64,000 nucleotides of DNA from Pinibacter soli (GTDB lineage Bacteria; Bacteroidota; Bacteroidia; Chitinophagales; Chitinophagaceae): contig NZ_JASBRG010000001.1 in assembly GCF_029961145.1 (NCBI RefSeq), forward strand, positions 186,001 to 250,000, written 5' to 3'. Each line of letters begins with the position of its first letter. Within the stretch, counting starts at the first letter, position 1. The notes under the pieces are model-generated. The model ran no database searches. It worked only from the letters and a program-made list of their open reading frames with translations, and was not told the origin of the DNA. Shown piece after piece: positions 1 to 64,000 of this stretch. Position numbers and translations under genes: made by a program.

Positions 1-973
1 AAGAAATAGCGTCCTTGAGATGGATTACAGGCTTTAGCTTTATCAGCAAAGCCTTCCCATCGCTGGCATAAATATCATTGAGCCTGACTTGAATGTTGTT
101 ATTCTTAATTTCGTATGGATAACCGTACACCTTTTCACATACAATACCATCTGGTAAGGCAACCGATAGCGTCGCATTTTGCGCAACCACACTCAGCAAG
201 CCTTTCAACTCGCTGGCGAAAATATTGGGGATCTGGTCTGCTTGTTTAATGAAATAATAATTCGCCCGTCCCGTCTCTGCTAACGAAGTCAACAGATCTT
301 CATTGTAATCGGATCCCAGTCCAAACGTTGAAAGGGCAATGCCTTTTTCATTGTATCTGCTATCAGTCAATTTTTTCAATTCTATAGCGTCAGTAATGCC
401 AACATTCGCGAGACCGTCAGTTAACAGAAGTACACGATTCACATATCCAGCTTTCCTTGCTTTTTCTACCTGCCAGTAACCTTGCAACATCCCGCCGGAT
501 AAATTCGTAGACCCACCTTCACAAATCTGGTCGATAGCAGCCTTCAACATCTCCTTATTTTTCACCGGCTGAGACGCGCTTGTCACCTGCACTTTATCGT
601 CGTAGTTCACAATTGATAAAATGTCATCGCTGTTCAATTGGTCCACCACAAACATAGCCGCCTGCTTTGCGTAGTCGATCTTATCTCCGGCCATCGAACC
701 GCTGCGATCCAGTACAAGAGATATGTTTAGTGGCACTCTCTTTCTATTGGCCTTGAGCTCACCACTCCCAACGTTGATATACAGATAGGGGTTGTCATTC
801 TGATCATAGAGCAAATAAGTGCCAGATGCCCGCATTTGCAAATGGACAAGATCAGAAGAATCGACCGGCGAAATTTTTGAGGCCATGGGAGAACTTTTCT
901 GTTGCCCGTAGGAAAAACAACAGCATATCATGAAGCAAGCCGCAATTGCAAAACAAAAGCCAGGCAATTTCAT
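1..973 (-). CDS. Secreted VWA-domain protein, C-terminus outside window
   Basis: The frame starts with ATG at 973 and stays open to the window edge, giving about 324 residues of an incomplete protein. The first 23 residues are hydrophobic and cysteine-rich and end in SYGQ, which fits a signal peptide. A von Willebrand factor A domain follows: DRSGSM at residues 89-94 is the DxSxS part of the MIDAS metal site, GGSTNLSGG carries the expected threonine, and LLTDGLANVG carries the later aspartate. Secreted VWA proteins of this kind bind partners through a metal ion, but the partner cannot be told from sequence. It is divergent from the gene at 1095, with about 120 bp between them. The domain call is secure, the role unknown. 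Confidence 0.85.
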   Translation of the reverse strand, partial: MKLPGFCFAIAACFMICCCFSYGQQKSSPMASKISPVDSSDLVHLQMRASGTYLLYDQNDNPYLYINVGSGELKANRKRVPLNISLVLDRSGSMAGDKIDYAKQAAMFVVDQLNSDDILSIVNYDDKVQVTSASQPVKNKEMLKAAIDQICEGGSTNLSGGMLQGYWQVEKARKAGYVNRVLLLTDGLANVGITDAIELKKLTDSRYNEKGIALSTFGLGSDYNEDLLTSLAETGRANYYFIKQADQIPNIFASELKGLLSVVAQNATLSVALPDGIVCEKVYGYPYEIKNNNIQVRLNDIYASDGKALLIKLKPVIHLKDAIS

Positions 974-1094
974 TTTGAAGAGGTTTAAGCTAGTGGGAAA
1001 ATGTCTCTGAGACAACGAAGATGCGGAAAAATTTGGCTGATAGAATTAACTATTCTATTATTCTGATAATCAATTATTCGATTATTTTTATAGA

Positions 1095-1742
1095 ATGAAG
1101 AACCACATGAAAAAAATACTGATTCTCTCCGGCACATTATTCGTTGCCGCAACATTCGTAAAAGCGCAGGACCTGGACTATCCTGATTTTCGTCAGAAAA
1201 AGGACCAGTGGGCCCGCATGGCAGAAAAAGACCTCAAATCTGATTTAGCGACTTTTACAATGGCCGGTATTGAAGAAAGCATTAATAGGAAACCATTCCC
1301 TAAACTTCCGTTGCGAGATGTGAACGACAATTCTGTTACTTATGCCGGAAACGGGATTACGGTGTTTATACAAACGGGAAGATTTGTTGCTGCGAAACAT
1401 AAACTAAATTCTGTAGAGGAACATTTGGTGAAAATAGATGGCCGTCCGTTTTATGGATGCTATGGCGTAACGCCGCAAACAACCATTGATTCGATCAGTG
1501 TGATTATTGATAAGGACACCGTAGCAATTCCATCCATTGCATACAAGGACATTTACAATCCAAGTTTTTCTTTTTCAAATGAGGGCGACCAAAAAACACG
1601 CAATGCCGTTTACGTTACACCAGACAAGAAAAATATTTACATCTACATGCTGGGCATGGGCGATCGCGGAACGGAATATACTTTTATAATTCGTGATAAA
1701 AAGTATGCGAGAAGAGTGTTGGATTGGGGAGTGTTGAGGTAG
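1095..1742 (+). CDS. Small secreted protein of unknown function
   Basis: 215 residues. Residues 5-24 (MKKILILSGTLFVAATFVKA) form a signal peptide with a likely cut after KAQ, so translation may begin at 1095 or at the second ATG at 1107. The mature part is soluble, rich in beta-strand-like segments, and has no motif I recognise. The upstream region holds the motif ATAGAAT at 1040, its complement at 1052 and a third copy running into the start codon at 1090. That could be an operator or chance in AT-rich DNA. The stop codon is 8 bp from the point where the truncated attC-like site at 1751 begins. This is therefore the first apparently native gene next to the cassette block. Confidence 0.75.
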   Translation: MKNHMKKILILSGTLFVAATFVKAQDLDYPDFRQKKDQWARMAEKDLKSDLATFTMAGIEESINRKPFPKLPLRDVNDNSVTYAGNGITVFIQTGRFVAAKHKLNSVEEHLVKIDGRPFYGCYGVTPQTTIDSISVIIDKDTVAIPSIAYKDIYNPSFSFSNEGDQKTRNAVYVTPDKKNIYIYMLGMGDRGTEYTFIIRDKKYARRVLDWGVLR

Positions 1743-1750
1743 GGAAGCTT

Positions 1751-1891
1751 TAAATTTATAAATAAAAGTTCACTATCATTGATGTCACCAGATTTGTAAT
1801 GTCGCACTGAGAACAAAAGCTGAGTGCCAAGCAAAAGTTGGTGTTGCGTTCCATCGCGCCGGTTTTTTGCCAAACTGCTTTGTTGTGTGCC
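1751..1891 (-). other. attC-like site of the TPR cassette, truncated
   Basis: Read on the minus strand it opens with GGCACACAAC followed by AAAGCAGTTTGGC, almost identical to the start of the site at 3562-3700. It stays alignable with that site for 141 bp, down to TAAATTTATAAAT at 1751-1763. The matching right arm and closing GTT core, about 66 bp in the intact site, are missing. The homology stops 8 bp from the stop codon of the gene at 1095. The hairpin therefore cannot form and this end should be dead for recombination. Confidence 0.65.
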
Positions 1892-1893
1892 TT

Positions 1894-2622
1894 TTATTTA
1901 GTCTTGCATTGTTCTGTCAACGCTTTTGTATAGTCTTCTGTTATCGGTTGCCCGCCAACTGATTTACAGTCGTTATAGTATTTCCACGCATTTGTACAGT
2001 CCTTTTTTTGGTAGTAGCAAATTGAAAGTTTAAAACTTGTATTTGGGTCGGTCTTGTCCAATTGAAAAGATTTTGTCAAGTAGATTATTGCAGAATCTAA
2101 ATATGTCAAAGCCATTTTCTCATCTAAAGGTTGCTGTCCATAATATTGTGACATAAAATAAGCTCCAAAGTCTGTCAACAAATGTGTGTTTTTGGAATTA
2201 ATAGCAAGCCCTTCCAAATATTGTTTTTGAGCGTTTTCAAAATCGCCGAATACCATATAAACACCACCATAACCCCAATAAATGTCAGTATTTGTTGAGT
2301 CCAAAAGATAGGCTTGATTGAAACGATACATTGCTGTTTTAACGTCACTATACAAATACTTAAATCCTAATTCAATCAAATGGTCCGAAGCTTTACGATT
2401 TGTTGGATATTGTCTAAGTGTCGTTTCAATAAATTCTTTATCGGCAGCTTTTTGTCCTTCAGTTTTAGCAACATGTCCATACTTTGGCAAAAGACGTATG
2501 TTAGTTTTGGCTTCTTCATTCCACTGCTCGAAAGTCATTTTATTGCCCATTAAATCACTGTACTTCTGCCCAAAAGTTGTCAATGAAAATAATGTGATTA
2601 TGACTGTTAGAATTTTTTTCAT
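1894..2622 (-). CDS. Secreted TPR-repeat protein (cassette gene 1)
   Basis: I place the start at ATG 2622, giving 242 residues. A GTG at 2649 extends the frame but lies inside the GTTGTGTGCC cassette end, so it is unlikely. MKKILTVIITLFSLTTFGQ is a signal peptide. The mature protein has tandem tetratricopeptide-like helices, such as YRFNQAYLLDSTNTDIYWGY and a unit ending QYLEGLAINSKNTHLLTDFG, spaced about 34 residues apart. TPR proteins bind other proteins; no catalytic motif is present. The gene sits alone in its cassette with about 20 bp of leader and no obvious promoter. Cassette genes in integrons normally rely on an upstream promoter. It looks AT-richer than the housekeeping genes to the right. 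Confidence 0.8.
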   Translation of the reverse strand: MKKILTVIITLFSLTTFGQKYSDLMGNKMTFEQWNEEAKTNIRLLPKYGHVAKTEGQKAADKEFIETTLRQYPTNRKASDHLIELGFKYLYSDVKTAMYRFNQAYLLDSTNTDIYWGYGGVYMVFGDFENAQKQYLEGLAINSKNTHLLTDFGAYFMSQYYGQQPLDEKMALTYLDSAIIYLTKSFQLDKTDPNTSFKLSICYYQKKDCTNAWKYYNDCKSVGGQPITEDYTKALTEQCKTK

Positions 2623-2642
2623 TTTATGATTTCTGTTTAAAT

Positions 2643-2839
2643 GGCACACAACGAACAGGGCTTTATACAGTTGGGAAAAGTATTCCGTCTGCCGACAACC
2701 ACTGCTGATAAAATATGAAGTTGAATTTAAGAACTAAAGTTGAAATTTATTCCTCCAGCTCGAACTACAGATGGGATTTGCAATTAGCTAATGTTACAAT
2801 GTTCTGCCCAACTTGCATAAAACCCCATGTTGGCGGTAG
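2643..2839 (-). other. attC-like recombination site between cassettes 1 and 2
   Basis: The two ends fold together. On the plus strand AGGGCTTTATACAGTTGGG near 2657-2675 pairs with CCCAACTTGCATAAAACCCC at 2807-2826, leaving a single-base bulge. The outer boxes are GGCACACAAC (2643-2652) and GTTGGCGGTAG (2829-2839). These do not match each other because they come from different cassettes, as expected at an integrated attC. The site ends directly at the TAG stop of gene 2. At 197 bp it is longer than the usual attC range of about 57-141 bp. Confidence 0.68.
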
Positions 2840-3478
2840 CTAATCGTTAGCCTCAACTGATTTGATTGTTTTTAAATACTCAATCGGTTTGGGATTTCCT
2901 TTGCTGTCCCAGCATTTTTCTTCAACGATGCTTCCATTTATCGAATGCCGTTCTGAAAGCTCCTGCCCATTTGTGTAAAAAAGTGTCTCAATTTTATGAA
3001 ATTTAAAGTTAGCCCTGTCTTTATAATTTCCTTCATAATATTGGTATGTCTTACTTAATGGCTTACCATTTTTGAAATACATAAAATTCAACTCATTGAC
3101 CTTTCCTTCTTGTGTAGATGTTTCCTGTTTCATTAGTTGGCCTGCATCATTGTAATAATTCCAAATACCATCACGGTAATCTTTAGGACTGGCTTTAGTT
3201 ACCTTTCCTTCCATTTGCAATTTGCCATTTGCATAAAAATATTTTCGATAACCGGTTAAAGTGTCAATTTCTGATTTTGTACCATCACTATTATTTTCAA
3301 CAATATGAGCAATAAAATGAAGGCTTTCTGGAGCTACTTTAGGGTTTGTGTCAACCGATTTGATTGCATCTTCGCTTGATTGTGAATTGCAACTGCAATA
3401 AATTACAATAGTCAATATAATTGAAAATGCCTTGCAAAAACTATTTAAAGCAAATGTCTGCTTGTCTGTTTGTATCAT
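2840..3478 (-). CDS. MORN-repeat lipoprotein, YwqK-like (cassette gene 2)
   Basis: 212 residues. The N-terminus has a hydrophobic segment followed by IVIYCSC, a plausible lipobox, so the protein is probably membrane-anchored by lipid. The rest contains MORN-variant repeats: GYRKYFYANGKLQMEG, DGIWNYYNDAGQLMKQ, LNFMYFKNGKPLSKTY and ETLFYTNGQELSE. Such repeats occur in YwqK-type proteins, some annotated as antitoxins. That label is a family habit, not shown here. The start codon lies 27 bp after GTTAGCGGTAA, the front end of its cassette. There is no room for a normal promoter. The stop codon abuts the attC-like site at 2839. Domain assignment good, function unknown. Confidence 0.8.
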   Translation of the reverse strand: MIQTDKQTFALNSFCKAFSIILTIVIYCSCNSQSSEDAIKSVDTNPKVAPESLHFIAHIVENNSDGTKSEIDTLTGYRKYFYANGKLQMEGKVTKASPKDYRDGIWNYYNDAGQLMKQETSTQEGKVNELNFMYFKNGKPLSKTYQYYEGNYKDRANFKFHKIETLFYTNGQELSERHSINGSIVEEKCWDSKGNPKPIEYLKTIKSVEAND

Positions 3479-3495
3479 ATTGAAGTTGAATATAG

Positions 3496-3700
3496 TTACC
3501 GCTAACGTCCAGGGCTTGGTGAAGAACTGATATTAGCATTCCCGTCAGCCCGAACCGCTGCTAAATTTATAATTAAAAGTTCATTGTTATTGATGTCGCC
3601 AAAGTATAGAGTCCAGCTGATTACTACTGCTGAGTAGCCGACAAAAGTTGAAGTTGCGAATTGTCAGCCAGTTTTTTGCCAAACCGCTTTGTTGTGTGCC
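3496..3700 (-). other. attC-like recombination site between cassettes 2 and 3
   Basis: The best-preserved site of the three. Plus-strand AGGGCTTGGTGAAGAACTG (3511-3529) pairs imperfectly with CAGTTTTTTGCCAAACCGCT (3670-3689), with a few unpaired bases like the extrahelical bases of integron sites. The outer boxes are TTACCGCTAAC (3496-3506) and GTTGTGTGCC (3691-3700). The inner part is similar to the truncated site at 1751-1891 but not to the one at 2643-2839, so the sites fall into at least two sequence groups. Length 205 bp. Confidence 0.7.
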
Positions 3701-3719
3701 GTACTTGTTAGTGTGTATG

Positions 3720-4631
3720 TCATAACAAGTTGCTTTTACCTAAGTTGCAATTTGTGCACAACGTTTCTAAGTTATCAAGTACAGTTTCTCCGTTTTTACT
3801 CCATGGGATAATGTGGTCAACGTTCAATTCAATTGTCTGATCTTTTGCTGGCGAAGAACCACACTTTTTACAAGTGAAATTGTCACGTTTAAGAACTGTC
3901 CATCTTAACCGCAGATTGATACTTCGAGGTGTCCTTTTTACTTTTACTTTATTCAGTTTTGCACCATCATTGGGAACGTCTTGTCCTGTAATTTCTATTA
4001 AATTTTGTTCTTCTGAATTTTCTGTGTCAGAGTTCACAAATTCAATAAACTGTTCCAAAGCTGCACGCCACGTTCCAAATTTTCTTTCATAAGAACTTAC
4101 ATGATATTTTGAAAATGGTGAAACTACTTCTGCATATTTAGGTTGTCTTCCGTAATGTGTCCACAACTCTAATATGTTTTGTAAATACTGTTCAGTCGTG
4201 GTGTTGTAAATACGTCCTATTTCAAGGTTTGCCGCTTGCTTCGCCTTATTCCAGCCACCAAATCTTTTATGAATTGTTGCGCCACCATACTTTCCAAACT
4301 TTTCGTAGTCTGCCAGTGTGATTTTTGAATTATTTAATTCTTCTGCCACTCTTTTTATGTCAGCCAATAGCAATTCGCTATTTATAGAAGTTTCTCCGTA
4401 CTTAATTCCGTGAATGCTATTTTCAGTTTTAAGTTCGGCTTTTGCTAATGCGGCTTCCCAATTTCCAAATCTCTTTTTTGCTGTTTGATAAGAATACAAT
4501 GCTCCATTGTTTTTTACATAATCTCGAATTTTGAGAGAAGTCTTACCCAAATTATTTGCAACCTGACGCAAGTCATTTATAATTTCTAAGTCCGTAATTT
4601 GTTTGTGTAAATCTGTTAACTCAAATTTCAT
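3720..4631 (-). CDS. HNH endonuclease with homing-endonuclease-associated repeats (cassette gene 3)
   Basis: 303 residues, no signal peptide. The first ~200 residues hold three or four repeats of the form L...VANxLGKxxL...Y...GxxSYxTxxKRFGxWxxAL (for example YQTAKKRFGNWEAALAKAEL and IHKRFGGWNKAKQAA). This matches the DNA-binding repeats found in front of HNH nucleases. The C-terminal ~60 residues are an HNH domain: CKKCG, then VDHIIPWS, then CTNCNLGKS, supplying the zinc cysteines and the catalytic histidine. It is predicted to cut DNA; the target is unknown. It is the first cassette of the block, starting about 50 bp after GTTATGTGCAA. It could itself be a selfish or defence gene carried by the array. 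Confidence 0.87.
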   Translation of the reverse strand: MKFELTDLHKQITDLEIINDLRQVANNLGKTSLKIRDYVKNNGALYSYQTAKKRFGNWEAALAKAELKTENSIHGIKYGETSINSELLLADIKRVAEELNNSKITLADYEKFGKYGGATIHKRFGGWNKAKQAANLEIGRIYNTTTEQYLQNILELWTHYGRQPKYAEVVSPFSKYHVSSYERKFGTWRAALEQFIEFVNSDTENSEEQNLIEITGQDVPNDGAKLNKVKVKRTPRSINLRLRWTVLKRDNFTCKKCGSSPAKDQTIELNVDHIIPWSKNGETVLDNLETLCTNCNLGKSNLL

Positions 4632-4703
4632 TTTTGACTGTCATTATGGTTGTCTCGTAGGGTCGTCTGTATTGCACATAACTCATAAATATACGCATGT
4701 TTC

Positions 4704-4843
4704 TCATCCCTTAATACTTGCGGAAATATTTTTTAAACATGGACGTCCAACAAGATATTTGCGGGCAATTTGCAGTTTTGTTGGTTCGGAGTTGGAATAG
4801 GAATAAACAACAATGTTGATATCCAAAACACTTTATCGCTCAT
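4704..4843 (-). pseudogene. Relic of a PIN-domain toxin: frameshifted and truncated
   Basis: An ATG at 4843 overlaps the end of the antitoxin gene in the compact form ATGAGCGATAA and begins MSDKVF. Continuing in that frame gives nonsense. Shifting by one base after the TTTT run near 4824 gives DINIVVYSYSNSEPTKLQIA and then RKYLVGRPCL, the typical start of a PIN nuclease (first aspartate in LDxN). One lost T in a T-run explains the shift. After about 45 residues the resemblance ends and a stop follows at 4704, close to the cassette boundary at 4682. Most of the domain, including the later acidic residues, is gone. Confidence 0.7.
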
Positions 4844-5042
4844 TTGCTTCGTCGCGGTTAAATTTAAATCCTCTCGTGTCTAATGATATTGCATTAAATG
4901 TAAGCTCCTTTTGTATGTCGTCGCTACGTTGCTTTCCCTCCTCTTTTGCAAACGCTATGATTTCTATTTCTTTCCCAACATAGTCCTGGGGGATTTGAAA
5001 AGAAATCACTTGCTGGTTTGGCCTTATTGTAGTTCGTATCAT
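4833..5042 (-). CDS. Antitoxin-like protein, partner of the broken PIN toxin
   Basis: 69 residues, MIRTTIRPNQQVISFQIPQD onwards. The IPQDYVGKEIEIIAF core is the pattern seen in small Bacteroidota proteins encoded just upstream of PIN toxins. It would form the N-terminal dimer and DNA-binding part of a VapB-like antitoxin, and the C-terminal half would hold the toxin. Its stop codon overlaps the start of the toxin relic by 11 bp, as is usual for translationally coupled toxin-antitoxin pairs. The gene looks intact although its toxin is not. Naming it an antitoxin rests mainly on this neighbour. Confidence 0.7.
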   Translation of the reverse strand: MIRTTIRPNQQVISFQIPQDYVGKEIEIIAFAKEEGKQRSDDIQKELTFNAISLDTRGFKFNRDEANER

Positions 5043-5091
5043 AATCGAAAAATCAGGTCAGGTAAGTAAATTGCGACTACTTGTTTAAACG

Positions 5092-5121
5092 AAAAAAGCT
5101 CCGAATTTCTTCGAAGCTTTT
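5092..5121 (-). terminator. Terminator behind tRNA-Glu
   Basis: On the minus strand AAAAGCTTCGAA and TTCGGAGCTTTT form a 12-bp stem with one mismatch and a short loop, followed by more T residues. It starts 2 bp after the tRNA 3' end. Confidence 0.7.
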
Positions 5122-5122
5122 G

Positions 5123-5194
5123 TACCGCGTACGGGAATCGAACCCGTCATTCATCCGTGAAAGGGATGCGTCTTAACCGATTGACCAACGCGGC
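5123..5194 (-). tRNA. tRNA-Glu (anticodon TTC)
   Basis: The minus strand folds as a standard cloverleaf. The acceptor stem GCCGCGT pairs with ACGCGGT (one G-U pair). The anticodon stem CATCC/GGATG encloses the loop CTTTCAC with anticodon TTC, and the T arm is ACGGG TTCGATT CCCGT. The discriminator base is A and CCA is not encoded. Its 3' end faces the antitoxin and cassette block, a position commonly used by genomic islands. I see no repeat of the tRNA 3' end on the far side of that block. Confidence 0.93.
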
Positions 5195-5499
5195 GTTTCC
5201 GTTAAGGGAGTGCAAAGATAAGCATGTGTTTCTTTCTACCAAAAATTTCTTAAAAAACTTTCAAATTATTTTTTCAATCATCTGTAAATAAATGTTTTCG
5301 CTTGTTAAAAGCGCATAACCACGGTTAGAAAATTTTCAAATACCATTCACAAATATTGAAAGAACGGTGATTAAAATCAGGTTCTGCCTAATAACAAAAA
5401 AATATCTCTCAAATAATTTTGCAGATTTGTAACTTCGCAACGCCCAATATTAAAATAACATTTGCGCTATTGCAAAAACATTAAAACGACATTTAAGTT
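5195..5499. other. Non-coding stretch before gapA
   Basis: About 300 bp of AT-rich DNA between the divergent tRNA and gapA. The only signal I can support is TAACTTCG at 5430-5437, a close match to the Bacteroidota -7 box TAnnTTTG, placed to start transcription about 55 bp before gapA. No clear -33 TTTG box lies at the right distance. No further structure seen. Confidence 0.35.
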
Positions 5500-6513
5500 A
5501 TGAGCACAGTTAAAGTTGCCATCAATGGTTTCGGAAGAATAGGAAGATTGGTTTACCGTCAGATTTACAACATGCAAGGAATTGACGTGGTAGCTATTAA
5601 TGATCTTACCAGCCCGAAAGTATTGGCACATTTATTAAAATACGACAGTGCGCAGGGAAGATTTGATGCTGATGTTAAAGCAACTGACGACGCTATCCTG
5701 GTTAACGGCGAAACTGTAAAAATATACGCACAAAAAGATCCTGCCCAAATTCCATGGGGCCAGCACGATGTAGATGTTGTTATCGAAAGTACTGGTTTCT
5801 TTACAGATAAGGATAAAGCTGCTTCTCACCTTAAAGCCGGCGCAAAAAGAGTAGTAATTTCTGCTCCTGCAACAGGCGACTTGAAAACTGTTGTTTTCAA
5901 CGTAAACCACAACATTCTTGATGGTAGCGAAACTATCATCTCTTGCGCTTCTTGTACCACAAACTGTCTTGCTCCAATGGCTAAAGCATTAAACGATGCT
6001 TTCACTATCGAAGTTGGTAGCATGACAACTATCCACGCTTACACTAACGACCAAAATACTTTGGATGCTCCTCACGCTAAAGGCGACCTTCGCCGTGCAA
6101 GAGCTGCTGCTGCGAACATCGTTCCTAACTCTACAGGTGCCGCTAAAGCTATCGGCCTTGTATTGCCTGAGTTGAAAGGTAAATTGGACGGGGGTGCACA
6201 ACGTGTCCCAACAATCACTGGTTCTGTTACAGAATTGACAGCTATTCTTGCTAAGAAAACTACAGCGGAAGAAGTTAATGCTACAATGAAAGCTGCAAGC
6301 AACGAAAGCTTCGGTTATACAGAAGACGAAATCGTAAGCACTGATATCATCGGTATCCACTACGGTTCTTTGTTTGATGCAACTCAAACTAAAGTTGTTA
6401 CTGTAGGCGACAAACAATTAGTAAAAGTTGTTAGCTGGTACGACAACGAAATGAGCTATGTATCTCAGCTTGTTCGTACAGTAAAACACTTCGCTGGTTT
6501 GATCAGCAAATAA
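5500..6513 (+). CDS. gapA: Glyceraldehyde-3-phosphate dehydrogenase, type I
   Basis: 337 residues, the normal length. It oxidises glyceraldehyde 3-phosphate to 1,3-bisphosphoglycerate with NAD+ in cytosolic glycolysis. Visible marks are the nucleotide-binding NGFGRIGR at residues 9-16, catalytic cysteine 152 in [10 protein letters not shown], the base histidine in TIHAYTNDQ, and the C-terminal [13 protein letters not shown]. Asparagine-aspartate (VAINDL, residues 32-37) follows the second strand of the Rossmann fold, pointing to NAD rather than NADP. A strong terminator follows at 6520, and pgk, the next enzyme of the pathway, lies 0.5 kb downstream on the same strand with one small gene between. 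Confidence 0.97.
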
Positions 6514-6519
6514 ATTTGT

Positions 6520-6550
6520 AAAAGCGGAACCGGCCTGGTTCCGCTTTTCT
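6520..6550 (+). terminator. Terminator behind gapA
   Basis: AAAAGCGGAACC and GGTTCCGCTTTT form a perfect 12-bp stem with a 4-5 base loop, ending in a T-run, 7 bp after the gapA stop codon. Confidence 0.9.
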
Positions 6551-6589
6551 ATTTAACCTCTAACGATTACTCCGCCAGGAGTCTAACCT

Positions 6590-6943
6590 ATGCAAATAAA
6601 AAACCTGGGCAACCTCAGCCTGGATCAGATTTCGCATGAACTTGATCAGGGCGGTCGCTTTGTATTGTACCACTACTGCATTTCTGCATTGGTAATAACA
6701 TTTAAGCGACGATCCGACATCTATTATATCCCTCCGGGGCAAAGCCGCTACATAAAAGGCTTTCGCTTTGCCGCGTTGTCTTTACTATTTGGCTGGTGGG
6801 GTTTGCCGTGGGGTCCTATTTATACAGTAAGCACGCTGGCCACAAACTTTCAGGGTGGAAAAGATGTTACCATGGAAGCGATGTACTTGCTTCGGCACCG
6901 GAACGACAAAATGATAAATTACGACAATCCGGACACCAACTGA
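6590..6943 (+). CDS. Small membrane protein between gapA and pgk
   Basis: 117 residues, function not recognised. The first ~50 residues are soluble and mixed. Residues 57-75 (RFAALSLLFGWWGLPWGPIY) are the one likely membrane segment, with the unusual W-rich stretch GWWGLPWGP. After it comes NFQGGKDVTMEAMYLLRH, which looks like a conserved cytosolic tail. It lies after the gapA terminator and 62 bp before pgk, so it may share a transcript with pgk. The same GWWGLPWGP...GGKDVT arrangement is, from memory, found in many Bacteroidota proteins of unknown function. A link to glycolysis is only positional. Confidence 0.78.
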   Translation: MQIKNLGNLSLDQISHELDQGGRFVLYHYCISALVITFKRRSDIYYIPPGQSRYIKGFRFAALSLLFGWWGLPWGPIYTVSTLATNFQGGKDVTMEAMYLLRHRNDKMINYDNPDTN

Positions 6944-7005
6944 TCTCTACTGCCGACTACGACGGAATTAAATTATTATTGCAGAAACGAACCTAACTTT
7001 ACTTT

Positions 7006-8205
7006 ATGTCACAATTCTCCGAACACAACTTTAAAGGTGAAAAAGCCTTGATCCGCGTTGATTTCAACGTGCCTTTAGACAAACAAACGCAAGCCATTAC
7101 AGACGACACCCGCATGAGTGCGGCAGTTCCTACTATAAAAAAAATATTGAGCGACGGTGGCAGCGTTATTTTAATGAGCCACCTCGGCCGTCCGAAAGAT
7201 GGTCCTGAAGACAAATCTTCGCTTAAACATCTTGTAAAGCACCTGAGCGAATTGCTTGGTGGCACTACTGTTTTGTTTGCGAATGATTGCATTGGCGAGC
7301 AAGCTTTCATGACTGCCAATATGCTGAGATCAGGTGAAGTATTGTTGCTTGAGAATCTTCGTTTTTACAAAGAAGAAGAAAAAGGCGATGAAAAATTTGC
7401 CGAGAAACTAAGCAAACTGGGTGATGTTTATGTGAACGACGCATTCGGTACCGCTCACCGCGCACACGCCTCAACTGCAGTTATTGCTAAGTTTTTCCCT
7501 AAGGAAAAAAGGATGTTCGGTTTGTTGATGGAAGGTGAAGTTAGCAGTGCAGAAAAAGTACTGCACAGCGCTCAAAAACCTTTCACCGCAATTATTGGTG
7601 GCGCGAAAGTTTCTGATAAAATACTGATCATTGAAAACTTATTGGAAAGAGCAACTGACATCATTATCGGCGGCGGTATGGCATACACTTTCTTTAAGGC
7701 GCAAGGCGGCAACATTGGTAATTCTCTTTGTGAAGATGACAGACTTGAGATGGCAAAGGAACTACTTAAGAAAGCAGAAGCAAAGGGTGTTTGCATTCAC
7801 CTGCCTTCTGATTCTGTTATAGCAGACAAATTTGCCGCCGATGCAGATACTTCTGCATCACCAAGCAATAATATTCCTGCAGGCTGGATGGGACTTGACA
7901 TTGCAGAAAATGCATGTGCACAGTTTAGCAACGTAATTAAAAATTCAAAAACCATTTTGTGGAACGGACCAATGGGCGTTTTTGAAATGGAAAAATTCCA
8001 GCACGGTACTAAAGCCATTGCTACTGCCGTTGCAGAGGCCACACAAAAAGGGGCGTTCTCTCTTGTAGGTGGTGGTGATTCAGTTGCAGCAGTTAACCAG
8101 TTTGGTTTTACTGATAAAGTTAGCTACGTATCTACCGGCGGTGGTGCTATGCTTGAGTATTTCGAAGGAAAAGAATTGCCAGGTATAGCTGCAGTGAAAG
8201 CATAG
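7006..8205 (+). CDS. pgk: Phosphoglycerate kinase
   Basis: 399 residues, full length. It transfers the acyl phosphate of 1,3-bisphosphoglycerate to ADP in glycolysis. Signature VDFNVPLD lies at residues 16-23, and the substrate-binding MSHLGRPK follows near residue 60. The hinge and nucleotide-binding lobe contain [18 protein letters not shown] and the glycine-rich [14 protein letters not shown] near the C-terminus. The start codon is supported by the family-typical beginning and the short spacing to the upstream small gene. A long symmetrical terminator follows at 8248. Confidence 0.97.
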
Positions 8206-8247
8206 AGAAGTTTTGGGTTGTGAGTAATGTGTTCTGAGTAGAAATTT

Positions 8248-8296
8248 AAACATAAAAAGTAAAGCCATCTTTCGGGATGGCTTTACTTTTTATGTT
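8248..8296. terminator. Bidirectional terminator between pgk and the 8300 gene
   Basis: A perfect 22-bp inverted repeat: AAACATAAAAAGTAAAGCC... at 8248-8269 and its complement at 8275-8296, with a loop of about 5 bases. A-runs and T-runs on both sides let it serve both converging genes. Confidence 0.88.
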
Positions 8297-8299
8297 TAG

Positions 8300-8902
8300 T
8301 TATTTTGATTCGTTGAACACCATATCAATAGTAATAGCACTTGCAAGAATTGCCACCTTCTTAAAATCTTCTTTATACTCTGGCACAATAGACACATGAT
8401 ATTTATCTGCTGTTGTGAAAATTTCTTTCATCGCTCCTGCCCATTTCTTGTTGATACTTCCAATTGAATTGCCGGACGGATTTTCAATAGAAAAATTCCA
8501 TGCTTTCCAGTCTCCTGTTATCCTGGCAATTGTATTTTCTGCGCTGTCGGATATTTCAAAATTTGGTTTAAAAAATCTGAATTTTTGCGACACTTTGCCC
8601 AGAAGGTTGCCACTGGCATCAGATATTGAAATTTTAGACATCCAAAATGTCCAGCCGCGTTGAATTGTCACCTGTACATTGTCATTCATATCTTTAATAT
8701 CCAGCATGAACGGCATCATTTGCTTATTAAAAATGAGGCGCAATACCTTGTGAAAGCCAGGAACATTTTGAACGATGTTTCCAATTTGAACACCTTGATC
8801 ATTATACAATTTGTAGGCATTTGAAAACTTGAAAAGTCCTACTTTTTCGTCTATGAAATAATTGTCCGGACTAAAAAAGGATACGGTTGAGTTTGTATTC
8901 AT
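8300..8902 (-). CDS. LURP-one/scramblase-like protein
   Basis: 200 residues without signal peptide or membrane helix. The pattern of repeated beta strands, with units such as KLYNDQGVQIGNIVQN, KISISDASGNLLGKVSQ and FSIENPSGNSIGSINKKW, fits the tubby-like LURP-one/phospholipid scramblase fold. In that fold each unit reads D..G..IG.I. The C-terminus (DFKKVAILASAITIDMVFNE) is a hydrophobic helix, as in that family. Bacterial members have no settled role; a lipid- or membrane-contact function is a guess. It converges with pgk and stops 4 bp from the shared terminator. Confidence 0.7.
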   Translation of the reverse strand: MNTNSTVSFFSPDNYFIDEKVGLFKFSNAYKLYNDQGVQIGNIVQNVPGFHKVLRLIFNKQMMPFMLDIKDMNDNVQVTIQRGWTFWMSKISISDASGNLLGKVSQKFRFFKPNFEISDSAENTIARITGDWKAWNFSIENPSGNSIGSINKKWAGAMKEIFTTADKYHVSIVPEYKEDFKKVAILASAITIDMVFNESK

Positions 8903-9037
8903 GATAACGTAAAATTGCTATTTATTTAACTGTTTTACTAGCCTAAAAAAGGCAACACAATTTTAGAAAAAGATGAATAAACAAAACCCGCAACTTTCGC
9001 TACGGGTTTGCTAATTGTTATAAGGATGCAAAAGAGA

Positions 9038-9955
9038 CTATTGTTTTTCTTCTTCATCGGTGCTTTCTTCGTCTTGTGAATCGTCTTTGTCATCGTTATT
9101 TTCATCGGCATCGCTTTCGTCAGAGGATTCCTCTGAACCTTCTTCTGTAAAATCAGCCTCTTCCATGTCCGCAATTTCTTCGTCTCCGGTTTCACTGATT
9201 TCCATTTCTTCATTCAAAACATCAGTAATTTCTTCTTCTGTATGATTTTGAGAAATATGATTTTCTACCAATTCACCGTCTTCTGTTACTTCAAATACCA
9301 GTTCTTCATCAATTTCGGTTTCAGTTTCAGTAAGCGTATCTACAATTACTTCGTCGTCTTCTTCACCTTGCGTTTGTCCATTTACAATCGCAGTCGGCAT
9401 AATCTGGTCTGCCAATACTTCCTTGATCTTTGGAAGATCTTCCGGAGAATTTAGACCGAAATAATCCATGAAGGATTTAGAAGTCTGGTATAGCAAAGGT
9501 TTGCCGGGCAATGTTTCACTACGGCCGCAAATGATAATCAATTCTTTTTCCAGCAGTTTTTGAATGCTGTAATCAGTGCTCACACCGCGAATGGATTCTA
9601 TTTCCCCTTTTGTGATTGGCTGCTTGTAAGCGATGATTGACAGTGTTTCCAAAGCAGCTGCACTAAGGCGTTTCAGAAATTTATCGCCATTTAACTGTCC
9701 CACAGTTTTGTGGTAAGCTTTTTTGGTAAGAAACTGTAAACCGCCGCCGCTTTCACGAATTTCAAACGGATAAAACTCAGCGTCATATTTCTCTTTAATA
9801 CCTTCAATACAGCTCTCAATCTGGTCCAGTGTGATCTTGTCTTCCATGAAACCAAAAGCGTTGTTGATCAGCTCGGTAATTTCCAAAGCAGTCAACGGCT
9901 TATCACTCGCAAAGATCAGCGCCTCTATATGTGGTATAATGTGTCCTATTTCCAT
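9038..9955 (-). CDS. scpB: Chromosome segregation protein ScpB with long acidic tail
   Basis: 305 residues. The first ~185 residues are a standard ScpB: IEALIFASDKPLTALEI at the start, two winged-helix domains, and the conserved TLSIIAYKQPITKGEIESIRG and GRSETLPGKPLLYQTSKSF. ScpB bridges ScpA and SMC in the condensin-like complex that organises the chromosome. The remaining ~115 residues are almost only E, D, S and T (for example EEIADMEEADFTEEGSEESS). This is a highly acidic disordered tail, longer than in typical ScpB of about 190-200 residues. An A-rich direct repeat begins at the base before the start codon (9956). Confidence 0.93.
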   Translation of the reverse strand: MEIGHIIPHIEALIFASDKPLTALEITELINNAFGFMEDKITLDQIESCIEGIKEKYDAEFYPFEIRESGGGLQFLTKKAYHKTVGQLNGDKFLKRLSAAALETLSIIAYKQPITKGEIESIRGVSTDYSIQKLLEKELIIICGRSETLPGKPLLYQTSKSFMDYFGLNSPEDLPKIKEVLADQIMPTAIVNGQTQGEEDDEVIVDTLTETETEIDEELVFEVTEDGELVENHISQNHTEEEITDVLNEEMEISETGDEEIADMEEADFTEEGSEESSDESDADENNDDKDDSQDEESTDEEEKQ

Positions 9956-9956
9956 G

Positions 9957-9990
9957 TAAAAAATTAAAAAGTCAAAATTAAAAAGTCAAA
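9957..9990. repeat. Direct repeat of AATTAAAAAGTCAA before scpB
   Basis: Two copies of a 14-base unit lie directly upstream of the scpB start codon. It belongs to the group of short-period low-complexity tracts found at many gene boundaries here. No complementary arm is seen nearby. Confidence 0.6.
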
Positions 9991-10153
9991 AACAGTGCCT
10001 CATTGCCAAATAACCACCTGTGACTAATTACAGCTGCAAGCTTCAAAAAAAAACGATAACATCGAAAGTAGTTTATTCACAATGTGAATAACAGCGGAGA
10101 GCAGATGTGAGAACTTGAAGATTTGAAAATGGGAGAGCGGGCTGCGTATTGCT

Positions 10154-10249
10154 CTGTAAGGCTTGTAGCCTTGCAGATTTATTTCATCGCCTTTGGCGAA
10201 TATTTCGAAAATCAGCAAAAAAAGGGCCGCCTTATTTCGGCGACCCTTG
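10154..10249 (-). terminator. Hairpins behind atpG, including a terminator
   Basis: On the minus strand AAGGGTCGCC and GGCGGCCCTT (10222-10249) form a 10-bp stem followed by seven T residues, a good intrinsic terminator for atpG. Two more hairpins lie beyond it: TCGCC/GGCGA at 10187-10199, and CTGTAAGGCT/AGCCTTGCAG at 10154-10176. The rest of the 360-bp gap to scpB shows no gene I trust. Confidence 0.75.
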
Positions 10250-10286
10250 TCATTTATTTTAGGACTATACACTTCGTTGATCTCAC

Positions 10287-10319
10287 TAATTCCTAACCTC
10301 TAATTTCTAACTCCTAATT
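10287..10319. repeat. AATTCCTA-type low-complexity tract overlapping the atpG stop codon
   Basis: Consists of units such as AATTCCTA, TAATTTCTAA and CTCCTAATTA. The last unit contains the atpG stop codon (TTA at 10318-10320 on the plus strand). A single arm, with no complementary partner nearby. Confidence 0.65.
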
Positions 10320-11205
10320 AGCCCGCTAATGCTGCTGCACCGCTTACAATCTCCGTAAGCTCTGTAGTAATAGCTGCCTGACGAGCGCGGTTGTAGCTGA
10401 TCTTCAGGTTGCGCAACAATTCGTTTGCATTTTCACTTGCTTTATCCATCGCTGTCATACGGGCTCCATGCTCAGAAGCATGTGCATCCAAAACAGCTTT
10501 GAATAATTGCGTGTTCAATATTTTAGGGATCAATTCGGCGATCAGTTCTTCTTTGCTAGGTTCGAAGATGAAATCTGTTTTAAGATTTTTGTTGGTAACT
10601 GCTGGCTTTGCCAAAGGCACAGGTAAGAAGCGGCTAGCTAAAAACACCTGTGTAGCGGCATTTCTAAATTCACTGTAAATAATTTCCACTACATCAAACT
10701 TATGGTCTCTGTAACCTTGAACTGCAGCTTCAGCACAAGCCTGAACGTTTTCGAAAGTCAGGTTAAGGAAAATATCTTTATATGTATCAGTTACCTTGTA
10801 GTTGTTTTTTGCAAAATGCTCAAAACCTTTCTTACCAATAGACCAGATGGTAACATTACCTTTTGCTTCCTGAGCAGCATAGTGCTCTTTAATGGTAGCT
10901 TTAGCCAGTTTAATAACATTACTGTTATATGCACCTGCTAATCCACGGTCACTGGTAATAACGATCAACAGCACTTTTTCAGGAGCTCGTTCAGTTGCAA
11001 GGTCGCCACCTATAGAACCTTCTGTATTGCTCAAAATATTGCTCAGCACTTCCTGCATTTTTTGTGCGTAAGGGCGCATTTGTGTTATGGCATCCTGTGC
11101 ACGACGCAATTTTGCAGCACTTACCATTTTCATGGCCTTTGTGATCTGCTGAGAACTTTGTACCGATTTGATTCTACCGCGAACTTCTTTTAAAGCACCT
11201 GACAT
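10318..11205 (-). CDS. atpG: ATP synthase F1 gamma subunit
   Basis: 295 residues. The central rotor shaft of ATP synthase, turning inside the alpha3beta3 head. The N-terminal coiled-coil helix is typical (RGRIKSVQSSQQITKAMKMV, then SAAKLRRAQ). So is the C-terminal helix with NRARQAAITTELTEIVSGAA. The middle Rossmann-like domain includes VITSDRGLAGAYNSNVIK. The gene stands alone: the neighbour upstream is divergent and the one downstream is scpB, so atpA, atpH and atpD are not adjacent. In many bacteria atpG directly follows atpA. A terminator lies about 70 bp behind the stop codon. Confidence 0.96.
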   Translation of the reverse strand: MSGALKEVRGRIKSVQSSQQITKAMKMVSAAKLRRAQDAITQMRPYAQKMQEVLSNILSNTEGSIGGDLATERAPEKVLLIVITSDRGLAGAYNSNVIKLAKATIKEHYAAQEAKGNVTIWSIGKKGFEHFAKNNYKVTDTYKDIFLNLTFENVQACAEAAVQGYRDHKFDVVEIIYSEFRNAATQVFLASRFLPVPLAKPAVTNKNLKTDFIFEPSKEELIAELIPKILNTQLFKAVLDAHASEHGARMTAMDKASENANELLRNLKISYNRARQAAITTELTEIVSGAAALAG

Positions 11206-11370
11206 ATATAATATTTATATTGATCTTTTAGGTAAAAACGGGTGTTTAATACACCGCCTACGAAAATTTGCGCAAAGGTAACAGAATCGAGTTAAAATGG
11301 AACAATTAAAAGTACTATTTACTTCACAGATTTTTAAAATGTTAATTCAACTACAATTTGGGACAAACGG

Positions 11371-11403
11371 TTTGGATTTTAGCCTCCTATCCAATTATTT
11401 TAG
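11371..11403 (+). promoter_or_regulatory. Bacteroidota-type promoter before the thioredoxin-fold gene
   Basis: TTTGG at 11371-11375 and TATTTTAG at 11396-11403 are 20-21 bp apart and resemble the -33 TTTG / -7 TAnnTTTG boxes. Transcription would start about 10 bp before ATG 11423, which supports that start and excludes the longer frame from 11297. Confidence 0.45.
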
Positions 11404-11422
11404 CATACTTCAAAACTTAAAA

Positions 11423-12667
11423 ATGAGAAAAATAGCAGCACTTCTTGCCTTCCTGCCACTTTTTGGCCTTGCACAGGACAAAGGCATTCATTTTCAACAT
11501 GGCCTTAGCTGGAAAGAAATCCAGGCAAAAGCCAAAGCCGAAAACAAATATATTTTCATGGACTGTTTTACCACCTGGTGCGGCCCATGCAAGTATATGA
11601 GCTCAACCATTTTCCCGCAGGAATCGGTAGGAAACTACATGAACGACAAGTTCATCAGCGTAAAAGTTCAGTTGGATACTTCTAAAAATGACAATGAGGA
11701 CGTGAAAAAATGGTATGCTGACGGTCACGATATAATGCAGAAATATAACGTTCGCGCCTTCCCTACTTTTCTGTTTTTCGCTCCGGATGGTTCCATTGTG
11801 CACAGAATGGTGGGCAGTAGCGAAGCTAAAGAGTTTGTAGAAAGAGCTTCTGCGGCACTCGATCCCGCTAAACAATACTATCCGCTGATCGAAAAATATA
11901 ATAAAGGTGAAAGAAATCCGGACTTTTTGAGAAAAGCGGCAATGGCGGCAAATGACGCGTACGACCAAACAACAGCCAAAAAGATCTCTACGGAATATTT
12001 GCAAACGCAAAAAGATCTACTTACAAAAGAAAACATTGAGTTTTTAGATAAATTTACCAACAGCAGCAAGGACAAGGGTTTCGAAGTTTTCATGAAAAAT
12101 CCTGCTAAAGTAAATGCCGTGTTGGGTGCTGGAAAAGCAGAGGAAAAAGTGAAAAACATTGCGCTGAGGGAAGATGTTATTCCCAAAATTTACGATAATC
12201 AAACAGGTCAGTTTATAGAGAACGTTGACTGGGTAGTGTTGGAAAAAAATCTGACTGCAAAATACCCTACTCTGGGTGGTGAATTGGTCGCTTTTGGTAA
12301 AGTAACTTACTACAAGTACAAAAAAGACTGGAAAAACTTCCAGGCAGCAATCATTCCTTACATGGAAAAATATAGCTTTAAGGCCAGCGACAACGACCTG
12401 AACGAGTACGCTTGGGCAATTTTTGAAAACTGTAACGATGTTGCTTGTCTGCAACAAGCATTGGAATGGAGCAAACGTTCTTTCCAAAAAGATAACAATC
12501 CCGGCTTTATGGACACCTATGCAAATTTGTTGTACAAAATGGGCAAAAAAGACGATGCAATTGCATGGGAAACAAAGGCTATGAATGCGGCATCCGAAGG
12601 TGACAGAAAAAACTACCAGGAAACGCTGGAAAAAATGAACAAGGGAGAAAAGACCTGGAAAGATTAA
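11423..12667 (+). CDS. Secreted thioredoxin-fold protein
   Basis: 414 residues from ATG 11423. A longer frame from 11297 would place 42 residues before a clear signal peptide (MRKIAALLAFLPLFGLAQ). A thioredoxin-like domain follows, with KYIFMDCFTTWCGPCKYMS and the redox pair CGPC at residues 53-56, plus the cis-proline loop YNVRAFPTFLFF. The remaining ~270 residues are helical with a TPR-like stretch near the end (NPGFMDTYANLLYKMGKKDD). It probably acts in the periplasm as a thiol-disulfide oxidoreductase or folding factor; the substrate is unknown. A terminator follows at 12706. Confidence 0.87.
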   Translation: MRKIAALLAFLPLFGLAQDKGIHFQHGLSWKEIQAKAKAENKYIFMDCFTTWCGPCKYMSSTIFPQESVGNYMNDKFISVKVQLDTSKNDNEDVKKWYADGHDIMQKYNVRAFPTFLFFAPDGSIVHRMVGSSEAKEFVERASAALDPAKQYYPLIEKYNKGERNPDFLRKAAMAANDAYDQTTAKKISTEYLQTQKDLLTKENIEFLDKFTNSSKDKGFEVFMKNPAKVNAVLGAGKAEEKVKNIALREDVIPKIYDNQTGQFIENVDWVVLEKNLTAKYPTLGGELVAFGKVTYYKYKKDWKNFQAAIIPYMEKYSFKASDNDLNEYAWAIFENCNDVACLQQALEWSKRSFQKDNNPGFMDTYANLLYKMGKKDDAIAWETKAMNAASEGDRKNYQETLEKMNKGEKTWKD

Positions 12668-12705
12668 TATAAAACCGAACGTAATTATTGTCTGAATTTA
12701 GGCCA

Positions 12706-12735
12706 GGGGAATGATAGAAATGTCATTCCCCTTTT
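12706..12735 (+). terminator. Terminator behind the thioredoxin-fold gene
   Basis: GGGGAATGA and TCATTCCCC form a 9-bp stem followed by TTTT, 39 bp after the stop codon. The next ~260 bp to secA hold no gene; an open frame at 12711-12938 starts inside this hairpin and is not believable. Confidence 0.8.
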
Positions 12736-12877
12736 ATTTGGCGGAGAGGATTAAAAAATCATCATTTTCCTTAACTCTAAATTATTTTATAATATTTTAT
12801 CTAACTGAACAACAGTCAATTGCATTCAGTAAAACAATTTTAAAAAGCGTCAGCAAGGTAATATTATTTATTCCCTG

Positions 12878-12904
12878 TTTGGCCCTTGCTTTTCCTTACC
12901 TTTG
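12878..12904 (+). promoter_or_regulatory. Possible secA promoter
   Basis: TACCTTTG at 12897-12904 is an exact match to the Bacteroidota -7 box TAnnTTTG. A TTTG lies at 12878, but the 15-bp spacing is shorter than usual. It would give a leader of about 85 bases for secA. Confidence 0.4.
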
Positions 12905-12995
12905 CTACCCTGTCAAATTGGCCTTAAAAAATTTGTAGCATCGTATTTGACAGCCTGTTATATCAAAATAATTAGAATAATTATAATTAATAAAT

Positions 12996-15900
12996 ATGCT
13001 AGGGTTCATTCAAAAGCTATTTGGTGGAACAAAGTCAGAAAAAGACGTAAAGACGATTCAGCCGATCGTTGAAAAAATCAACAGTTTTTTCGTGGCTTAC
13101 CAACCCCTCACTAACGATCAGCTACGCGCCAAAACTCAGGAATTCAAACAACGCATCCAGTCTCACCTTACGGATATTGATAAAGAAATAGCAGATCTTA
13201 ACGCGCAAGCTGAAGCTTTGCCTTTTAGTGATTTTGCAGGCAAAGACGCCTTGTATCAAGAGGTAGACAAGCTGAAGAAGGACCGCAACGATAAAATTGA
13301 AGAAATTCTTAAAGAAATAGCTCCGGAAGCATTTGCTGTGGTGAAAGAAGTGGCACGCCGCTTTAAGGAGAATACGGAAGTTGTATCAACTGCAACTGAT
13401 CTTGACCGTGATCTTTCCGTTAAAAGAGATCACGTTCGTATTGAAGGCGACCAGGCTATTTATAAAAACACATGGACGGCTGCCGGTGGTACCGTTACTT
13501 GGAACATGCAGCACTATGATGTGCAGCTGATCGGGGGTACCGTTTTGCACCAGGGTAAAATTGCCGAAATGGCAACTGGTGAAGGTAAAACACTTGTGTC
13601 TACCCTCCCTGCTTACCTGAACGCGCTTGCTAGCGCCGGTGTGCACATAGTAACGGTGAACGACTACCTTGCACGACGTGATAGCGAGTGGAACGGTCCT
13701 ATTTTCGAATGGCTGGGCTTAACGGTTGATTGTATCGACAAGCACCAACCAAACAGCGAAGAAAGAAGAAAAGCTTACATGGCCGACATCACTTATGGTA
13801 CCAACAACGAATTTGGTTTTGACTACCTGCGTGATAATATGGTGCACAATCCTGAAGAGATGGTGCAGCGCAAACACCACTTCGCAATGGTGGATGAAGT
13901 GGATAGCGTTTTGATCGATGATGCACGTACGCCATTGATCATTTCTGGTCCAATTCCAAAAGGTGATGATCAGCAATATCATATTCTGAAACCACGTGTG
14001 CAACAACTATTCGAAGCACAAAAACAAGTGGTAAATAAATTCCTGAACGAGGCTAAAAAGAAAATTGCAGAAGGCAACGACGATCCTAAAGATGGTGGTT
14101 TGGCCCTGATGCGTTCTTTCCGCGGTTTGCCTAAGAACACTGCATTGATCAAGTTCCTGAGTGAGCCTGGTATTCGTGTGAAACTGCAAAAATCAGAAAA
14201 CTACTACCTCGCAGATCAGCAAAGAGAAATGGGCAAAGTGGATGAAGAACTTTATTTCCACATCGACGAAAAAAATAACTCGGTTGACCTTACAGATAAA
14301 GGTCTTCAAATGATCACTAAATCTGGTGAAGACCCAGAATTCTTTATACTTCCTGATATCAGCGTAAAGCTTGCTGCTATTGAGCAGGGCCCCGGCACAC
14401 CGGAAGAAAAACTGCAACAGAAAGAAGAGCTTCTAAATGACTATTCTACAAAGGCAGATCGCATTCACTCTGTACAACAATTGTTGAAAGCATACACTTT
14501 GTTCGATAAAGACGTGGAGTATGTGGTAATTGATGACCAAGTGAAAATTGTAGATGAGCAAACAGGTCGTATTATGGAAGGCCGACGTTACAGCGATGGT
14601 TTGCACCAAGCGATCGAAGCGAAAGAAAATGTGAAGATCGAAGCAGCAACACAAACGTATGCTACGATCACTTTGCAGAACTACTTCCGTATGTATCACA
14701 AACTTTGCGGTATGACCGGTACTGCGGAAACAGAAGCAGCAGAGCTTTGGGATATTTACAAACTGGATGTGGTTACAATACCTACCAACGTTCAAGCTGT
14801 TAGAAAAGATGAGCAGGATCTTGTATATAAAACAAAACGCGAAAAATATTCTGCAGTAATCGATGAAATCGAAAGACTGCGTAATGCGGGCCGTCCGGTA
14901 CTTGTGGGTACAACATCTGTAGAGGTGAGTGAATTGCTGGGGCGTATGTTGCAGGTGAAAAAAATTCCGCACAATGTATTGAACGCAAAACAACACGCGA
15001 AAGAGGCGCAGGTAGTAGCAGAAGCAGGTTTTGCAGGAGCCGTTACTATCGCTACGAACATGGCGGGTCGTGGTACGGATATTAAACTCGGACCTGGTGT
15101 GAAAGAAGCGGGTGGTTTGGCGATCATTGGCACAGAGCGTCACGAGAGCCGTCGTGTAGACAGGCAGTTGCGCGGTCGTGCCGGTCGTCAGGGTGATCCG
15201 GGAAGCAGCCAGTTCTATGTGTCATTGGAAGATGATTTAATGCGTATGTTTGGTAGCGAGCGTATCGCAAGCCTGATGGATAAAATGGGCTATAAAGAAG
15301 GTGAAGTGATTCAGCACAGCATGATCACAAAATCTATCGAAAGAGCTCAGAAAAAAGTAGAAGAAAATAACTTTGGTATCCGTAAGCGTTTGCTGGAATA
15401 CGATGACGTTATGAACAAACAAAGAAATGTTGTTTACAAAAAACGTAACCACGCTTTGTTTGGCGACAGACTTGCTCTTGACCTTGATAATGCCTTCTAC
15501 ACTGTTGCTGAAGGCTTGATCAATTCATTCAAAGAGCAGGAAGATTACGAAGGTTTCAAACTGGCTGTGATTATGAACTACGGCATTGAAACTTCTATTA
15601 CTGCGGACAGCCTGAAACAAGACAATCTTGCTAAGCTTACAGAAGTTTTGTACAACGAAGCGTCTTCTAACTATCAACGCAAGCAGGAAAATATCCAGCA
15701 GCATGCTGTTCCTGTTTTCCAGAATATTCGTCAGACACAAGGCGAACATATCGAAAATGTGGTAGTTCCGTTTACTGATGGCAGAAGAGGCGTAAACGTG
15801 TTGAGCAACATGCGCAAAACACTTGACACCAGCGGAAGAGAGCTTACAAATTCTCTGGAAAGAACAATCACTCTTGCATTGATCGATGATGCATGGAAAG

Positions 15901-16322
15901 AGCATTTACGTGCAATGGATGATTTGAAACAAAGTGTACAAACTGTATATCTTGAACAAAAAGATCCATTAGTAATTTATAAAGTGGAAGCGTTTGATCT
16001 GTTTAGAAACATGGATAGTGAGGTAAACAAAGACATCGTTTCTTTCCTTTGCCACAGCGGTATTCCAATGGAGCAACAACAGTCTGGACATATTCGTGAA
16101 GGCCATGAAGAAAAGACAGATATGAGCCGCTTACACGCGAATAAAGAAGAAGTTGATGCTGCGGGTTCTGACTACGCGGCAAATGAAAATGATTATTACG
16201 ATCCATCCGGCGCTGCAGTAAAACAAGAGCCGGTACGCGTGGGACCAAAGGTTGGCAGAAATGATCCTTGTCCTTGCGGAAGCGGAAAGAAATTCAAACA
16301 GTGTCACGGAAAAGATTTATAG
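12996..16322 (+). CDS. secA: Preprotein translocase ATPase SecA
   Basis: 1108 residues, long for SecA (about 900 in Escherichia coli) but normal for Bacteroidota. It drives secretory proteins through SecYEG using ATP. Walker A MATGEGKT lies near residue 192 and Walker B VDEVDSVLIDDARTPL further on. Motif TIATNMAGRGTDIKLG and the arginine finger region QLRGRAGRQGDPGSSQF form the second ATPase half. The C-terminus ends in RNDPCPCGSGKKFKQCHGKD, the zinc-binding tail that contacts SecB and lipids. The extra length is mainly an insertion after the first nucleotide-binding half (roughly residues 335-460). Monocistronic, closed by a terminator at 16327. Confidence 0.97.
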   Translation: MLGFIQKLFGGTKSEKDVKTIQPIVEKINSFFVAYQPLTNDQLRAKTQEFKQRIQSHLTDIDKEIADLNAQAEALPFSDFAGKDALYQEVDKLKKDRNDKIEEILKEIAPEAFAVVKEVARRFKENTEVVSTATDLDRDLSVKRDHVRIEGDQAIYKNTWTAAGGTVTWNMQHYDVQLIGGTVLHQGKIAEMATGEGKTLVSTLPAYLNALASAGVHIVTVNDYLARRDSEWNGPIFEWLGLTVDCIDKHQPNSEERRKAYMADITYGTNNEFGFDYLRDNMVHNPEEMVQRKHHFAMVDEVDSVLIDDARTPLIISGPIPKGDDQQYHILKPRVQQLFEAQKQVVNKFLNEAKKKIAEGNDDPKDGGLALMRSFRGLPKNTALIKFLSEPGIRVKLQKSENYYLADQQREMGKVDEELYFHIDEKNNSVDLTDKGLQMITKSGEDPEFFILPDISVKLAAIEQGPGTPEEKLQQKEELLNDYSTKADRIHSVQQLLKAYTLFDKDVEYVVIDDQVKIVDEQTGRIMEGRRYSDGLHQAIEAKENVKIEAATQTYATITLQNYFRMYHKLCGMTGTAETEAAELWDIYKLDVVTIPTNVQAVRKDEQDLVYKTKREKYSAVIDEIERLRNAGRPVLVGTTSVEVSELLGRMLQVKKIPHNVLNAKQHAKEAQVVAEAGFAGAVTIATNMAGRGTDIKLGPGVKEAGGLAIIGTERHESRRVDRQLRGRAGRQGDPGSSQFYVSLEDDLMRMFGSERIASLMDKMGYKEGEVIQHSMITKSIERAQKKVEENNFGIRKRLLEYDDVMNKQRNVVYKKRNHALFGDRLALDLDNAFYTVAEGLINSFKEQEDYEGFKLAVIMNYGIETSITADSLKQDNLAKLTEVLYNEASSNYQRKQENIQQHAVPVFQNIRQTQGEHIENVVVPFTDGRRGVNVLSNMRKTLDTSGRELTNSLERTITLALIDDAWKEHLRAMDDLKQSVQTVYLEQKDPLVIYKVEAFDLFRNMDSEVNKDIVSFLCHSGIPMEQQQSGHIREGHEEKTDMSRLHANKEEVDAAGSDYAANENDYYDPSGAAVKQEPVRVGPKVGRNDPCPCGSGKKFKQCHGKDL

Positions 16323-16326
16323 GTGT

Positions 16327-16358
16327 AAAAAGCCGATCCTTTTGGGTCGGCTTTTTTT
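16327..16358 (+). terminator. Terminator behind secA
   Basis: AAAAAGCCGATCC and GGGTCGGCTTTTTTT form a strong stem with a four-base loop, 4 bp after the secA stop codon. Confidence 0.9.
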
Positions 16359-16387
16359 GTCGAATTAAGAATTGTTCGTGACCCGTA

Positions 16388-16408
16388 GAGACGCATTGAA
16401 TGCGTCTC
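16388..16408. repeat. Palindrome GAGACGCATT-ga-ATGCGTCTC
   Basis: A near-perfect 9-bp palindrome preceded by GTA. The same core occurs twice at 60622-60712, so it is a dispersed repeat rather than a secA-specific signal. REP-like elements with this core are known from other genomes. Confidence 0.7.
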
Positions 16409-16436
16409 CCTCCTCAACAATCAATGTGTCAAAATA

Positions 16437-16474
16437 AAAAAGGGAGCTGATCGTATTTGATCAGCTCCCTTTTT
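16437..16474. terminator. Terminator of the 16487 gene, symmetrical
   Basis: AAAAAGGGAGCTGATC and GATCAGCTCCCTTTTT form a perfect 16-bp stem with loop GTATTT. It works in both directions and lies 13 bp behind the small minus-strand gene. Confidence 0.88.
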
Positions 16475-16486
16475 GTAAATAATTTT

Positions 16487-16696
16487 CTAGCAAAACGCTT
16501 TTTGAAATGCGGCTTTTGATAGTTGCAATTCGTCGAGTAAACTAATTATGTTCCACTCTGCAACACCGTCTGTATTTTGACGTGAGTCTTTTAGCAATAA
16601 TAAATGCAAGAGGCTGCGTTGAAGGTCGTACAAGGTTTCACAAGGCGATGATGTTTCAATCTCAATGATGAGTTTGTTGTCTGAAATTTTAACCAT
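16487..16696 (-). CDS. Small hypothetical protein
   Basis: 69 residues with no signal peptide or membrane segment; function not recognised. The sequence MVKISDNKLIIEIETSSPCE looks like a strand followed by helices (LYDLQRSLLHLLLLKD). That is a compact folded protein rather than random translation. Support for expression comes from the strong symmetrical terminator directly behind it. The upstream 160 bp are AT-rich without a clear promoter. Confidence 0.6.
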   Translation of the reverse strand: MVKISDNKLIIEIETSSPCETLYDLQRSLLHLLLLKDSRQNTDGVAEWNIISLLDELQLSKAAFQKAFC

Positions 16697-16857
16697 GATT
16701 TTTGTCGGTTAACGAATAAAAAAAATTGTTTCATCTTATGTGAATTAGGAACTGCAAATTTAATTTCTCATCACAACTAGCTTTTATTGAATCGGTCATT
16801 TTTTATTGCTGAATCAATCAAACACGTTGCAATGCCAAAAGTTCGCATTACACACTG

Positions 16858-16966
16858 TTGGCGCAGATATGCAGCTTAGCTGTGCGGATGCGTATCTGTG
16901 CCGGCGACTTCTAATGCCGGCACAGATACGCCCTTGCGCAAAGGCAGCGCCGCATATCTGCGCCAA
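16858..16966. repeat. 109-bp nested cruciform element
   Basis: Two arms of about 50 bases are complementary. The outer part TTGGCGCAGATATGC pairs perfectly with GCATATCTGCGCCAA, and the inner part GCGTATCTGTGCCGGC pairs perfectly with GCCGGCACAGATACGC. Between them lies an internal loop of about 12-15 unmatched bases, and the tip is GACTTCTAAT. It is much GC-richer than its surroundings. It contains no gene; translated frames across it are low-complexity. It sits in a 355-bp gap between two minus-strand genes. Confidence 0.85.
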
Positions 16967-17051
16967 CTTCGTACATGTGCACCAACCCGCCTAAAAAGAA
17001 AAGCTGATCACAAGTAACCAGCGTTTTTCATTTCTCATACAGCAAATATTA

Positions 17052-17615
17052 TTAAGGCTTGCCTTTAGGAATCCGATCATTTCTAAAACTGAAGTCAAAA
17101 GCTCTTATGATTTCTCCATTTTCTTTTTGCAGGCAAATTATTTCCGAGGATATTATTGGAGTAATTAAGTACAAGGTCTCCGAATCTCCAATGATATTAA
17201 AGTCGTCGGGCGAAACTTCAATATACATATGCTCTTTTCCGGGATAATCCAGCAGATATTTGTTGACCAACGCATGATAGAACTTGTGTGCCTGAAATGC
17301 CAGCTTTTTGCATTTATTGTTTCTGATGTCTTTTTTTAATTCAATAACATCAGTTCGCATATCTTTTATAAAGTAGAAAGTGTAGAGCAGAAAGGCTGGA
17401 ACCATTACAGCTTCAAAGGCGTGTAAAAATTTGGGATTTATATTATCCACGTCATAATCAACCCTCCATAAAAGCAATATGACGAAAATTACAATACCTC
17501 CAAACAGACGACTATAAATAGAAAATATTCTCCTGGAGTTCAGTCTTAACTTTTCCTCCAAAAGATTTTTATAATCAGTGTTTAAACTTACTTCAGAACG
17601 GGGCGCAGAAAACAT
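17052..17615 (-). CDS. Membrane protein of unknown function
   Basis: 187 residues. After a ~30-residue basic start come two membrane segments, roughly residues 36-54 (LFGGIVIFVILLLW) and 66-84 (AFEAVMVPAFLLYTFYFI). The remaining ~100 residues are a soluble domain with KDMRTDVIELKKDIRN and mixed strands. I recognise no family. It is followed upstream by a response regulator on the same strand, 40 bp away, so the two may share a transcript. The membrane part could then report to that regulator, but no kinase motif is present. Confidence 0.75.
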   Translation of the reverse strand: MFSAPRSEVSLNTDYKNLLEEKLRLNSRRIFSIYSRLFGGIVIFVILLLWRVDYDVDNINPKFLHAFEAVMVPAFLLYTFYFIKDMRTDVIELKKDIRNNKCKKLAFQAHKFYHALVNKYLLDYPGKEHMYIEVSPDDFNIIGDSETLYLITPIISSEIICLQKENGEIIRAFDFSFRNDRIPKGKP

Positions 17616-17657
17616 TATAAGAAAAGTGTAAAAGTCTATTTTCTGGCTAAAAGCTTT

Positions 17658-18317
17658 TTAGTCAATAATTTTATTTCTCATACCGTACATAATCAGGCCG
17701 GCGATTGTCTTCGCTCCCACTTTCGTCTTCATGTTCTGCCTGATTGTTTCTATTGTACGCGGACTAAGAAACACTTCTTTCGAAATTTCCTCTGTGGTTT
17801 TATCCTCAGCAAGCAATTTCAAAATGCGCACTTCTTTTTCTGAAAACTTAACGGGATTCGGGTAAAACTGGCGAACGGTGCGACGGGTTTGTAACCTCGA
17901 CAGCACGGCCTTGTTTACCATGTCGTTAAAATAGAAGTCCTCGTTCATACAGGTGAGAATAGCCTGATAGATCTCTTCCGGATCTGTAGTTTTTGTAAGA
18001 TAGGCGTTAGCACCCATTTCCATCATTTTGGTGATCATTTCCTGATCATCATACATGGTGAGCACTATAATGCGGACATCCTCATACTCTTTACGCAAAA
18101 GAGGAATGGCGTTTATGCCGTCTACTTCCGGCATTCTGATGTCCATAAGTAGCACATCAGGTTTTTTCAATTGCATTTTATGCATCAGATCCTTACCATC
18201 CTCGGCCTCCCACAGGATTTTCAGGTAGTCTCTGCCTTTTAGAGCCATCTTAATGCCGTCCCGAAAGATCTTGTGGTCATCGGCTATGGATACTCTAATA
18301 ACCAATTCAGAACTCAT
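17658..18317 (-). CDS. NarL/FixJ-type response regulator without adjacent kinase
   Basis: 219 residues. Receiver domain: acidic pair in IADDHK (residues 11-16), phosphate acceptor Asp59 in LLMDIRMPEVDG, threonine in IVLTMYDD and lysine in LTKTTDP. A LuxR-type helix-turn-helix follows, with FSEKEVRILKLLAEDKTTEE and SPRTIETIRQNM. It is close in sequence and length to the regulator at 20931, and both lie within 4 kb of one kinase gene (19928). The membrane protein at 17052 is just downstream. Its kinase could be the one at 19928, acting on both regulators. Confidence 0.92.
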   Translation of the reverse strand: MSSELVIRVSIADDHKIFRDGIKMALKGRDYLKILWEAEDGKDLMHKMQLKKPDVLLMDIRMPEVDGINAIPLLRKEYEDVRIIVLTMYDDQEMITKMMEMGANAYLTKTTDPEEIYQAILTCMNEDFYFNDMVNKAVLSRLQTRRTVRQFYPNPVKFSEKEVRILKLLAEDKTTEEISKEVFLSPRTIETIRQNMKTKVGAKTIAGLIMYGMRNKIID

Positions 18318-18591
18318 AAGGTTGGTTGTATTGGGTTTGGTTTTTTACTAATAGGAAATTCTATTTATTACGAAAGTACAATGTCTAAAATACGTTTAAA
18401 AAATTGTACAAACATTAAACGCATTAAGAAAAGTACTATTGTATTAACTAAGCTACGTTTTTTAAAGTCATGTACAAATTAACAGGTCAATAACCTGAAT
18501 AATATTTACCCGGATCAAGTCAATATCCTCAAAAAAAGCAACAAATTAAAGTTTTTTACCATAAACTCGGGCAAAAAATAAAAACACGGCA

Positions 18592-18775
18592 ATAGTAAAT
18601 TTACTATTATTGCATCGTCTTTTTACTTATTTTAGACTAGTAAGCATACGAACAAACAAATCGTAAAAGCCCCATAGCGATTGAATCGCAGGCAATTTAG
18701 CAATTAAACTGCGCAATTTACGCTGTTGGATTTTTTTTTTTTTGGTGGGTTATTCACGGTCTCATTAGTCTAAAA
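18592..18775. other. Structured non-coding stretch before the 18794 gene
   Basis: The 476-bp gap between divergent genes holds a perfect 16-bp palindrome ATAGTAAATTTACTAT (18592-18607). A 10-bp inverted repeat follows: TTTTAGACTA at 18630 and TAGTCTAAAA at 18766-18775. It encloses 126 bp with a small hairpin GCGATT/AATCGC (18674-18687) and a run of 13 T residues (18731-18743). The palindrome could be an operator for the divergent response regulator. The enclosed part could be a leader RNA. Neither is shown. Confidence 0.4.
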
Positions 18776-18793
18776 TTCAAAAAACTTACTGGA

Positions 18794-19156
18794 ATGCAAA
18801 AAGAACTTTTACTCTCAAACCCTGCCGCTGTTGGCGAAGAGATCGGACAAGAATTAGGTGCAAAATTTGTGAAAGATTTTCAGGATGCACATCCTGATGA
18901 AGTTTCGGCTTATTTTATCGGCCGTAACATTATCGACCAAATTCTTGCTCAACCTGACTGTGTTGGTATCCGTTTCTACAACGCTTTGAATGAAGCTGGC
19001 CAGAAAACTTTGGTTTATGTTGGTATCGATTCAAAAGATAGCATCATTAAAGAAATTACTTCTATTAACGAGTTTGGTAAATTGGAAACAAAACCAGGCA
19101 TTACTGCTGACAGAGTTGCTCCAGATGATGAGTCTGTAGAATGGACTTGGTTCTAA
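18794..19156 (+). CDS. Small acidic hypothetical protein
   Basis: 120 residues without signal peptide, acidic, ending DDESVEWTWF. A central stretch (GIRFYNALNEAGQKTLVYVG, then IDSKD) alternates strands and helices like a small alpha/beta domain. I do not recognise the family. It has a long leader with a 13-T run about 50 bp before the start. A hairpin terminator follows, so it is probably transcribed alone. Codon use looks like that of well-expressed neighbours such as gapA (frequent GGT, GCT), which suggests a real gene. Confidence 0.75.
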   Translation: MQKELLLSNPAAVGEEIGQELGAKFVKDFQDAHPDEVSAYFIGRNIIDQILAQPDCVGIRFYNALNEAGQKTLVYVGIDSKDSIIKEITSINEFGKLETKPGITADRVAPDDESVEWTWF

Positions 19157-19163
19157 TCTTGAA

Positions 19164-19222
19164 AAATAATTATTTTTATATCATACCGTTTTATATTTTT
19201 GGATATAAAAATTCATAATTAT
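19164..19222. terminator. Long AT-rich hairpin behind the 18794 gene
   Basis: AATAATTATTTTTATATC at 19166-19182 pairs with GATATAAAAATTCATAATTAT at 19202-19222, apart from a four-base bulge. A-runs and T-runs suit an intrinsic terminator. Confidence 0.55.
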
Positions 19223-19261
19223 CACGGTATTACAATTTATAAGCACATTTTCAAGCCTGAT

Positions 19262-19312
19262 ACCCATAATGTTTTTTCTTTTTTCTGGTAAAAAGGAAAG
19301 AACATTATGGGT
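19262..19312 (+). promoter_or_regulatory. Hairpin burying the start codon of the 19269 gene
   Basis: ACCCATAATGTTTTTTC (19262-19278) pairs over 17 positions with GAAAGAACATTATGGGT (19296-19312), with one G-U pair and a 17-base loop. The ATG at 19269 lies inside the left arm. A T-run (CATCTTTTTTT) begins a few bases after the stem. The structure could be an intrinsic terminator or attenuator, or a thermosensor-like lock on translation. Confidence 0.55.
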
Positions 19313-19898
19313 CATCTTTTTTTATTGCTTGTATACCTTTGTTAGCGACTGCCTGTTGATGTCGTCTATACCGAAAAGGATGCCCACAGGGATTCTCTCA
19401 CGCAACTGGCTTCTCAATATTTTCACCGTTGTTGAATTTATCTTATTTGCATCTTTCTTTTATTTGACACTTCAAAAGAAGCTGGTAAAAAGAATATTAT
19501 TGGTAATATCCCCCATTTTTCTCTTTTTTTCCATATTTTATAATTTTTTTACGACGACTACGTTTGAATCTATTCCGGTAACTATTGAGGCTATTCTGAT
19601 CTTATGCCTTTGTATATATTATTTCTTTGAACAGCTGAACCAAATGAACAACGAGTTCATTTATGCAAAACCCGAATTCTGGGCAGTAGCAGGAATAATG
19701 TTATATTTAGCAGGAACTTTCTTTCTTTTTGTGCAGGCGGGAGAGTTATCGCACAATACCCGAAGAACTTTTTGGGTAATCAACCTAGGATGTAATGTGT
19801 TGAAAAACATTATGTTCGCTGTCGCGTTTTTAATAAAAAAAAACAATTTTCAAAACTTAAGAAGTAATTCGAGGATATCGCAAACCCAACTTAATTAA
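19269..19898 (+). CDS. Multi-pass membrane protein beside the sensor kinase
   Basis: 209 residues, almost entirely hydrophobic, with about six membrane segments (for example VIFFYCLYTFVSDCLLM, LLVISPIFLFFSIFYNFF, IEAILILCLCIYYFFEQ and AVAGIMLYLAGTFFLFVQ). It has no enzymatic motif. It lies 29 bp before a histidine kinase gene that has only one membrane segment of its own. A role as the membrane sensing partner of that kinase is therefore a fair inference. The start codon is inside a strong hairpin; the next in-frame ATG (19359) would remove the first membrane segment, so I keep 19269. Confidence 0.78.
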   Translation: MFFLFSGKKERTLWVIFFYCLYTFVSDCLLMSSIPKRMPTGILSRNWLLNIFTVVEFILFASFFYLTLQKKLVKRILLVISPIFLFFSIFYNFFTTTTFESIPVTIEAILILCLCIYYFFEQLNQMNNEFIYAKPEFWAVAGIMLYLAGTFFLFVQAGELSHNTRRTFWVINLGCNVLKNIMFAVAFLIKKNNFQNLRSNSRISQTQLN

Positions 19899-19927
19899 AG
19901 TAACAACCAACCCTACCCGAAGTCAAC

Positions 19928-20767
19928 ATGGTTCTGCTTCAAATACTTAATAGCGCCAGTCCGGTTTCGCAGATGATATTCTTCGGGACTATCGGGATGC
20001 TTATCCTCACGATAGGGTTGATCTTTCTTATAATCTTCCACCAGAAAAAGATTATCCGATATCAGATGGCTTTGCAACAGATGGAATTTCAACAACAAAA
20101 AATGTTGCTGAATGCTTCTATTAAACTGCAGGAAGAAGAAAGACAGCGTCTGGCGGCAGATCTCCACGATGATGCAGGCCCGCTTCTTGCCACCGCACGG
20201 TTATACCTCAACGAAAACCTGGTTAACCTAGATAAAACCACACAGCTTCAGAATATTTATAATGCAAAGCAAATTATAGACGAGACAATTCAGCTGATAA
20301 GAAACATTTCTCACTCGCTTATGCCGCCTACGCTAAAGAACTTTGGTCTTGAATCAGCGGTGAATGATCTGTTCCAAAAAATAAGCGGCGCGGGCACCAT
20401 CACCGGCAGCGCAAGATTCCATGATTACAAGGAAAGGATGCCGGCGGAAAAAGAACTCATCGTATTCAGGATCATCCAGGAGCTCGTAAATAACATCCTT
20501 AAACATAGCAATTCAAGCTTCATTCATATCACTCAAAACATTAACGGCAACAGCTTCTTTATTCGCTTGCACCACGATGGAAAAGGCCTTACTCAGGCCG
20601 ATTTTGAGAAACTAAATAAGAGTTCTGGCGGGTTGGGTCTTAAAAATATCCAAAGCAGGTTGAACGTGTTACAGGGAAAGATTTTCTTTGAACGCGACAG
20701 TTCGCAAACCTACTATAAGATCACAATCGAATTAAACCTTAATGATGAGGATATTAAGACCGATTAA
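19928..20767 (+). CDS. NarL-family sensor histidine kinase
   Basis: 279 residues. One membrane segment at about residues 17-38, a coiled-coil linker (RYQMALQQMEFQQQKML), then a HisKA_3 dimerisation domain. Its H-box is EEERQRLAADLHDDAGP, with phospho-accepting His80. The ATP-binding domain has an N-box (ELVNNILKHSNSS) and a G-box (GGLGLKNIQSRLNVL). There is no separate sensor domain, so it probably listens through the membrane protein encoded just before it. The response regulator at 20931 follows on the same strand after 163 bp and is the likely partner. Confidence 0.92.
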   Translation: MVLLQILNSASPVSQMIFFGTIGMLILTIGLIFLIIFHQKKIIRYQMALQQMEFQQQKMLLNASIKLQEEERQRLAADLHDDAGPLLATARLYLNENLVNLDKTTQLQNIYNAKQIIDETIQLIRNISHSLMPPTLKNFGLESAVNDLFQKISGAGTITGSARFHDYKERMPAEKELIVFRIIQELVNNILKHSNSSFIHITQNINGNSFFIRLHHDGKGLTQADFEKLNKSSGGLGLKNIQSRLNVLQGKIFFERDSSQTYYKITIELNLNDEDIKTD

Positions 20768-20930
20768 TACCGAAGATCAAACAACATAAATCAATTTGCA
20801 TCCCATTGTTATATTTGTTTGATCTCTATGCGGTCAATTTGAAATTTATTTTTTGAATGATAGTAAATTTCAAATTGGCAGAATTTGTATCTTTAGTAAT
20901 CGTAATAATAGCCAATATCATTTTTCACCT

Positions 20931-21581
20931 ATGAGAATAATCAAAGTTGCCATTGCAGATGATCACAAAATTTTCCGAAAGGGGGTTATTCTTTCTTTAA
21001 GGCCTTATACCAACCTAAAGTTTGTACAGGAAGCCGAAAATGGCGAAGAACTTATTAACGGACTTTTACAGGCAGACCCCGACGTGGTGCTGATGGATCT
21101 TCGCATGCCACAGAAAGACGGGATCGAGGCGACTAAATTTATTACAAAAAATTATCCTCACATTCATATAGTAGCACTTACCATGTTTGAAGACGAACGA
21201 TTCGTTGGTCACATGATGGAAATTGGTGCCAATGGTTATCTCCTGAAAAGCGCTGACCCATCCGAGATCAGGAGAGCGATTATGGATGTTATGAACAAAG
21301 GCTATTACCTCAATAACTTCGTAAATAGAATTCTTCTCAAAAAAGCACACGCTAAACAAAAAGTAATTCCAAACCTCAATTCTGAAATTACCCTGAGCGA
21401 CAGGGAGCGTGATGTTATCAAGTACATCTGTATGGAATTTACAGCCGCAGAAATTGCCACAAAAATGGACGTGAGCCCAAGAACCGTCGAAGCCATCAAA
21501 GATCGCTTAATGGAGCGCTTTGGTGCCAAGAATACGGCTGGACTCGTCTTTTATGCAGTGAAAAATAATCTGGTGGACTAA
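20931..21581 (+). CDS. NarL/FixJ-type response regulator, partner of the 19928 kinase
   Basis: 216 residues from ATG 20931. The frame is open back to 20853, but the family begins at MRIIKVAIADDHKIFRKG. The receiver has its phosphate acceptor at Asp56 in VVLMDLRMPQKDG, threonine in VALTMFEDE and lysine in LLKSADP. The C-terminal LuxR-type domain has LSDRERDVIKYICMEFTAAE and SPRTVEAIKDRLMER. TATCTTTAG at 20888 could be its own promoter box. A low-complexity repeat begins on the base after its stop codon. Strongly similar to the regulator at 17658. Confidence 0.93.
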   Translation: MRIIKVAIADDHKIFRKGVILSLRPYTNLKFVQEAENGEELINGLLQADPDVVLMDLRMPQKDGIEATKFITKNYPHIHIVALTMFEDERFVGHMMEIGANGYLLKSADPSEIRRAIMDVMNKGYYLNNFVNRILLKKAHAKQKVIPNLNSEITLSDRERDVIKYICMEFTAAEIATKMDVSPRTVEAIKDRLMERFGAKNTAGLVFYAVKNNLVD

Positions 21582-21733
21582 GGGAATGGAAAATTGAAAA
21601 TGTTAGGCTTCACTTGAAAGACTTGGCGTTTCTGCGTTTCAGTTTTCCCCAAATGAAAGCATCTTAAAAAACTGCGAGATTTATTTCTCAATTTTTCAAT
21701 CCCATTTTCAGCTTTCAACTTTCAATTTTCAAC
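21582..21733. repeat. Paired GTTGAAA-type repeat behind the 20931 regulator
   Basis: Left arm GGGAATGGAAAATTGAAAATG begins at 21582, directly after the TAA. The right arm at 21689-21733 reads CAATTTTTCAATCCCATTTTC, then GCTTTCAACTTTCAATTTTC. The arms are largely complementary and flank an ~85-bp unique loop. Unit length about 7-8 bases. Confidence 0.7.
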
Positions 21734-21804
21734 TATTTAAAAACAAATAGCCGTCAACTACTCGTCGGCGGCTACTAAGGATACTGGGGTTAAACCAAAA
21801 AGTT

Positions 21805-21937
21805 TTCCAATAAGCTGTACAGGGATTGATTAATAAAATCTTTTATTAAGGGTACTAAACGAAAACAATAGGGAACGGATCAGGTCATAATTAACCGGAT
21901 ATTAGATTCTACCAATGTCCCTGTACGCTTATTGGAA
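21805..21937. ncRNA. Unassigned 133-bp structured element with complementary ends
   Basis: TTCCAATAAGCTGTACAGGGA at 21805-21825 pairs with its complement at 21918-21937 except for one bulged base. Inside, TTAATAAAA/TTTTATTAA forms a second hairpin near 21830-21848. On the minus strand it starts 5 bp behind the stop codon of the 21943 gene and is followed by AAAACTTTTTGG. It may be a 3' structure of that gene, a small RNA, or a short mobile element with terminal repeats. I cannot decide between these. Confidence 0.4.
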
Positions 21938-21942
21938 TTAAA

Positions 21943-22362
21943 TTATTTCACAACAAGATTACCTTTTTCAATTTGCTCTTCGTCACTATACACATGAAAC
22001 TCATATGTACCCTTTGGTAATTGTGCTATTAAACTTGTTTGACGATTGTGTAAGTGCAATTCTTTGATCTTGTTATTTTCCTGGTTGAAGATTGCAAGCT
22101 CATAAATCTTGTTCTCTTCGCCATTCACTGAAAAGAACAACACTTTATTGGAAGCATTTGTATAGAGTTTTACATCATATACTTTGCTGGTTGTTACTTT
22201 GGTAATTATTATACTATCTCTTAAAACACCCCTTTTACTTTGATCAGGAAAAACATTTTTATCTTTTGTTTTTAATACTGCGTATGCCAGACACGGAACC
22301 AGTACAATTAATAACAGATAAGAATACTTTCCTTTTCCACTGGTAAAAGAGGATGTTTTCAT
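21943..22362 (-). CDS. Small exported protein resembling a type IX secretion C-terminal domain
   Basis: 139 residues from ATG 22362; longer starts add residues before the hydrophobic segment. Residues 14-30 (YSYLLLIVLVPCLAYAVL) are a membrane anchor or signal peptide. The last ~75 residues (VLFFSVNGEENKIYELAIFN ... SLIAQLPKGTYEFHVYSDEE ... KGNLVVK) follow the beta-sandwich pattern of type IX sorting domains, in which a G-x-Y strand precedes a final K-LVV-K strand. Sorting domains normally end much larger proteins, so this may be a free-standing member or only a look-alike. Followed on the minus strand by the structured element at 21805-21937. Confidence 0.65.
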   Translation of the reverse strand: MKTSSFTSGKGKYSYLLLIVLVPCLAYAVLKTKDKNVFPDQSKRGVLRDSIIITKVTTSKVYDVKLYTNASNKVLFFSVNGEENKIYELAIFNQENNKIKELHLHNRQTSLIAQLPKGTYEFHVYSDEEQIEKGNLVVK

Positions 22363-22428
22363 AAGGTTATTTTTAGTTAACAAAACCAAGCTCGTCTGTC
22401 GCAATCGTCGCAACTTTTCCTTACAGGA

Positions 22429-23376
22429 CTAGTAATGCATAGAAGGACAGCGTGTTGAGTTGCTCCATGGATCTGATGATTGCAAACGGAAACTAAGTTT
22501 CAAACCGACTGTATAGTACGCGTCTTTATTTTCAGGAGTTCCGCGTTTGTTATCGCCTGGATGTATTTGCAACCTCTGATCAGCGATTCTCTTTGCCATT
22601 TCTGCTTTCTGAGAACCTGCGCCAAAATGTTGATCAAATAATGCAGGATTGATGTAGTCTGTACTTACATCATCAATGTAGTCGGTAAATGTTTTGCGAT
22701 AGATTATCTCAAGACCCATTGCAAAGTTGTCGTTGAAATAATATTTCAAACCAAGACCCATAGGAATACACAGCTGTGTAAGATTGTAAGGTTTTCTTTC
22801 AGGGTATTCTGAAAAACCCTGGCCTTCAGTACTTAAAGGTTTTAAATAAACCCAGTTACCTGTTAAAGGATCTTTACCTTGAGGATTGAAGTGGAATGCA
22901 CCCACACCAATTAAACCATAAGGACGAAGTTTGTGATATACGTCATCAGGATTTTCTTCGAACATAACCGTCGGAAAAATTTCTGCAGCCAGAAAACCTT
23001 CCCACAATGTAGATTTGAAACGTTGGTTACGATTTAATCTCGCTTCTTCATAACCGCCTTTAGGTTTGATGATCGCATCATCGCCTACGAGAGTACCATA
23101 ATTAAGTGCCAGACGAACTCCAATCAATGGACTCGGATTGAAAGTTAAGTGCGCACCAACAGTAAGCTTTGTCATTGGGAAGTTGTTATCCTTAAGGAAC
23201 GTTGTTCCTTTACCGGCATTACCGCCAAGGTCTCCTAAAAAGTTAGATGGTCCTATAGTTATACCAGCTTCTGCATTATCAAACAGACGAACCTGGCCAA
23301 AGGACATAATAGATAGGCATAGGGCGCATATAGACAGAACACACTTGCACGCCAAAGCATGTACACGGTTTTTCAT
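22429..23376 (-). CDS. Outer-membrane beta-barrel protein, DUF6089-like
   Basis: 315 residues with signal peptide (cut after SFGQ). The start of the mature part, AEAGITIGPSNFLGDLGGNA, followed by amphipathic strands such as VRLALNYGTLVG and MGLGLKYYFNDNFAMGLEII, fits a family of Bacteroidota outer-membrane proteins (DUF6089). The C-terminus departs from the usual aromatic-ending barrel: after YYTVGLKLSFRLQ it adds SSDPWSNSTRCPSMHY. Function unknown. A hairpin TAACGACTA/TAGTCGTTA (23424-23451) sits in its leader, about 48 bp before the start. Confidence 0.78.
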   Translation of the reverse strand: MKNRVHALACKCVLSICALCLSIMSFGQVRLFDNAEAGITIGPSNFLGDLGGNAGKGTTFLKDNNFPMTKLTVGAHLTFNPSPLIGVRLALNYGTLVGDDAIIKPKGGYEEARLNRNQRFKSTLWEGFLAAEIFPTVMFEENPDDVYHKLRPYGLIGVGAFHFNPQGKDPLTGNWVYLKPLSTEGQGFSEYPERKPYNLTQLCIPMGLGLKYYFNDNFAMGLEIIYRKTFTDYIDDVSTDYINPALFDQHFGAGSQKAEMAKRIADQRLQIHPGDNKRGTPENKDAYYTVGLKLSFRLQSSDPWSNSTRCPSMHY

Positions 23377-23423
23377 GTGAATATGTTTAAGTTTTCGAAT
23401 AGTATTGGATAAATGGTATACTG

Positions 23424-23451
23424 TAACGACTAGCTCTTTTTTTAGTCGTTA
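23424..23451 (-). promoter_or_regulatory. Hairpin in the leader of the 22429 gene
   Basis: A perfect 9-bp stem TAACGACTA/TAGTCGTTA with a 10-base T-rich loop, about 48 bp upstream of ATG 23376. Possible leader regulation or mRNA stabiliser. The remainder of the 290-bp gap shows nothing else I can support. Confidence 0.35.
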
Positions 23452-23664
23452 TATATTAGTTATGTGATTCTATAGATGATTGATTATTTCGCGAAAGACA
23501 CTTCGCATAATGATAAAGACTGACGGATAGGCGTAGAGTTATTTTCATACTAATGGATTTTGTTTTCGAATTTTGTTTGTACCCTACCCTATAAACGGAG
23601 CATTTTAAGTTTTGGTGTGTTTGGTTTAACTTTTTTTTTAAATAAGTATTATCGCATCGTATAA

Positions 23665-24117
23665 TTACGAAACAGTTAGTAACATTTCGATATGGTCAAT
23701 GCCGTCTTCTACGTAAATTTCACTGCTTTGACTAAAACCAAATGATTCGTAAAACTTTTTTAAATAGAGCTGCGCACCTATTTTAATTATGTCCACATCA
23801 AAAAGTTTTATGCATTCATCTATCGATTGTCGCATTAGTAATTTGCCAATACCCAGTTTCCTTGCCCTTGGCGCCGTAACCACGCGGCCGATTGATGCAT
23901 ACTCGTATGCAAAACCCGGAGGTAACAATCTTGTATAGGCCAAAAGATCGTTCTCCCCCCAACACATGTAATGATGTGCGACCTGATCTTTATTATCCGC
24001 ATCCAGAAAAACGCAATTCTGCTCTACAACAAATACTTCACTGCGTAAACGAAGAATGTGGTATAATTCATTTGGAGTAAGATCGTTGAATGGCTTTAAT
24101 GTCCAGGTTAGTTGCAT
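23665..24117 (-). CDS. elaA: GNAT acetyltransferase, ElaA family
   Basis: 150 residues, the family length. The start LTWTLKPFNDLTPNELYHIL and then RLRSEVFVVEQNC is the ElaA signature. The acetyl-CoA binding loop reads RVVTAPRARKLGIGKLLM, with R-K-L-G-I-G in place of the usual Q/R-x-x-G-x-G. A C-terminal strand GFSQSSEIYVEDGIDHIEML completes the fold. It moves an acetyl group to an unknown acceptor in the cytosol. The rarA gene follows on the same strand; the two are separated only by a paired low-complexity repeat. Confidence 0.88.
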   Translation of the reverse strand: MQLTWTLKPFNDLTPNELYHILRLRSEVFVVEQNCVFLDADNKDQVAHHYMCWGENDLLAYTRLLPPGFAYEYASIGRVVTAPRARKLGIGKLLMRQSIDECIKLFDVDIIKIGAQLYLKKFYESFGFSQSSEIYVEDGIDHIEMLLTVS

Positions 24118-24127
24118 TTTGTTTAAT

Positions 24128-24229
24128 TGAGAGTTGAAAGTGGAGAGTTGAGGTTTTCTAATTGAAAATGGAAAGTTGAAAATGATGTTTTCTCGTAAAA
24201 ATTAGTTTTCAATTTTCAACTCTCAACTC
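24128..24229. repeat. Paired GTTGAAA-type repeat between elaA and rarA
   Basis: The left arm (24128-24184) is built of GAGAGTTGAAAGTGGAGAGTT and ATTGAAAATGGAAAGTTGAA. The right arm (24206-24232) reads TTTTCAATTTTCAACTCTC and includes the rarA stop codon (TAG at 24230-24232). The arms are complementary and the loop is about 20 bases. Confidence 0.78.
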
Positions 24230-25495
24230 CTAGTATCTGTATTTCTCCTTCCACCTGTCTTTCAAAAATTTTCTTATTTCGTTTTCTCTTGCATTCTCAC
24301 CGGGCTCGTAGAATTTGCTGCCACTTATGTCTCCGGGCAAATATTCCTGCTCTGAAAAATTGTTTTCGTAACTATGAGAATATTTGTAGTCCTTACCATA
24401 ATTCATATTCTTCATAAGTTTTGTAGGTGCGTTTCTAATGTGCAAAGGCACAGGCAAATCTCCATAATTGCGCACCGCAGCGAGCGCAGCGTCTATCGCC
24501 ATATAGGAGGCATTGCTCTTTGGTGAAGTGGCAAGATACACGGCGCATTGAGATAATATTATTCTTGCTTCGGGATATCCAATTTTATTCACAGCTTCGA
24601 AGGTTGCATTGGCCAGTAGCAGCGCATTAGGGTTTGCATTGCCTATGTCTTCACTTGCAAGGATCAACATTCTTCGTGCAATAAACTTTACATCTTCGCC
24701 ACCTTCAATCATTCTTGCAAGCCAGTATACGGCACCGTTAGGATCGCTGCCACGTATCGATTTTATGAATGCTGAAATGATATCATAGTGTTGTTCCCCT
24801 TTCTTGTCGTATAATGCTATGCGTTGCTGCGCAATCTCCATTACCTTCTCGTCGGTTATTTCGGCATTTCCATCCAGAGCATCAGTTACCAGTTCAAGCA
24901 GATTCAACAACTTTCTTGCGTCGCCGCCAGATATGTTTATTAACGCAGATGTTTCTTTAAGAACAATATTCCTCTTCTTAAGTTGTTCATCATTCTTTAA
25001 GGCAAAGTCAAGCAAAGAGACAAGATCCGCTTCGTCCAATGGTTTGAGTACATATACCTGACAACGGCTAAGCAAAGCACTGTTTACTTCAAATGAAGGA
25101 TTTTCCGTTGTGGCGCCAATTAGGGTTATCGTTCCTTTTTCCACTGCGCCGAGCAACGCATCCTGTTGTCCTTTATTGAACCGATGGATTTCATCAATAA
25201 ATAAGATGGCGCGTTCTTTTGTTTTCGCATCTTCAATAACCTCACGCACATCTTTCACACCGCTGCTAATGGCACTCAAGGTGTAAAACGGAACATTCAA
25301 TGCGTGTGCAATGATATTGGCAATAGTTGTTTTGCCCACTCCCGGAGGTCCCCATAAAATCATACTCGGAACTTTTCCCTGCTCTATTGCTGTACGTAAA
25401 ATGCTTCCTTTACCGGTGAGGTGTTTTTGACCGGCCAACGCGTCAATGGTAGAAGGACGCAATCTCTCTGCTAAGGGAATCGCTTCATTACTCAT
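24230..25495 (-). CDS. rarA: Replication-associated recombination ATPase RarA (MgsA)
   Basis: 421 residues. A clamp-loader-like AAA+ ATPase that acts at stalled forks. Walker [14 protein letters not shown] lies at residues 48-60 and Walker [21 protein letters not shown] near residue 96. Sensor 1 is [12 protein letters not shown], and sensor 2 lies in [13 protein letters not shown]. The C-terminal tetramerisation part has [20 protein letters not shown] and the family-typical [20 protein letters not shown]. The stop codon lies inside a low-complexity repeat, and a second such repeat lies 14 bp before the start codon. Confidence 0.96.
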
Positions 25496-25508
25496 GGTGA
25501 GTCAAAAG

Positions 25509-25612
25509 TAGTTGAAAATTGAAAGTTGAAAGTTGAAAATTAAGAGTTATAGGTTAATGTTGGCGGCTAGTTTCCTTGAAAAGATCATTTTCAACTTTCA
25601 ATTTTCAACTAA
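25509..25612. repeat. Paired GTTGAAA-type repeat between rarA and the 25613 gene
   Basis: Left arm GTAGTTGAAAATTGAAAGTT and one more unit (25508-25541). The right arm CATTTTCAACTTTCAATTTT and a further CAACT (25586-25610) is its complement. The right arm starts next to the TAA of the barrel gene at 25613. Period 7. Confidence 0.8.
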
Positions 25613-26176
25613 TTATTTTTTACCACCGAAATTTTTAGAAAGCCCCAGAGAAATATTGTTTCCGAAGTTAAGTGCGAAGCTGCTAACATTGTCTTTGTCC
25701 TTTACCTTGCCGGACATAAAGTCAATGCTGCCGAAGCCAAAGTTTATACCAAAGCTGTTTTTAACGTTAATGAACACCGTAGGGCCGGAAAGGCCGATGT
25801 ACATTCCACTGACATTTGTATAGTCAATATTACTATTCAAATAGGCCTCTCCCTGGTGAAAGTAGCCGAGCCCCAATTGAGTATAGATCGCAAATATGTT
25901 GCTAATTGGCCATGCATAACGCAAAAAAGGCCCCACTTTAAACGACGGCGTTTCCGATTTGCCGGCACCCACTCCAAATTCAAGACCAGTGGTCATGTTT
26001 TTGTTAAACTGATACCCTACAGCGGGGGTAAAAATAACTGAACTGGTTTTAGTGTCTGTGTTTTTGTCATTGGTTGAATAAAAATTTAAGCCCCCAAACA
26101 ACAAAATGCTTCCCGGCTGTGATTTTGCAGTGAAAACAATTACTGCCACGAAAGCAGTCAGTAGTAGTTTTTTCAT
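25613..26176 (-). CDS. Outer-membrane beta-barrel protein (paralogue 1)
   Basis: 187 residues. MKKLLLTAFVAVIVFTAKSQ is a signal peptide. The rest is a small eight-strand-type barrel: alternating aromatic strands such as ITSNIFAIYTQLGLGYFHQG-like segments, and the ending NFGNNISLGLSKNFGGKK. It is clearly related to the next gene upstream (26417) in length, in gene order and in the ending SKNFGGKK. The pair arose by tandem duplication. Function unknown; similar barrels are abundant structural or adhesion proteins in Bacteroidota. Confidence 0.8.
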   Translation of the reverse strand: MKKLLLTAFVAVIVFTAKSQPGSILLFGGLNFYSTNDKNTDTKTSSVIFTPAVGYQFNKNMTTGLEFGVGAGKSETPSFKVGPFLRYAWPISNIFAIYTQLGLGYFHQGEAYLNSNIDYTNVSGMYIGLSGPTVFINVKNSFGINFGFGSIDFMSGKVKDKDNVSSFALNFGNNISLGLSKNFGGKK

Positions 26177-26281
26177 AACAAAAATTTAGTAGTTAGGAAT
26201 CAAGTAAAAAGCCAAGTTTGAAAGACCTTAATAGCATAACAATATTGCCATCGCATTGTTTACATTATAAACTGTTTAAAT

Positions 26282-26327
26282 AATACTCCGACAGTTTTGA
26301 TGAAATAATGTGCCGGTTAGCGTTATA
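26282..26327 (-). promoter_or_regulatory. Conserved upstream block of paralogue 1
   Basis: 46 bp that match 33 of 46 positions of the block at 27160-27205, upstream of paralogue 2, including GTTTT, TGTGC and CGTTATA. Conservation between duplicated upstream regions suggests a promoter or regulator site. Confidence 0.45.
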
Positions 26328-26365
26328 TTGAGCAACCCAGTTCTTCAGTAACCGGGCATTAAACA

Positions 26366-26396
26366 AAAAGCGCCTGACTTAGTGCCAGGCGCTTTT
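26366..26396 (-). terminator. Terminator behind paralogue 2
   Basis: AAAAGCGCCTG and CAGGCGCTTTT form an 11-bp stem with a loop of 8-9 bases, 20 bp behind the stop codon of the 26417 gene. Confidence 0.85.
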
Positions 26397-26416
26397 GACG
26401 AATTACTTGGATAAAA

Positions 26417-26995
26417 CTATTTTTTACCACCGAAGTTTTTGGAAACTCCAATGTTGAAAGATTTTCCAAAGTTTACGCCAAATGAAGAACCAGCGTCTCC
26501 GTCTTTTACTTTAGTGTTTTCAAAACTCAACCCACCAAAGCCAAAGTTCAATGCGAAACCATTCTTAATGTTTGCGGAAATTGCAGGAACTACACTAACA
26601 TACACGCCTGAAGCTTTTGACTGATCTTGCTTATAAGATTCAAAACCAACACCTGCCTGACCATAAATACTAAAGATGTCAGAGATAGGCTGTGAATAAC
26701 GAACAAAAGGACCCACATTAAAAAGATTTTCAGCTTTTGCATCACCAGATTTGTTGCTGCTAAATCCCAACTCCAGACCCGCTGTCCAATTTTTGTTGAA
26801 TTGGTAACCAACTCCAGGGGCGATCGAAAAACAAGTACCCTTACCTGATTCTCCGTCAACATTTCTGAGGTTAACATAGTTAGCACTTTGAGTTTGTAGT
26901 CCCAAACTACCATACACTAAAACACTTCCTTGTTGAGCTTTTGCAGAGAATGCAGCGCTTGCTAAAACGAACGCAGCCAATAACAGTTTTTTCAT
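26417..26995 (-). CDS. Outer-membrane beta-barrel protein (paralogue 2)
   Basis: 192 residues. Signal peptide MKKLLLAAFVLASAAFSAKA, cut near AKAQ. The strands (YGSLGLQTQSANYVNL, GVGYQFNKNWTAGLELGFSS, VGPFVRYSQPISDIFSIYGQ, FALNFGFGGLSFENT) and the ending FNIGVSKNFGGKK mirror the neighbour at 25613. GYQFNKN...TGLE/TAGLE and FLRYAWPISNIFAIY / FVRYSQPISDIFSIY match position by position. It has its own terminator and a related upstream block, so the two copies are probably expressed separately. Confidence 0.82.
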   Translation of the reverse strand: MKKLLLAAFVLASAAFSAKAQQGSVLVYGSLGLQTQSANYVNLRNVDGESGKGTCFSIAPGVGYQFNKNWTAGLELGFSSNKSGDAKAENLFNVGPFVRYSQPISDIFSIYGQAGVGFESYKQDQSKASGVYVSVVPAISANIKNGFALNFGFGGLSFENTKVKDGDAGSSFGVNFGKSFNIGVSKNFGGKK

Positions 26996-27159
26996 AAATA
27001 AAGTTTTTGTGCTTTCTAAGAATCAAAATCACAGCCAAAGGTTGCAGAGACTTGACGAAACAATAACATTGTCAGTTTTATTTGTCACATCTTCATGTTA
27101 TTAGGATTAATTTTATTGCATTTGCGATTTTTTTTCATGTACAAAAATCTCTTTTGATA

Positions 27160-27205
27160 AATAGTCGAACCGTTTTAATAAAACAGTGTGCACATAAACG
27201 TTATA
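27160..27205 (-). promoter_or_regulatory. Conserved upstream block of paralogue 2
   Basis: Partner of the block at 26282-26327 (33 of 46 positions identical). It lies about 165 bp before the start codon of the 26417 gene. The rest of this 348-bp gap shows only the terminator at 27281. Confidence 0.45.
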
Positions 27206-27280
27206 CACAACTACTAAGTAGGAGAATAGCAAGACGAAAGCATTTTTGCAACGCGATCCCGATTGAATTAGTCAGTCAGC

Positions 27281-27314
27281 AAAAAGCCCGACGAGCATCT
27301 GCTCTCGGGCTTTT
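27281..27314 (-). terminator. Terminator behind the 27344 gene
   Basis: AAAAGCCCGA-c-GAGC and GCTC-TCGGGCTTTT form a long stem with a four-base loop, 30 bp behind the stop codon. Confidence 0.87.
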
Positions 27315-27343
27315 AATTTATCATTCGTTCAATATAATTTCTG

Positions 27344-27835
27344 TTACTGATTTTGGTCTTGACTTCTATACCATCTTAACAACGACATGCTCATCAATAC
27401 ATTTATCAAAATTGCCAATCCAAAAACAACCATACCAACTGCCATCATTTGAAACATTAGCGCCAAGTCAACTTTTTCGTATGGCTTAAAGTATTCGACA
27501 AGCATTTTCCTATTTTCCTGCGCAGTTTCCTTTGCATGACGCAACAGAGTAAATCCATTTGTAACTACAACAAAAGAAAAGAACATTGCAATAAAACCCA
27601 TTACCTGCAAACTTAATGGTGTTTTCTTATCCATTGGACTGTTATAGATAATGCAGTTACGGAGCCTTAACGATTCATAGCTGTGCAAACCAACTGCACC
27701 AAACAGTACAACGATCACAAATCCTGCTTGTGGCCCGACTATCAATGAACCAATTAATCCCAGCAATACAAATCCACAAGACACTACAAGGATTATCCAG
27801 GATAATATGACGGACGCTTTTAGTGCGGTCTTCAT
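27344..27835 (-). CDS. Four-helix membrane protein of unknown function
   Basis: 163 residues with four membrane segments: about 7-32 (ASVILSWIILVVSCGFVLLG), 37-50, 73-97 (VMGFIAMFFSFVVVTNGFTL) and 125-150 (MMAVGMVVFGLAILINVLMS). A charged loop between segments 3 and 4 reads RHAKETAQENRKMLVEYFKP. No motif recognised. It has its own terminator. An AATTCCTA-type repeat separates it from aspS, which lies upstream on the same strand. Confidence 0.75.
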   Translation of the reverse strand: MKTALKASVILSWIILVVSCGFVLLGLIGSLIVGPQAGFVIVVLFGAVGLHSYESLRLRNCIIYNSPMDKKTPLSLQVMGFIAMFFSFVVVTNGFTLLRHAKETAQENRKMLVEYFKPYEKVDLALMFQMMAVGMVVFGLAILINVLMSMSLLRWYRSQDQNQ

Positions 27836-27862
27836 GTGCTTTTGTTTAGAATACGTGTGGTG

Positions 27863-27999
27863 AATAATTAAGAATTGGGAATTAAGAATTCTTTAGAGGC
27901 GTCTTTGGTTTCTATTTTTAGCACCCAAAGTAATCAACGATAGTAAAGGCTGATGAACCAAAGCATTCTTAATTCTTAATTCCTAATTCTTAATTCCTA
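27863..27999. repeat. Paired AATTCCTA/TTAAGAATT repeat between aspS and the 27344 gene
   Basis: Left arm AATAATTAAGAATTGGGAAT onward (27863-27891). Right arm CATTCTTAATTCTTAATTCC onward (27964-27999). The arms are complementary around a ~72-bp loop, period 7. The right arm contains the aspS stop codon (TAG at 27997-27999). Confidence 0.8.
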
Positions 28000-29820
28000 C
28001 CCTAATTTTATTTGTAATTCCTTCAATTGTTTGTCGTCAATTGATGAGGGTGCATCCAGCATTACATCGCGACCGCTGTTGTTTTTAGGGAACGCAATGA
28101 AATCGCGAATGCTTTCGCTACCGCCCAAAATAGAGCATAAACGATCGAAACCAAATGCGATACCACCGTGTGGTGGTGCACCGTACTCAAACGCTCCTAG
28201 CAGGAAGCCGAACTTGTGTTGTTGCTCATCTTTATCCATACCCAATGCTTCAAACATTTTTTCCTGCAATTCACGTTGGAAAATACGGATAGAACCGCCG
28301 CCAATTTCGTTTCCGTTCAGGACCATATCATAGGCGTTTGCCTTGATGTTAGCATAAGGATGCTTCAAATATTCTGCCGCATTTTCAATGCGTGGATTAT
28401 TGTTGATCATTGTTTGAATATCACTTGGTTTCGGCGCTGTAAATGGGTGGTGCCTTGCTACCCAGCGATTTTCTTCTTCTGCATATTCAAATAATGGGAA
28501 ATCAAGTACCCACAATAATTTGAATTCATCTTCTTTACGCAAACCAAGACGTTTGCCCATTTCCAGGCGCAATTCGCTCATCGCTTTACGTGTTCTTTCT
28601 TCCGCACCTGCGAGGATCAAAATAAGATCCCCGGCTTTTGCTCCTGTTGCTTCTGCAATGGATTTCAGTTTATCTTCTGAGTAAAATTTGTCTACACTGC
28701 TTTTGAAAGTTCCGTCTGTATTGCATTTAATATTTACCAATCCCTGCATGCCTATTTGCGGACGTTTTACCCATTCTGTCAGCTCATCAATTTGCTTACG
28801 GGTATATTCTGCAATACCGGGAACTGCAATAGCCACCACTGTTTCAGCATTGTCGAATACACCGAAATTTGCGCCTTCCAGTACATCGCCTGCGGCTTTT
28901 GCTTTTGCAGGAAATGTATGTTGAGGGAATTTCAGGTTGGCGATCTTCATGCCGAAACGGATGTCTGGTTTATCGTTACCATACGTCCACATCGCTTCTT
29001 CCCATGTGGTGCGCTCCACTTTTTCAGTAATTTCTACACCTTTTACTGTTTTGAAAATATGCTTGATCATGCCTTCAAACATATCCAGAATATCTTCCTG
29101 CTCTACAAAACACATTTCGCAATCGATCTGTGTAAACTCCGGCTGTCTATCGGCACGCAGGTCCTCGTCACGAAAACATTTTACCACCTGGTAATATCTG
29201 TCGTAACCGCTCACCATCAGCAACTGCTTAAAGGTTTGCGGAGACTGAGGGAGTGCATAAAACTGGCCCGGGTTCATTCTTGATGGCACCACAAAGTCCC
29301 TTGCGCCTTCCGGTGTAGATTTGATCAGGAACGGCGTTTCTATATCCATGAAGTTCTTTTCATGCAAATAGTTTCTTGCCGCACGGTTCACAGAATAGCG
29401 AAGCTCCAGATTTCTCTTTACGGCGTTTCTGCGAAGGTCAAGGTAGCGGTATTTCATGCGCAGGTCATCTCCTCCATCTGTATCGTCCTGGATAGTGAAA
29501 GGAGGGACCGCAGATTTATTTAAAATAGAAAACTCTTGTACCAGTATTTCAATATCGCCGGTGGGAATGTTGGCGTTCTTATTGCTTCTTTCGCTTACTT
29601 TTCCTTTTACCTGGAGCACAAATTCTCTTCCCAGCGGATTTTCATCCAATTGCTTGTTGAGTTCTTCTCCAAACAAAAGTTGGGTAATGCCGTAACGGTC
29701 GCGGAGGTCAATAAAGGTGATGCTCCCAAATTTGCGCACTGTTTGCACCCAGCCCGCAAGCGTAACTTCATTGTTTACATTGGTTAGTCGTAATTCGCCA
29801 CAAGTGTGTGTTCTATACAT
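27997..29820 (-). CDS. aspS: Aspartate-tRNA ligase
   Basis: 607 residues from ATG 29820 ([11 protein letters not shown]). A frame extension to 29877 adds 19 residues that are not part of the family. It charges tRNA-Asp in the cytosol. It has an N-terminal OB-fold anticodon domain ([20 protein letters not shown], then LRDRYG). Class II motifs follow: RYLDLRRN, motif 2 [18 protein letters not shown], and motif 3 [16 protein letters not shown]. The bacterial GAD insertion domain lies between. The last codon pair and the stop (LG-TAG) run into a low-complexity repeat. Confidence 0.97.
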
Positions 29821-29886
29821 GAGATTCCGGTTGATATTAACATTAAAGGGCAAAATTCCCCGAAAATAGAGGCGCAAAGGTACAAT

Positions 29887-30024
29887 TGGGAATTAATAAT
29901 TAATAATTAATAATTAACGGAGTAACGTTCGTTATTGAATGCGGTTTTTAAGATGCTAAGTGATAAGAATGCAGCCTGATTTAACGGAGAGCCCCCTATT
30001 AATTATTAATTATTAACTGTTCCC
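29887..30024. repeat. Paired TTAATAA-type repeat between aspS and the 30086 gene
   Basis: Left arm GGGAATTAATAATTAATAAT onward (29887-29917). Right arm ATTAATTATTAATTATTAAC and a closing GTTCCC (29998-30024). Complementary, period 7, loop about 80 bp, in the shared upstream region of two divergent genes. TATCTTCG at 30031-30038, just after it, resembles a -7 promoter box for the 30086 gene. Confidence 0.78.
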
Positions 30025-30085
30025 GGCTCTTATCTTCGATAATAAATTTCAATTTTAACCGTTTACCCCAAATACTAAAGTCCCA

Positions 30086-30931
30086 ATGGAAGGAACTTCT
30101 TCTGACCAGCTTTTTACTACATTGATGCTTGCAGGCGGCATATTTTTGGTGGCAGTCTATTTTTTTGCTTCGCCACTACGTCGATTTTTTTTCAATAGAA
30201 AAATTACCGCCATTGTAGAAGCAGAGCTCACTTCCAACTGGAAATACTATGACAACCTGCTTTGCAACCACAACATTTATTACAAAAAACTGGATGCGGA
30301 AAACAGGACCAAATTTATTTCCCGGGTGCTTCACTTCAGGCATAGTAAAGAGTTTGAGTTTGTGCAGATCGAGGCCCAACCGGAAATGCCGATCCTTGTT
30401 TCTGCCGCGGCCATTCAGCTGACTTTTGGCCTGGATCATTACCTGCTCGATTTTTTCAAAAAGATCTATATAACAGAGTGCGATTACTATTACGGGCTGA
30501 ATCAGACACCTTTCCAGGGACATGTGAGCAGCCAGGGCATTTATCTTTCATGGAACAACTTCCTTAAGGGCTACAGGTACTACGATGATGCGCAAAACCT
30601 TGGCCTGCACGAAATGGCCCATGCGCTTGCTTACACAAACTTTGTGGCGCATGAAGATATGGACTACGATTTCATTGCCAGATTTTACCGTTTTTCTAAA
30701 ACAGCAAGGCCCATTTTCAATCGCATGCAGATGTACAGCGATGCGCAAATATCCAACGATACCTTACTGGACAACTACGCAGCCACCAATTACAACGAAT
30801 TTTGGGCGGTTTGCGTGGAAACCTTTTTCGAAAAGCCCACGCAGCTATATGAGCAAATACCCGAGTTGTATACAGCGCTGAGTGATTTGCTGAATCAGAA
30901 TCTGCTAGCGACAACAGGAATCAGCAACTAG
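30086..30931 (+). CDS. MtfA-like zinc-dependent peptidase (family M90)
   Basis: 281 residues. One N-terminal membrane segment (about residues 10-29) anchors a cytosolic or periplasmic domain. The metal site is HEMAH at residues 175-179 in LGLHEMAHALAY, and a downstream glutamate in WAVCVETFFEKP is the likely third ligand, as in MtfA. The DHYLLDFFKKIYI region before it is also typical. MtfA of enteric bacteria binds the Mlc repressor; that link should not be assumed here. The closely following gene at 31027 may be co-transcribed or have its own start. Confidence 0.85.
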   Translation: MEGTSSDQLFTTLMLAGGIFLVAVYFFASPLRRFFFNRKITAIVEAELTSNWKYYDNLLCNHNIYYKKLDAENRTKFISRVLHFRHSKEFEFVQIEAQPEMPILVSAAAIQLTFGLDHYLLDFFKKIYITECDYYYGLNQTPFQGHVSSQGIYLSWNNFLKGYRYYDDAQNLGLHEMAHALAYTNFVAHEDMDYDFIARFYRFSKTARPIFNRMQMYSDAQISNDTLLDNYAATNYNEFWAVCVETFFEKPTQLYEQIPELYTALSDLLNQNLLATTGISN

Positions 30932-30984
30932 GAACTACAAAGTATACACAGTTGCAGTCTCCACGACATACTGAAGACTCGCCT

Positions 30985-31020
30985 TCTAATTCCTGATTTC
31001 TAACTCCTAATTCCTAATTT
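30985..31020. repeat. AATTCCTA-type tract before the 31027 gene
   Basis: Units TTCTAATTCCTGATTTCTAA and CTCCTAATTCCTAATTTCG; a single arm. Its last unit TAATTTCG (31014-31021) also resembles a -7 promoter box and lies only 6 bp before the ATG. Confidence 0.6.
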
Positions 31021-31026
31021 CGCCTC

Positions 31027-31428
31027 ATGCTCAATAGTTACCTAAAGAGCCTTTACAGTAAGGTGGATCAGGCTGTGAAGGAGACCAATACATTTATAGA
31101 CTTACTGGAAACCAATGTTAAGAATATTGCATCTTCAGAAGCAAAAGAGAAGCTCAGCCTTGAGTTCAATGCTTATTGTGAGCTGTTATCCGATATACAA
31201 GACACCGCCCAAAATCCTCCCGTAGTTGATAACAGAGATATACAATTTATAACAAAGCAATTGAAGGAAATGCCGGAATTGTTTGCCAATGACTTTAAGC
31301 TTCAGGCGGCACTTCCTCTTTTTGGTATAGTGAAACTAAGACGCATTACATCTCTCATCAAAAAATTGCGTGAGATTGATGTAAAGCTTCAGGCGGCAGC
31401 GTTTAGCTTAAACATGAACATTCGGTAG
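31027..31428 (+). CDS. Helical hypothetical protein
   Basis: 133 residues, predicted to be almost entirely helical, with heptad-like stretches (YSKVDQAVKETNTFIDLLET, LSLEFNAYCELLSDIQD, LRRITSLIKKLREIDVKLQA). No signal peptide, no motif recognised. It lies about 95 bp behind the M90 peptidase and before the promoter of the ABC-F gene. Real coding is supported by an uninterrupted frame with normal codon use and amphipathic pattern. Confidence 0.7.
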   Translation: MLNSYLKSLYSKVDQAVKETNTFIDLLETNVKNIASSEAKEKLSLEFNAYCELLSDIQDTAQNPPVVDNRDIQFITKQLKEMPELFANDFKLQAALPLFGIVKLRRITSLIKKLREIDVKLQAAAFSLNMNIR

Positions 31429-31543
31429 ATAATAATTGAAAGTTGAAAATGCGGACGTTCATCAGATGATATTTTCCTTGTCTCATTAATATCAGATTTC
31501 GTACTGCAAAAATCCAGTCACTTAGTTATTCACTTACTCAAAT

Positions 31544-31573
31544 ATTCGGTTATTCATTTTTTTCTTATTTTTG
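31544..31573 (+). promoter_or_regulatory. Possible promoter of the ABC-F gene
   Basis: TTCGG at 31545 and TATTTTTG at 31566-31573 match -33 and -7 boxes with about 17-18 bp between them. This predicts a leader of about 80 bases before ATG 31663. Confidence 0.45.
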
Positions 31574-31662
31574 CACCCTCAATAAAAACAAATCGATGTA
31601 ATAGTTTCTTTTCGGAAAAATAAAATTGACAATCAATTGCTCACTTTTTAACGAAAGAAATT

Positions 31663-33252
31663 ATGCTTATTCTCCAAGGTATAACCTATACCCATCCGAA
31701 CAGGGATTTGTTGTTCGACAATCTGAGTTTTACTATAAATCAACAAGATAAGATTGCTTTAATTGGCAATAATGGCACCGGGAAATCCACGCTTTTGAAA
31801 ATAATTGCGGGAGACATTTTTCCCGCGAAAGGCGCTGTAAAAACAAACTCCAAGCCGTATTATGTTCCTCAAATTTTCGGGCAGTACAATGATGTGACTG
31901 TTGCACAGGCACTGCAAATTGAAGACAAACTGCACGCACTGAAAGAAATTCTTGATGGCAACATGACGGAGAAAAATATTGCCGTGCTAAATGACGATTG
32001 GACAATCGAAGAACGATGTGCAGAGGCGTTGACTCACTGGGATTTAAAAGATATCGATCTACAACTAAAAATGGAATCGCTTAGTGGAGGCCAAAAGACG
32101 AAAGTGTTTCTTGCCGGAATTATTATTCATCAACCCTCGATCGTATTGCTCGATGAACCAAGCAATCATTTAGACGGTGCTGCAAGAGCAATTCTGCATG
32201 ACTACATACAATCGACCACGGACACGCTTGTTGTGGTGAGCCACGACAGAGCGCTGCTGAATCTTCTTGACATTGTATATGAATTAAGCGAAAAAGGAAT
32301 TACAGCGTATGGCGGCAATTATGAATTTTATGTGGAGCAAAAACTAATCGAAGAAAATGCTTTTGAGCAGGATTTGAAGAGCAAGGAAAAGGCGCTGCGC
32401 AAAGCAAAAGAAACGGAGCGAGAAGCGATGGAACGAAAGCAGAAACTTGATGCACGCGGAAGAAAGAAACAGGAAAAAGCAGGTCTGCCAACCATTTCCA
32501 TGAACACATTCAGAAACAGGGCGGAAAAAAGCACTGCTCAAATGAAAGATGTTCACGCTGAAAAAATCGGATCGCTATCGGATGCTGTCGACAAAATGCG
32601 CAAGCAGCTGCCGGACATTGATAAAATAAGAATCGGCCTGAATAATTCTTCGCTTCATAAAGGAAAAATCCTGATTAATGCAAGAAACATCAATTACAAA
32701 TACAACGATGAACTGCTTTGGAAAAACAATTTAAACTTCCTTATTACAAGCGGTAAACGTATTGCTATCAAAGGTTTTAACAGTTCAGGAAAAACAACTT
32801 TGATAAAAATAATTCTGGGGAAATTTGAGCCTTCAACAGGAGCAATTGACCGTGCAGCTAATAAAACAATTTATATTGATCAGGATTATTCATTGATCGA
32901 CAATGGACTTACTGTGTACGAGCAGGCTCAAAAATACAATTACGATCATCTGCAGGAGCATGAAGTGAAAAACCGTTTGAACAGATTTTTATTTACAAGA
33001 CCCTACTGGGACAAATCATGCGGCTCATTAAGTGGCGGAGAAAAAATGCGGTTGATGCTTTGCTGCTTAACAATGAGCGATGAGGCACCTGATATAATTG
33101 TACTTGATGAACCAACTAATAACCTGGACATTCAAAACATTGAAATACTTACGAGGGCGATAAATGAATATAAAGGCACATTGATTGTGGTTTCGCATGA
33201 TGAATATTTTTTGCAGCAAATAGGCGCGGAAGAAGAATTGATTGTTGGTTGA
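31663..33252 (+). CDS. ABC-F family ATPase
   Basis: 529 residues, two ATP-binding cassettes in one chain and no membrane segments. Cassette 1: Walker A GNNGTGKST (residues 35-43), signature LSGGQKTK, Walker B IVLLDEPSNHLD. Cassette 2: Walker A GFNSSGKTT, signature LSGGEKMR, Walker B IIVLDEPTNNLD. The linker between them is a charged coiled coil (KSKEKALRKAKETEREAMER), which in ABC-F proteins reaches into the ribosome. Such proteins ease stalled translation or protect from ribosome-targeting drugs. The linker alone does not show which applies here. Confidence 0.93.
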   Translation: MLILQGITYTHPNRDLLFDNLSFTINQQDKIALIGNNGTGKSTLLKIIAGDIFPAKGAVKTNSKPYYVPQIFGQYNDVTVAQALQIEDKLHALKEILDGNMTEKNIAVLNDDWTIEERCAEALTHWDLKDIDLQLKMESLSGGQKTKVFLAGIIIHQPSIVLLDEPSNHLDGAARAILHDYIQSTTDTLVVVSHDRALLNLLDIVYELSEKGITAYGGNYEFYVEQKLIEENAFEQDLKSKEKALRKAKETEREAMERKQKLDARGRKKQEKAGLPTISMNTFRNRAEKSTAQMKDVHAEKIGSLSDAVDKMRKQLPDIDKIRIGLNNSSLHKGKILINARNINYKYNDELLWKNNLNFLITSGKRIAIKGFNSSGKTTLIKIILGKFEPSTGAIDRAANKTIYIDQDYSLIDNGLTVYEQAQKYNYDHLQEHEVKNRLNRFLFTRPYWDKSCGSLSGGEKMRLMLCCLTMSDEAPDIIVLDEPTNNLDIQNIEILTRAINEYKGTLIVVSHDEYFLQQIGAEEELIVG

Positions 33253-33389
33253 TAATTGTTTGATTGAAAGAATCTGAACGCTAAACGCTTAATGTGGAAC
33301 GCAATTGTACCTTACTTGATATTAGATGATTGAATGACTAATTTTACTTCAACCTGGTCTGCATTAGCATCAGGCATTAAGCATTTTCT

Positions 33390-33860
33390 ATGGACAAAAG
33401 AGTTGAAAAAATAAAAGGATTCAGGACTTTTCTTTTGCAGCAAATTGAGGAATTGACAATTGATCAGCTGAATAAAATTCCGGATGGTTTTAACAACAAC
33501 ATCGTCTGGAACATCGCTCATATGATTTGTACGGAGCAGATCGTGTGTTATGTAAGATCTAACCTACCTGTTATCGTTGAGGATAAATATTTCTCACCTT
33601 ATTTGCCAGGCACGAAACCTACGTCATTTGTCGATGTAGATGACGTGGCAATCATCAAACAGTTTTTCACCGGCACCAGTGACCAGTTAAATGCCGATCT
33701 TGATCATAAGTCATTTGCTAACTATTCTCCTTCGGTGGCGATTCCCAAAACTTACGGATTTGAAGTAAACAATATTGACGATGCGCTTGAATATCTATTG
33801 TATCATGAAGGGCTTCATTCCGGTTATGTTATGTCTTTGAAGCGAATGGTGACGGCGTGA
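33390..33860 (+). CDS. DinB-family putative metalloenzyme
   Basis: 156 residues forming the expected four-helix bundle. Histidines that could bind metal appear in VWNIAHMICTEQ (near residue 48) and in LLYHEGLHSGYVMSLKRM near the C-terminus. This is the DinB/YfiT pattern of three histidines. Members include thiol-dependent transferases using mycothiol or bacillithiol; the substrate here is unknown. The stop codon is 7 bp before an inverted CACTAAG repeat that separates it from the converging SRPBCC gene. Confidence 0.83.
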   Translation: MDKRVEKIKGFRTFLLQQIEELTIDQLNKIPDGFNNNIVWNIAHMICTEQIVCYVRSNLPVIVEDKYFSPYLPGTKPTSFVDVDDVAIIKQFFTGTSDQLNADLDHKSFANYSPSVAIPKTYGFEVNNIDDALEYLLYHEGLHSGYVMSLKRMVTA

Positions 33861-33866
33861 TTCTCA

Positions 33867-33957
33867 CCACTAAGAATACACTAAGAAAGCACTAGGCATT
33901 GCTCAAATGTTGCGGTTTTTCTTAGTGTATCTAAGTGGCCTTAGTGTCTTAGTGGTA
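33867..33957. repeat. Paired CACTAAG-type repeat between converging genes
   Basis: Left arm CCACTAAGAATACACTAAGA (33867-33886). Right arm TTCTTAGTGTATCTAAGTGG plus further CTTAGTG units to 33957. Complementary over about 18 bp with a ~30-base loop. Same family as the element at 60534-60800. It may serve as a terminator for both genes. Confidence 0.8.
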
Positions 33958-33980
33958 AACCTTAGAGACCATGCAGTCAT

Positions 33981-34418
33981 TCAACTCACCGCCCCATCGA
34001 GGGCATTCAGCATCTTACTCCACGCAGCTTTTGCCTGTTCGACAAAATTTTCTGCTTCCCTGGCCATTTCGTGTGTAAGCGTTATAGCGCAGCCGATGCC
34101 ACGCGGCTCAATGTCAATAACGATCTGCGATTTCGCGGGAAGGTCTTGCCGCACAGCCCATGTAAACACAAGTTTTTTGGGTCTGTCTATTTCAACGTAT
34201 TCGCCAATGTGTTCGTAATCGTTGCCCTGGCGACGCACGATAAAGGAAAATGAATCTCCTACTTTTTTACCGGGATGAATACTTATAATTTGTTCATCGC
34301 GCAGTTGCGGACCAAACATGAACCTGCTGATCATCGCAGGATCGAACCATGCATCAAACACTTTTTCAGCAGGAGCCGCAAATGAATGCGTAACAGTGGC
34401 TTTTACAGGAAGTTCCAT
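33981..34418 (-). CDS. SRPBCC (AHSA1-like) protein
   Basis: 145 residues from ATG 34418. The frame extends to 34532, but the family starts at MELPVKATVTHSFAAPAEKV. The helix-grip START-like fold is visible from FDAWFDPAMISRFMFGPQ through VGDSFSFIVRRQGNDYEHIG, VFTWAVRQ and CAITLTHEMA to the long C-terminal helix EAENFVEQAKAAWSKMLNAL. Proteins of this fold bind small hydrophobic ligands or, in the AHSA1 branch, resemble an Hsp90 activator domain. The ligand cannot be told. It converges with the DinB gene. Confidence 0.85.
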   Translation of the reverse strand: MELPVKATVTHSFAAPAEKVFDAWFDPAMISRFMFGPQLRDEQIISIHPGKKVGDSFSFIVRRQGNDYEHIGEYVEIDRPKKLVFTWAVRQDLPAKSQIVIDIEPRGIGCAITLTHEMAREAENFVEQAKAAWSKMLNALDGAVS

Positions 34419-34708
34419 GATGATGTGTTTTTGTATTGCATAATAAAGATATTCGTTATAAATCTGCAAAAATATCGTTCCGCAAAAAAATATTTCCCCG
34501 GACAACACCCAAGCGAAAAGTGTTTTCATCATAAAATCACCCCTTTATAAAGATAGCCCAGTGTGGTCAATACAAGTTTGAAAAAACAACTATCGAACCT
34601 TGCTTCTATTTCAGCGAATTCTTTAAATCATTGACTTCTGGAATACGATTGATTCAAGTGTTTTAAAAATCAAAAAGGCACTGTTGCCGATAGCGCCGTT
34701 TTTATATG

Positions 34709-34785
34709 GTAGCCAACAGCCATGCGCACAATTATTGTTGGTACGCCATTTCACAAAGTATGGCCTTCTATGCCAACAATGGCAT
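34709..34785. other. Small hairpins in a gene-poor stretch
   Basis: Between 34419 and 34837 I see no gene. CCAACA (34713) pairs with TGTTGG (34736-34741), and ATGCC pairs with GGCAT at 34770-34785. The stretch may be decayed coding or repeat DNA. Confidence 0.3.
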
Positions 34786-34837
34786 CAAAATATGAAGTAA
34801 CTTGGGTCGCGTGAATGATAAGTATTGGGGCGAGTGA

Positions 34838-35158
34838 TGGATAAAATTTACAATAGCAGTTTCAGAAGGCTCTTCCGAAGACGATGCAGGATTTAGTTTT
34901 TGCTTTTACATCTATTATAGAAAAGAATCAAAGACGGTCTCTAAAGCGACTTATAGTTGCGACACTACGTTCAAAACTTTTTACTACAAAAATAATAAGC
35001 TCATAAAAATAATCACAGACGGCGATTCGTATTATTATATTCAAAACGCATTGTATGCTGCTGATGGCACAATTGCTGGCAAACCTGTTTCAGATGAGTT
35101 GCTTGAGCTTAGCCATATGCCTGTGAAAGGCATGGAGGATTTTTTCAAGCGAGGTTAA
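34838..35158 (+). pseudogene. Gene fragment without a start codon
   Basis: A frame open for 106 codons between TGA (34835) and TAA (35156) has protein-like content. It reads WIKFTIAVSEGSSEDDAGFS, then FCFYIYYRKESK, ITDGDSYYYIQNALYAADG and HMPVKGMEDFFKRG. It has no ATG, GTG or TTG near its beginning. Eight codons before the TGA, VNDKYWGE in the same frame reads like the lost front, so a nonsense change or a truncation may have killed the gene. No family recognised. A bidirectional terminator follows. Confidence 0.5.
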
Positions 35159-35187
35159 AAAAATTTCTTCAGAATAAATTGTAACTG

Positions 35188-35227
35188 AAAAGGCCTGACA
35201 GGTTCTTCGAACCATGCCAGGCCTTTT
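35188..35227. terminator. Bidirectional terminator behind the GH30 gene
   Basis: AAAAGGCCTG and CAGGCCTTTT form the base of the stem and GGTTC/GAACC the tip, separated by a small internal loop. It lies 24 bp behind the GH30 stop codon and closes the sugar-uptake operon. Confidence 0.87.
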
Positions 35228-35251
35228 GCAATATTCGTTACGATAATCTTT

Positions 35252-36715
35252 CTACCACACGTACGTTCCCACGGCTCCGCTGGACAACGCGGTCGTAACG
35301 ATTTTGGTTCCAACTTTAATATTGAACATTTCCTGTGCGGCTCCTTTATTCAGCACGATCAACACTTTCTTTCCGTCGGGATTTTTAAAGGCAACGGTTG
35401 AAAGATTTGTCGTTTGTGCAGATGAAATGCGCACGGAACCTGGCCTTGCAAATTTTGATGCGTGTGCAATGATATAGTAAGACACATTGCGAGCCACAGC
35501 ATCGCCGGAAATAGTCAATGCACCCTGGCAAGTATTACAGCCACCGTTTGTGTGCGGGTTGTAGCTTGGGTCTGAGGCGAGGTTCCACTCGAGAACATTT
35601 CTGCTCCAGTTGCGGGTAGCGCCAATGATCAGGTTTTGTACGTGCCATTGCAGATCGCCGCTAAAGTTGCCGGGACCGCCTACCCATTGTTCTGTGAAGT
35701 AAACGCTTTTATCAGGGTATGCATCATGCACTTGCGACAATGCAGTGATCGACCCGCTGTATAAATGGAAGGCCGAACCATCCACATATTTTTTTGCATC
35801 AGCATCACCAAGGATCGCAAGAGGATATGTGGCAACATCTGCATTGTGGTCCCACACAATAATCTTTGTGGTAAGGCCGGCGGCTTGAAATGCAGGTCCC
35901 AAATTATTCTTCACAAAATTTGTCTGTTCGGCGGATTGCATTACAAGGCTTGGATTGTTGTTACCGTTCAGCGGTTCGTTTTGCACTGTTATAGCATCTA
36001 TCGTAATACCTTGCGCTTTCATCGCCTGGATATATTTTACGAAGTACTGTGCATAGGCCCCATAATATTCAGGTTTTAAACTCCCTCCTTTAAAAGAATT
36101 GTTGCTTTTCATCCATACAGGCGGCGACCATGGGGAGCCCAATATTTTTATGTTGGGATTAATGGCAATTATTTTTTTCAGGATCGGTATCAGATCTGTT
36201 TTTTCTGCATCAATGCTGAAATGATCGAGAGCCAGATCTGTTTGTCCGCTTGGCATATCATCATATGTAAATGTGTTTGCGCTTAAATCGGAAGCACCAA
36301 TGCTGATGCGCAAATAGCTCACGCCAATGAATGTGCTGTCAGAGGCAAACAGTTCTTTCAAAACATTGTCCTTAGTAGTAGACGTAAGCGAGTTCAGCAA
36401 GCTGGCACTGCCGCCTGTGAGGCAATAACCAAAGCCGTCGATCTGCTGATAGGTTTGTGTTTCATCCACGTCAATATTAGTGTATGAATTGCTGGTGGTT
36501 GAAAATATCAAACTGGTGTTTTGTTTTTTGAACAACACTGTTTTGTCAGACTGTGTGAGCCAAAGTTCAACGTCAGATTTAGGAGGCACTACTACCGGCG
36601 GAGGGTTAGAATTATCGCCGCCGCCGATTGGATTACTATTGCCGGATGTTTTTTTTCCGCAGGCCAAGGCGAGGCTCATGAATAATGGTAATGACCAAAA
36701 CATTTTTGTTCTCAT
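35252..36715 (-). CDS. Family GH30 glycoside hydrolase lipoprotein
   Basis: 487 residues from ATG 36715; the frame is open to 36856, but MRTKMFWSLPLFMSLALAC is a lipoprotein signal with Cys19. A proline/glycine-rich linker (GGGDNSNPPPVVVPP) leads to a TIM barrel: QIDGFGYCLTGGSA near the start, acid/base Glu247 in TVQNEP, nucleophile Glu342 in YFTEQWVGG. The C-terminal beta domain ends VGTYVW. GH30 enzymes cut beta-1,6-glucans, beta-glucosides and related links; beta-1,6-glucan of fungal walls is my best guess because such enzymes occur in similar sugar loci. It is the last gene of the operon and probably surface-exposed. Confidence 0.9.
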   Translation of the reverse strand: MRTKMFWSLPLFMSLALACGKKTSGNSNPIGGGDNSNPPPVVVPPKSDVELWLTQSDKTVLFKKQNTSLIFSTTSNSYTNIDVDETQTYQQIDGFGYCLTGGSASLLNSLTSTTKDNVLKELFASDSTFIGVSYLRISIGASDLSANTFTYDDMPSGQTDLALDHFSIDAEKTDLIPILKKIIAINPNIKILGSPWSPPVWMKSNNSFKGGSLKPEYYGAYAQYFVKYIQAMKAQGITIDAITVQNEPLNGNNNPSLVMQSAEQTNFVKNNLGPAFQAAGLTTKIIVWDHNADVATYPLAILGDADAKKYVDGSAFHLYSGSITALSQVHDAYPDKSVYFTEQWVGGPGNFSGDLQWHVQNLIIGATRNWSRNVLEWNLASDPSYNPHTNGGCNTCQGALTISGDAVARNVSYYIIAHASKFARPGSVRISSAQTTNLSTVAFKNPDGKKVLIVLNKGAAQEMFNIKVGTKIVTTALSSGAVGTYVW

Positions 36716-36721
36716 TTTTAT

Positions 36722-36851
36722 AATTTGAAAATGCATTAATTTGAAAATTTTGGGAATTTGAAAACGTCCGGGCACAACATTCCTGACCGTAGTTTCGTGT
36801 TGCCACAAACTACCGGACTTCGTGATTATGGTTCGTGGTGACATGAACCAT
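36722..36851 (-). promoter_or_regulatory. Structured, repeat-bearing leader of the GH30 gene
   Basis: Three copies of AATTTGAAAA lie at 36722-36764. Beyond them are two hairpins, GTAGTTT/AAACTAC (36789-36813) and ATGGTTC/GAACCAT (36828-36851). All lie between the PKD lipoprotein gene and the GH30 start. They could set the relative amount of GH30 mRNA. Confidence 0.4.
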
Positions 36852-36922
36852 GACATCGGACATTAATAAACACGGGCTGCTAAATCAGATTCTCAGAGAA
36901 GATTAGAAAGGGGTTAAAGAGA

Positions 36923-36999
36923 GTTGCCGTGTCTAAACACGGCAACTGTATGACTGGTTCAAGGTTAAGAGAATTTGAAAATTTGCATATTTTCAAATT
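36923..36999 (-). terminator. Two hairpins behind the PKD lipoprotein gene
   Basis: GTTGCCGTGT/ACACGGCAAC (36923-36946) is a perfect 10-bp stem with a four-base loop. AATTTGAAAAT/ATTTTCAAATT (36972-36999) is a perfect 11-bp stem that starts 10 bp behind the stop codon. They may cause partial termination or mRNA processing inside the operon. Confidence 0.55.
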
Positions 37000-37008
37000 T
37001 TCCCTCCT

Positions 37009-37878
37009 CTAGTTATCGCTGTAAAGACTTACGTTAGAAATAGCAATCGAGCTGAATGAACTTCCGGTACCTACTTTTATTGTGAAATAATAAGTTCCTG
37101 CAGTAGTTGGCGTAAACGTACTCGTTTTGGTACCCGATGTAAACGCAGTGGTGCTGCTTGCCCAACTCACAAATGTTGGCGTTTGAGTAGTTGCGTTTCC
37201 TGCAGCCGGAGCGGCGGCACCATAATCAGAACCATTAACCGGTTGATTTTTGCCTATCCACACTTCACCCCATGTGCTGTTATATGAAGTAGCCGCAGAA
37301 GTTATTGAAATATTATATTTCTTACCGGCAACCAATTGTACAGCCTGGTAGATGCCGCTGTTCTTAGGATTTCCGGTTACTGTATAATTTCCACCAGCCA
37401 ATACCCACACCCCATTCGGTGCGCTCTGGTCGAAACGGCTCCAGAACGCGTCATCACCGGTTCTCATTTGGCCGCCTTTTAATAAATATCTTGGATCATT
37501 AGCTGTGGTAGTTACTTTTACCGGAGGTGCGGTATACAAACGTCCCCGCTTGTCTGCAGCCTGCATTGTAATACTGTATGTTCCCGCTAGTGGAAAGAAA
37601 ACAGTGTCTGACACTTTACCCCCAGCATATCCGGCTCCCTGATCCAGGTTCCAGTATGTTCCCACGCATTCGCCTTTGGTTGTATTTGTAACAACAAATT
37701 TTGTATCACTTCCCGGCACTGGCGTTGCGGTAAATGTGGCAGTGAGGCTGTCTACAGGAGCGTAAACCTCGTAACTGTTGTTTGCTTCCTGCTTGCTACA
37801 ACTAAACATCAGCGCAGCACCAACCAAAGGAAGTATTGTGTTGAATATTTTTGAATTTATTGACGACTTCATAATCAT
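37009..37878 (-). CDS. PKD-domain lipoprotein of the sugar locus
   Basis: 289 residues; the start could also be the ATG at 37872. LMFSCSK with Cys27 is a lipobox. Residues ~40-125 resemble a PKD/Ig-like domain (TATFTATPVPGSDTKFVVTN, then FPLAGTYSITMQAADKRG). The rest is a beta-sandwich (GIYQAVQLVAGKKYNISITS ... TAGTYYFTIKVGTGSSF) similar to carbohydrate-binding modules. It lies between susD and the GH30 gene, in the place where sugar loci encode a surface glycan-binding protein. That role is inferred from position and fold; no binding residues are identified. Confidence 0.78.
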   Translation of the reverse strand: MIMKSSINSKIFNTILPLVGAALMFSCSKQEANNSYEVYAPVDSLTATFTATPVPGSDTKFVVTNTTKGECVGTYWNLDQGAGYAGGKVSDTVFFPLAGTYSITMQAADKRGRLYTAPPVKVTTTANDPRYLLKGGQMRTGDDAFWSRFDQSAPNGVWVLAGGNYTVTGNPKNSGIYQAVQLVAGKKYNISITSAATSYNSTWGEVWIGKNQPVNGSDYGAAAPAAGNATTQTPTFVSWASSTTAFTSGTKTSTFTPTTAGTYYFTIKVGTGSSFSSIAISNVSLYSDN

Positions 37879-37917
37879 AATTGTATTAGGGTTTATGAAT
37901 CCTTAATTAAGTTTTTA

Positions 37918-39609
37918 TTACCAGCCGGCGTTTTGCGACCAGCCTGTTTTTACAATTTCATTTTGAGGGATCGGATACCAGTTCATTTTCTTGTCATCAT
38001 ACACCCTGTCTTCCAATTTCTTCACTGCATAAGTATATGAACTACCGTTGAACGTAATCTCTATTCTGTTCAAAGGCGCGTTGAAATAAGTGCCCCCCAG
38101 TTTCCATCTGCGTACATCCCAGTAGCGCTGGCCTTCAAATCCAAGTTCTACTCTGCGCTCGTGCATAATAGCAGCTGGCGACAAGTCTGCAAGAGCCGGC
38201 ATTGCTACACCGGTACGAGTTCTTACTTTGTTGAGCGCTTGCAATGCGGTCATGCTATAACCTTGTGGATTGCCATTTGCACCATATGCGTTGTACATTG
38301 CTTCAGCATAGTCGAGCAATAAACCACCGTATCTGAAATACAACCACTGGTGTTTTGTTTTAGTGGCATTAGTAAGGCTCACCGTTTGGTTTACGTATTT
38401 TGACAAATAGTATCCTGTTTTAGTAGAGTTCAATTTTGGCTGACCACTGTTTCCGCCAACATATGTTTGAACAACGCTGGAACTGAACGTAGCTCCGTTG
38501 TACACTACTGTTGCGGCCATGCGCGGATCTCTGTTAGCGTATGGATTCGCTGCATGAGTTGGATTGTTCCAGTCAAAAGGAGCAGATGTAGTACCTGTTT
38601 TTACTTCAAACTCATCTACGAAATTTTGACTTGGTGTAACACTGTTCCCGTTGCTTTTTTCAAACATAATGGGAAAGTTATTAAACTCAAAACCGTTTTG
38701 ATCGCTATATCTTTTGAAGAAGATCGCTTCGGTAGATGTTCCATTGGTTGCTCCAAATAAATTTGCATATGAAGCATCAAGGCTAAACACGTTCATTTTA
38801 ATAACATCATTCGCAGCGGCAGCGGCGTCGGCCCATGTATAAGTAGAGCCTGCATCTTTGAACAACGGACTTGCTGCAAACAACAGCGCTTTTGCTTTCA
38901 GTGTTTTGATCGCCGCGTAAGTAGCTCTGCCGGATTCATACCATGTGGTAGCTGCGCTCGTGCGTACGCTATCCGGAATAATCACCGCAGCTTTGTCGCA
39001 CATTGAAACGATATACTTGAAAACGTCATCTACTGATTTTCTCGGAAGGTTCTTCCATGTAGCAGTGTTGTTGTAGTCAACTGCAGTATCGATAATAGGT
39101 ACAGCACCGTAGCGTTTTACCAGTTCAAGATAAAAGAACGCTTTCAGGAAATAACATTCACCCTGCATATAAGCCACGTTCAACACTGCCCTTTTGTAGT
39201 TAGTAGAGTCGTTGTTTACGATACCATTTGAAAGGTAGTCAAGGCTTATTTCTTTCCTGTGTGCCAGGTGAAGATTTGCCTGGTAAATGCCGTCAAAGCA
39301 ATTTGACCAAACGCCATCAGGATTATAGAATTGCGTCCATGTGCCAGTGTTGAAAACATGGGAACGGTTGTTAACGTTTGTATGGTAGGCATCATCTGAT
39401 GCTGCTTCCATATCCACTGTGTTGTAGCTGTCCGGTAAAAAGCTATATGCCTTCCACACAACATCCTGTGCGTAGTCGTATGTTTTGTACATCATGCTGA
39501 TGGGCATGTCGGCCGGTACGCTTTTTACATCCAGGAAGTCTTTTTTACAGGAGACTAAGGAGAATGTAGCGACCACTATTATAATGAGGAGATGATAGTA
39601 CTTTTTCAT
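37918..39609 (-). CDS. SusD-like outer-membrane lipoprotein (pair 2)
   Basis: 563 residues. FSLVSCKKDFLDVK carries the lipobox and the usual SusD start. TPR-like helices (MQGECYFLKAFFYLELVKRY) and the C-terminal RagB/SusD part (LLDYAEAMYNAYG, RTRTGVAMPALADLSP, HERRVELGFEGQRYWDVRRW) are typical. It ends WSQNAGW. SusD caps the SusC barrel and binds the glycan at the surface. It follows its susC (39634) with only 24 bp between, so the two are translated together. Confidence 0.94.
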   Translation of the reverse strand: MKKYYHLLIIIVVATFSLVSCKKDFLDVKSVPADMPISMMYKTYDYAQDVVWKAYSFLPDSYNTVDMEAASDDAYHTNVNNRSHVFNTGTWTQFYNPDGVWSNCFDGIYQANLHLAHRKEISLDYLSNGIVNNDSTNYKRAVLNVAYMQGECYFLKAFFYLELVKRYGAVPIIDTAVDYNNTATWKNLPRKSVDDVFKYIVSMCDKAAVIIPDSVRTSAATTWYESGRATYAAIKTLKAKALLFAASPLFKDAGSTYTWADAAAAANDVIKMNVFSLDASYANLFGATNGTSTEAIFFKRYSDQNGFEFNNFPIMFEKSNGNSVTPSQNFVDEFEVKTGTTSAPFDWNNPTHAANPYANRDPRMAATVVYNGATFSSSVVQTYVGGNSGQPKLNSTKTGYYLSKYVNQTVSLTNATKTKHQWLYFRYGGLLLDYAEAMYNAYGANGNPQGYSMTALQALNKVRTRTGVAMPALADLSPAAIMHERRVELGFEGQRYWDVRRWKLGGTYFNAPLNRIEITFNGSSYTYAVKKLEDRVYDDKKMNWYPIPQNEIVKTGWSQNAGW

Positions 39610-39633
39610 TTTTCGTGTCTTAAAATGTTCGTG

Positions 39634-42495
39634 CTAAAATTTTGCTTTCAATCCAATTGTCACTGTCTTCATCAACGGATATCCCATTGAAAGTCTTTCA
39701 GGCTCTAACCCATCGATTTTGTTACCCAGCAAATTGTTGCCATTCAGGAATATTCTGATTACATCCATTTTTTTCAGGGCGCCTGTGCGAGGCAGAGAAT
39801 ATCCAACTTCAATACTGCGTAGCTTCCAGAAGTTGCCATTACGAAGCCAAAATTCTGCAGGCAGATTGTTGTTGTTGTTTACCAACGTAGACAATCTTGG
39901 TGAGGTAGCAGTAGTTGCTGTTGCAGGTGTCCATGGATTGTTTGAAAAAGCTGTGATATTGATGTTATTGGCTAACGGGTGCGTATAGTTGAAAGCGTCA
40001 TCCATTAAGCTTACTGTTCTGTTCATCACGCCTTGTAAGAACGCATCAAAATCAAACCCTTTGTATTTGAAGCCCAAATTAAATCCTAATGTAACTTCAG
40101 GAAGTTTTGCGTACTTCATTGGAGCGAGGTCATAGTTATTGATCAATCCATCACCATTTAGATCCACATATTTCAGATCGCCCGGATGCACTGTTCCGTA
40201 GGTTGATTTTACAACGCCCGGATTTAAATTTCCGCTGGCATCAAAATCTGCAACCTGATAAAAACCGGCATTCTCAAATCCCTGCATCTGACCAATGCGA
40301 CGCCCTTGGGCATAGAGATAATCATAGGGCTGCGGATCTTCAGCTTTCTTTGTTATTTTATTATGTGCATATGACATGGTAGCACCACCATAATATTCAA
40401 AGCCGCTTTTGGTTTTATCACGATATTGAAGAGCTACTTCAAATCCACTATTCTCTACTTCACCGGTGTTAGTGTTTCTGAAATTGAAGCCAGTGTAGTC
40501 AGGAACTCCAACAGGCTGTTCAAGGATACCTGTGCGTTTCTCTTTAAACACATCCAATGTTGCATTCAATTTGTTCAGGATGGTCAGGTCAACGCCGAGG
40601 TTAGCAGTTTGCTTAGACTCCCATGTAAAATTAGAATTGGGAATAGCACCTTCTGTTCTTCCGTTTCTGCCACCATCTGTTGTACCAAGAATATAAACAC
40701 CGCCAGTATAACTTGCCCATTGTTCATATTGGAAACGATAATCTTCGTTTGCGTTGGCAGTTTTACCGTAAGATCCTCTAACCTTTAAGAAACTGATGAC
40801 TTTATTATTTTTCAAAAAGTCTTCATTGCTTGCTACCCATCCCAAACCTATTGCAGGGAAGAATCCATAACGATGGCCGTCCTGAAAATCAGCAGAGCCT
40901 AAATAAGAGTAAGAGAAATCAGCGATATATTTTTTGTTGTAGTCATAAGTAACATTGCCGCGTAAGCCTTGTTCCGCCACAGGATATACCTGCCCGTCAT
41001 GCGTATAACTTGAACGGGTGTATTTTATCATTCCTGTAAAACTGTGTTTGCCGAAGCTTCTGTCGTAGTCAAAGCCAAAGATGGAAGATGACCTGTTCCA
41101 GTGGTCGTTACCTCCGTCGTTGATGCTCTGGCCCGTAGCGCCCAATGTTTTATACACCACATTACCTTTAGCATCTATCACAGGGTTGTCGTAAGCGTCT
41201 TTAGTAATTTCATAAGAAGGTACTGTAAACGTTGTTTGATAAATGCCCGTGTATACGTTGGCAAATGAAACACCACCACTAAGCGCCAATCCTTTCGTGA
41301 GTATATCCAATTTTTCTTTGAAGCTCACGTTTGTTTGCAGGTATCTTGTGTGTGAGCTATAAATACCATTTTGTCTCAGCAATTGAACCGGGTTGAAATT
41401 ATACACGGAACCATTGCCCCATGTACCATCCAGGTTCTTTACAGGAAACGCCGCCGATGGCAACGACATGATAGCACTGAACACTGAAGCAGCTGTAAAA
41501 CCCGACGGCGTTTTACGATCTTCTGTAATACCGGAAACAGTAGCCTTTACAGAAAGATTTTTGTTCAGGTTCAAATCGATGTTAGCTCTCAAACTAAGCC
41601 TGTTATATTTTGCATTCGTACCAAAATCTTTGTCAACATCAGTTGCGTCTTTGTAAATACCGGTGAAACTTGTGTAGCCGCCGAGCACAAAAAATCTTGC
41701 CTTGTCATTACCACCACGGAATGATAAATCGTAGTTCTGTGTGGCAGATTTATTGGTCAACATTTTATCGTACCAATTCACATTTGGGTGAAAAGGATCG
41801 TCTGTAGCCTTATACAAATTTGTATTGTAGTATTTGATCGGCAATCCGTCATTTTGCAAAGCCTGGTTGTAAGCAGTTGTGTATCCGTAAGCATCCATCA
41901 CTTGTGGCAATGCGATTGGTCGCATAGAACCATATCTTGCATTTGTTTCAATTTTTGTTTTGCCGGATTTTGTTCCTTCTTTCGTACGAACACTCAATAC
42001 GCCCGCACCACCGTCAAGACCATACACCGCAACTGCAGCCGCATCTTTTAGGAGCGTTACAGATTCGATTTCATTAGGTGATAATGCAGAAAGAGAATTC
42101 ATGTCTACCTGGAAACCATCGAGGTAGATAGCTACTCTGTTCCCTGTAATGTTCCAGCTGCTCACGCCACGTACATAAAGCGTTGGCGCATCATAACCGG
42201 GTTCGCCCGAACCTGTACTTACTGTTAATCCGGGGATTCTTCCCTGCAATGTATTCAGCAAATTACCTGCATTCGTCTTTACAAGATCTTCGCCAGAAAT
42301 CGTAAATGTGGCCCCTGTATTTCTCCAGCTTTGTTCGCTTCTGATACCTCCATCAATAAGTTTTACAGTATCGCTTTTTGCAGTCAGCAATATTGCAGAT
42401 TCTAACTGGGCTGTCTTCTTTGTTTGCGCCTGAGTTACATCCAGCCCGGCGAGAAAGAGCAGTCCTATAAAGAGTTTAATATTTATATTTTTCAT
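39634..42495 (-). CDS. SusC-like TonB-dependent transporter lacking the usual N-terminal extension (pair 2)
   Basis: 953 residues. Signal peptide, then after ~45 unassigned residues directly the plug (ISGEDLVKTNAGNLLNTLQG, TLYVRGVSSWNITGNRVAIY, SVTLLKDAAAVAVYGLDGGA), then a 22-strand-type barrel ending TVTIGLKAKF. The plug and barrel are standard for SusC. The carboxypeptidase-like regulatory domain and the VVVGYG-type TonB box of the other SusC (44472) are absent. The only candidate for a TonB box is around DTVKLIDG. It imports oligosaccharide with its SusD (37918). Confidence 0.92.
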   Translation of the reverse strand: MKNINIKLFIGLLFLAGLDVTQAQTKKTAQLESAILLTAKSDTVKLIDGGIRSEQSWRNTGATFTISGEDLVKTNAGNLLNTLQGRIPGLTVSTGSGEPGYDAPTLYVRGVSSWNITGNRVAIYLDGFQVDMNSLSALSPNEIESVTLLKDAAAVAVYGLDGGAGVLSVRTKEGTKSGKTKIETNARYGSMRPIALPQVMDAYGYTTAYNQALQNDGLPIKYYNTNLYKATDDPFHPNVNWYDKMLTNKSATQNYDLSFRGGNDKARFFVLGGYTSFTGIYKDATDVDKDFGTNAKYNRLSLRANIDLNLNKNLSVKATVSGITEDRKTPSGFTAASVFSAIMSLPSAAFPVKNLDGTWGNGSVYNFNPVQLLRQNGIYSSHTRYLQTNVSFKEKLDILTKGLALSGGVSFANVYTGIYQTTFTVPSYEITKDAYDNPVIDAKGNVVYKTLGATGQSINDGGNDHWNRSSSIFGFDYDRSFGKHSFTGMIKYTRSSYTHDGQVYPVAEQGLRGNVTYDYNKKYIADFSYSYLGSADFQDGHRYGFFPAIGLGWVASNEDFLKNNKVISFLKVRGSYGKTANANEDYRFQYEQWASYTGGVYILGTTDGGRNGRTEGAIPNSNFTWESKQTANLGVDLTILNKLNATLDVFKEKRTGILEQPVGVPDYTGFNFRNTNTGEVENSGFEVALQYRDKTKSGFEYYGGATMSYAHNKITKKAEDPQPYDYLYAQGRRIGQMQGFENAGFYQVADFDASGNLNPGVVKSTYGTVHPGDLKYVDLNGDGLINNYDLAPMKYAKLPEVTLGFNLGFKYKGFDFDAFLQGVMNRTVSLMDDAFNYTHPLANNINITAFSNNPWTPATATTATSPRLSTLVNNNNNLPAEFWLRNGNFWKLRSIEVGYSLPRTGALKKMDVIRIFLNGNNLLGNKIDGLEPERLSMGYPLMKTVTIGLKAKF

Positions 42496-42527
42496 GTAGT
42501 TTATGATTGTCGATTTTCAAACCTTAG

Positions 42528-44447
42528 TTACCATCCCGGGTTTTGACCATCCCAGCCTTTTCCTCCCAGGTACAGCATACTTATTTGATCCAGTGGGAAC
42601 GGAACATAATAGTACTTCGCAGGGAATACTCTTGTTCCGTAACTGATCGTTACCCAGTTGAGGAATGGATTGGTTGGCTTCGGAGTAACACCATTTGTTG
42701 ACGCAGTAACCGCGAATCCATGAAAAGTTTGATTCATTACAGTTTGGGCTGTTAACCAACGGTGCAAATCATCGTACCTCTTATTCTCAAAAGCAAATTC
42801 TACCGAACGCTCGTTTTGAATGGCAGTGCGGAAGTCAGCAGTTGATGCAGGTGTTTTAGCAGGCATACCCGCTCTCGCTCTGATCAGATTCAGATAAGAA
42901 GTAGCATCCCCATTTGCTCCTGAATATTCATTTATCGCCTCTGCATAGCTTAGATAAAATTCTGCCAAACGGAAAACAGGCCATGCAAAGTGGTTGTCAT
43001 TCATGTTGTCAACGCGTGCAACAAATTTTGTAGTCTCAATGGCGCTTCCGGTAGCATCACCTGCGTTAGTATCATCGCAAAGAGCTCCTTGTGAATAAGA
43101 CAGAGGTACATCTCCAGAACCTTTGTAGTAAGTAACAAATGTTCTGGCACTGTTCCAGCGTTGTCCCGCATAAGCAAGGCACTGGTATGCACGAGGGTCA
43201 AGATTCAATCCTTCGAAATAAGCTTTGAAATCTTTTCCTGAAGGAGTAGCGGTCCATTTGGTACCATCTGTTTTTTCATACATCTGCAGGAATTCAATTG
43301 GCACATTGTTCTTAGCACCCCATTGATTCATGCGGATCTTAGAAGTGTTATAAAACCCCCACTCATTCCACTGGCTCTTATCGGGATCTTTTTGGTTGAA
43401 TGTATTTACCAAAATCATTTCAGGATTACCATAAGCACCAGTAGTACCATAAACGTTGTTGCAAACTGCTTCGTAATCACCAAGGCCTGCATAAGTATCT
43501 GTGTTAACAGTAGTCGTCGGTTTTCCAGTGTTGTACAAAGAAACACCTGCAGCAGGAGCCGCATCTATTACTGCTTTTGCAGCATCAGCAGCTTTTTTCC
43601 AACGTTCTTTATCATAAGTAGCATAACACAAAACAGTGTCTCTGCCATCACCGAATCTGGCTCCGGCGATCAAAGACTTCATCTCGCTTGGAGTATTATA
43701 AAGCGGGCTAGCAGCGTACAATAAAATTCTTGCTTTTAAAGCTAATGCGGCGAGACTTGTTACTCTGCCATAATCAACTGAACCACGTGTAGCAGGAAGT
43801 AAAACAGCTGCCTGATCGCACCATGTAACGATGCTGTCGACTACAGACTGAACAGAAGAACGTGGAATAGAAATTTTCCCATCACCTGCCAATACTGCTG
43901 TTACGATTGGAATACCGCCAAACATACGGAATGCACTGTAATGCGCCATTGCGCGGCAAAATAGAGCCTGGCCTTTCACATCTGAAATCCACTGCGGAGT
44001 TGCATCAGTTACGGCGTCTATATTTTTTATAACAAGATTCGCTTTTCTGATCGCTTTGTACCATCCGTTAAAAGACGGAGCATCTCCGCGGCCAAGAGCA
44101 GTAGGCCCTCTGTCAATAGTGCCCGCCGGAGTCATGGTGCCGGATAAATAATATTGATAGTTGTAGTTGCCACCCACCCACGCAGCGCCGGGTAGTGTCA
44201 GGTACACGTTGTCTGTAAGTGCGTCCTCACGGCAATCTGCAGACTCAGTTAATACAAAGCCTGAAGGGATACACCACTTGTACATTTCGGCAACAGCGTA
44301 CTGTGCCTGCATTTGCGTATGGAAAATGGTATCAACAGTTACCGCGCCACCTTTAGGCTTTTCCAGGAAATCTTTATTGCAACTACTCATCACGCCCGCC
44401 GAAATAGCACCGGCAAAAAGCAGAAGAGGTAAATATATTTTTTTCAT
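42528..44447 (-). CDS. SusD-like outer-membrane lipoprotein (pair 1)
   Basis: 639 residues. MSSCNKDFLEKPKGG gives lipobox and start. Helical repeats (QALFCRAMAHYSAFRMFGGI) and the C-terminal family pattern (AEFYLSYAEAINEYSGANGD, NLIRARAGMPAKTP, NERSVEFAFENKRYDDLHRW) are clear. It ends GGKGWDGQNPGW. It is more than 70 residues longer than the other SusD of this locus, so the two pairs probably bind different glycans or fragments. It follows susC (44472) with 24 bp between. Confidence 0.94.
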   Translation of the reverse strand: MKKIYLPLLLFAGAISAGVMSSCNKDFLEKPKGGAVTVDTIFHTQMQAQYAVAEMYKWCIPSGFVLTESADCREDALTDNVYLTLPGAAWVGGNYNYQYYLSGTMTPAGTIDRGPTALGRGDAPSFNGWYKAIRKANLVIKNIDAVTDATPQWISDVKGQALFCRAMAHYSAFRMFGGIPIVTAVLAGDGKISIPRSSVQSVVDSIVTWCDQAAVLLPATRGSVDYGRVTSLAALALKARILLYAASPLYNTPSEMKSLIAGARFGDGRDTVLCYATYDKERWKKAADAAKAVIDAAPAAGVSLYNTGKPTTTVNTDTYAGLGDYEAVCNNVYGTTGAYGNPEMILVNTFNQKDPDKSQWNEWGFYNTSKIRMNQWGAKNNVPIEFLQMYEKTDGTKWTATPSGKDFKAYFEGLNLDPRAYQCLAYAGQRWNSARTFVTYYKGSGDVPLSYSQGALCDDTNAGDATGSAIETTKFVARVDNMNDNHFAWPVFRLAEFYLSYAEAINEYSGANGDATSYLNLIRARAGMPAKTPASTADFRTAIQNERSVEFAFENKRYDDLHRWLTAQTVMNQTFHGFAVTASTNGVTPKPTNPFLNWVTISYGTRVFPAKYYYVPFPLDQISMLYLGGKGWDGQNPGW

Positions 44448-44471
44448 CTTTTTTTCTTTTGGAATTAAAAA

Positions 44472-47400
44472 TTAGAAACTCACTTTGAAACCAGCGTTAT
44501 ATGTGCGTGTAAGCGGATAGCCCATGTAACCCATGTTTTCAGGATCGCCCCAGATAGAGTTCTTGCTCCATGTATACAGATTGAATCCATTCGCATAGAT
44601 GCGAACCGAACCAATGCCCGCTTTTGAAAGAATTCCTTTTTGGAATGTATAACCAACCTCAAGGTTTTTCAAACGCACGTAAGAAGTGTTGAGGTGGAAA
44701 TATGTGTTTCCTCCAATTTGTTTCGAAGGGTTCGGAGCGGAAGCCTGCCGATTATAAGCAGCTATCGGAAAATCGATCTTCTGACCAGCGTTATAACGGT
44801 CAAGTGTAAAGCGGCTCCAATCTACAGCAAACAATGCTTCTGTTGTACCATTGAAATGCAGGTTTGTTGACGGCATTGGATCTGCCGCTACGCCGCCCGC
44901 TCCTTGAAACAATACGGAGAAATCCCATCCTTTATAATTAAATCCAAATGAAACGCCATAAGTATATCGAGGTATGGATGTGTAACCGTTTCTTACGTAA
45001 TCCTTGTTATCGATCACACCATCATAGTTAATATCTTTCATCTTTATATCACCGGGTTGCAAAGCCGCCGTACCGAATGAAAGATCTCTTTCAAGAACAG
45101 TCTGTCCGCCAGGGTTCGTATAGGTTTTACCATCTGCATTTTTTGCAGCAACCGGTTGTGAAAGAATCGGGTTGCCAGCCGCATCTACAGCGTACAATTG
45201 TGACCATGAAGTGTACAAACCATCCGCCTGCAGATATAAATTTGTGTTGATTGGCTTGCCTGTCTGAGACTGGTACTCAAGACCCGGTACGATCGGTTCA
45301 TCGCGGAAAACGATCTTATTCTGGTTGTTGGAAATATTGGCTTTTACCCAATAATTGAATTTGCGTCCAACTTTATCGTTGTAGGTAATTTCCAGCTCAT
45401 TACCCCAGTTTTGCGTTTCTCCTAAGTTGTAAGGAGGCAAACTTGCAGCAACGATGCCCGGCACTGTTCCTCTGTATGAAAGGATATCTGTTCTATGTTC
45501 ATTATAATAATCGTAAGTGATACCCAGCTTGTCTTTAAAGAACTTAGCTTCAAAGCCAATATTCATTTTTCTTGATGTTTCCCAGGTTACATTAGGGTTA
45601 CCAAGTGTACTTTCATAAGCGCTTCTTATTTTGTTACGGTTAGATCCGTTTACACCAAAATAGTAACCGCCCATATCACCGCCGCCGTAGCCCCATACAT
45701 CGGGTAAATACAGGTAGCGAGCCTCAGTCGTGGTACCAGGAATATAAATTTTATCATTACCTACATAACCAAGCGATCCTCTCACCTTCAGGTAAGTAAC
45801 AATTTGGTTTTGCGGCCAGAAAGATTCGTTACTTGCTACCCATCCAAGTGAGTATGCCGGAAGGAAGCCAAATCTTTGACCTTCAGGGAAGTTCTCAGAT
45901 CCGTTGTAACCCATGTTATACTCTGCAAGGTATTTGCCTTTATAGCCATAAGCAACCCTGCCCACAATACCCTCGTATGCGTGCGGAAGATCATAAGCCA
46001 ATTTTGGATCGAACTTCTTTTCAGCGTTAGCCATCAACAAAGCTGTAACTGAATGATCGCCGAAAGTGCGGTTATAGTTGATAGCAAACTCTGCATACCA
46101 CTTGCGCCACTTTTCTTTGTACGCGTTGGCAAATCTTTGCGAAGGTTGCTCATTATTCAACTGCACCCAGATCGGATCCAAAACGTTGCCGTTGGGATTT
46201 TGGCGCACCGCCCATTTTACCGGGAAAGATGTTCCCCTTGCAGTATTAGCAAAGTAACTGTCGTATGCAGCTCTGCCACTTACAGAAAGCCCTTTCGTAA
46301 TAAAGTCCAGCTTGTGTACTATGCGAACAGCAGAATTGAGTGTACTGTTATTAGTAAGTGCGTACGAGTTACGCATTGACAAACTCCATAACGGGTTAAA
46401 CTGTTCTGCATCACGCTGCCAGATAAATGCAAACTTGCCATCAATATAACCAGGAGAGCCCATCGGATTCGTCCACATCAAATTCTTCTCATAGTTATAG
46501 TTGTCATTGTCCATACCTGTAACCTGAACGAACTGGGTTCCCAGATCCACCGATACTTTCAAATTTTCATTTACATCAAAATCAAAGTTGCCTCTCAGGT
46601 TGTAACGGTCTTTTCTGTAGTCCATCTCCTTAGAGAAAGGCATATAATCTGTTTTGAACAAACCACCCTGTGTGAGGTAACCACCGGAAATGAAATATTT
46701 CACACCTTTGGTTCCACCAGTGATGTTGATATTTGCCTGCGTTTGAGGTGCATACTTTTTGTAGATCTGGCTTTGCCAATCCTGGTCAGGATGGAAATAC
46801 GGATCATACCACGGATTTTTTGTTCCGTCAGCCAGCGTGGGTGTATGTGCATTTTGGTAATACTTCAAATCGTTGTCCGAGTATTGCGGCTTATAACCGG
46901 TAGGTCCCGGATCATTTCTTTTCGCTACAAACTTTGACCAGCCATCAGCCTGACCCACGATATCCGGATCGTTGGCATGTTGTTGCCAGTATGTTTCAAA
47001 TATCTGCTCGTTTCTCAACGTTGCATACTGTGGAGAGTTAACATACTTAGGCATGTTAAGGAAACTTACAGCAGCTGTTTGAAAAGTAGCGCTCACTTTA
47101 GGTGCACCTTCCTTACCACGTTTTGTGGTAATAAGAATTACACCATTTGCACCACGTACGCCAAATACGGCAGTAGCAGACGCATCTTTAAGAATACTGA
47201 GTGTTTCTATTTCATTGGGATCGATATCGTTATAAGTATCTCTTACAACTCCATCCACCATAACCAAAGGCGCTGTACTTGCGCTATAAGTGCTCACACC
47301 TCTGATGTATAGGTTCGCAGCATCTTCGCCCGGTTTACCGGAAGACTGCACGGAGATCAAGCCCGGTAAACGACCAGCAAGCGCATTACTGATGTTGGCA

Positions 47401-48176
47401 ACAGGTGACTGAACGATTTCCTTAGAAGATATGGTACTGATAGATGCAGTTACGGATGCTTTTTTCTGTTGTCCATAACCTACTACCACTACTTCTTCCA
47501 TTGCACTGTTCTGCGACATCAATGCAATTGAGAAATTTCTGTTGTTACCCACATACATTTCCTGTGGAAGGTAGCCGATCATTGATGCAACGATAACGGT
47601 GTTAGCGCCAGGCACAGTCAGTTTGAACATACCGTTCTTGTCTGTGATCGCGCCCTTTGCGGCACCTTTTACAAACACGCTTACGCCATCCAGCGGTTCG
47701 CCTTTTTGTGTGGTTACTTTACCGGAAATGTTCAAAGTAGTATCAACCGGCGCCTTTACCTCAACTACTTCTTCGGTATTTTTTATATTCAACGAAAGCA
47801 TCAGGCTCTTCAGCTCTTCGTTGTTTGTGTAAATCACATATGCCTTCTTTAAAACTTTTTTGTACTTAAGTCCATAAGGCTTAAGGAGTTCGTCAAGAAA
47901 AGCAGTAACGGTTTTGTACTTCGTTACGTTCATGGCAAGCGCAGCATCCGGCAAGACATTTGATTCGTAGACAAAGTCTACATCAAACGTTTTTCTTGCT
48001 TCCAGTAAAAGTTGGGAAATTGTTTTAGATTCCGAATTTGTTGGAGAATTGTGTTTCTGCTGACTGTACGCTATAGCATTCAATGCTGTTTGCGAATGCG
48101 CACTCATGACGTTGACCACAGACATGACGATGCCGAGCAGGAAAAACACTTTCCTGGGGTAGAGGCTCTTTTTCAT
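44472..48176 (-). CDS. SusC-like TonB-dependent transporter with STN signalling domain (pair 1)
   Basis: 1234 residues. Signal peptide, then an STN domain (about residues 50-115: ISQLLLEARKTFDVDFVYES ... VTAFLDELLKPYGLKYKKVL). STN talks to FecR-type anti-sigma factors across the periplasm. Next a carboxypeptidase-like regulatory domain (ISGKVTTQKGEPLDGVSVFV), a TonB box (EEVVVVGYGQQKKASVT), the plug (NLYIRGVSTYSAST, SILKDASATAVFGVRGANGV) and a barrel ending TYNAGFKVSF. With FecR and the sigma factor directly upstream, it is both transporter and receptor for induction of the locus. Confidence 0.96.
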   Translation of the reverse strand: MKKSLYPRKVFFLLGIVMSVVNVMSAHSQTALNAIAYSQQKHNSPTNSESKTISQLLLEARKTFDVDFVYESNVLPDAALAMNVTKYKTVTAFLDELLKPYGLKYKKVLKKAYVIYTNNEELKSLMLSLNIKNTEEVVEVKAPVDTTLNISGKVTTQKGEPLDGVSVFVKGAAKGAITDKNGMFKLTVPGANTVIVASMIGYLPQEMYVGNNRNFSIALMSQNSAMEEVVVVGYGQQKKASVTASISTISSKEIVQSPVANISNALAGRLPGLISVQSSGKPGEDAANLYIRGVSTYSASTAPLVMVDGVVRDTYNDIDPNEIETLSILKDASATAVFGVRGANGVILITTKRGKEGAPKVSATFQTAAVSFLNMPKYVNSPQYATLRNEQIFETYWQQHANDPDIVGQADGWSKFVAKRNDPGPTGYKPQYSDNDLKYYQNAHTPTLADGTKNPWYDPYFHPDQDWQSQIYKKYAPQTQANINITGGTKGVKYFISGGYLTQGGLFKTDYMPFSKEMDYRKDRYNLRGNFDFDVNENLKVSVDLGTQFVQVTGMDNDNYNYEKNLMWTNPMGSPGYIDGKFAFIWQRDAEQFNPLWSLSMRNSYALTNNSTLNSAVRIVHKLDFITKGLSVSGRAAYDSYFANTARGTSFPVKWAVRQNPNGNVLDPIWVQLNNEQPSQRFANAYKEKWRKWYAEFAINYNRTFGDHSVTALLMANAEKKFDPKLAYDLPHAYEGIVGRVAYGYKGKYLAEYNMGYNGSENFPEGQRFGFLPAYSLGWVASNESFWPQNQIVTYLKVRGSLGYVGNDKIYIPGTTTEARYLYLPDVWGYGGGDMGGYYFGVNGSNRNKIRSAYESTLGNPNVTWETSRKMNIGFEAKFFKDKLGITYDYYNEHRTDILSYRGTVPGIVAASLPPYNLGETQNWGNELEITYNDKVGRKFNYWVKANISNNQNKIVFRDEPIVPGLEYQSQTGKPINTNLYLQADGLYTSWSQLYAVDAAGNPILSQPVAAKNADGKTYTNPGGQTVLERDLSFGTAALQPGDIKMKDINYDGVIDNKDYVRNGYTSIPRYTYGVSFGFNYKGWDFSVLFQGAGGVAADPMPSTNLHFNGTTEALFAVDWSRFTLDRYNAGQKIDFPIAAYNRQASAPNPSKQIGGNTYFHLNTSYVRLKNLEVGYTFQKGILSKAGIGSVRIYANGFNLYTWSKNSIWGDPENMGYMGYPLTRTYNAGFKVSF

Positions 48177-48229
48177 ACTTCTTTTTTGCGATCGTTAATT
48201 AATCAGTTTTGGTTTCTGTTTCAATTTTT

Positions 48230-48286
48230 CAGTGTGCCGGGAGCACACTGTGTTTTGGTTTGTTGTTGTTGCTGTTGTTGTTGTTA
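48230..48286 (-). repeat. CAA trinucleotide tract and hairpin between fecR and susC
   Basis: On the minus strand the fecR TAA is followed directly by CAA units with one CAG (48260-48283). Then comes a perfect 8-bp hairpin CAGTGTGC/GCACACTG (48230-48250). The hairpin could dampen read-through from fecR into susC. The tract length could vary by slippage. Confidence 0.6.
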
Positions 48287-49171
48287 TTGCCCGATGACGA
48301 GCGTTTTATTCTTGATTGTTATTTTCCTCTTAAGAATCACTTCCAGGACTTTGGCCATATCCTCTATATTACCTGCCCGCAGCTCTCCTGATATTTTTGC
48401 CTGCCATAAACTTGAGTCCGAAATTACAACGCTGTAACCATAGGTGTCCTGTATTAGCCTTGCAACTTCAGTCATTGACGTATAATTGAAGTGGAATTCG
48501 TTGCGTGCCCAGCCTGAATACATGTTGATTGTAGAGTCTGCATCCAGTTTTACTACGTCATTCTTGTTAACTACCGCTACTTCACCCGGCTTCATTACCA
48601 CCGGTTGCTCCTTTTTATCGGCCTTGGATGAAGTAATAGCTTTTACGGCCAGCTGCACTTTTCCTTCCTCCAGTGCCACAGTCGACTGATCGTTTCTTGT
48701 ATTTACATTGAACCTGGTTCCGAGTACTTCAATGTCTACGTCTTTGGTATGTACTATAAATATGTCTCCGGTGACCTTCTTTTTCGCCACAGTGAAGTAG
48801 GCCTCCCCTTCGATCCACACATTTCTTTTGCCGCTCTCTTTCCAAACCTTGGGAACTTTCAAAACGGAATTTGCGTTCAGCACCACGAAAGAACCGTCCG
48901 GTAAAGTAATGCGTTTTATTTCGCCGGAAAGCGTTTTTACTTCAGTCAGGTAAAGATTTCGATTTTCATATTGCAGAAATATCCAGATAGAGGTTGCCGC
49001 TATGAGTACGAAAGATGCCGCAACCAGCAGGGGTCTTAGCCAGACAATTCTCGTTTTCCCTTTCTGAATTGCAGCTTCAACCTTCAACCAGTTTTCAGTT
49101 TGTATTTCAGGGGAAACGGGCTCCTTTTTGAACTCAACCTTATTATTTCCTATCTTAAAAAACCCCGGCAT
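48284..49171 (-). CDS. FecR-family anti-sigma factor
   Basis: 295 residues. A short cytosolic part (~45 residues), one membrane helix at about 46-66 (LLVAASFVLIAATSIWIFLQ), then a periplasmic FecR domain: VKTLSGEIKRITLPDGSFVV, LNANSVLKVPK, RNVWIEGEAYFTVAKK, VDIEVLGTRFNVNT. The C-terminal part (TSMTEVARLIQDTYGYSVVI) is an STN-like fold that meets SusC. It holds the sigma factor at 49369 inactive until the transporter binds substrate. It is separated from the sigma gene by about 200 bp containing an inverted repeat, so the two may be transcribed unequally. Confidence 0.94.
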   Translation of the reverse strand: MPGFFKIGNNKVEFKKEPVSPEIQTENWLKVEAAIQKGKTRIVWLRPLLVAASFVLIAATSIWIFLQYENRNLYLTEVKTLSGEIKRITLPDGSFVVLNANSVLKVPKVWKESGKRNVWIEGEAYFTVAKKKVTGDIFIVHTKDVDIEVLGTRFNVNTRNDQSTVALEEGKVQLAVKAITSSKADKKEQPVVMKPGEVAVVNKNDVVKLDADSTINMYSGWARNEFHFNYTSMTEVARLIQDTYGYSVVISDSSLWQAKISGELRAGNIEDMAKVLEVILKRKITIKNKTLVIGQ

Positions 49172-49214
49172 TCTTGTGTTTTTATGTTATACAATGATTA
49201 AGACACATGACTTT

Positions 49215-49231
49215 TTCAGTCATACTCTTTG
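49215..49231 (-). promoter_or_regulatory. Hairpin in the fecR leader
   Basis: ATGACT/AGTCAT with a five-base loop, about 45 bp before the fecR start and next to a T-rich tract. Similar leaders occur before fecR-type genes of this phylum, from memory; role unknown. Confidence 0.35.
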
Positions 49232-49287
49232 GGAGTAAAAATTTTTAACTTTTTTTTATTTGGGATAAAGCGTGCGTTGCGGTGATT

Positions 49288-49390
49288 AAATAAACCGAAT
49301 TGACTGAATAAACTGAATGATTGATTTTCAATCTTGTACTATAACTTTCAACTATTCAGTTTATTCAGTCAATTCAGTTTATTCAGTTTA
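49288..49390. repeat. Paired TTCAGTTTA-type repeat overlapping the sigma factor 3' end
   Basis: Left arm AAACCGAATTGACTGAATAA and AACTGAAT (49293-49317). The right arm at 49354-49390 is its complement over about 27 bp with one mismatch; the loop is about 36 bases. Period 9. The sigma factor stop codon (TGA, 49369-49371) lies inside the right arm. Confidence 0.85.
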
Positions 49391-49977
49391 TTTGTAATAA
49401 AGACTGCAGCCAAAAAAACAGCAAGCAGCTGCTCAGAACGCAGCCTGTTGAGTGCTTTTTGGATGAGGTTTAGAACTGACTGATAATTAACGTTCATTAT
49501 CTCGGCGATCTGCTTGTACTCCATATCTTCATAATAGCGCAGGTAAATGGCTTCCTTCTGGCGGGCAGGTAGTTCGTTTAAAAGTGCGGCGAGTTTCGTA
49601 TGCAGTGACTCTTCCGTTTCCTTTTCCACAATAATTTCTTCTACCGAAAAACAAATGTCAGGCTCTACCGACATTTTGATTTTCAATTCACGCAACTTTA
49701 AGGACCGCAGCTGGTTGAGTATCTGGCGACGAAGAACAGTGAAGAAATATGGTTTTACTTTTTCGAGGTTGCCTATAGAAGTTCGTTTGGTCCACATCTT
49801 TACAAAGAGTTCCTGCACGGCATCGTCAGCGAGGCCATTGTCATTCAATAACTTGGATGCATAATAATACAATCCATTAAAAAGCATTTTATGAATGTCG
49901 TTGAAGGCATCGGTATTTCCCGCCAGTGTATCGGTCCACCATTGTCGCAGTAGTTCAGTCTCTGATCTGGATTCCAT
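49369..49977 (-). CDS. ECF-type RNA polymerase sigma factor
   Basis: 202 residues from ATG 49977; an upstream extension to 50055 is unlike the family. Region 2 is seen in DIHKMLFNGLYYYASKLLND and DDAVQELFVKMWTKR. Region 4 is ALLNELPARQKEAIYLRYYE, then DMEYKQIAEIMNVNYQSVLN. The C-terminus carries a hydrophobic stretch LLAVFLAAVFI and ends TNKLNKLN. That last part is encoded by the repeat at 49354-49390, so the end of the protein was rewritten by the repeat. With FecR it controls the SusC/D operon downstream. Confidence 0.93.
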   Translation of the reverse strand: MESRSETELLRQWWTDTLAGNTDAFNDIHKMLFNGLYYYASKLLNDNGLADDAVQELFVKMWTKRTSIGNLEKVKPYFFTVLRRQILNQLRSLKLRELKIKMSVEPDICFSVEEIIVEKETEESLHTKLAALLNELPARQKEAIYLRYYEDMEYKQIAEIMNVNYQSVLNLIQKALNRLRSEQLLAVFLAAVFITNKLNKLN

Positions 49978-50273
49978 TAGGCCGGCTAAAGATTTTGTAT
50001 TTATACTTTTCGCATTACCAATCTCATATATATAATATTGCCTGAAAGATCGCATGAAGCTTTTTTCCCAGCTTTACCTATGAGCGCTCAAAAATAAACA
50101 CTAAGTGTCGTATTTAAAGTGATTTACAAATTAAAACTGTTTTTTGTGGGCATGGGCGTTTTTAGTTGCTGGTTTTCAATCGAGTTGAGAGTTAAAGTGG
50201 GAAATCTCCGTATTCATACAGTTTGAAAGTCAGCACAATTTTATTTTCTTTGGAAACAAATTAGCCTACCCTA

Positions 50274-50900
50274 ATGAAACTCCTTACCTTATTAATTCTT
50301 TTGCTAGTTACCATTTCAACTTTTTCTCAAATTAATCTCACCAAACTCGGCGCTCAAAATTTACCCAAACACCTGAAGTACGAGGGCCATATTATTAACG
50401 CGGTTAAATGGCTCGACAGGCTTGGTTTAAATTATGTGATCACGAGCGAAACAGGTGAAATCCCAACGAAGGGCAAAGACAACGATGGCCTGCGCGATGC
50501 TTATTTATATGCTTATCATTATGTTGTAAAAAACGACAGCACAAAGCTTGTATGGAGAATTTACGATTTTAGCGATGGCTGCGTTGTTGATCTCAATGTA
50601 TACTTTGTTGATAAAACTTTTGCCGTAACAGATCTTGACAACAACGGACTTGCGGAGGTTTGGGTGATGTATAAAAACTCCTGTCATGGCGATGTGAGTC
50701 CTGTGCCTACAAAAATTATTATGTACGAAGGCAACAAAAAATATGCGCTAAGAGGGGAAAGCAAGGTACAGCTTTCAGGAAAAGATTATTACGGAGGCAC
50801 TTACAAGCTGGATGACAATTTTAAAAATGGGAAAGCTGCCTTCAGGCAATATGCTGAGAATCTTTGGAACAAACACATTTTAGAAACATGGAACAGGTAA
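50274..50900 (+). CDS. Secreted hypothetical protein
   Basis: 208 residues with a signal peptide (MKLLTLLILLLVTISTFSQ). The mature part has a calcium-like or repeat-like loop TDLDNNGLAEVWVMYK, of the kind found in FG-GAP-type or dockerin-like loops, and conserved-looking aromatic strands (DGLRDAYLYAYHYVVKNDST, LVWRIYDFSDGC). Similar secreted proteins are widespread in Bacteroidota, as far as I recall, with no assigned role. It converges with the gene at 50935; an AATTCCTA-type tract lies between them. Confidence 0.75.
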   Translation: MKLLTLLILLLVTISTFSQINLTKLGAQNLPKHLKYEGHIINAVKWLDRLGLNYVITSETGEIPTKGKDNDGLRDAYLYAYHYVVKNDSTKLVWRIYDFSDGCVVDLNVYFVDKTFAVTDLDNNGLAEVWVMYKNSCHGDVSPVPTKIIMYEGNKKYALRGESKVQLSGKDYYGGTYKLDDNFKNGKAAFRQYAENLWNKHILETWNR

Positions 50901-50905
50901 ACAAC

Positions 50906-50931
50906 AATTCTAACTCCTAATTCCTAATTTC
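50906..50931. repeat. AATTCCTA-type tract between converging genes
   Basis: ATTCTAACTCCTAATTCCTA and a further ATTTC; a single arm. Nearly the same wording as the tracts at 10287-10319 and 30985-31020. Confidence 0.65.
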
Positions 50932-50934
50932 ACC

Positions 50935-51189
50935 TCACGGCTTATGTTCTTCAATAAAACTCCTCAGCTCTTTGCTAAGGTCAGCAAGAAGGGCTTCAAA
51001 TTCAGCAAGATCATTATTTTTTTCAGAGGCTTCTCTTTTATACTTTGCAAGATGCTGCAAACAGGATGTATATTCTTCGCATAACGACCTGAACATACCA
51101 TCTTGAGAATAAAGCTTTTCGATGCTTTGAGAGTGCATCGGAAAATCTTTCTTTACGACATTCATAAAGTGATCGCTAGACTCCAGCAT
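50935..51189 (-). CDS. Small coiled-coil protein
   Basis: 84 residues, helical throughout. It begins MLESSDHFMNVVKKDFPMHS and has charged heptads (HLAKYKREASEKNNDLAEFE, ALLADLSKELRSFIEEHK). The plan resembles small YdcH-like proteins (a short conserved front and two antiparallel helices), but I do not claim membership. No signal peptide. It is the only gene between a hypothetical secreted protein and a 450-bp gap. Confidence 0.65.
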   Translation of the reverse strand: MLESSDHFMNVVKKDFPMHSQSIEKLYSQDGMFRSLCEEYTSCLQHLAKYKREASEKNNDLAEFEALLADLSKELRSFIEEHKP

Positions 51190-51292
51190 TAATATCTTTT
51201 TTAATAATCGATTTCTAAATTAAATCATAAACACGCTACACGCTAGTGTTTACAATGGTTTACGGTTAAATGCGGAATTTGAAAAAGAGAAA

Positions 51293-51421
51293 GAACGCAG
51301 ATTTTCATGATTGTCAAGATCTGTTATGATCAAAAAAAGCATACTCGCTAGATGCCTTTAAAACAGACATCTAGTTTAATAAAAATCCAAATAAGCATCA
51401 CAATCATGATGATCTGCGTTC
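51293..51421. repeat. 129-bp element with 22-bp inverted ends
   Basis: GAACGCAGATTTTCATGATT with two more bases (51293-51314) pairs with the complement at 51400-51421, differing at two central positions. Inside lie GATC...GATC (51318-51331) and a hairpin CTAGATG/CATCTAG (51348-51374). It sits in a 452-bp gap. The rest of the gap adds one hairpin, GTAGCA/TGCTAC near 51525-51540, and no gene. Confidence 0.75.
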
Positions 51422-51641
51422 CCACCCCTTGGCACATTTTTTTGTGCGGGCTGAACAATTCCAAATTCCTGATGTTGTATCTATAATGACCGTATTAAAA
51501 CAATAGGTTTCCAAGACCCTGACGTAGCATTTGTGCTACCGTATATCTATGCCCATGCAAAATGTATCCGATATATCCGATATGGGAGCACAAAAAATCT
51601 TGTACCTGTTTATTGATCTTTTTTGAAACAAATCGTTACAT

Positions 51642-52496
51642 ATGCAATCTCTAACTGCAACGTCAATAGTTCCAGGCATCGATGTCTTTGAACTACAATT
51701 GGAAAAAATATCATGCGACCCACTTTTTGCCGAAGCTGGCATTTTAAAAAAGTTTCTGAAATACATTGTATTGGAAACGCTGCATGGCCGCTCGAACTGC
51801 CTTAAAGAATATACTATAGCCACCAACGTACTTGGCAAACCGCTGGATTTCAAGCCACAGGAAAATGGCATTGTGCGCATACATGCCGGTCGATTGAGAA
51901 GAGCGCTGGATCACTACTATGAAACCGCGGGACAAAACGATGAGTTGATCATTTCCATACCTAAAGGAAAATACGTTCCTGATTTTTCAATGAGGGATGC
52001 TTTAACTCCGAACGAAGTTTTGCATACTATTATTGATGATACAGCAGCTGAACCGGAAACAGATTCTGCCATTGCAGTAGTGCCTTTGCTATGCGATGAA
52101 GAAAACCCGCTGACAAAACTTTTTATGAACGGCTTTTGCCTTCAGTTAAGCAACAACCTGATGGAAATAAAAGACTTCTATGTTATTTCTTATCAAACGA
52201 TCAAAGGCATGGTAAATGCAGACAAGGACCTTCGCGACTTGCATCGAACGGTTGGATGCTGCTACATTGTATCTGGTTGTGTGCAATTGATAAATCATCA
52301 CCTGAGAGTAACACTTCAACTTTTCATCGCAAAAACGGGACAACAGGTATGGTCAGAAATTTACGAGAGAGTGATGACCAAATCGAATGTTCTGCAAATT
52401 CAGGATGAGATAGTAAAGAAAATAATTCCTTCTATAAGCGAATCACTTTTACACTTTAAAGACAAAGGAGTGATTGCGAAAATGGAAGCGGTATAG
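51642..52496 (+). CDS. TolB-like regulator with a winged-helix-type front
   Basis: 284 residues, no signal peptide. Residues ~15-115 (LFAEAGILKKFLKYIVLETL, LKEYTIATNVLGKP, NGIVRIHAGRLRRALDHYYE, IISIPKGKYVPDF) match a domain found in front of adenylate-cyclase-like and TolB-like regulators, thought to bind DNA. Residues ~140-275 are a TolB N-terminal-like domain (IAVVPLLC, RTVGCCYIVSGCVQLINHHL, RVTLQLFIAKTGQQVWSEIY, QIQDEIVKKI). Usually TPR repeats or a cyclase follow; here nothing does. Probably a cytosolic transcription regulator. A repeat tract begins 8 bp behind its stop. Confidence 0.75.
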   Translation: MQSLTATSIVPGIDVFELQLEKISCDPLFAEAGILKKFLKYIVLETLHGRSNCLKEYTIATNVLGKPLDFKPQENGIVRIHAGRLRRALDHYYETAGQNDELIISIPKGKYVPDFSMRDALTPNEVLHTIIDDTAAEPETDSAIAVVPLLCDEENPLTKLFMNGFCLQLSNNLMEIKDFYVISYQTIKGMVNADKDLRDLHRTVGCCYIVSGCVQLINHHLRVTLQLFIAKTGQQVWSEIYERVMTKSNVLQIQDEIVKKIIPSISESLLHFKDKGVIAKMEAV

Positions 52497-52504
52497 AGAA
52501 TGAT

Positions 52505-52637
52505 TGAATAACTGAGTAACTGAATAACTGAACTTGCAAGTTCATCTTGCTTCAGATTTTCAGCTCCCCGTCTATTCAATGATTCATTAACTTAATCATT
52601 TACTTCTTACTCAACCCTTCAGTTATTCAGTTATTAA
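52505..52637. repeat. Paired AATAACTG-type repeat between converging genes
   Basis: Left arm TGAATAACTGAGTAACTGAA onward (52505-52532). Right arm TTCAGTTATTCAGTTATT (52619-52636). Complementary, period 8-9, loop about 85 bp. The right arm holds the TGA stop codon of the DUF481 gene (52627-52629). Confidence 0.8.
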
Positions 52638-53655
52638 AAGAATACGCTATCCCGAACACAACGCCAAAGTCAAGCGTTCTGCTGCCTGCAACGGGAGGCT
52701 TGGAGTCGAAGTTGTTGTAGAAGCTCAGGGTGAGTTTAAAATCATCAAAAATTTCCCAGCTTAGATCTGTTGACCCATCGTAACGAAAACGGTCCTTCTG
52801 TGTGAGGCTGTAATAAAATGTTTGGCTGGTGAGCAAATTAATTTCAGGTTTGCTGAACCGGAAGAAATTAAATTCAAGTTGTCCGAACAACTCCGCTTGT
52901 GTTCCGGTCCTTACATCTTCTGTACTTTTTTCCTGGTTAAATACCATTCCCAATCTTCCCCACGCATACACACTTTTTCTTGTAAGAAACTTATTTCCTG
53001 CTCCTAAACCTTCCTGGTAACGCCGGCTGAGACCGAGCTCAAGATTGCGCTGATATGCAAGAAAAACCGAAGCGAACCATGTAGGACTAAAGTAATAATT
53101 GTCCTTCATGTAAATATCTTCACGATCACGGCTAAACGATGAGTCTGTAATGGTATAAATGCCGGATGCAGAAAATGTCAGCTCATTCTTTTTCGCGGTA
53201 TAACTGAGCCTGGTATCAAAATTAAAGCGACCCAAATCACTTGATCTTGTAAAGCTATAGCCAACGCTTACGTTGCCCGAAAACCGCTGCAGCACTGTGC
53301 TTTCGTAAGGATATAGCACAGAGATATTTTCGAGCTGCAACTCTGTTGTATCATAACCACGGTTTATAAATATTTTGGTAGCTTCACTATCCGACAAAAT
53401 TTTCCCGTAATAAACTTCACCTTTTATTGACTCGATTCGAAACACACGCGTACGTGCGGAAAGCGTTCTAATTTTGCGAAGCTGTATAGTAATATCATTT
53501 GCATCGTCGGGATCAAATGTCATTACGCCCAGCTTTATTTTTTTTACTTCACCCACAACCATACTGCCGTTTAAAAAATATACAGTATCACGCTGCGCAT
53601 GCAAGTTGTTGCAAGCCACTATGAAAACAAATATGACGAATGCTAATCTTTTCAT
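52627..53655 (-). CDS. DUF481 outer-membrane protein
   Basis: 342 residues from ATG 53655. MKRLAFVIFVFIVACNNLHA could be a normal signal (cut before QRD) or a lipoprotein signal ending VAC. Residues 25-115 form a small beta domain typical of this family (VYFLNGSMVVGEVKKIKLGV, VFRIESIKGEVYYGKI). The last ~210 residues are a DUF481-type barrel (NVSVGYSFTRSSDLGRFNFD ... LDFGVVFGIAYSFNN). The final NN and the stop codon come from the repeat at 52619-52636. Function unknown. Confidence 0.85.
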   Translation of the reverse strand: MKRLAFVIFVFIVACNNLHAQRDTVYFLNGSMVVGEVKKIKLGVMTFDPDDANDITIQLRKIRTLSARTRVFRIESIKGEVYYGKILSDSEATKIFINRGYDTTELQLENISVLYPYESTVLQRFSGNVSVGYSFTRSSDLGRFNFDTRLSYTAKKNELTFSASGIYTITDSSFSRDREDIYMKDNYYFSPTWFASVFLAYQRNLELGLSRRYQEGLGAGNKFLTRKSVYAWGRLGMVFNQEKSTEDVRTGTQAELFGQLEFNFFRFSKPEINLLTSQTFYYSLTQKDRFRYDGSTDLSWEIFDDFKLTLSFYNNFDSKPPVAGSRTLDFGVVFGIAYSFNN

Positions 53656-53891
53656 GTAGACCAACGGAATGCGTCCCTTATATTTTGATCATGAAAATAA
53701 ACTCTATAGAAAAAGCAATAGCGCTTTACCGTAAACAGCTTTGGAATGTAACCGTAAAGTAAAATGCCCGACATTAATTAAACAATCTGCTTCTATTTTT
53801 GGTTTACTCTATATCCCAGGCAAACTCATTAACTGCTCTGCCAGTAATGTATTGCAGTTGAAAACTCATTTCCAACACAAACTGAAATTTT

Positions 53892-55106
53892 ATGAATCCC
53901 TCACACACACATTCGCGACTCCTTTTATTATTTACAACTTTGCTACTCATTTGTTGCAGACTGTCTGCACAGGACGAAAAGCAAAAAAGCATGGAGATCT
54001 ATGGCGCCATTATGACTGATGCAGGTTATAATTTTAACCAGATCCAGCCTGATTGGTATGATGTGATCCGTACAACGAAATTACCTTCTTACAAAAATCA
54101 ATATGGCACTAACGGTAATGTTTATTTTTCTGTAAGGCAGACAAGACTTGGCTTTAAAAACTATTTCCCTACTGCATTGGGTGAATTGAAAACTACGTTT
54201 GAGTTTGAAATGTTTGGTACCGGCGTCGATGCGGGACAAACAACATTGAGGTTGCGCCACGCATATGCAGAGTTGGGAAAATTTGGAGTTGGTCAATACT
54301 GGAGTCCGTTTATGGATATAGACATATTTCCCAATACCTTGGAATACTGGGGACCAGTGGGAATGCCATTGTTCAGAAACATACAGATCCGTTATATGCC
54401 CATACAGGGAGATGACAAACTCACGTTCGCACTCGAAAGACCAGGCGCCAGTGCTGATCAGGGCCAGTACGCAGGCCGTGTAGAGTTGCAAGGCGTTAAC
54501 CCAAGATTTCCGGTGCCCGATTTTTCTGCAGAATATCGAAAGGCATTCAAATGGGGGTACGTAGAGCTGGCGGGCATTCTGCGTTACATCAAATGGGAGG
54601 ACCAGAATAATGATCAATATAATCTTAGTGGCGATGCTGTTGGCTGGGGACTTAATCTTACTTCAAATATTAAAGCGGGTAAGAACACAACTTTCCGCCT
54701 TGGAGTTGTTTACGGCGAAGGAATTGAAAACTATATGAACGATGCCCCGGTAGATATTGGCATCAAAAACAATCTCAGCAATCCCGTTACTCCTGTCTTG
54801 GGAAAAGCTCTTCCTGTTTTTGGTGTTACAGCGTTTGTTGATCACAACTGGAACGAAAAATTCAGCTCTTCTCTTGGCTATTCATCTGAAGACATCACCA
54901 ACTCCGATGCGCAAGGCCCTAGTGAATTTCATATGGGACAATACGCAATAGGTAACCTCCTCTGGTATCCCGCAAAAAATGTAATGGCAGGAGTAGAACT
55001 GCAATGGGGCCGCAGGGAAAATAATTCAGACGGATTTTCGAGTACTATAACCAAGCTGCAGTTTTCATTTAAATACAATTTCTCCCAGGCATTTTACAGG
55101 AAGTAA
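53892..55106 (+). CDS. DcaP-like outer-membrane porin
   Basis: 404 residues with signal peptide (cut after RLSA). The start MEIYGAIMTDAGYNFNQIQP and strands such as VYFSVRQTRLGFKNYFPTAL, LRLRHAYAELGKFGVGQYWS and FMDIDIFPNTLEYWGP follow the DcaP trimeric porin family. DcaP porins take up organic acids and similar small molecules; the solute here is unknown. The barrel ends LQFSFKYNFSQAFYRK, not the classic terminal F. It is followed 80 bp later by a periplasmic glutaminase and then another porin. This suggests amino-acid-related uptake. Confidence 0.85.
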   Translation: MNPSHTHSRLLLLFTTLLLICCRLSAQDEKQKSMEIYGAIMTDAGYNFNQIQPDWYDVIRTTKLPSYKNQYGTNGNVYFSVRQTRLGFKNYFPTALGELKTTFEFEMFGTGVDAGQTTLRLRHAYAELGKFGVGQYWSPFMDIDIFPNTLEYWGPVGMPLFRNIQIRYMPIQGDDKLTFALERPGASADQGQYAGRVELQGVNPRFPVPDFSAEYRKAFKWGYVELAGILRYIKWEDQNNDQYNLSGDAVGWGLNLTSNIKAGKNTTFRLGVVYGEGIENYMNDAPVDIGIKNNLSNPVTPVLGKALPVFGVTAFVDHNWNEKFSSSLGYSSEDITNSDAQGPSEFHMGQYAIGNLLWYPAKNVMAGVELQWGRRENNSDGFSSTITKLQFSFKYNFSQAFYRK

Positions 55107-55185
55107 GCGGTGAGTTTTAGGTAATAAGTTTTAAGTATGTGCGTGTTCAAATAAAATAAAAACCTCTCAATCAAATTATATTACA

Positions 55186-56223
55186 ATGAAAAAATCATAT
55201 CGTATTTGCAAAGTTGCCTTCTTCTTTCTGTTGACAATAATTGCAGGCAACACCATCGGTTTTGCGCAAACAAAAACAGATCTTTCAAAAGCAAACATAG
55301 AGCGTTTGCTTAATGAAGCTTACACCAAATTCAAAGATGTAAAGGAAGGCAAGAATGCAGACTACATCAAGGAATTGGCAAATGTTGATCCTAATATTTT
55401 CGGCATCGCATTGGTTACCACAGATGGCACTGTGTACACGAAGGGTGATATCTCTTCTATGGTTTCTATACAAAGTGTGTCGAAAGTTTTCGTAATGGCT
55501 CAGGTACTTGAAGAACTGGGCCCGCAAGCCGTTCAGGATAAAATAGGCGTAGATGCAACTGGCATGCGCTTCAATTCAATTGTTGCTGTTGAATTGCAAA
55601 AAGGGAAAGAGATCAACCCGATGGTAAACCCCGGAGCTATAGCGGCAACAAGCCTTGTAGCCGGTGCCGACTCTGCAGCAAAATGGAAAAGCATTCTTCA
55701 AAAACAAAGCGATTTCGCAGGACGTCAGTTAACGGTTAATCAACCTGTTTATATAAGCGAAGCAGGAGACAATCTTCGCAACCAGGCAATAGCGCATTTG
55801 CTGCTTGCATATGGACGCATGTACTTTGACCCTGTACAGTCAACAGATATTTATACAAAACAATGCGCTATCAATGTAAATGCAAAGGACCTTGCCACAA
55901 TGGCGGCAACGCTTGCAAACGGCGGCATTAATCCTGTTACAAAGAAAAAAGTTGTTACGCCGCAAACGGTGCAATACACATTACCGGTAATGGCTACAGC
56001 GGGGTTGTACGATGATTCCGGTATTTGGTATTACAACTCGGGACTGCCGGCCAAAAGTGGTGTTGGTGGTGGTTTACTCGCTGTTTGCCCAGGCAAATTC
56101 GGTATTGCAGTTGTATCTCCCCCACTTGACGCAGCAGGCAATAGCGTGAAGGCGCAAAAAGTGATCAAATATGTAGTGGACCAACTGAAGGTTGATCCGT
56201 TTTTGATCGAACCAAAGAAGTAA
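55186..56223 (+). CDS. glsA: Exported glutaminase
   Basis: 345 residues; the first 28 (ending IGFAQ) are a signal peptide, so it acts outside the cytosol. Glutaminase turns glutamine into glutamate and ammonia with a serine-lysine pair. SIQSVSKVFVMA gives Ser97 and Lys100 of the SxxK motif. Family marks MRFNSIVAVE, NPMVNPGAIAATSLV, NQAIAHLLLAYGRMY and the C-terminal AKSGVGGGLLAVCPGKFGIA are all present. The common KEPSGxxFNS reads KIGVDATGMRFNS here, a variation. A low-complexity repeat begins at its stop codon. Confidence 0.94.
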   Translation: MKKSYRICKVAFFFLLTIIAGNTIGFAQTKTDLSKANIERLLNEAYTKFKDVKEGKNADYIKELANVDPNIFGIALVTTDGTVYTKGDISSMVSIQSVSKVFVMAQVLEELGPQAVQDKIGVDATGMRFNSIVAVELQKGKEINPMVNPGAIAATSLVAGADSAAKWKSILQKQSDFAGRQLTVNQPVYISEAGDNLRNQAIAHLLLAYGRMYFDPVQSTDIYTKQCAINVNAKDLATMAATLANGGINPVTKKKVVTPQTVQYTLPVMATAGLYDDSGIWYYNSGLPAKSGVGGGLLAVCPGKFGIAVVSPPLDAAGNSVKAQKVIKYVVDQLKVDPFLIEPKK

Positions 56224-56335
56224 TTAATGATTAACAATTAATAGGGCGGCAGTCTCTACATTATTCGGACACACAATAGTTGATAAAAGACGATAAACGA
56301 TACCTTATTAATTCTTAATTATTAATTATTAATAG
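56221..56335. repeat. Paired TTAATTA-type repeat between glsA and the 56362 gene
   Basis: Left arm TAATTAATGATTAACAATTA (56221-56242), containing the glsA TAA. Right arm TTATTAATTCTTAATTATTA and more units (56305-56333). Partly complementary, loop about 62 bp. Confidence 0.7.
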
Positions 56336-56361
56336 GCCCTCGTCAATCATCCAAACAATGC

Positions 56362-57723
56362 ATGAACATGACTATAAAACGTGCTCTTATAAAAGCGTTT
56401 CTTATCCTGGCAATATCCTTATTGGGCTTGTCTACTCATTTGTTTGCACAAAACGACACACCTGTGCTTGACAGTCAATTGAACGGAACTTTCCAAATTA
56501 AGCGGGGACCAGTCATCAATGATACCGCGTACAAAAATTACGCAAGTGGTGAATTTACACCGGGACGTGGTTTTGATTTGGTGAGAACAAAATTCGGAGC
56601 GCTTAACATTAGTATTTATGCGATGGCCCGTTACCTGAATCAAATGCCGGGCACACAAACATGGCAGGACCATTTAGGAAAGTCGCATGATTTCACAGGT
56701 CGAAACGATTTCTACTGGCACCGTAGCATGATCTGGTTTTCAGGTTGGGTGGGCACACCGAAGTTTACTTATGCAGCCACAGTGTGGACAGTGTTTACCA
56801 CACAACAAACACTTATCTATGGTAACATGCAGTACAGGGTGAACAGCCATCTTCGCTTCGGCTTAGGTGTTGGCCCCAATCTTTCAGTTCGTTCCATGCA
56901 GGGGAGCTTTCCTTTCTATTCATCAACGGATAGAACCATGGGGGAAGACGCATTACGAGGAGGTTTTACGCATGGCTTCTGGATCACAGGAGAAGTTGTT
57001 CCGAAACTTTATTACACCGTAATGTTTGGCAATAACCTGAGCACACTTGGCATTCAGGCTTCCAAACTTACACGAAACCTTGCAAAAAGTGCATCAATCT
57101 GGTGGATGCCTACAACAGGCGAATTTGGCCCACGTGGAGGAATCGGCGATTTTGAAAATCACGAAGAAGTCGCCACTCGTTTCGGAGCATCTTATGTAAA
57201 TAGCCGGGAAGACAGATTTAACAATATAGGCACACCTTCTCCGGACAATACACAAATAAGAATGACCGACGGGGTGTTGTTTTTTGAAACAGGGGCCTTG
57301 GCTGAAGGTGTAACTGTAGACAACGCAACGTACAATATGTTTTCTATTGACGCAGGTGTTAAGTACCGTGGCTTCAACCTTCAGGCAGAATTTTACGGAA
57401 GAAAACTTTCAAAATTCGCTGCAGACGGTCCGCTACCACTTAGCGAACTAAATGATTTTGGCTACAGCCTGCAGGTAAACAAAATGATCATTCCACAGAA
57501 ATTGATGCTGTATGGAGCGCACTCCTACTTCTTTGATGAATTCAAAAGACATCCATGGGAAGCTGGTGGAGGCATCAATTTATATCCTTTCAAAAATCGC
57601 AGCTGGCGCCTTAACGGACAAGTGATGTATGTATATAAAACAGCTGCCGGTGGTACGTTTGGATTGTATACTGCCGGGCAAACAGGCACTACCATTACGT
57701 TTGGAAGTGATATTCTTTTGTAG
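56362..57723 (+). CDS. Outer-membrane porin, OprO/P-like
   Basis: 453 residues; the second ATG at 56368 is an equal start choice. Signal peptide ends LFAQ. The mature part is one long barrel: FTPGRGFDLVRTKFGALNIS, IYAMARYLNQMPGTQTW, NDFYWHRSMIWFSGWVGTPK, FNLQAEFYGRKLSKF. The ending TTITFGSDILL carries the usual barrel signal. The layout fits phosphate-selective-porin-type channels, though the lysine ladder of true phosphate porins cannot be judged here. A neighbour of glutaminase and another porin. REP-like elements start about 34 bp behind its stop codon. Confidence 0.78.
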   Translation: MNMTIKRALIKAFLILAISLLGLSTHLFAQNDTPVLDSQLNGTFQIKRGPVINDTAYKNYASGEFTPGRGFDLVRTKFGALNISIYAMARYLNQMPGTQTWQDHLGKSHDFTGRNDFYWHRSMIWFSGWVGTPKFTYAATVWTVFTTQQTLIYGNMQYRVNSHLRFGLGVGPNLSVRSMQGSFPFYSSTDRTMGEDALRGGFTHGFWITGEVVPKLYYTVMFGNNLSTLGIQASKLTRNLAKSASIWWMPTTGEFGPRGGIGDFENHEEVATRFGASYVNSREDRFNNIGTPSPDNTQIRMTDGVLFFETGALAEGVTVDNATYNMFSIDAGVKYRGFNLQAEFYGRKLSKFAADGPLPLSELNDFGYSLQVNKMIIPQKLMLYGAHSYFFDEFKRHPWEAGGGINLYPFKNRSWRLNGQVMYVYKTAAGGTFGLYTAGQTGTTITFGSDILL

Positions 57724-57756
57724 TGAAACAACCAGAGGCTGATAGATACATTTGCG

Positions 57757-57946
57757 GCTCGCATCGTCATTGCGAGCCACAGCACGTAATGAATCGATGA
57801 ATATTAAAAACAAGATTCCGGTAAAAGCAGGCGTGGCGAAGCAATCTCCGCCCGAGTTCTTGGGAGATTGCTTCGCCCACTCGCTGATTTTTGACTTTGC
57901 TTTAATGAATACAGACATACAATTTCCGCATGGGCTCGCAATGACG
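57757..57946. repeat. REP-like element CGTCATTGCGAG with inner GAAGCAATCTCC hairpin
   Basis: CGTCATTGCGAGCC (57765-57778) pairs with GGCTCGCAATGACG (57933-57946). Between them GGCGAAGCAATCTCC (57835-57849) pairs perfectly with its complement at 57863-57877. The same wording is a well-known dispersed repeat in many genomes. It extends the next reading frame falsely upstream. Confidence 0.85.
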
Positions 57947-58000
57947 GTGCCGACACATTGGATGGAAGTTAAGAACCCATTTCAACTCAAAAACTATTTT

Positions 58001-59161
58001 ATGAAATTTGCACCTTCCTTTTATCTAAAAAACATACACATCCGTTGCGCCATGTTTTTGTTGTTTTCGTTGACTACTACACACATCTATGCACAACCGA
58101 AAAAACAAATTTCGGCTGACACAGCTTTGTTTTTCGACTCGCACTTTCATTTAACGAATTATGTGCAGGAAGGCATCAGCATACAAAAGTTTCTTTCGAT
58201 CATGGGAACAACAACAGGCAGGTCCACACTGTTTGGCATTCCATTGCAACAACAATGGTCGTATTCAAACACCGGCGATTTTGCTCCGACATATTATCTC
58301 GCCAGCGACGCGCCGTTGTACTATTATTCATTTACCGATGCATATATCGCAATGACCTATCGCTCTTTATCTGCCAAAGATCAAAAGCGCTTTGACCCCA
58401 TGATAACGGGTTTTAATCCTGCAGACATGTATGCGGCGGACCACATCAAACGTGTGTTGTTATTGTTTCCCGGCGTGTTCAGCGGCATTGGAGAATTCTC
58501 TATTCATAAAGAATTTGTGTCGTCAAAAATTGCGGGCGAAGTAGCATCACTCACCAATCCCGCACTGGATCGCATCCTCGACTTCTGTGCAGAATCTGGT
58601 TTACTCTCCATTCTTCACAATGATATTGATATGCCTTTCCCAAAGTCCGGACAGGATCCTTATCTTATCAAACAGATTGTAGATCTTTTTCGCAAGCACA
58701 AAAACACAAAGATCATTTGGGCACACTGCGGATTAGGAAGAATCGTACGTCCTGTTGAAGAACAGATTTCTTTCCTGGATAAATTTTTGGCGGACCCAAC
58801 GCTTAGTCATGTTTGCTTTGATATTTCCTGGAGTGAAGTAGCAAAATATATTGTAAGAACTCCGGCAACCATTAAAGCGACCGCTACACTTATTAATAAA
58901 TATCCTGACCGCTTTTTGTTTGGCACTGATGAAGTAGCTCCGCCTGATGCAGAAAAATACCAGGCTGTGTATCGAAGCTATCAGCCTTTGCTTGCGCAGC
59001 TAAGTGCTGAGGCCAGGTATAAATTATTGAAAGGAAACTATACACGTCTGTTTGATGAGGCCCGCGTGTCAGTACGTGCGTGGGAAAAGGCCCACCAGAA
59101 TGATAGTACGGTGACTGTACCAATATCAACAACTAGTTCGGGAACGGGTAATCAGGATTGA
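58001..59161 (+). CDS. Secreted amidohydrolase-fold protein
   Basis: 386 residues from ATG 58001 (MKFAPSFYLKNIHIR). The frame is open back to 57752, but those 83 residues are repeat translated. A signal peptide (cut near IYAQ) leads to a TIM-barrel hydrolase of the amidohydrolase_2 type. It has the HxH pair in FFDSHFHLTNY, further ligands in GLLSILHNDIDMPF and IIWAHCGLGRIVRP, and the aspartate in FLFGTDEVAPPDAE. Such enzymes are decarboxylases or lactonases; this one is larger than usual and exported. The substrate is unknown. Confidence 0.82.
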   Translation: MKFAPSFYLKNIHIRCAMFLLFSLTTTHIYAQPKKQISADTALFFDSHFHLTNYVQEGISIQKFLSIMGTTTGRSTLFGIPLQQQWSYSNTGDFAPTYYLASDAPLYYYSFTDAYIAMTYRSLSAKDQKRFDPMITGFNPADMYAADHIKRVLLLFPGVFSGIGEFSIHKEFVSSKIAGEVASLTNPALDRILDFCAESGLLSILHNDIDMPFPKSGQDPYLIKQIVDLFRKHKNTKIIWAHCGLGRIVRPVEEQISFLDKFLADPTLSHVCFDISWSEVAKYIVRTPATIKATATLINKYPDRFLFGTDEVAPPDAEKYQAVYRSYQPLLAQLSAEARYKLLKGNYTRLFDEARVSVRAWEKAHQNDSTVTVPISTTSSGTGNQD

Positions 59162-59174
59162 TGTAAAGCATATC

Positions 59175-59270
59175 GCTTGTCATCCCCACGAAGGAGGGAT
59201 CTGGAATTTACACTTGCGAGCAATTCGCATAAATAAGCACCAAGATCCCTCGTTCCTCGGGATGACAAGC
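59175..59270. repeat. REP-like element GTCATCCC...GGGATGAC
   Basis: GCTTGTCATCCCCACGAAGG and AGGGATCT (59175-59202) pair with AGATCCCTCGTTCCTCGGG and ATGACAAGC (59243-59270) with few mismatches; loop about 40 bases. A widespread bacterial repeat type. It starts 14 bp behind the amidohydrolase stop codon. Confidence 0.82.
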
Positions 59271-59383
59271 AACTTTCTTTATTCTTTCTAAGCAGGCTAA
59301 CTAAACGACATTGGATTAGATATTTGAAAATGATAGCTAAACACATTGATAAAAGTGTGTGTTAATTAAAAAAATTCTACCGC

Positions 59384-60523
59384 ATGAATAACAGCAAAAG
59401 GCCTATGCGATTTTTTGCTGGAACATTGTTACTGTTAAGCTCGGTTAATGTATCGGGTCAGGATAGTACTATAGTAAAAAAAGACAGCAGCAAATTTGAT
59501 AAGTTTAATGCCAAGGCAGAGAAACTTTTCAAGATTATTCCTGTCCCTATATTTTCTTACTCAAGTGACGCGGGCAATATTTTTGGCCTGGCAAAATTCA
59601 ATGTATTAAATCTCTCAAAGAAAGACACCATTTCAAAGCCTTCAAAATTATCTGAGGTGATGACCTTCTCTACTAAAGGAAGGATCAACATTTCAGTTGC
59701 AACAGAACTGGTTTTCAAGGAAAATAAATACATCGTTATTTCCTATGTCAACTATAAGAAACAACCGGAATATCTTTTTGGAATTGGCAATGATGTTACA
59801 AGAGAAACCCAGGAGCAGGTACAATATGAAAGATTTAAATTTTCGGCGACAACACTTAGAAGAATTGCCAAAGATTTTTATGTGGGCATTCCTTTCAATA
59901 TTTCCAGCTACTTTAATATTCGTCCGGATAGCGCAAGCTTCCTGATAAAAGACAGTGTAAGTGGTGTGCAGGGAGGCTTTACAGCCGGCATTGGCTTGGA
60001 TGCGGCTTATGACACAAGGGACAATCGCTACAATCCACACAAAGGCGCATACATTATAGGGGTATATCTATATCAGCCGGATTTTATGAGCTCTTATGTA
60101 TATGGCAAAATGACGCTGGATGCAAGAAAATATTTCAGTCCATGGTTAAAGCACGTTATAGCGGTACAGGCCACTACAACGTACTGTACTGGTGACGTTC
60201 CGTTTTATGAATTGGCGTTGCTTGGTGGCGACAACCAAATGCGCGGTTATTACCAGGGTGCCTTTCGCGATAAAGTGTTGCTCGATGGACAGATTGAATA
60301 TCGTATGCCGGTTTGGAACATATTTGGCATTACGGGCTGGATAGGTACAGGACGCGTGGCAGACAAATACGAGAACCTTGCGCTTAGAGGTTTTAAACTT
60401 TCTTATGGTGGTGGCCTTCGTATCAGAGTAGATTCCAAACACGATACCAATATGCGTTTTGATATGGGATTTGGACCTGGTGGAATCAGCGGGTTCTATA
60501 TCAATTTTGCGGAAGCTTTCTAA
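59384..60523 (+). CDS. Omp85-type outer-membrane barrel without POTRA domains
   Basis: 379 residues; the signal peptide ends VSGQ. A short linker (~45 residues) leads straight into a surface-antigen barrel. TAGIGLDAAYDTRDNRYNPH is typical of the family's first strands, and GGDNQMRGYYQGAFRDKVLL carries the conserved RGY/RGF motif of loop 6. The chain ends GGISGFYINFAEAF with the terminal aromatic. BamA and TamA insert barrels using N-terminal POTRA domains; these are absent here, so it belongs to the short Omp85-like group of unknown role. Confidence 0.86.
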   Translation: MNNSKRPMRFFAGTLLLLSSVNVSGQDSTIVKKDSSKFDKFNAKAEKLFKIIPVPIFSYSSDAGNIFGLAKFNVLNLSKKDTISKPSKLSEVMTFSTKGRINISVATELVFKENKYIVISYVNYKKQPEYLFGIGNDVTRETQEQVQYERFKFSATTLRRIAKDFYVGIPFNISSYFNIRPDSASFLIKDSVSGVQGGFTAGIGLDAAYDTRDNRYNPHKGAYIIGVYLYQPDFMSSYVYGKMTLDARKYFSPWLKHVIAVQATTTYCTGDVPFYELALLGGDNQMRGYYQGAFRDKVLLDGQIEYRMPVWNIFGITGWIGTGRVADKYENLALRGFKLSYGGGLRIRVDSKHDTNMRFDMGFGPGGISGFYINFAEAF

Positions 60524-60533
60524 TGCCATCCAT

Positions 60534-60800
60534 TTTACCACTGAGGCACTAAGGGCACTAAGCTTCACTAAGGGGTCGCCGATAAAGGACGATGTTACAA
60601 ATAAATTTAGGACCTTTCGTAGAGACGCATTGCATGCGTCTCTTTTACATTATCGGGCTGTTACACACTTCTTCACAACATCAAAATTAAAAAAGACGCA
60701 TTCAATGCGTCTCTACTATCTTGCGTTATTCGTTACAATCTTTTAAGTGTTTCCAAATACTTTTGCACTCCTTAGTGAAACTTAGTGCCTCAGTGGTAAA
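60534..60800. repeat. Nested inverted repeats: CACTAAG outer arms, GAGACGCAT inner arms
   Basis: Outer arms TTTACCACTGAGGCACTAAG onward (60534-60574) and its complement CTCCTTAGTGAAACTTAGTG onward (60768-60800). Inner palindromes GAGACGCAT/ATGCGTCTC (60622-60642) and AGACGCATT/AATGCGTCT (60694-60712) can also pair with each other. It fills the gap between two converging genes and shows one element type inserted in another. Confidence 0.82.
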
Positions 60801-60841
60801 TTTTTTAACTCGCACACTAAAGACTGTCGTACACCGCACAC

Positions 60842-62221
60842 CTACCATCCTCCACCGAGTGACTTATATAATAACACAATCGAATTGAGTTTGCCCTGCA
60901 AGGCTTGTGACGCATCCAGTTGCGCATCGAACAGATTATTCTCCATGAGTATTACTTCAATATAAGAGGTATAACCGAAGTCATATCTTGCCTTAGATAA
61001 ATTCAGCGCCTTGCTGGCCACTTCCACCTGGAATCTTCTTTGTTCGTATTCTTCACTAAATGTCTTATAATTATTCAGGGCATTATCTACATCACCAAAG
61101 GCAGCAAGTACAGTTTGTTGGTATTGATAGGATGCTTGTTCGGTACGCCTCTTTTCTACTTCCACTAAATTTTTCCTTTGATTGAATTGGAAAATGGGTC
61201 CCGTAATATTTCCAAAGCCATTCGCAACAAAACCTTTTGCATCAATGAATGAACTTAGCTGAGGACTTGCAAATCCCAATATACCCGTCAAACTAATTGT
61301 TGGGAAACGGTTTGCCTGTGCTACGCCAATTTGTTCAAACTGTGCTTCCAGATTTTTTTCTGCGGCAATGATATCCGGTCTTCTTTCCAGCAATTGAGAA
61401 GGCAGACCTACAGGAATATCGGGAGAAAGTGTTTGATCAAAATTGCTGTAGCCTCTTGACACTTTGCCTGGTCCTTGTCCCATCAAAAGACGAATGGCAT
61501 TTTCCGTTTGCACAATTGCACGTTGAATACTTGGAATAGTGGCCGCCGCAATTGCTTCCTGCTGCTGGGCTTGCAATTTATCAAGCTCCGGCACATAACC
61601 TTTCTCAAATCTATTAGAAATAATTTGCGTACGCTCTTTTCTATTTTCAAGTGTTTGCTGCGCTATGAATAATCTGTTATCAAGATCACGTAGTAAAAAG
61701 TAATCTGTTGCTACTTCAGACACAAGACTTACCTGCAATGCATTTCTATTGTTCACAGACGCGAGAAACTGTGCCTGGAATGATCTAGTGTTATGCCTTA
61801 ACTTACCCCATATATCAAGCTCCCAGTTCAAGACACCAAAGGCACTAATCAATCCACCTTCTATGCCTGCGGCCACGTCTTTTGCAGATTGCCCCGCATG
61901 ACCTCCGCCGGCCTGTGCAGAATAACCAAACTGAGGCAAGGCATTTGCTTTTACAACAGCAGTTTGTGTACGTGCTTCTTCAACACGTGCTGCAGCTGTA
62001 AGCAGATCGCGGTTGCTGTCGAGAGTAGTTTTAATCATCGCTGCAAGAGCAGTGTCCTTATAAACATCAAACCATTTCGCCAACGGCATTGTATCCGTCG
62101 CTAATGAATCTCTATAAGAAATGTTAGCAGGCGCTGTTGGCTTTTGATATTTCTTACCCACCATACAACTCAGGGAGAGCAGTATGACAGCGAGAAAAAG
62201 ATATGCATGTTTTGTTTTCAT
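60842..62221 (-). CDS. RND efflux outer-membrane lipoprotein (NodT/OprM type)
   Basis: 459 residues. LSLSCMVGKKYQKP carries the lipobox with Cys19 and the typical efflux-channel start. Two outer-membrane-efflux repeats follow: LNWELDIWGKLRHNTRSFQA is the hallmark of the first, and PIFQFNQRKNLVEVEKRRTE that of the second, with RRPDIIAAEKNLEAQFEQIG between. It forms the TolC-like channel of a tripartite pump. The pump gene lies 170 bp upstream on the same strand, separated by two low-complexity tracts. Confidence 0.95.
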   Translation of the reverse strand: MKTKHAYLFLAVILLSLSCMVGKKYQKPTAPANISYRDSLATDTMPLAKWFDVYKDTALAAMIKTTLDSNRDLLTAAARVEEARTQTAVVKANALPQFGYSAQAGGGHAGQSAKDVAAGIEGGLISAFGVLNWELDIWGKLRHNTRSFQAQFLASVNNRNALQVSLVSEVATDYFLLRDLDNRLFIAQQTLENRKERTQIISNRFEKGYVPELDKLQAQQQEAIAAATIPSIQRAIVQTENAIRLLMGQGPGKVSRGYSNFDQTLSPDIPVGLPSQLLERRPDIIAAEKNLEAQFEQIGVAQANRFPTISLTGILGFASPQLSSFIDAKGFVANGFGNITGPIFQFNQRKNLVEVEKRRTEQASYQYQQTVLAAFGDVDNALNNYKTFSEEYEQRRFQVEVASKALNLSKARYDFGYTSYIEVILMENNLFDAQLDASQALQGKLNSIVLLYKSLGGGW

Positions 62222-62247
62222 TGTCTATTACAAAATCGTCGTGTGAC

Positions 62248-62391
62248 AATTAAGAATTAGGAATTAGGAATTAAGAATTCATCCAGTGCAAAGACACAAC
62301 AAGACTTAGAAACCTGCTTCTCTTCATTTTCAATCTTCAACTTTCAATTTTCAATTCCATCCCATTTTCAAATTTTCAAATCTTCAAATTA
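62248..62391. repeat. Two low-complexity tracts inside the efflux operon
   Basis: AATTAAGAATTAGGAATTAG onward at 62248-62280 (AATTCCTA family, period 7-8). At 62321-62391 lies a mixed TTCAACTTTCAATTTTC and ATTTTCAAATTTTCAAATC tract, ending 2 bp from the pump stop codon. Different families side by side, no complementary arms. Confidence 0.65.
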
Positions 62392-62392
62392 A

Positions 62393-64000
62393 TCAATGGC
62401 TCGGTGGATGCGATTGATCGGGTGGATTCGATTCACCCGCAGCAGCCGCGGCCTTCTTCTTCTTTCTTTCAATCAACACAAAGAATGCAGGCACCAGCAG
62501 AACGCTCATCACTGTAGCTGCAATCATTCCTGAGAACACGGCCATACCCATAACCTTTCTTCCTTCTGCACCTGCTCCGCTTGCGGTCAACAATGGAATT
62601 ACACCAAGTATGAATGCAAGTGATGTCATCAGGATCGGACGGAAGCGAAGCTTCGCTCCATCAATCGCTGCATCCATCACGTGATCGCCCGCTTCCTGTT
62701 TCGCCTTCGCAAACTCAACAATCAGGATGGCGTTCTTCGCATTCAAACCGATCAACATTACCAAACCAATTTGTGCAAATATGTTGTTTACATAACTCAA
62801 TGATGTTATACCCGCCAGGAACAGTCCAAGGAACGCGCCCAACACTGCCCACGGCGTTCCCAAAAGCACACTCACCGGAAGTTTCCAGCTTTCATATTGT
62901 GCCGCAAGAATGAGGAATACGAAACCGAGTGCCATCAGGAAGGCAGATCCGGATGAACCTTCTGCTTGTTTTTCCTGGAATGAAATGTTGCTCCATTGAT
63001 AACCCATGTCTTGCGGTAATACTTGTTTAGCCACTTCTTCCAACGCTGTCAATGCCTGCGCCGAACTATATCCCCGTGCGGGCACACCGCCAATTTCTGC
63101 GGCTCGATAAATATTGAAGTGGTTCGTGTATTGCGGACCTGTTGTATCACGTACTGAAGCCACCGTTCCTACCGGCACCATTTCTCCACCTATATTCTTT
63201 ACATAGAATTGTTGCAGATCCTGTGGCGCCATACGATAGTTCTGATCCGCCATTACGTACGTTTTATATTGACGCCCAAACTGGTTAAAGTTGTTTACAA
63301 ATGCACCACCCATCATGGATGATATAGTTGTGTTCACATCGTTTAACTGTAAACCGAGCTTGTCAACTTTTTCTTTGTCTACTTCAATATTTTTCTGAGG
63401 AACGTTCGCACGGAAGAGTGTGTACACTTTTCCAATTTCTTTGCGTTTGCTCGCCTCTGCAATAAATTTCTGAGCATTTGCAGCGAGATATTGCGGAGAG
63501 TTACCTGCGCGATCTTGCAGCATCATCGAGAAACCGTTACCGTTACCCAAACCAATGATTGGCGGCGGACCAACGGCCAGTACCGTTGCCTGAGACACTT
63601 CTTTCATACAAATGGCATTGATCTCCTGTACCAGGTCCAGCGCTGTTTTGTGACGATCGTGCCAAGGTTTGAGTGTGATAAAGAATGTGGCTGAGTTTGG
63701 CGACACCGTGTTGTTCAAAAGGTTGTTACCATTTACGGTAGTGTAAAGTTCTATTTCAGGAATGTTCTTTAAAATCGCTTCTACTCTTTTTGTTACATCG
63801 TCAGTGCGTTGCAGCGAAGCCGCATCCGGCAACATCGTACTTATCAGGAACCAACCCTGATCTTCTTCCGGCACAAATCCTGATGGGATAGATTTGCCGA
63901 GAAATACAGTCGCTACAACAATACCTACAAGAACGAGCATAGTGATCAACAGCTTTCTCGCAAAGAATTTTGCAACGCCTACATAGCCATTTGTGAATTT
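62393..64000 (-). CDS. RND efflux pump permease (C-terminal half, 5' end outside window)
   Basis: The frame is open to the right window edge and reads KFTNGYVGVAKFFARKLLIT at the edge, so about 535 residues of an AcrB-type pump are seen. Marks: the start of the second half (FLGKSIPSGFVPEEDQGWFL), periplasmic pore domain (GNGNGFSMMLQDRAGNSPQY), and the transmembrane block ALGFVFLILAAQYESWKLP. IGLNAKNAILIVEFAKAKQE and RFRPILMTSLAFILGVIPLL follow. The N-terminal half, with the proton-relay aspartates, lies outside. The C-terminus is short and charged (RKKKKAAAAAGE). Together with the channel at 60842 it would export drugs or other hydrophobic compounds. Confidence 0.95.
   Translation of the reverse strand, partial: KFTNGYVGVAKFFARKLLITMLVLVGIVVATVFLGKSIPSGFVPEEDQGWFLISTMLPDAASLQRTDDVTKRVEAILKNIPEIELYTTVNGNNLLNNTVSPNSATFFITLKPWHDRHKTALDLVQEINAICMKEVSQATVLAVGPPPIIGLGNGNGFSMMLQDRAGNSPQYLAANAQKFIAEASKRKEIGKVYTLFRANVPQKNIEVDKEKVDKLGLQLNDVNTTISSMMGGAFVNNFNQFGRQYKTYVMADQNYRMAPQDLQQFYVKNIGGEMVPVGTVASVRDTTGPQYTNHFNIYRAAEIGGVPARGYSSAQALTALEEVAKQVLPQDMGYQWSNISFQEKQAEGSSGSAFLMALGFVFLILAAQYESWKLPVSVLLGTPWAVLGAFLGLFLAGITSLSYVNNIFAQIGLVMLIGLNAKNAILIVEFAKAKQEAGDHVMDAAIDGAKLRFRPILMTSLAFILGVIPLLTASGAGAEGRKVMGMAVFSGMIAATVMSVLLVPAFFVLIERKKKKAAAAAGESNPPDQSHPPSH

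Follow-up and report, generated by a model that had tools for sequence, protein, structure and literature searches.

The window, a stretch of 64,000 nucleotides from Pinibacter soli, contains a cassette array that very probably belongs to an integron-like system of Bacteroidota with its own integrase lineage; in this genome, the system would possess several attI-headed arrays per integrase, and the window array is, within this reading, one of them. The array consists of three single-gene cassettes on the minus strand, together with two full attC-like sites of ~200 nt and one truncated site (Table 1). Three genes in one orientation, separated by site-like stretches of ~200 bp, had been proposed in the original prediction, and this layout is recovered by the open reading frames and by the covariance model R1, except that the ~200-bp length applies to the two complete sites and not to the last one. 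The product of cassette 2 reaches 29.5 bits against the MORN model PF07661 (cut-off, 29.6), and every TPR model stays below its cut-off for the product of cassette 3. PADLOC gives weak nuclease-domain matches for the HNH cassette protein and no match for eight other cassette proteins.

Table 1. Features of the cassette array and its surroundings, in window coordinates.
Feature	Position	Strand	Details
Truncated attC-like site, array end	1743..1893	-	profile positions 1-137 only; R1 40.8 bits over 1704-1893
Cassette 3	1743..2651	-	TPR protein gene 1894-2649; ends GTTGTGTGCC/GGCACACAAC, 10/10 complementary
attC-like site closing cassette 2	2642..2840	-	R'' 2829-2838; R' 2643-2652, part of the next cassette; R1 131.0 bits (training row of R1)
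Cassette 2	2652..3505	-	lipoprotein-like MORN-repeat gene 2840-3478; ends GTTAGCGGTA/TACCGCCAAC, 9/10 complementary
attC-like site closing cassette 1	3496..3702	-	R'' 3691-3700; R' 3497-3506, part of the next cassette; R1 151.7 bits (training row of R1); nhmmer
Cassette 1	3506..4681	-	HNH / HNH_repeat protein gene 3720-4631; PF18780, PF01844; ends GTTATGTGC/GCACACAAC, 8/9 complementary
attI-like head site	4680..4701	-	AACATGCGTATATTTATGAGTT; putative crossover G^TT between 4682 and 4681
Leader upstream of attI	4702..4761	-	conserved, ungapped, among five of six genomic copies
tRNA-Glu	5122..5194	-	ARAGORN; 420 bp upstream of attI

The two ends of each window cassette complement each other and not those of the neighbour, as the original prediction had stated, and across related loci this match is far above chance. 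Among the matches aligned to the model (150 of 191, the basis of the cassette-end statistics), at least five of six variable positions match in 74 of 87 cassettes (63 at six of six), compared with 17 of 133 for the two sides of one site. Outside the training loci, this level is reached by 54 of 60 cassettes (49 perfect) versus 12 of 91 within sites (2 perfect), and six of the 60 cassettes fall below it. The mean cassette-end match is 5.58 of 6, and the top of 20,000 shuffles is 3.55. This is the end complementarity of integrons, which corresponds to a circular intermediate. Furthermore, the longest ORF lies on the array strand in 77 of 80 cassettes, with a median leader of 34 nt, giving the single co-oriented ORF per cassette of integrons.

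The sites neither occur only once nor accompany fixed genes in a fixed order. At E ≤ 0.01, 27 attC-like sites are found in the genome of the window, and R1 yields 191 matches at E ≤ 1e-6 in the 99 loci searched, in agreement with the predicted cassette system of Bacteroidota with many site copies beside unrelated genes. The HNH gene of cassette 1 is present (E ≤ 1e-40) in three of 147 family genomes, its own genome counted. The array is missing from the corresponding position in a congener, to which similarity stops at 1737.

An attI-like site, missed in the original prediction, heads the window array. In its own genome the 22-mer has four exact copies and two copies with two mismatches, and the reversed control has none. 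One copy, on contig C7, is located directly behind the gene of a 380-aa tyrosine recombinase, which has its own array. In a 10-nt bin comparison of the six aligned copies, one (C7b) has the core alone in common with the others. A tRNA gene precedes four of the six copies, and insertion of a genomic island at a tRNA was therefore considered; the stretches searched contain no second, exact 14-mer match to the end of the tRNA. Across related loci, the attI behind the recombinase is located by complementarity alone in 19 of 23 testable loci, versus 2.4 with shuffled cores, and in four of six loci of a second set, versus 1.7. In these loci, as in the C7 locus, attI adjoins the integrase gene in the manner of canonical integrons.

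No integrase appears among the ORFs listed for the first 12 kb of the window, as originally noted, and genome-wide this type of recombinase is matched only once at E ≤ 1e-60, on contig C7. It is a substantial possibility, somewhat short of even, that the window array is a relic. Its cassettes would once have been inserted, but this attI would since have fallen out of use, and the dispersed attI copies would be remnants of earlier recombinase loci and not targets on which an enzyme acts in trans. The truncated last site and the missing adjacent recombinase fit such decay, as do the apparent last recombinase codons, read by eye, beside the leader of the attI copy on contig C12 and, less clearly, C10. 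Likewise, of 15 examined genomes that contain sites or attI matches, five lack a strong recombinase. However, the window attI 22-mer is identical to that beside the intact recombinase on C7, and the ends of each cassette remain complementary at 8–10 positions, both of which speak against a relic.

Judged by its sequence, the C7 recombinase is not a canonical IntI. The catalytic R, K, H, R, H and Y columns are invariant in alignments of 12 and 38 rows. Against the IntI family model TIGR02249, scores of 162 and 170.6 bits are obtained (cut-off, 265), and none of 39 relatives passes. The spacing from the catalytic K to the HxLRH motif is 63–67 aa in 45 array-linked enzymes (2 unparsed), 105–106 aa in nine IntI (7 unparsed) and 72 aa in 11 Xer. 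The recombinase is ~40 residues shorter than IntI at the position of the additional domain, with a gap against residues 182–245 of 2a3v, and the IntI-specific additional domain between the catalytic K and HxxR is absent from the array-linked enzymes. A candidate for the integrase to be sought elsewhere in the genome does exist on C7, and it is without this domain. In a quick tree, the 16 IntI rows cluster together (support, 99) with no array-linked row inside; long-branch warnings apply, and how IntI, the new group and other recombinases branch relative to one another is not fixed by this tree. At the N-terminus, a domain is matched by Pfam DUF5710 below the cut-off only (E 0.0022 and 0.16).

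The best PDB match of the predicted structure in Foldseek is an integron integrase on its site (2a3v, E 3.9e-15), followed by XerA (4a8e, E 1.0e-14), and the TM-scores to 2a3v_B are only 0.50/0.58. Around the catalytic Tyr, Y359 (region 352–362), the pLDDT of the model is <50. In sequence searches, the top matches are 4a8e in the PDB and NF040815 (XerA-type) in NCBIfam. On these matches, a closer resemblance to IntI than to Xer is not clear-cut. A C-terminal SP[LF][DS] motif occurs in 76 of 91 new-group rows, in 8 of 16 IntI and in 0 of 11 Xer rows. The structural match, the shared motif and the same overall layout are what a canonical IntI-family integron, invisible to the original prediction, would offer. 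Such an integron is very improbable in view of the TIGR02249 scores, the spacing and the tree. Moreover, no R1 match is obtained in 30 loci with a canonical IntI, where the flanks extend only 1.5 kb, and the cores differ. The canonical integron core consensus is GTTRRRY, the box to which the original prediction had assigned these sites, and this assignment fails: with GTT and AAC as prerequisites for locating the boxes, GTTRRRY fits only 5 of 138 R' boxes, and RYYYAAC fits 7 of 143 R'' boxes.

One broad group of recombinases lies beside the arrays, in two regular placements. Among 80 named loci with recombinase relatives, 43 hold sites at E ≤ 1e-6; of their 121 matches, 105 are downstream on the recombinase strand, 16 are upstream and divergent, and none lies elsewhere. 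The 37 loci with no site at this threshold include 23 with <2 kb of downstream sequence and 14 with more. Relaxing the threshold to E ≤ 0.01 brings in a few misplaced matches, either partial or antisense (L168 16789, L119 4217 and L121 9028). In 20 later loci, the misplaced matches are the only site of L260 and one of two in L254. One genome (G022) carries an array and lacks a strong recombinase, which likewise speaks against the link. At the other extreme, the locus of Ilyomonas limi (L108) has eight downstream sites.

The hairpin character of the sites, which the original prediction had read from the window, rests on covariation of the arms and not on folding energy. In 34 aligned sites, 88.4% of the inner-helix cells are paired, the helix being derived from the same alignment. 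The whole-structure covariation score is 0.436, compared with ≤0.094 when slid, and 0 of 500 shuffles score as high; for two of five covariation measures, a clear excess over the shuffles is absent, with 51 and 277 of 500 shuffles scoring as high. When the two complete window sites are folded as single-stranded DNA, neither strand of either site is more stable than its dinucleotide shuffles (z +0.95 to +1.48). Fold energies from RNA parameters were discarded as hairpin support, the DNA-parameter controls not bearing them out. In Rfam, the sites have no match at the gathering score, nor up to E 0.5. Dispersed palindromic repeats between genes (MITE-, REP- or RUP-like), with recombinases as chance neighbours, would account for ~200-nt elements that recur and are 77–85% alike within the genome over aligned parts, but this reading is extremely unlikely and its MITE-like form is set aside because of the end complementarity, the outermost ~10 nt differing by copy and matching the other end of the adjacent cassette rather than the element's own other side, and it is further opposed by the regular placement by one recombinase group, the attI positions found via complementarity and the co-oriented ORFs.

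For the integron-like system, the following mode of action may be proposed. The C7 recombinase would recognise sites of ~140 or ~205 nt with pairing arms, folded in vivo, and would catalyse a cut at G^TT within a ~10-nt core, GTTR-N3-G-N2. Single-gene cassettes would be excised and inserted at the attI of its own locus, possibly also, in trans, at attI copies scattered over the genome, among them that of the window, and might be transcribed from a putative promoter in or near attI. We lean slightly towards a broader view, namely a second kind of integron across Bacteroidota, in which a non-IntI recombinase group, equipped with the N-terminal (weakly DUF5710-like) domain and lacking the additional domain of IntI, recognises folded sites whose core is longer, and in which one recombinase copy serves many dispersed attI-headed arrays in trans as a scattered cassette platform. 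As the recombinase lacks the part by which integron integrases are identified, such arrays may have been overlooked. If the system works in this way, a large environmental group would have a gene-capture platform missed by IntI-based searches, such sites could be recognised by means other than the additional domain, and one integrase might feed several chromosomal landing sites; the apparent rarity of integrons in this group could then be put to a direct test. In the available text of a tyrosine recombinase classification, the integron-specific insertion is described as essential for integron function (PMC8138268).

Compared with chromosomal integrons with IntI (Vibrio type; PDB 2a3v), the system shares co-oriented single-ORF cassettes, paired inner arms with outer core boxes, attI beside the integrase gene, cassette-end complementarity and the overall recombinase fold. 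It differs in the recombinase, which has an N-terminal extension and no IntI additional domain and shares its strand with the array in 33 of the 43 site-bearing loci, in the core, and in the combination of six attI copies with one strong recombinase in this genome. Integrons reported in the Bacteroidetes/Chlorobi group share the broad phylum and the cassette arrays; the TIGR02249 cut-off is exceeded in 85 of 296 genomes across the wider GTDB phylum, unlike in the relatives described here. The available part of the IntegronFinder 2.0 survey names one complete Bacteroidetes integron (Salinibacter ruber M1), beside Chlorobi and Ignavibacteriae (PMC9024848), and Bacteroidota are among the phyla with integrons in the available parts of two papers (PMC8618304, PMC9668308). 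No description of the present system was found in the literature searched, with preprints and most subscription journals outside that search.

That IntI and the new enzyme exclude each other within the phylum was also considered and is not supported; several genomes have an above-cut-off IntI and an A5 match (E ≤ 1e-90). The window array resembles a CALIN (an attC cluster without integron integrase) in having sites and no adjoining integrase, but an attI-like site heads it, and the genome encodes, at another place, a candidate integrase from a different lineage. Relatives of the Xer type (NF040815) and those borne on plasmids share the catalytic domain, with 31–42% identity among the 30 plasmid places listed. 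In three loci of plasmid-type relatives searched (Sinorhizobium, Parabacteroides and Methylomonas; L214–L216), no site was found, and the Methylomonas copy adjoins an IS91 transposase.

The cassette arrays are genuine and show the behavior expected of integron arrays. The three pairs of matching cassette ends given in the original prediction were all found as written. BLASTN with a single site as query hits four places in the Pinibacter soli genome (G000) and gives matches in seven of 39 genomes, G000 counted among the seven. A covariance model built on 34 full sites finds 27 sites in G000 at E ≤ 0.01 and 191 matches at E ≤ 1e-6 in the 99 loci searched. These attC-like sites are one family, with a length of 190–215 nt in 93 and 130–150 nt in 42 of 150 aligned matches. 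Their inner arms covary, both sides being changed in 13 of 16 inner pairs, and the covariation score lies far above slid and shuffled controls, with two of five measures not clearly above the shuffles. Folding of both complete window sites as single-stranded DNA, on either strand, is not better than that of shuffles, 163–188 of 200 being at least as stable; hence, the site structure is supported by comparison, not by energy. In the congener G001, whose neighboring GAPDH gene is 95% identical to that of the window, only 773 bp lie between the equivalents of positions 1737 and 5086, so the array is absent there; by eye, this stretch resembles a toxin–antitoxin pair. The alignment of another genome, G002, is limited to the tRNA–GAPDH side in the first 8 kb compared.

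The outer core boxes of a site, R'' and R', are the end of one cassette and the start of the next, respectively. If a cassette passes through a circle, its R' must match its own R''. At two outer variable positions, the R'' and R' of the same site are unpaired in 23 of 34 rows. In the first set, 23 of 32 cassettes match at five or more of the six variable positions, versus 6 of 42 when both sides of a single site are compared, and the mean match is reached by none of 100,000 shuffles. The model-based set gives 74 of 87 cassettes versus 17 of 133 within-site pairs at the same level, and outside the training loci the counts are 54 of 60 and 12 of 91. Along the core, the match rate in the non-training set is 70% at position 10, 2% at position 11, and 70% again at position 12. 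R' carries A at position 11 in 136 of 138 cases, and the facing place in R'' has C in 94 of 143. Over all 87 cassettes, position 11 keeps this disagreement of R' with the complemented R'', at a match of 0.06. In G000 alone, all seven cassettes match at five or more positions, but their number is so small that the highest-scoring shuffle is level with the observed mean.

No match over the cut-off of TIGR02249, the family model of the canonical integron integrase (IntI), exists in the 39 genomes. Among the weaker matches is a 385-codon frame on G000 contig C7 with seven sites (E < 1e-3) behind it on its own strand, and two other genomes (G006 and G009) share this layout of a recombinase-like frame and then same-strand sites. 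Among the best 80 of 553 relatives from one scan of GTDB genomes, sites at E ≤ 1e-6 are present in 43 loci. In 33 of these, 105 matches, including two partial ones in L148, follow the recombinase on its own strand; in the other 10, 16 matches lie upstream and divergent, and none falls outside these two placements in the 80 loci. By title or placement, the site-bearing loci belong to Chitinophagaceae, Spirosomataceae, Cytophagaceae, Cyclobacteriaceae, Saprospiraceae, Sphingobacteriaceae, Flavobacteriaceae, and Weeksellaceae, together with one Phycisphaerales. The latter (L168), from a MAG labeled Phycisphaerales (Planctomycetota), has a recombinase with a divergent array; the label is perhaps a binning error, transfer being the alternative. 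Searched with the recombinase set, 70 of 296 phylum genomes give matches at E ≤ 1e-90. Ten of 20 loci picked from the matching genomes contain a site at E ≤ 1e-6, located downstream on the recombinase strand in nine; L254 also has one out of place, and the single site of L260 is out of place. Furthermore, a 66-kb circular Chryseobacterium plasmid (L213, NZ_CP041688) carries a related recombinase and then eight downstream same-strand site matches (E 1.6e-11 to 0.019). Its cassettes include an IS110 transposase and a group II intron gene. Several plasmid relatives of the recombinase occur in Rhizobiales.

Judged by score, spacing, and tree, the array-linked recombinase is not a canonical IntI. 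In a quick tree, a single group of 85 rows (support 94) takes in all 47 site-labelled rows (37 downstream, 10 divergent), with the divergent type confined to one part of it. Neither the IntI group (16 rows, support 99) nor the Xer group (11 rows, support 100) includes an array-linked enzyme. The plasmid enzyme of Chryseobacterium is placed outside the 85-row group, in a 7-row group (support 90); hence, array-linked enzymes need not form a single clade. Their N-terminal extension of approximately 100 residues has a conserved W-S...W pattern and weakly resembles DUF5710, and we propose that this domain may replace the missing additional domain specific to IntI. The AlphaFold model of the recombinase (mean pLDDT 85.4, pTM 0.64) has the integron integrase structure 2a3v as its best PDB match, with XerA a close second. 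Since the tests for the integrase domain and for the core motif both came out negative, the arrays should not be filed as canonical integrons; the most fitting description is a distinct integron-like system of Bacteroidota. IntI itself exceeds the cut-off in 85 of 296 phylum genomes, and, apart from G073 of the same order, all 87 genomes in the list of matches to its model are flagged as kin of G000 at the phylum level only.

Coordinates of the array, tRNA-linked, and recombinase features
Feature	Location	Description
Window array	minus strand; attI-like site 4680-4701	Reading order: attI-like site, HNH gene, site, MORN-type lipoprotein gene, site, TPR gene, truncated site
tRNA and attI stretch	window 4680-5194	
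tRNA and attI stretch	L093 13951-14357	
tRNA and attI stretch	L095 4110-4449	
tRNA and attI stretch	L096 13181-13483	
N-terminal domain	L047 11100-11480, also rows of the recombinase set	W-S...W pattern
Methylomonas relative of recombinase	L216 3085-5163	Adjoins IS91 family transposase

In the loci inspected, a core with a related block 5' of it sits between the recombinase stop and the first cassette ORF. A search based solely on complementarity to the end of the first cassette locates this core in 19 of 23 testable downstream-type loci (2.4 with shuffled cores) and in four of six testable divergent loci (1.7 with shuffled cores). The core is preceded by CGTATATT in 9 of the 19 and three of the four, respectively, and by variants or a CATAAAT-like sequence in the rest. 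The attI-like 22-mer of G000 has four exact and two two-mismatch copies in this genome (control 0), each followed by sites in the same direction. A looser pattern is seen at 57 places spread over 35 of 147 family genomes, 13 of which have it at least twice (control 0). Of such places, 18 were retrieved from other genomes; sites at E ≤ 0.001 accompany 8 of them, each of the 13 matches lying on the downstream side in the attI direction, and the remaining 10 lack sites. No strong recombinase of the array-linked type exists in these stretches, L238 having a weak match of 33.5 bits. Of 15 genomes checked, five have no strong recombinase, and G000, G351, and G370 have one each versus six, five, and three attI copies or pattern matches. 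Because such dispersed copies outnumber strong recombinases or occur without them, we propose action in trans; as a rival explanation, the copies may be leftovers of former recombinase loci.

Four of the six copies in G000 are situated 206–420 bp downstream of a same-strand tRNA gene (Glu, Leu, Arg, Asp). In 28 loci of other genomes scanned for tRNA, L165 alone has one, upstream of its recombinase. Beyond the HNH, MORN, and TPR proteins of the window cassettes, six of ten ORFs beside sites in G000 have no Pfam match, and the other four match a fatty acid desaturase, a dioxygenase, a peptidase S9-like protein, and DUF4261.
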